Assembly (NCBI GenBank): GCA_025774615.1
Contig: JALGVQ010000138.1
Coordinates: forward strand, 1-8,937
DNA from: a bacterium
Lineage (GTDB): Bacteria > Blakebacterota > Blakebacteria > Blakebacterales > Blakebacteraceae
DNA length: 8,937 bases
Direction: 5' to 3'
The notes below the pieces were generated by a model. It was given only the letters and a program-made list of their open reading frames with translations, did not search any database and was not told the DNA's origin. Made by a program: the position numbers and the translations under genes. Of this stretch, positions 1 to 8,937 are shown in pieces. How positions within the stretch are numbered: position 1 is the stretch's first letter; each line of letters starts with the position of its first letter.

Positions 1-2
1 TA

Positions 3-686
3 CGGTTCAGGCACAAGCTCTACCTCAGGCTGAGCGTGAAGGAAGACACGCTCAGCGGATTTATCGCAGCGGAATCGTATCGGGAAGCTTTCTGTATTCC
101 CTTCTATATCAGACTGGTGAGAACCGAACCACAACCTGGATATGGTCTCCCGGACACGCCATCTGAATCTGAGTCTGGATCTGCAATCCCGACCGGAATC
201 CTTCGGCAGAGTTACACTACCATGTCCTGGCTGGATGGTCAGCAGATGATGCGTCAGAAGGGACTTTTCGACCGGTACTGGAATCCATCCGGCGACTATG
301 AGAATGAGTTCGAACCCCAATCCAGTGGTGGTGATAAGATCGTCATCGACCGAAGAGCCGGCTTGATGTGGCATCAATCGGGAACGGAAGATTTCGTGAC
401 CTATCCCGAAGCTGAACAGTGGATAGATGAACTGAATAGTGCTGGTTACGCAAACTATAATGACTGGCGCCTGCCGACATTGGAAGAAGCCGCGTCACTC
501 CTTGAAAACACGAGGAAGAACCAGGGTATGTTTATCGATCCCCTGTTCTTCCGCGATAACTGGTGTATCTGGACTGGTGACAGAAGACCTGATGGACGTG
601 CCTGGGTGGTTCTCTTCTCAGGCCGGGTTGATTGGTCTGACCGGAACACCAGACTCAACTTTGCTCGTGCCGTGCGCAGTTACTGA
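3..686 (+). CDS. DUF1566 (Lcl C-terminal-like) domain protein, 5' end outside the window
   Basis: The frame is open from the left edge, so the true start lies upstream; a GTG at 36 is possible but has no convincing ribosome binding site. About 228 residues are visible. The last ~115 residues form a DUF1566-type domain: a 'VIDRRAGLMW' opening strand, a helix with 'AEQWIDELNSAGYANYNDWR', the hallmark 'DWRLPTLEEAASLL', then 'CIWTGD', 'AWVVLFSGRV' and the closing 'RAVRSY'. This domain has a C-type-lectin-like fold and usually sits at the C terminus of larger, often exported or multidomain proteins; its ligand is unknown. The preceding ~100 residues are not recognised. The stop is 114 bp before att-like site A, so this is the cargo just left of that site. 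Domain call fairly sure; function of the whole protein unknown. Confidence 0.75.
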   Translation, partial: RFRHKLYLRLSVKEDTLSGFIAAESYREAFCIPFYIRLVRTEPQPGYGLPDTPSESESGSAIPTGILRQSYTTMSWLDGQQMMRQKGLFDRYWNPSGDYENEFEPQSSGGDKIVIDRRAGLMWHQSGTEDFVTYPEAEQWIDELNSAGYANYNDWRLPTLEEAASLLENTRKNQGMFIDPLFFRDNWCIWTGDRRPDGRAWVVLFSGRVDWSDRNTRLNFARAVRSY

Positions 687-800
687 TACCGAGACGGCCT
701 CACTCAGGTCCGACACATTTCAGTCTGTATCACCAGTCCTCCGTAGACTCCTTAGAGTGAACTGTCCCTGGATATGGTTACACTGAGAAAAGGATCGTTT

Positions 801-822
801 CGTGTGCCAGATATGTGCCAAA
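801..822 (+). repeat. Arm-like motif A (paired TGTGCCA)
   Basis: Two TGTGCCA direct repeats at 803-809 and 814-820, 11 bp apart, inside a 22-bp block that is identical at 5055-5076 and has one mismatch each at 2699-2720 and 7729-7750. It lies upstream of the tRNA fragment in sites A, B and E. Short direct repeats one helical turn apart beside a tRNA core resemble arm-type integrase or excisionase binding sites; that role is inference. Confidence 0.7.
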
Positions 823-829
823 CTATGTT

Positions 830-933
830 CCGGCAGGGGCCGGTGGTGACCGGTTGGGGCCGATCGCTAACTCGACATAGAGCCTTTGCTGGAGCCGTTT
901 TGTCCGGTACTGACCGGTCAGGACCGGTTGGGG
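830..933 (+). repeat. Phased CCGG(T) 10-bp repeats of site A
   Basis: CCGG-starting decamers at 830, 840 and 850, with a degenerate one (CCGAT) at 860, then a 34-bp interruption, then CCGGT decamers at 904, 914 and 924 running directly into the tRNA fragment at 934. The second block is exactly in 10-bp register. GACCGGTTGGGG occurs in both blocks (848-859 and 922-933), so the longer spacer here (112 bp, against 28 in site B) may come from duplication or an insertion. Direct observation; function unknown. Confidence 0.7.
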
Positions 934-997
934 CATAGTGGCCCGGGCCTGCCTTACACGCAGGAAGTCACTGGTTCGAATCCGGTATCGCCCACCA
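934..997 (+). repeat. tRNA-Val(UAC) 3' fragment, att-like core A
   Basis: The anticodon arm is CCTGC (948-952), loop CTTACAC with anticodon TAC at 955-957, and GCAGG (960-964). A 5-nt variable loop AAGTC follows, then the T arm ACTGG/TTCGAAT/CCGGT (970-986), the acceptor strand ATCGCCC (987-993) and ACCA (994-997). The expected 5' acceptor strand (GGGCGAT) and D arm are absent; CCGGT decamers and the small hairpin GGGC-N6-GCCC (931-944) stand there instead. It is therefore a 3' tRNA remnant, not a working tRNA gene. It differs from copies B and D by one base each over 64 bp. Confidence 0.85.
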
Positions 998-998
998 G

Positions 999-2510
999 TT
1001 ACCATGGTTCGTCACCGAATACATCCATATAGATTGCTTCGATATGCCCTGACTCTTCATCTGTCAAGGAAGCGAATTCGTTCTCCCGACGTCTCTTCGG
1101 GATGGAACCGCCGTTCTGGCGAATAAACATGATGAGATCCCGGACCTGTCGATCGGGCATCTCGACTATCTCCCCGATACGCCGCTCGGCCTCATCCTGC
1201 CGGCGCAGGAAGTCGATCTCCTGGGGCAGGTCGTGTTCGATGGTGCGGGCGACGCACGAGTAGAGAAACTCTGCTTCCTCGGTGCAATCGTAGTACCGAT
1301 ACAAATCGGCTGTCTCGTCCAATAGTGGCCTGGAATGACCTTGCAATGTCGAGCGGTACTCACCGATCCGGTCGAGCATTACTGAAGAGACCGGGAAGAC
1401 CAGGCCTTCCGGCGTAAAGCCGCGCTCTGCCAGAACGTGGTGAATCAGGCACCGATGAAGCCTGCCGTTCCCATCTTGGTGAGGATGGATGTAGATGAAG
1501 CCGAACGCCGTCGCTGTCGCCTGCAGAACCGGATCCAGGTCGCTCTCCGCCATTCGCCTGTCCATAGCGAACAGACCCATCAGCAGAGCAGTCAGATTTT
1601 CAGGCCGTGCTCCGATGAATTCAGGGAGTGGGTTTCCCTCGGGATCACGATCGCCCAAGAATACACCGTCGGGTCGCAGCCCCGGATGGATAAAACGCGT
1701 GTCCTGAATCAGAATACCGTGCAACCGGTTCAATTCGTCGAGTGAGAGCTGATTTCTTCCTGCTTGCATGACTGCCCGGCCCCAACGCTCCAGCCGGTTG
1801 CGTGGCGCGCGCTCACCCTCGATCTCGAAGCTGGCTCGACTGTCGGCGAGCAACAGAAAGCTGGCAGCTCGCGTTATCAGGTGCACGCTGGTCCGGCCGA
1901 TGATCGCGGCAGCTTCAGATGCGAGATCGCGACTGAGATATTTCTCCAGGACATCTGTCCGACGGATGATCGGGCATACCTCTCCGCCACCGAGCAGGTT
2001 ATCCCGGACCCGATATCGTCTTTCGAGGACCGGTTTGCCGGTGAAGTACTTCTCGGGATCGAGCGCATCGATGGCGGTGACCATGGGTGCGTCCTCGATA
2101 TCAAGCGTCGTGCCGGTCAGCAATTCGTAAAGAAACCAGACACGACGGTTGACCGTACCCTTCGGAGTCGCTCTGATGAAACCGGCGATCTTGCCCGGTG
2201 AGATTCCGGTGAAAAGGAGCTTGAGGATCAGCAGGTCAACAGATTCATGCCGGAACGCGAATACCAGGTGTTCGATAACGCTGTTGCCGGGCCAGTAGCG
2301 CTTGTCGAAGAGGGTCCAACCTCCTTCGAGTCGCTGACTGCCTTTGATATATCCCTCTGCAACAGCAGAAGGCTTCCTCACCGGGGCCTGAAGTCCGAAA
2401 TCCTGGACGATTGCCGCCCATCCGGCGAGTCGGGCCCCATCGGGTATGAGGTGTTCCTGAAAGAACTGGGGCTGATCGGATCGCTGTATCATCGGTCGAA
2501 ATTCCCTCAT
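999..2510 (-). CDS. Fic family protein (AMPylator type, class II inhibitory motif)
   Basis: Fic enzymes usually move AMP from ATP onto hydroxyl side chains of target proteins, and many act as toxins or regulators. The core motif is HPHQDGNGR (residues 342-350 counting from the ATG at 2510), with catalytic His342; the usual HPF has a His at position three. The inhibitory motif SFEIEG (227-232) matches (S/T)xxxE(G/N), and lying N-terminal to the core it marks a class II, self-inhibited Fic protein. Residues ~50-210 match the helical N-terminal region of ~500-residue Fic proteins ('RRVWFLYELLTG', 'RVRDNLLGG'), and the tail 'LTDEESGHIE' is typical of them. Start unclear: the ATG at 2510 has no Shine-Dalgarno, while the ATG at 2492 follows GAGGG and would leave every GGTCGAAAT repeat outside the coding region. 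The stop codon lies one base beyond tRNA fragment A. Target unknown. Confidence 0.85.
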   Translation of the reverse strand: MREFRPMIQRSDQPQFFQEHLIPDGARLAGWAAIVQDFGLQAPVRKPSAVAEGYIKGSQRLEGGWTLFDKRYWPGNSVIEHLVFAFRHESVDLLILKLLFTGISPGKIAGFIRATPKGTVNRRVWFLYELLTGTTLDIEDAPMVTAIDALDPEKYFTGKPVLERRYRVRDNLLGGGEVCPIIRRTDVLEKYLSRDLASEAAAIIGRTSVHLITRAASFLLLADSRASFEIEGERAPRNRLERWGRAVMQAGRNQLSLDELNRLHGILIQDTRFIHPGLRPDGVFLGDRDPEGNPLPEFIGARPENLTALLMGLFAMDRRMAESDLDPVLQATATAFGFIYIHPHQDGNGRLHRCLIHHVLAERGFTPEGLVFPVSSVMLDRIGEYRSTLQGHSRPLLDETADLYRYYDCTEEAEFLYSCVARTIEHDLPQEIDFLRRQDEAERRIGEIVEMPDRQVRDLIMFIRQNGGSIPKRRRENEFASLTDEESGHIEAIYMDVFGDEPW

Positions 2511-2626
2511 TCAGGTCGAAATATTGTTAATATTGTATTGATTGGTCGAAATGATGCTTATTATAGTGGTCGAAGTAGATGCAGTAAAGCCGAAAATAAG
2601 GGTAAATCAGGCAGGTAAGTCGAAAT
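2494..2626 (-). repeat. GGTCGAAAT repeat cluster upstream of the Fic gene
   Basis: Exact GGTCGAAAT copies at 2494, 2514 and 2544, GGTCGAAGT at 2568, and weaker relatives at about 2589 (GCCGAAAAT) and 2618 (AGTCGAAAT), all in one direction. Successive spacings are near multiples of ten (20, 30, 24, 21, 29), which puts most copies on roughly one helix face. The cluster surrounds the predicted Fic promoter and reaches its start, so binding by a repressor or autoregulator is likely. Repeats observed; operator role inferred. Confidence 0.6.
2560..2588 (-). promoter_or_regulatory. Predicted sigma70-type promoter for the Fic gene
   Basis: On the minus strand, TTTACT (2588-2583) is separated by 17 bp from a perfect TATAAT (2565-2560), about 50 bp before the first Fic ATG. 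One repeat copy (2568-2576) lies in the spacer and others lie on both sides, a layout suited to repression by occlusion. Confidence 0.5.
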
Positions 2627-2698
2627 ACGTGGCATAAGAAGCTATAACGCTGATACGATACAGGCCTGTGCCCGAGAGATAATTTTCCTCAGTCAGTT

Positions 2699-2720
2699 CG
2701 TGTGCCAGCTATGTGCCAAA
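2699..2720 (+). repeat. Arm-like motif B (paired TGTGCCA)
   Basis: The same 22-bp block as motif A with one change (A to C between the two TGTGCCA copies). It sits just upstream of the Fic regulatory region and 28 bp before tRNA fragment B, the most compact complete site in the window. Confidence 0.7.
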
Positions 2721-2727
2721 GTCTGTT

Positions 2728-2747
2728 CCGGTAGGGGCCGGTGGGGG
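2728..2747 (+). repeat. Two CCGGT decamers of site B
   Basis: CCGGTAGGGG (2728-2737) and CCGGTGGGGG (2738-2747) join the tRNA fragment at 2748 without a gap and in 10-bp register. This is the shortest decamer run of sites A, B and D. Confidence 0.65.
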
Positions 2748-2811
2748 CATAGTAGCCCGGGCCTGCCTTACACGCAGGAAGTCACTGGTTCGAATCCGGT
2801 ATCGCCCACCA
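2748..2811 (+). repeat. tRNA-Val(UAC) 3' fragment, att-like core B
   Basis: Identical to fragment A except for one base in the segment before the anticodon arm (GTAGCC for GTGGCC). Anticodon arm, variable loop, T arm, acceptor 3' strand and CCA are all intact, with no tRNA 5' half. It marks the left edge of the propeller-hydrolase module. Confidence 0.85.
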
Positions 2812-2908
2812 GTTCACTCGTTTGACCTTCCCCCAGTGTTTGTTACATCTCCAGAGCCAGGATGCGCTCGTGAAGTGTCTGGATCCCCGCCCCGGAACAC
2901 TCCTTTTA

Positions 2909-2937
2909 TTGCAGCCGCATCCCATTGATGCGATAAT
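2909..2937 (+). promoter_or_regulatory. Possible promoter with embedded inverted repeat
   Basis: TTGCAG (2909-2914), a 17-bp spacer, then GATAAT (2932-2937, five of six matches to consensus), 75 bp before the chosen hydrolase start. The spacer holds a perfect inverted repeat, CGCATC (2916-2921) and GATGCG (2927-2932), overlapping the -10 box, which could be an operator. The -35 box is weak, so this is tentative. Confidence 0.35.
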
Positions 2938-3001
2938 CAGCCTCCAGTGATGTTCTGGTTAATCAATAGGAGAGAAGGACTAATCTCCTGTCTATCCCGT
3001 C

Positions 3002-3006
3002 GGAGG
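3002..3006 (+). promoter_or_regulatory. Ribosome binding site that sets the hydrolase start
   Basis: GGAGG six bases before the ATG at 3013. It favours that start over the in-frame ATG at 2947, and the resulting protein then begins directly with a signal peptide. Confidence 0.7.
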
Positions 3007-3012
3007 ACCCTG

Positions 3013-5007
3013 ATGCGCAGGACCGTCCCGTTTGCATGTCTGCTGTTCCCGTTCCTGGCCGTACATGCTCTCTGGAGTGGTGGGGAGAGTCCCGGGATGG
3101 AGTCAGGTCAAGCACTGAGCGAGATGGAAGTCCGGAGCGGGGTACTCTCCCGCCTGGAACAGTCCGTCATGGTTCCGGCGAAAGACGGATTCCCGCAATG
3201 GGATCCATCCGGCACCAGAATCGCGTTCCGTTCAGATCGCGATGGAAACGAAGAGATCTATGTCATGGATGCCGATGGTTCCGATGTCATCCGGTTGACG
3301 AACGAGCCCGATTCCGGTGACTACGCTCCGTTCTGGTCCCCTGACGGCACCAGGATCGTCTATAGCGCGCTCAGGGACGGCGTGAACTACATCTGCGTCA
3401 TGAACGCCGACGGTTCTGACAAGACCGATCTCACCGGAGATTCACCGTACGACTGGTTCAAGTCGTGGTCGCCTGATGGATCGAAGATGGTCGACTGGTT
3501 TGAATCGTGGTCGCCTGACGGTTCGAAGATGGTCTTCCAATCGAACCGGGACGGTGACTATGAACTCTACGTCATGAACACGGACGGGACCGGTCTGCTC
3601 AGGCTGACGGATCATCCTGGTTATGACGGCGGTGCTCGCTGGTCACCGGACGGATCCAGGATCGTCTTCAATTCTCAAATCCGGGGTCAGGACCTGGATA
3701 TCTACCTGATGAATCCGGACGGTAGTGGCCGGCTCAGATTGACCGATAATCCCGGTAATGATCAGCAAGCTTCCTGGCTCCCCGATGGGAACAGGATCCT
3801 TTTCCAGTCAGACCGTGACGGACGAACCCAGATCTACATCATGGATCGGGATGGTTCCCACCAGACGAAGCTGACCGATTCCGCATCTGACAACGGATAC
3901 GCCATCCCGTCCCCCGACGGGAAGATGATCGCGTTTCAATCCAACCGGGATGGGGATTCGGAGATCTATACCATGACCGCAGATGGATCCTCCCTGACCA
4001 GGCTGACTGCCGCTCCCGGGAGGGATCGTCAGTACGCCTGGTCCCCTGATTCTCAACAGATTCTCTTCAGCTCGGACCGGGGTCTGGTCTGGATCCTCGA
4101 CGATATCTTCTGCGTCCAGGCTGATGGCAGCCGACTCGTCAACCTGACCGGTAACGACATCATACCCGGAACCGAGATCCGGGATATCCGGTATGGGCCG
4201 TTCGAATCGAATGTCCTGGATCTCTGGCTGGTCGACTCTCCGATCCCGACCCCCCTGGTGATCTTCTACCATGGCGGGGGCTTTCGCGCAGGCGACAAGC
4301 GAGGTAGCATGCTCGCTCCTCTCCTGATCAAGCTGCTGCAAGCCGGTATCTCCGTTGCCGGAGTCAACTACCGGCTGACAGATGTTGCTCCGTATCCGGC
4401 TCAGATGCTCGACTCTGCTCGAGCACTCCAGTTCCTCCGCCATCATGCCCGGGACTACAACATCGACCCCGGTCGGGTCGGTGCCACAGGCGGCTCGGCG
4501 GGTGCCGTCATCTCGATGTGGCTGGCGTTTCATGATGACCTTGCCGACCCGGCCAGCTATGATCCTGTTCTTCGTCAGTCCACCCGGCTATCCGCCCTTG
4601 TGCCCTATGACAGCCCGGCTTCTGTGGATCCCCGGTTCCTCCGGGAATTCTTCGATACGGAGGAGGACCATCCCGCCCTCCTGCAATTCTTCGGCATCAC
4701 AGCGCCGGAAGAGATCCTGGATCCGGATAAGATCATGCTGTTTGAAGAAGCCTCGCCGATCAATCACGTGACGGCAGATGATCCTCCGGTGTTCATGTAT
4801 TTCAACCAGCCGGATCTGCCCTTGCCGCCCGGATGCACGGGCGATCAGTACGTCCACCATCCCGGGCTGGGATTCATCCTCAAGGAAAAACTGGACCAGC
4901 TCGGCATACCGTGCGTTTTCCGCCTGAGGGAGGAGACTCCCGGTGGTACGCCCTTCGACGAATACGTGGCATTCTTTCGAAGACATTTCCGCATGCCGGT
5001 GAAGTGA
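3013..5007 (+). CDS. Exported seven-bladed PD40/TolB-like propeller fused to an alpha/beta hydrolase
   Basis: 664 residues from the ATG at 3013. 'MRR' followed by a hydrophobic stretch to about residue 20 is a signal peptide, so the protein is probably periplasmic or outside the cell. Residues ~58-380 hold seven PD40 blades built on W-SPDG-RIVF, SDRDG and IYVMNADGS motifs, a binding or scaffold propeller. Residues ~395-664 are an esterase domain of the BD-FAE/hormone-sensitive-lipase kind: oxyanion loop HGGG (420-423) and nucleophile elbow GGSAG (Ser495 central). The acid and histidine are less clear; HH at 615-616 ('YVHHPGLGF') is a candidate, since the usual C-terminal His-Gly is not seen. 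Likely role is cleavage of esters or short peptides. An in-frame 42-bp duplication lies between blades two and three. It is the only gene between site B and motif C. Confidence 0.85.
   Translation: MRRTVPFACLLFPFLAVHALWSGGESPGMESGQALSEMEVRSGVLSRLEQSVMVPAKDGFPQWDPSGTRIAFRSDRDGNEEIYVMDADGSDVIRLTNEPDSGDYAPFWSPDGTRIVYSALRDGVNYICVMNADGSDKTDLTGDSPYDWFKSWSPDGSKMVDWFESWSPDGSKMVFQSNRDGDYELYVMNTDGTGLLRLTDHPGYDGGARWSPDGSRIVFNSQIRGQDLDIYLMNPDGSGRLRLTDNPGNDQQASWLPDGNRILFQSDRDGRTQIYIMDRDGSHQTKLTDSASDNGYAIPSPDGKMIAFQSNRDGDSEIYTMTADGSSLTRLTAAPGRDRQYAWSPDSQQILFSSDRGLVWILDDIFCVQADGSRLVNLTGNDIIPGTEIRDIRYGPFESNVLDLWLVDSPIPTPLVIFYHGGGFRAGDKRGSMLAPLLIKLLQAGISVAGVNYRLTDVAPYPAQMLDSARALQFLRHHARDYNIDPGRVGATGGSAGAVISMWLAFHDDLADPASYDPVLRQSTRLSALVPYDSPASVDPRFLREFFDTEEDHPALLQFFGITAPEEILDPDKIMLFEEASPINHVTADDPPVFMYFNQPDLPLPPGCTGDQYVHHPGLGFILKEKLDQLGIPCVFRLREETPGGTPFDEYVAFFRRHFRMPVK
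3451..3534 (+). repeat. 42-bp in-frame tandem duplication in the propeller
   Basis: Units 3451-3492 and 3493-3534 differ at five of 42 bases and encode DWFKSWSPDGSKMV then DWFESWSPDGSKMV. This repeats only the start of a blade rather than a whole blade, giving an extra 14-residue insertion. The divergence argues against an assembly error. Confidence 0.8.
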
Positions 5008-5054
5008 TCGACTGAACGTCTCCCGGAGTGGTGATCTCTGAAAGAGGATGGATC

Positions 5055-5076
5055 CGTGTGCCAGATATGTGCCAAA
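5055..5076 (+). repeat. Arm-like motif C (paired TGTGCCA), no tRNA half
   Basis: Identical over 22 bp to motif A, 47 bp after the hydrolase stop. Faint similarity to the sequence after motif A continues for about 15 bp, then stops. No CCGGT decamer or tRNA fragment follows; the next tRNA fragment is about 2 kb downstream at 7114. Confidence 0.7.
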
Positions 5077-5186
5077 AAATGAATCCAACACGGTTGTTCA
5101 GATACTGGTCCGCGCAGACCTCGTCGCCATTCACGGCAAGTGGTACGGGGAATGTCCTGTGGTTATGCTCCTTTAATCCGCGGTCC

Positions 5187-5215
5187 TTGACATACCTGAC
5201 ACTGCCATGTATAAT
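5187..5215 (+). promoter_or_regulatory. Consensus sigma70 promoter for the PadR operon
   Basis: TTGACA (5187-5192), exactly 17 bp, TATAAT (5210-5215): a perfect match to the housekeeping consensus, with transcription expected to start near 5222. Such a strong promoter ahead of a PadR gene suggests repression. ATGTA occurs at 5207 and again at 5222, and ACAT/ATGT half sites at 5190 and 5207 overlap the promoter, so an operator here is plausible. Confidence 0.75.
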
Positions 5216-5269
5216 GCTTCTATGTACACTCGGATTCGAGTCCATTTGCGCCGAGCGACGGGTGAAATC

Positions 5270-5656
5270 ATGGAGATCAACAAGGACTTGATAGCCGCTT
5301 CCTCGACCCCGATCGTCCTGGCGATCCTGGCCGAAGAGGACAGCTACGGCTACGCCATCCTCAAGCGAGTTCAGGAGTTGTCCGGAGGGCGCATGGAGTG
5401 GACGGACGGGATGCTCTACCCCGTTCTGCATCGGCTCGAGCGGCTCGGCCATGTCGAGGCGCGGTGGGAAGTTGCGGAGAGTGGACGCCGTCGCAAGTAC
5501 TACCGGATCACACCCCGGGGCCGGGCGCAGCTCGCTGAGGAACGCGGGCAGTGGCAAGCGGTGGACGCAACACTACGGGGCATCTGGCAGGCGCTCTGCC
5601 TTCGCGTCCCAGCCAGCCACTCGGCGTCAGCCATACCACTTCCACAGGGAGCCTGA
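5270..5656 (+). CDS. PadR family transcriptional regulator
   Basis: PadR proteins are small winged-helix repressors that bind operators near their own operon and respond to small molecules. From the ATG at 5270 (128 residues) the protein opens with the family-typical 'NKDLIAASSTPIVLAIL', continues with 'DSYGYAILKRVQEL' and the recognition region 'GMLYPVLHRLERLG', and closes the wing with 'GRRRKYYRITPRG' near residue 85. The frame extends up to an ATG at 5207, but that lies inside the -10 box; an ATG at 5222 could only serve as a leaderless start. The last ~20 residues (Ala, Ser, Pro) are not family-typical. The stop is three bases before the membrane-protein gene, so the two form an operon. 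Confidence 0.9.
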   Translation: MEINKDLIAASSTPIVLAILAEEDSYGYAILKRVQELSGGRMEWTDGMLYPVLHRLERLGHVEARWEVAESGRRRKYYRITPRGRAQLAEERGQWQAVDATLRGIWQALCLRVPASHSASAIPLPQGA

Positions 5657-5659
5657 GCG

Positions 5660-7030
5660 ATGCCGGTTCCGGGTGATGCGGTATCGCTTGAGGAGCAGAT
5701 CGACCGATGGCGAAGCTACGTCCGCCGCCGGCAGGCGATCCACTCCGTCGACGTAGCGGAGCTGGAAGACCATCTGCGTGAGCAGGTAGCGGTCCTGGTC
5801 GACGCGGGGCTCGCCACCGATGAAGCGTTCCTGGTGGCAGTGAAGCGCATGGGTGACCTCGACGCCCTCTCACGGGAGTTCGCACGCGAGCACTCTGACC
5901 GCCTCTGGAAGCAACTTGTCGTTGGCCCCTCCGATTCCGAGGAGCCACGAGCGCGGGCCCGAACGGATGCCATCGTCGCCTTCTGTCTTGCGGTGGCGGC
6001 GGCCGTGGTCATCAAAGTGCCGGTGGCCTTCGGGATACAGTTGGACCAGGACGCCGGCTTCTACGCCCGCAATCTGAGTATTTTCGTGTTGCCCCTCCTG
6101 ACCGGTTATTTCGTCTGGAAACGCCGGCTTGACACCAGCACGCTCCGCTGGCTGGCCGTGGCGATCGTCGCGGCGGGCGTATTCGCCAACGTCTATCCAT
6201 TCTCCCCGAGCGGCTACACCGAGGCGCTTACGGCGCTGCACCTGCCTATTGCGCTCTGGCTGGTCGTGGGCATCGCGTACGCGAGCGACCGATGGGGCCA
6301 GGTGGGCGGTCGCATGGACTTCATTCGATTCTCGGGTGAGCTGTTCATTTACTACGTTCTGATCGCCCTCGGCGGGGGCGTCTTCACGGGGTTCATGGGG
6401 ATGATCTTCCAGGCCATTGGAATCGACCTCGAGCCCATCCTCGGGTCGTGGGTGCTGCTGTGCGGAGCGGCCGGGGCCGTCGTGATCGCCTCCTGGCTGG
6501 TGGAGGCCAAGCAAAGCGTGATCGAGAACATGGCGCCCGTGTTGACGCGCCTCTTCACACCCCTTTTCGCCGTCGTACTGGTCACTTTTCTTGGGACCCT
6601 GCTGTGGACCGGACCGGGAGTTGACATCGAGCGAGACGTGCTTATAGCTTTCGACCTGCTCCTGGTGGTGGTCCTTGGCCTTCTGCTCTATTCCGTCTCC
6701 GCCCGGGACCCCCGGTCCCCACCCGGCGCCTTCGATGTAGTGCAGGTTGTGCTGGTGGTCAGCGCGCTATTGGCCGACGCGGTAGCGCTGTGGGCCATCG
6801 CCGCGCGCATCACCGAGTTCGGATTCAGCCCGAATCGCGTGGCCGCCCTGGGTGTGAACTTGATTCTTCTGGTCAATCTGGCATGGTCTGCCGTGCTCTA
6901 CGTGAGGTTCCTGCGCAGGCGAGGCTCGTTCTCGCTCCTCGAACGTTGGCAAACGGATTACCTGCCAGTCTACGCCTTGTGGGCGGCGATCGTCGTGATC
7001 GCCTTTCCACTGGTGTTCGGATACATCTGA
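5660..7030 (+). CDS. Multi-spanning membrane protein with permease prefix domain 1
   Basis: 456 residues. The soluble N terminus (~1-85: 'LEEQIDRWRSYVRRRQ', 'VAELEDHLREQVAVLVDAGLATDEAFLVAVKRMGD') matches permease prefix domain 1 (HAAS-type), usually found on membrane proteins encoded next to PadR regulators and thought to link the two. From about residue 100 to the end there are roughly eleven hydrophobic helices, some broken by Gly/Pro. The segment 'GFSPNRVAALGVNLILLVNLAW' loosely recalls DUF4153-type proteins, at low confidence. There are no ABC ATPase motifs and no partner ATPase, so transport is not shown. With the padR gene immediately upstream it is probably the regulated target, perhaps a response to membrane-active compounds. 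Confidence 0.75.
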   Translation: MPVPGDAVSLEEQIDRWRSYVRRRQAIHSVDVAELEDHLREQVAVLVDAGLATDEAFLVAVKRMGDLDALSREFAREHSDRLWKQLVVGPSDSEEPRARARTDAIVAFCLAVAAAVVIKVPVAFGIQLDQDAGFYARNLSIFVLPLLTGYFVWKRRLDTSTLRWLAVAIVAAGVFANVYPFSPSGYTEALTALHLPIALWLVVGIAYASDRWGQVGGRMDFIRFSGELFIYYVLIALGGGVFTGFMGMIFQAIGIDLEPILGSWVLLCGAAGAVVIASWLVEAKQSVIENMAPVLTRLFTPLFAVVLVTFLGTLLWTGPGVDIERDVLIAFDLLLVVVLGLLLYSVSARDPRSPPGAFDVVQVVLVVSALLADAVALWAIAARITEFGFSPNRVAALGVNLILLVNLAWSAVLYVRFLRRRGSFSLLERWQTDYLPVYALWAAIVVIAFPLVFGYI

Positions 7031-7083
7031 TCGGGTGCCGTTACCCCCGTTTTCCGCACCGGCTTTCACGGATGTGGGCGGGG

Positions 7084-7113
7084 CCGGTCAGGACCGGTTG
7101 GGACCGCCTGGGG
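7084..7113 (+). repeat. Three CCGG-type decamers of site D
   Basis: CCGGTCAGGA (7084), CCGGTTGGGA (7094) and the degenerate CCGCCTGGGG (7104) run into the tRNA fragment at 7114 in strict 10-bp register. The first two nearly match the last two decamers of site A. Confidence 0.65.
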
Positions 7114-7177
7114 CATAGTGGCCCGGGCCTGCCTTACACGCAGGAAGTCACTGGTTCGAATCCGGTATCGCACACCA
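7114..7177 (+). repeat. tRNA-Val(UAC) 3' fragment, att-like core D
   Basis: Identical to fragment A over 64 bp except for one base in the acceptor strand (CGCAC for CGCCC). That change would break an acceptor base pair in a real tRNA, fitting release from tRNA function. No TGTGCCA pair lies upstream within the usual distance. It borders the hicBA module on the left. Confidence 0.85.
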
Positions 7178-7243
7178 GTACCAACGCACTATAGATTCGC
7201 TCGAATTGCTATTCTTCCTTACAATGGAGTCACACAATCAGAG

Positions 7244-7259
7244 ATTCCTTCAAAGGAAT
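7244..7259 (+). promoter_or_regulatory. Inverted repeat covering the hicB ribosome binding site
   Basis: ATTCCTT (7244-7250), CA, AAGGAAT (7253-7259): a perfect 7-bp palindrome whose right arm contains the AAGGA Shine-Dalgarno nine bases before the hicB ATG at 7267. It could be a DNA operator or an RNA hairpin hiding the ribosome binding site. A TACAAT hexamer at 7220-7225 is a possible -10 box upstream, with only a weak -35. Confidence 0.5.
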
Positions 7260-7266
7260 GATGATC

Positions 7267-7473
7267 ATGGATGAACTGATATTCATCGTTAATGAAGCTC
7301 CTGAAGGTGGTTACACTGCTCGAGCCCTTGGGGAATCTATCTTCGCAGAGGCAGATTCGCTTGAAGATCTCCGTGAGGAGATCCGTGAGGCAGTTAAATG
7401 TCATTTTGAAGATGACAGTTCTCCAAAAGTGGTCAGGATCCATTTCGTTCGTGAAGAAATACTTTCGGTATGA
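7267..7473 (+). CDS. hicB: HicB-like antitoxin
   Basis: 68 residues from the ATG at 7267, which has AAGGA nine bases upstream; ATGs at 7258 and 7261 overlap that site and are less likely. The chain is a single short HicB-type fold: 'ELIFIVNEAPEGGYTARALGESIFAEADSLEDLREEIREAVKCHF', with the beta-strand, Gly-Gly-Tyr and acidic-helix pattern of compact HicB antitoxins. There is no C-terminal helix-turn-helix or ribbon-helix-helix domain, so it is the minimal type that neutralises HicA by direct binding. Antitoxin comes first and the frame overlaps hicA by four bases, which fits translational coupling. The pair is the only cargo between tRNA fragments D and E. Confidence 0.8.
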   Translation: MDELIFIVNEAPEGGYTARALGESIFAEADSLEDLREEIREAVKCHFEDDSSPKVVRIHFVREEILSV

Positions 7474-7712
7474 GAATACCTCGGGATCTTTCTGCTCAGG
7501 ACCTCATAACCGCTCTTAAAAAATTGGGTTATGAAGTTACTCGGCAGAAAGGCAGCCATGTGCGACTAACAACAATTGAGGAGGGGGAACATCACCTTAC
7601 TATACCGGTGCATAAGTCACTGAGAATCGGAACACTTGCAGGTATTTTGGGTGATGTGGCAGAACATTATCATATTCCTCGTGGGGAATTACTGCGAAGG
7701 CTATTCAAGTAA
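7470..7712 (+). CDS. hicA: HicA toxin (mRNA interferase family)
   Basis: 80 residues; HicA toxins have a double-stranded-RNA-binding-like fold and cleave mRNA, stopping growth until HicB binds them. The sequence shows the family layout: 'SAQDLITALKKLGYEVTRQKGSHVRL', where His30 in the G-S-H motif is the catalytic residue, then a strand region 'LTIPVHKSLRIGTLAGIL' with the usual PVH-K-(L/I)-GTL pattern. The start ATG overlaps the hicB stop (ATGA). The stop is 16 bp before arm-like motif E, leaving almost no spare DNA, as in integron cassettes. As a toxin-antitoxin pair it may protect the array from loss. Confidence 0.9.
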   Translation: MRIPRDLSAQDLITALKKLGYEVTRQKGSHVRLTTIEEGEHHLTIPVHKSLRIGTLAGILGDVAEHYHIPRGELLRRLFK

Positions 7713-7728
7713 ATTTTCAACATTCTTC

Positions 7729-7750
7729 CGCGTGCCAGATATGTGCCAAA
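7729..7750 (+). repeat. Arm-like motif E
   Basis: Matches motif A at 21 of 22 bases (CGCG for CGTG at the left), so the first TGTGCCA is changed to CGTGCCA. It follows hicA directly and precedes a shortened tRNA fragment. Confidence 0.65.
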
Positions 7751-7764
7751 CCATGTTTTTTTAG

Positions 7765-7809
7765 CTTACACGCAGGAAGTCACTGGCTCGAATCCGGTAT
7801 CGTTCACCA
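7765..7809 (+). repeat. Degenerate tRNA-Val 3' fragment, att-like core E
   Basis: 45 bp corresponding to the anticodon loop through CCA, with three differences from fragment A: one in the T loop (TTCGAAT to CTCGAAT) and two in the acceptor strand (CGCCC to CGTTC). The decamers, the small hairpin and the 5' anticodon stem are missing, leaving only 14 bp between the arm motif and this piece. It appears to be a decayed or deleted site. Confidence 0.75.
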
Positions 7810-7836
7810 GATAACCCGTTGATATACAATAGATTG

Positions 7837-7845
7837 CCCCCCCCC
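7837..7845 (+). repeat. Run of nine C
   Basis: A homopolymer of nine C in the non-coding stretch between fragment E and the uspA-type gene. It may vary in length in the population or be miscalled in sequencing. Nothing else in 7810-7905 is recognisable as a gene. Confidence 0.5.
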
Positions 7846-7908
7846 TGCTCTCAAATAATTGCCGGAGACTCGCCAGCTCTTCACGAAGGATCCCGCTCCA
7901 GCCTGTAA

Positions 7909-7926
7909 GGGATAGTGCGCTATCCC
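7909..7926 (-). terminator. Stem-loop 3' of the UspA gene
   Basis: GGGATAG (7909-7915) and CTATCCC (7920-7926) form a perfect 7-bp stem with a 4-nt loop, 30 bp after the stop of the minus-strand operon. There is no T-run on the minus-strand 3' side, so it may protect or end the transcript rather than act as a classical intrinsic terminator. Confidence 0.35.
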
Positions 7927-7956
7927 GTGATACAATCGGTAGCAACGGTTCTGTAG

Positions 7957-8388
7957 CTACCTGACTATGAGGACGGGGCAGAGCGCGCGGTGTGCAACAG
8001 CGTTTGAAACGCTCCCCAGGCACAATTCAACTCCCGGACTGTGCCCATGGGTGCCCGTCACCACCAGATCCGCTGTCTGTGCGATAGCGAACTCCACGAT
8101 GTTCTGAGCGGGATTGCCGACCAGGGTCACCTCATGTACCTGCGCGTCCAGATCTCCGAGAACTTTCCTTGTACGTTCCATAACGGATTGAGAAATCTGA
8201 ACAACCCGCTCATCGGAGGCATCCTTCGGGAGTGAAAGCAGATGAGAATAGGTTTCAACGTCGCGAGGCAATGGGAAGACATAGATCAGGAACAGTACCG
8301 TCTCGGCGTCGAACTGCAGGTGTTGAACCGCCCAGGTCACGGCTTTCAGGCTGGCTTCTGAACCGTCGGTTGTGAGGATGCATTTCAT
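7957..8388 (-). CDS. Universal stress protein, UspA family
   Basis: 143 residues, a normal length for a single-domain Usp. UspA proteins are cytoplasmic dimers that support survival under stress; members with the glycine motif bind ATP. The opening 'MKCILTTDGSEASLKAVTWA' carries the conserved Asp8, and the C-terminal signature G-x2-G-x9-G-S is exact (Gly112, Gly115, Gly125-Ser126, in 'VVTGTHGHSPGVELCLGSVS'), so this is an ATP-binding type. The ending 'CPVLIVR' is typical. AAGGA lies upstream of the ATG. It follows the DUF1858 gene in the same direction after 56 bp and is probably co-transcribed with it. Which stress it serves cannot be read from the sequence. Confidence 0.9.
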   Translation of the reverse strand: MKCILTTDGSEASLKAVTWAVQHLQFDAETVLFLIYVFPLPRDVETYSHLLSLPKDASDERVVQISQSVMERTRKVLGDLDAQVHEVTLVGNPAQNIVEFAIAQTADLVVTGTHGHSPGVELCLGSVSNAVAHRALCPVLIVR

Positions 8389-8444
8389 GGTATATTTCCT
8401 TCAGAATCCGAATGTTAGAAGTAGAATACCCACCAGGAGTCCTA

Positions 8445-8666
8445 TCAAATCGGACCCTGGGCCATGTCCATTCTCAGGTCTTTGATCAAGGCCTCCATAT
8501 CCGTGATGCCCTTACTTGCCGCTAACTCTTTGAGTGTACCCCAATATGCTTCCCCGCAGACAATGCAGACAATACCCTTGAATGCCAGAGGACCGATTAA
8601 CTCGGGATATGCTTCGACCAGATCCTCCACAAAAATATCCTCCCTCAGCGGTGGTCGATTGTTCAT
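8445..8666 (-). CDS. DUF1858 / prismane-associated redox disulfide domain protein
   Basis: 73 residues forming one DUF1858-type domain, a small fold often found near hybrid-cluster (prismane) proteins or redox enzymes. Visible are an N-terminal helix ('IFVEDLVEAYPELIGPL'), the motif 'GIVCIVCGE' with Cys34 and Cys37 as C-x2-C, and the helical tail 'TLKELAASKGITDMEALIKDL'. The cysteine pair could form a redox disulfide or bind metal. An AAGGAGA ribosome binding site precedes the ATG. It is the first gene of the leftward operon with the Usp gene, suggesting a link to redox or anaerobic stress; that link is inference. Confidence 0.8.
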   Translation of the reverse strand: MNNRPPLREDIFVEDLVEAYPELIGPLAFKGIVCIVCGEAYWGTLKELAASKGITDMEALIKDLRMDMAQGPI

Positions 8667-8689
8667 TGGATCTCTCCTTCTTTGTTTCC

Positions 8690-8753
8690 CGATCTACAAT
8701 TGCTGACGGCTATGCAAGCAACGATCTACAATTGCTGACGGCTATGCAAGCAA
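8690..8753 (-). repeat. Perfect 32-bp tandem repeat upstream of the DUF1858-UspA operon
   Basis: Units 8690-8721 and 8722-8753 are identical, and the next bases (ACGACCT) hint at a faded third. They lie 24 bp upstream of the DUF1858 start, where promoter elements are expected. On the minus strand each unit contains TTGCTT, 17 bp, TGTAGA, a weak promoter-like pair, so the repeat may duplicate a promoter or operator. No coding role is likely. Confidence 0.7.
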
Positions 8754-8931
8754 ACGACCTTCTGGTGTGTAAGGTAGTGCTATCCCAGCGGACTCTCCCG
8801 GTCAATCAGGAGAATGGCTTCGTTGCTTTTCATAATCAGCAATCTGGTTGAAGAGAGTCCTGGCATAGTAAGCATCATATATTATACTTATCAATTGATA
8901 AATTGAACATTCATAGATCTGGAGTGCAATC
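8754..8931. other. Non-coding right-hand region
   Basis: No credible gene. It contains a short relative (8768-8786) of the sequence at 7904-7926, an AT-rich tract, and the perfect 14-bp palindrome TTATCAATTGATAA (8888-8901), which resembles an operator for the gene apparently starting at the right edge. Confidence 0.4.
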
Positions 8932-8937
8932 GTGACA
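8932..8937 (+). CDS. Possible start of a gene cut by the right edge
   Basis: GTG at 8932 is preceded by GGAG (8921-8924) with seven bases between, downstream of an AT-rich region with a palindrome. Only two codons are visible, so nothing can be said about the product and the call rests on the ribosome binding site alone. Confidence 0.3.

Follow-up and report, generated by a model that had tools for sequence, protein, structure and literature searches.

Flexible genomic islands of the additive type, whose cassettes are marked by tRNA repeats, have been described in Alteromonas (fGI1, PMC4119200), Ca. Actinomarinales (PMC7771536) and the Methylophilaceae (fGI-2, PMC10872708). Tandem islands are also found at the ssrA gene of Dehalococcoides, where they are divided by direct repeats of the tmRNA 3' end; the module for integration is present in 16 and missing from 15, and the latter have been proposed as cis-mobilizable (PMC3146451). 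A third precedent comes from streptococcal ICEs and IMEs, which show tandem accretion: att-bounded, integrase-free segments called CIMEs lie beside other elements at one att site (PMC5704250). tRNA-targeted cassettes with tRNA repeats, tandem and partly integrase-free islands, and accretion are therefore already known.

We analyzed a window of 8,937 nucleotides, which is the whole of contig C200 from a 3.3-Mb MAG (G000; 324 contigs, 82% complete). Its modules resemble the additive islands, as portrayed in the parts of those reports considered here, in using a tRNA gene as target and in being short cassettes of variable content. The same parts describe the islands by their tRNA repeat and not by a common arm site, whereas here a 51-bp repeat occurs in at least nine copies and is joined at most boundaries by a TGTGCCA pair and decamers. 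Like the 15 Dehalococcoides islands that lack the module, these modules are tandem, integrase-free units split by direct repeats of the 3' end of an RNA gene, but the Dehalococcoides system uses a serine recombinase and a 20-bp repeat; here the site is of the tyrosine type and no module has an integrase. A CIME derives from a larger element by decay and retains attL and attR, whereas these modules are very short and mostly have only attR-like sites. What distinguishes this locus is that its modules are many, short and integrase-free, that most boundaries combine an arm with a core, and that the arm motif links the array to elements across phyla.

The array and its boundaries

The window contains four same-direction copies of the 3' part of tRNA-Val(UAC), three full and one decayed (947-997, 2761-2811, 7127-7177 and 7765-7809), far beyond chance, and four paired TGTGCCA motifs (803, 2701, 5057 and 7731). 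Both observations bear out the original prediction. Successive cores are spaced by 1814, 4366 and 632 bp. The features are as follows.

783-946, plus strand: P arm 1, with a TGTGCCA pair (803-822), CCGG decamers and GGGGCATAGTGGCCCGG
947-997, plus strand: core 1, the 3' part of tRNA-Val(UAC) from anticodon stem to CCA, identical to the C52 tRNA
999-2510, minus strand: module 1 cargo, a Fic-domain protein (Pfam PF02661) matching defence candidate PDC-S24 (PADLOC)
2697-2760, plus strand: P arm 2, with a TGTGCCA pair (2701-2720) and a short decamer block
2761-2811, plus strand: core 2, with 0 differences from the tRNA 51-mer
2947-5007, plus strand: module 2 cargo, a beta-propeller (PD40) and esterase-like (BD-FAE) protein (Pfam)
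5053-5076, plus strand: solo arm motif (pair at 5057) with no adjoining core
5207-5656, plus strand: module 3 cargo, a PadR-family regulator (Pfam)
5660-7030, plus strand: module 3 cargo, a membrane protein with no Pfam family
7080-7126, plus strand: CCGG decamers and GGGGCATAGTGGCCCGG, with no motif pair directly upstream
7127-7177, plus strand: core 3, with 1 difference from the tRNA
7258-7473, plus strand: module 4 cargo, a small protein with no family match, a candidate HicB-type antitoxin from its position beside HicA
7470-7712, plus strand: module 4 cargo, HicA toxin (Pfam PF07927)
7727-7757, plus strand: arm motif 4 (CGTGCCA-TGTGCCA; pair at 7731), no decamers
7765-7809, plus strand: core 4, decayed, with its left half lost and homology beginning at the anticodon loop
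7957-8388, minus strand: module 5 cargo, a universal stress protein (USP; Pfam)
8445-8666, minus strand: a small DUF1858-like protein (below the Pfam cut-off), absent from the matching stretch of G001

A second contig of the same genome, C283, adds five cores and seven motif pairs to these, each on the minus strand. Altogether the genome has nine tRNA-Val(UAC) 3' copies plus one half copy, mostly on C200 and C283, and 14 paired TGTGCCA motifs, 10 of them exact. Rather than being scattered genome-wide, the motifs are concentrated on these two contigs with one orientation on each, and core orientation is likewise uniform within each contig. Contigs C100, C103 and C248 carry a half core or solo arms. 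The cores split unrelated modules of 0.6-4.4 kb; the cargo on C283 includes a patatin, PQQ-type lipoproteins, a PAS histidine kinase and an FAD oxidoreductase. Module GC content ranges from 43 to 63%, against 54-59% in eight sampled contigs of the bin, some of which have solo arms.

The true tRNA-Val(UAC) gene lies on C52 (871-948, minus strand) and is followed by a Ser/Thr kinase gene. ARAGORN called two tRNA genes in the window, but neither is a true tRNA: the higher-scoring of the two reaches 38.6 Rfam bits, compared with 70.2 for the C52 gene. An intact tRNA-Val(UAC) had been anticipated at one end of the array, together with a tyrosine recombinase. The tRNA exists, with a P' motif, on a contig not joined to C200 or C283; an arm-type integrase was not found in the 82%-complete bin.

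A complete unit begins with about 20-45 bp of loosely shared sequence, followed by TGTGCCA-N4-TGTGCCA, two direct repeats with an 11-bp period. CCGG decamers follow in variable number with a 10-bp period, then GGGGCATAGTGGCCCGG, and the unit ends with the 51-bp core, from anticodon stem to CCA, and a G. The core half-sites are inverted (CCTGC-CTTACAC-GCAGG). Paired arm-type repeats beside a core with inverted half-sites are the layout of an arm-binding tyrosine integrase site. To the right of the core there is a short GTTAACT-like stub. A P' (attL-like) arm, with its motif 68-69 bp away, occurs only at C52 and at the C283 core 695-745. The latter belongs to the only full P-core-P' site (C283:600-899), and most boundaries are attR-like, with a P arm and core but no P' arm. 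The expectation that each boundary would be a complete attP-like site is therefore not supported.

The boundaries are constant and have arm-like and core-like parts, as predicted, but the two parts are not matched arm for core. The window has just two complete units, 803/947 and 2701/2761, and a 2-kb PadR module separates the arm at 5057 from the core at 7127. Given the unpaired arms or cores at 5057/7127 and C283:10098, several units are decayed. Of the two circles predicted, of 1814 and 632 bp, the 632-bp one is the weaker prediction, because the unit at 7731/7765 lacks CCGG decamers and the left core half.

Among seven intact units, the core deviates at 1 of 357 positions and the flanking arm blocks at 16 of 287 (Fisher p = 2e-5, from related copies that are not fully independent). 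Long units differ from one another by 10-13% overall. Homology in two decayed cores is retained only from the anticodon loop (CTTACAC) onwards, and near this loop there are also breaks in the partial copies on C100, on C248 and in G002. These breakpoints fit a crossover that probably takes place in the anticodon loop.

Recombinases and the arm motif in other genomes

The claim that no module carries an integrase held up: HMM and tblastn searches of the array contigs for integrases or their remnants found nothing beyond two 19-aa chance-level matches on C103. With no tyrosine recombinase inside the tRNA-bounded modules, the array does not qualify as an autonomous tRNA-targeted element such as a tycheposon, IME or prophage. 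The three recombinases found in the bin are XerD (C312), XerC (C244) and an IS91-linked enzyme (C245).

The array had been called integron-like, and an integron with an unusual attC site would account for one- or two-gene modules in a row between conserved recombination sites, as in mobile integrons. The sister species G001 has an IntI-like integrase on C400. However, neither this gene nor the G001 recombinase on C433 has an adjoining motif or tRNA core. No IntI exceeded the curated cut-off in the 82%-complete G000 bin, where the nearest candidate, the IS91-linked recombinase, scores 209.6 against an integron-integrase cut-off of 265. The units fold no better into attC-like structures than shuffled sequences (z -0.78, -0.14, +0.38 and -0.11), and the site is a double-strand tRNA att site. 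We rejected integron membership and regard it as extremely improbable. A local phage source was also rejected: the exact module-specific core and arm patterns have 0 matches in viral contigs, where the general motif has 10.

A scan with GTGTGCCANNTNTGTGCCAAA over 84,980 species genomes across GTDB returned 69 stretches. Of 74 motif occurrences, 24 fall no more than 400 bp 3' of a t(m)RNA gene, compared with 45 of 1480 random positions (3%). A T-arm plus CCA was found downstream on the same strand, the arrangement in the window, in 7/77; downstream on the opposite strand in 16/77; and upstream on the same strand in 6/77, with controls at about 1% in each case. Several loci have an integrase gene touching the motif or next to it. 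The adjoining integrases that we tested are tyrosine integrases, some with a recognized arm-binding domain.

The whole layout is present in complete islands. In Celeribacter naphthalenivorans (L220), tRNA-Val is followed by the motif at +69, an integrase, about 10 kb of cargo, and a second motif that precedes a 40-bp tRNA repeat by 157 bp. Unlike our array, this island is a single element of 11 kb whose own integrase lies next to the tRNA. The Acidobacteria genome MAG47 has the same layout at tRNA-Thr. By association, the enrichment at t(m)RNA 3' ends and the shared layout in complete islands identify the window boundaries as arm-plus-core, attR-like integrase attachment sites of this motif's class.

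Most motif-bearing genomes have one to three copies, with a maximum of eight among 50, compared with 14 in G000; the two counts used mismatch limits of 1 and 2, so stringency was not strictly equal, and 10 of the 14 are exact. The same motif also marks integrase-free elements elsewhere. An alphaproteobacterial single cell has a tRNA-Ser element of about 1.5 kb, and Arenicellales have a 4.3-kb tRNA-Asn element with one TIR-domain gene. A recombinase upstream of the Arenicellales tRNA-Asn reads as XerD-like, as judged from its C-terminal sequence and not by HMM.

Array content in related genomes

The phylum is represented in our genome set by four genomes: G000, G001 from the same genus, and G002 and G003 from another genus of the same family. 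Widening the searches to order, class and phylum added nothing, as these four are all the phylum holds. In G001, 94% of a 12-kb housekeeping contig was matched at 75-78% identity. The only matches to the window were the USP block, a 69-bp piece and the cores, and most of C200 and C283 had no match. Array content thus differs between close relatives, and the same gene order without the repeats was not seen in the relatives. Both outcomes agree with the original prediction.

Two blocks stand out from the background. The USP block (8086-8443, 358 bp) is 98.6% identical in G001, where the background is about 76%; in G001 it lies at the end of a contig, and it may be a cross-assembly of two MAGs from one sample. 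In G002, with a background of 69-73%, a 1.9-kb C283 block (thioesterase, core, patatin) is 90% identical. The order thioesterase-core-patatin is kept there and the arm is deleted, so this boundary is either old or was transferred as a block. Homology between C283 and G002 stops at C283:13675, the edge of the next arm, and homology between C103 and G001 stops at C103:260, just before the arm at 273.

These comparisons bear on two alternatives. If the arm-core unit were a dispersed, MITE-like intergenic repeat, it would have inserted between resident genes that are not cargo. The units do sit between genes, and solo arms occur on C103, on C248 and on C464 of G001. Such dispersal is disfavored by the clustering and single orientation of the units on C200 and C283 and by the synteny breaks, since homology to relatives ends at arm edges and the adjoining genes are mostly missing from G001. 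We consider it improbable. The module order could also be unreal if a short-read assembler had joined unrelated contigs at identical tRNA-like repeats. The MAG is in 324 contigs, the last 114 bp of the window equal C103:426-539, and contigs of relatives break within the core (C65 of G001 starts there and C265 of G002 ends there). Yet the arms that flank the cores differ from copy to copy, and one boundary recurs in G002, a separate genome. Misjoins could rearrange the modules, but arm-core units would not arise in this way, and an artefact of this kind is very improbable.

Growth of the array

We favor the explanation, at a probability of roughly one half, that the array is an additive island of same-direction short cassettes, most of which end in an arm-binding tyrosine integrase site whose enzyme acts or acted in trans. 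The site would consist of the arm motif pair, the CCGG decamers and the tRNA-Val core. The array would have grown by repeated site-specific integration at the anticodon loop of tRNA-Val(UAC), with the tRNA restored and an arm-core boundary left behind every time. The integrase of a helper element would bind the arm pair and core and recombine at tRNA-Val, so that short circles with an arm and core could enter and, in principle, leave. This integrase would be supplied, now or formerly, by an element outside the recovered genome; we place it in trans because no cassette carries one.

Several observations support this explanation. The nine cores and 14 motif pairs cluster on two contigs in one orientation each. 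The same arm-core geometry is found in integrase-bearing islands of other phyla, down to the P' motif at +69 of tRNA-Val. The motif is enriched at t(m)RNA 3' ends, the core is invariant while its flanks vary, the array is missing from G001, two blocks far exceed background identity, and other genomes have elements that bear this motif and lack an integrase. On this anatomy, entry of the modules by site-specific integration is well supported. Excision and integration in trans are plausible, given the lack of an integrase in the 82%-complete bin, and the array may be active at present.

Other observations count against it. No arm-type integrase was found in that bin. Lambda-type integrases normally need a P' arm, and most cores lack one. 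Arm and core fail to pair up at 5057/7127 and C283:10098, at least one boundary is old, as the order thioesterase-core-patatin in G002 shows, and the 98.6% block at a G001 contig end could be cross-assembly.

The main rival to a helper integrase is accretion followed by decay, as in the CIME model, in which autonomous islands were added serially at tRNA-Val and then shrank by deletion, losing the integrase and the greater part of their length and leaving modules as immobile fossils between surviving attR sites. Accretion models are already published, and this model draws support from the missing P' arms, from units in partial decay and from the old boundary that G002 shares. A nearly invariant core beside flanks that differ by about 10%, and array contigs free of integrase fragments, lean toward the helper integrase; decay is also hard to square with modules that are all just 0.6-4.4 kb and with two blocks that look recently exchanged between species. 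We judge accretion and decay to be a real possibility, though not a probable one.

The helper-integrase explanation has a bolder form, in which the modules are live non-autonomous cassettes. tRNA-derived arm-core sites would play the role of attC, one helper integrase would shuffle single genes in trans, and related single-gene cassettes with the same arm motif would exist in other phyla. We offer this form tentatively and think it rather unlikely. On the helper-integrase explanation in general, additive islands would gain a concrete, testable mechanism, in which an arm-core site, portable and about 110-230 bp long, could mobilize a nearby gene with the aid of a helper integrase. The arm motif offers an easy means of searching any genome for cassettes that lack an integrase.

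Elements bounded by tRNA-Asn and tRNA-Ser

We compared the window with loci carrying the arm motif, a paired TGTGCCA (TGTGCCA-N4-TGTGCCA), in GTDB species genomes. Two such loci hold short elements that end in a copy of a tRNA 3' end.

Arenicellales IP29b_bin.88, contig 14:394000-404000, positions 2786-7216 within that stretch: tRNA-Asn element (L218)
Uncultured alphaproteobacterium single cell AG-907-D22, 3859-5452: tRNA-Ser element (L217)

The Arenicellales element runs from tRNA-Asn through a motif at +61, one gene, and a second motif to a perfect 45-bp tRNA repeat. Its sole gene encodes a 981-aa TIR-domain protein, and no integrase gene lies inside the 4.3-kb element. It is a single-gene element with the same geometry as the motif/tRNA islands of the window class. 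The alphaproteobacterial element (~1.5 kb) carries three small genes between tRNA-Ser, which the arm motif adjoins, and a perfect 45-bp copy of the tRNA-Ser 3' end. No integrase was seen within the 8 kb of sequence inspected.

The arm motif and integrase genes in other genomes

Four loci with gammaproteobacterial-type arms (L081, L086, L098, and L103) share an additional block near GGCAAGCGYNNCAAGTGAYTG, placed between motif and core. This block is perhaps an excisionase or host-factor site. The complete WOR-3 chromosome CP070664.1 contains eight motif copies (one mismatch allowed), and no tRNA was found near those in the stretches inspected (L219 and L222). In Gemmatimonadetes MAGs (L065, L091, L082, L111, and L057), the motif is accompanied by tmRNA genes or by short pieces resembling a tmRNA 3' end. 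One contig in this set has two motif copies 16.5 kb apart, a spacing that suggests ssrA islands of the same motif class. In the sister species of the same genus, contig G001:C400 (L182) encodes an IntI-like integron integrase of 346 aa.

Ends of the window

Window 3-686: Lcl_C-domain gene, left of unit 1 (arm plus tRNA-Val core)
Window 8690-8753: 32-bp perfect tandem duplication
Window 8824-8937: final 114 bp, matching C103:426-539

The Lcl_C-domain gene has an 82% identical copy on another contig of the same MAG (G000:C144:14864-15552). At the right end, the left neighbour of the shared 114 bp differs on contig C103, where it is the end of a module and bears a solo arm. The match is a branch in the assembly, possibly reflecting variation within the population at the end of the array, beside a hydrogenase locus.
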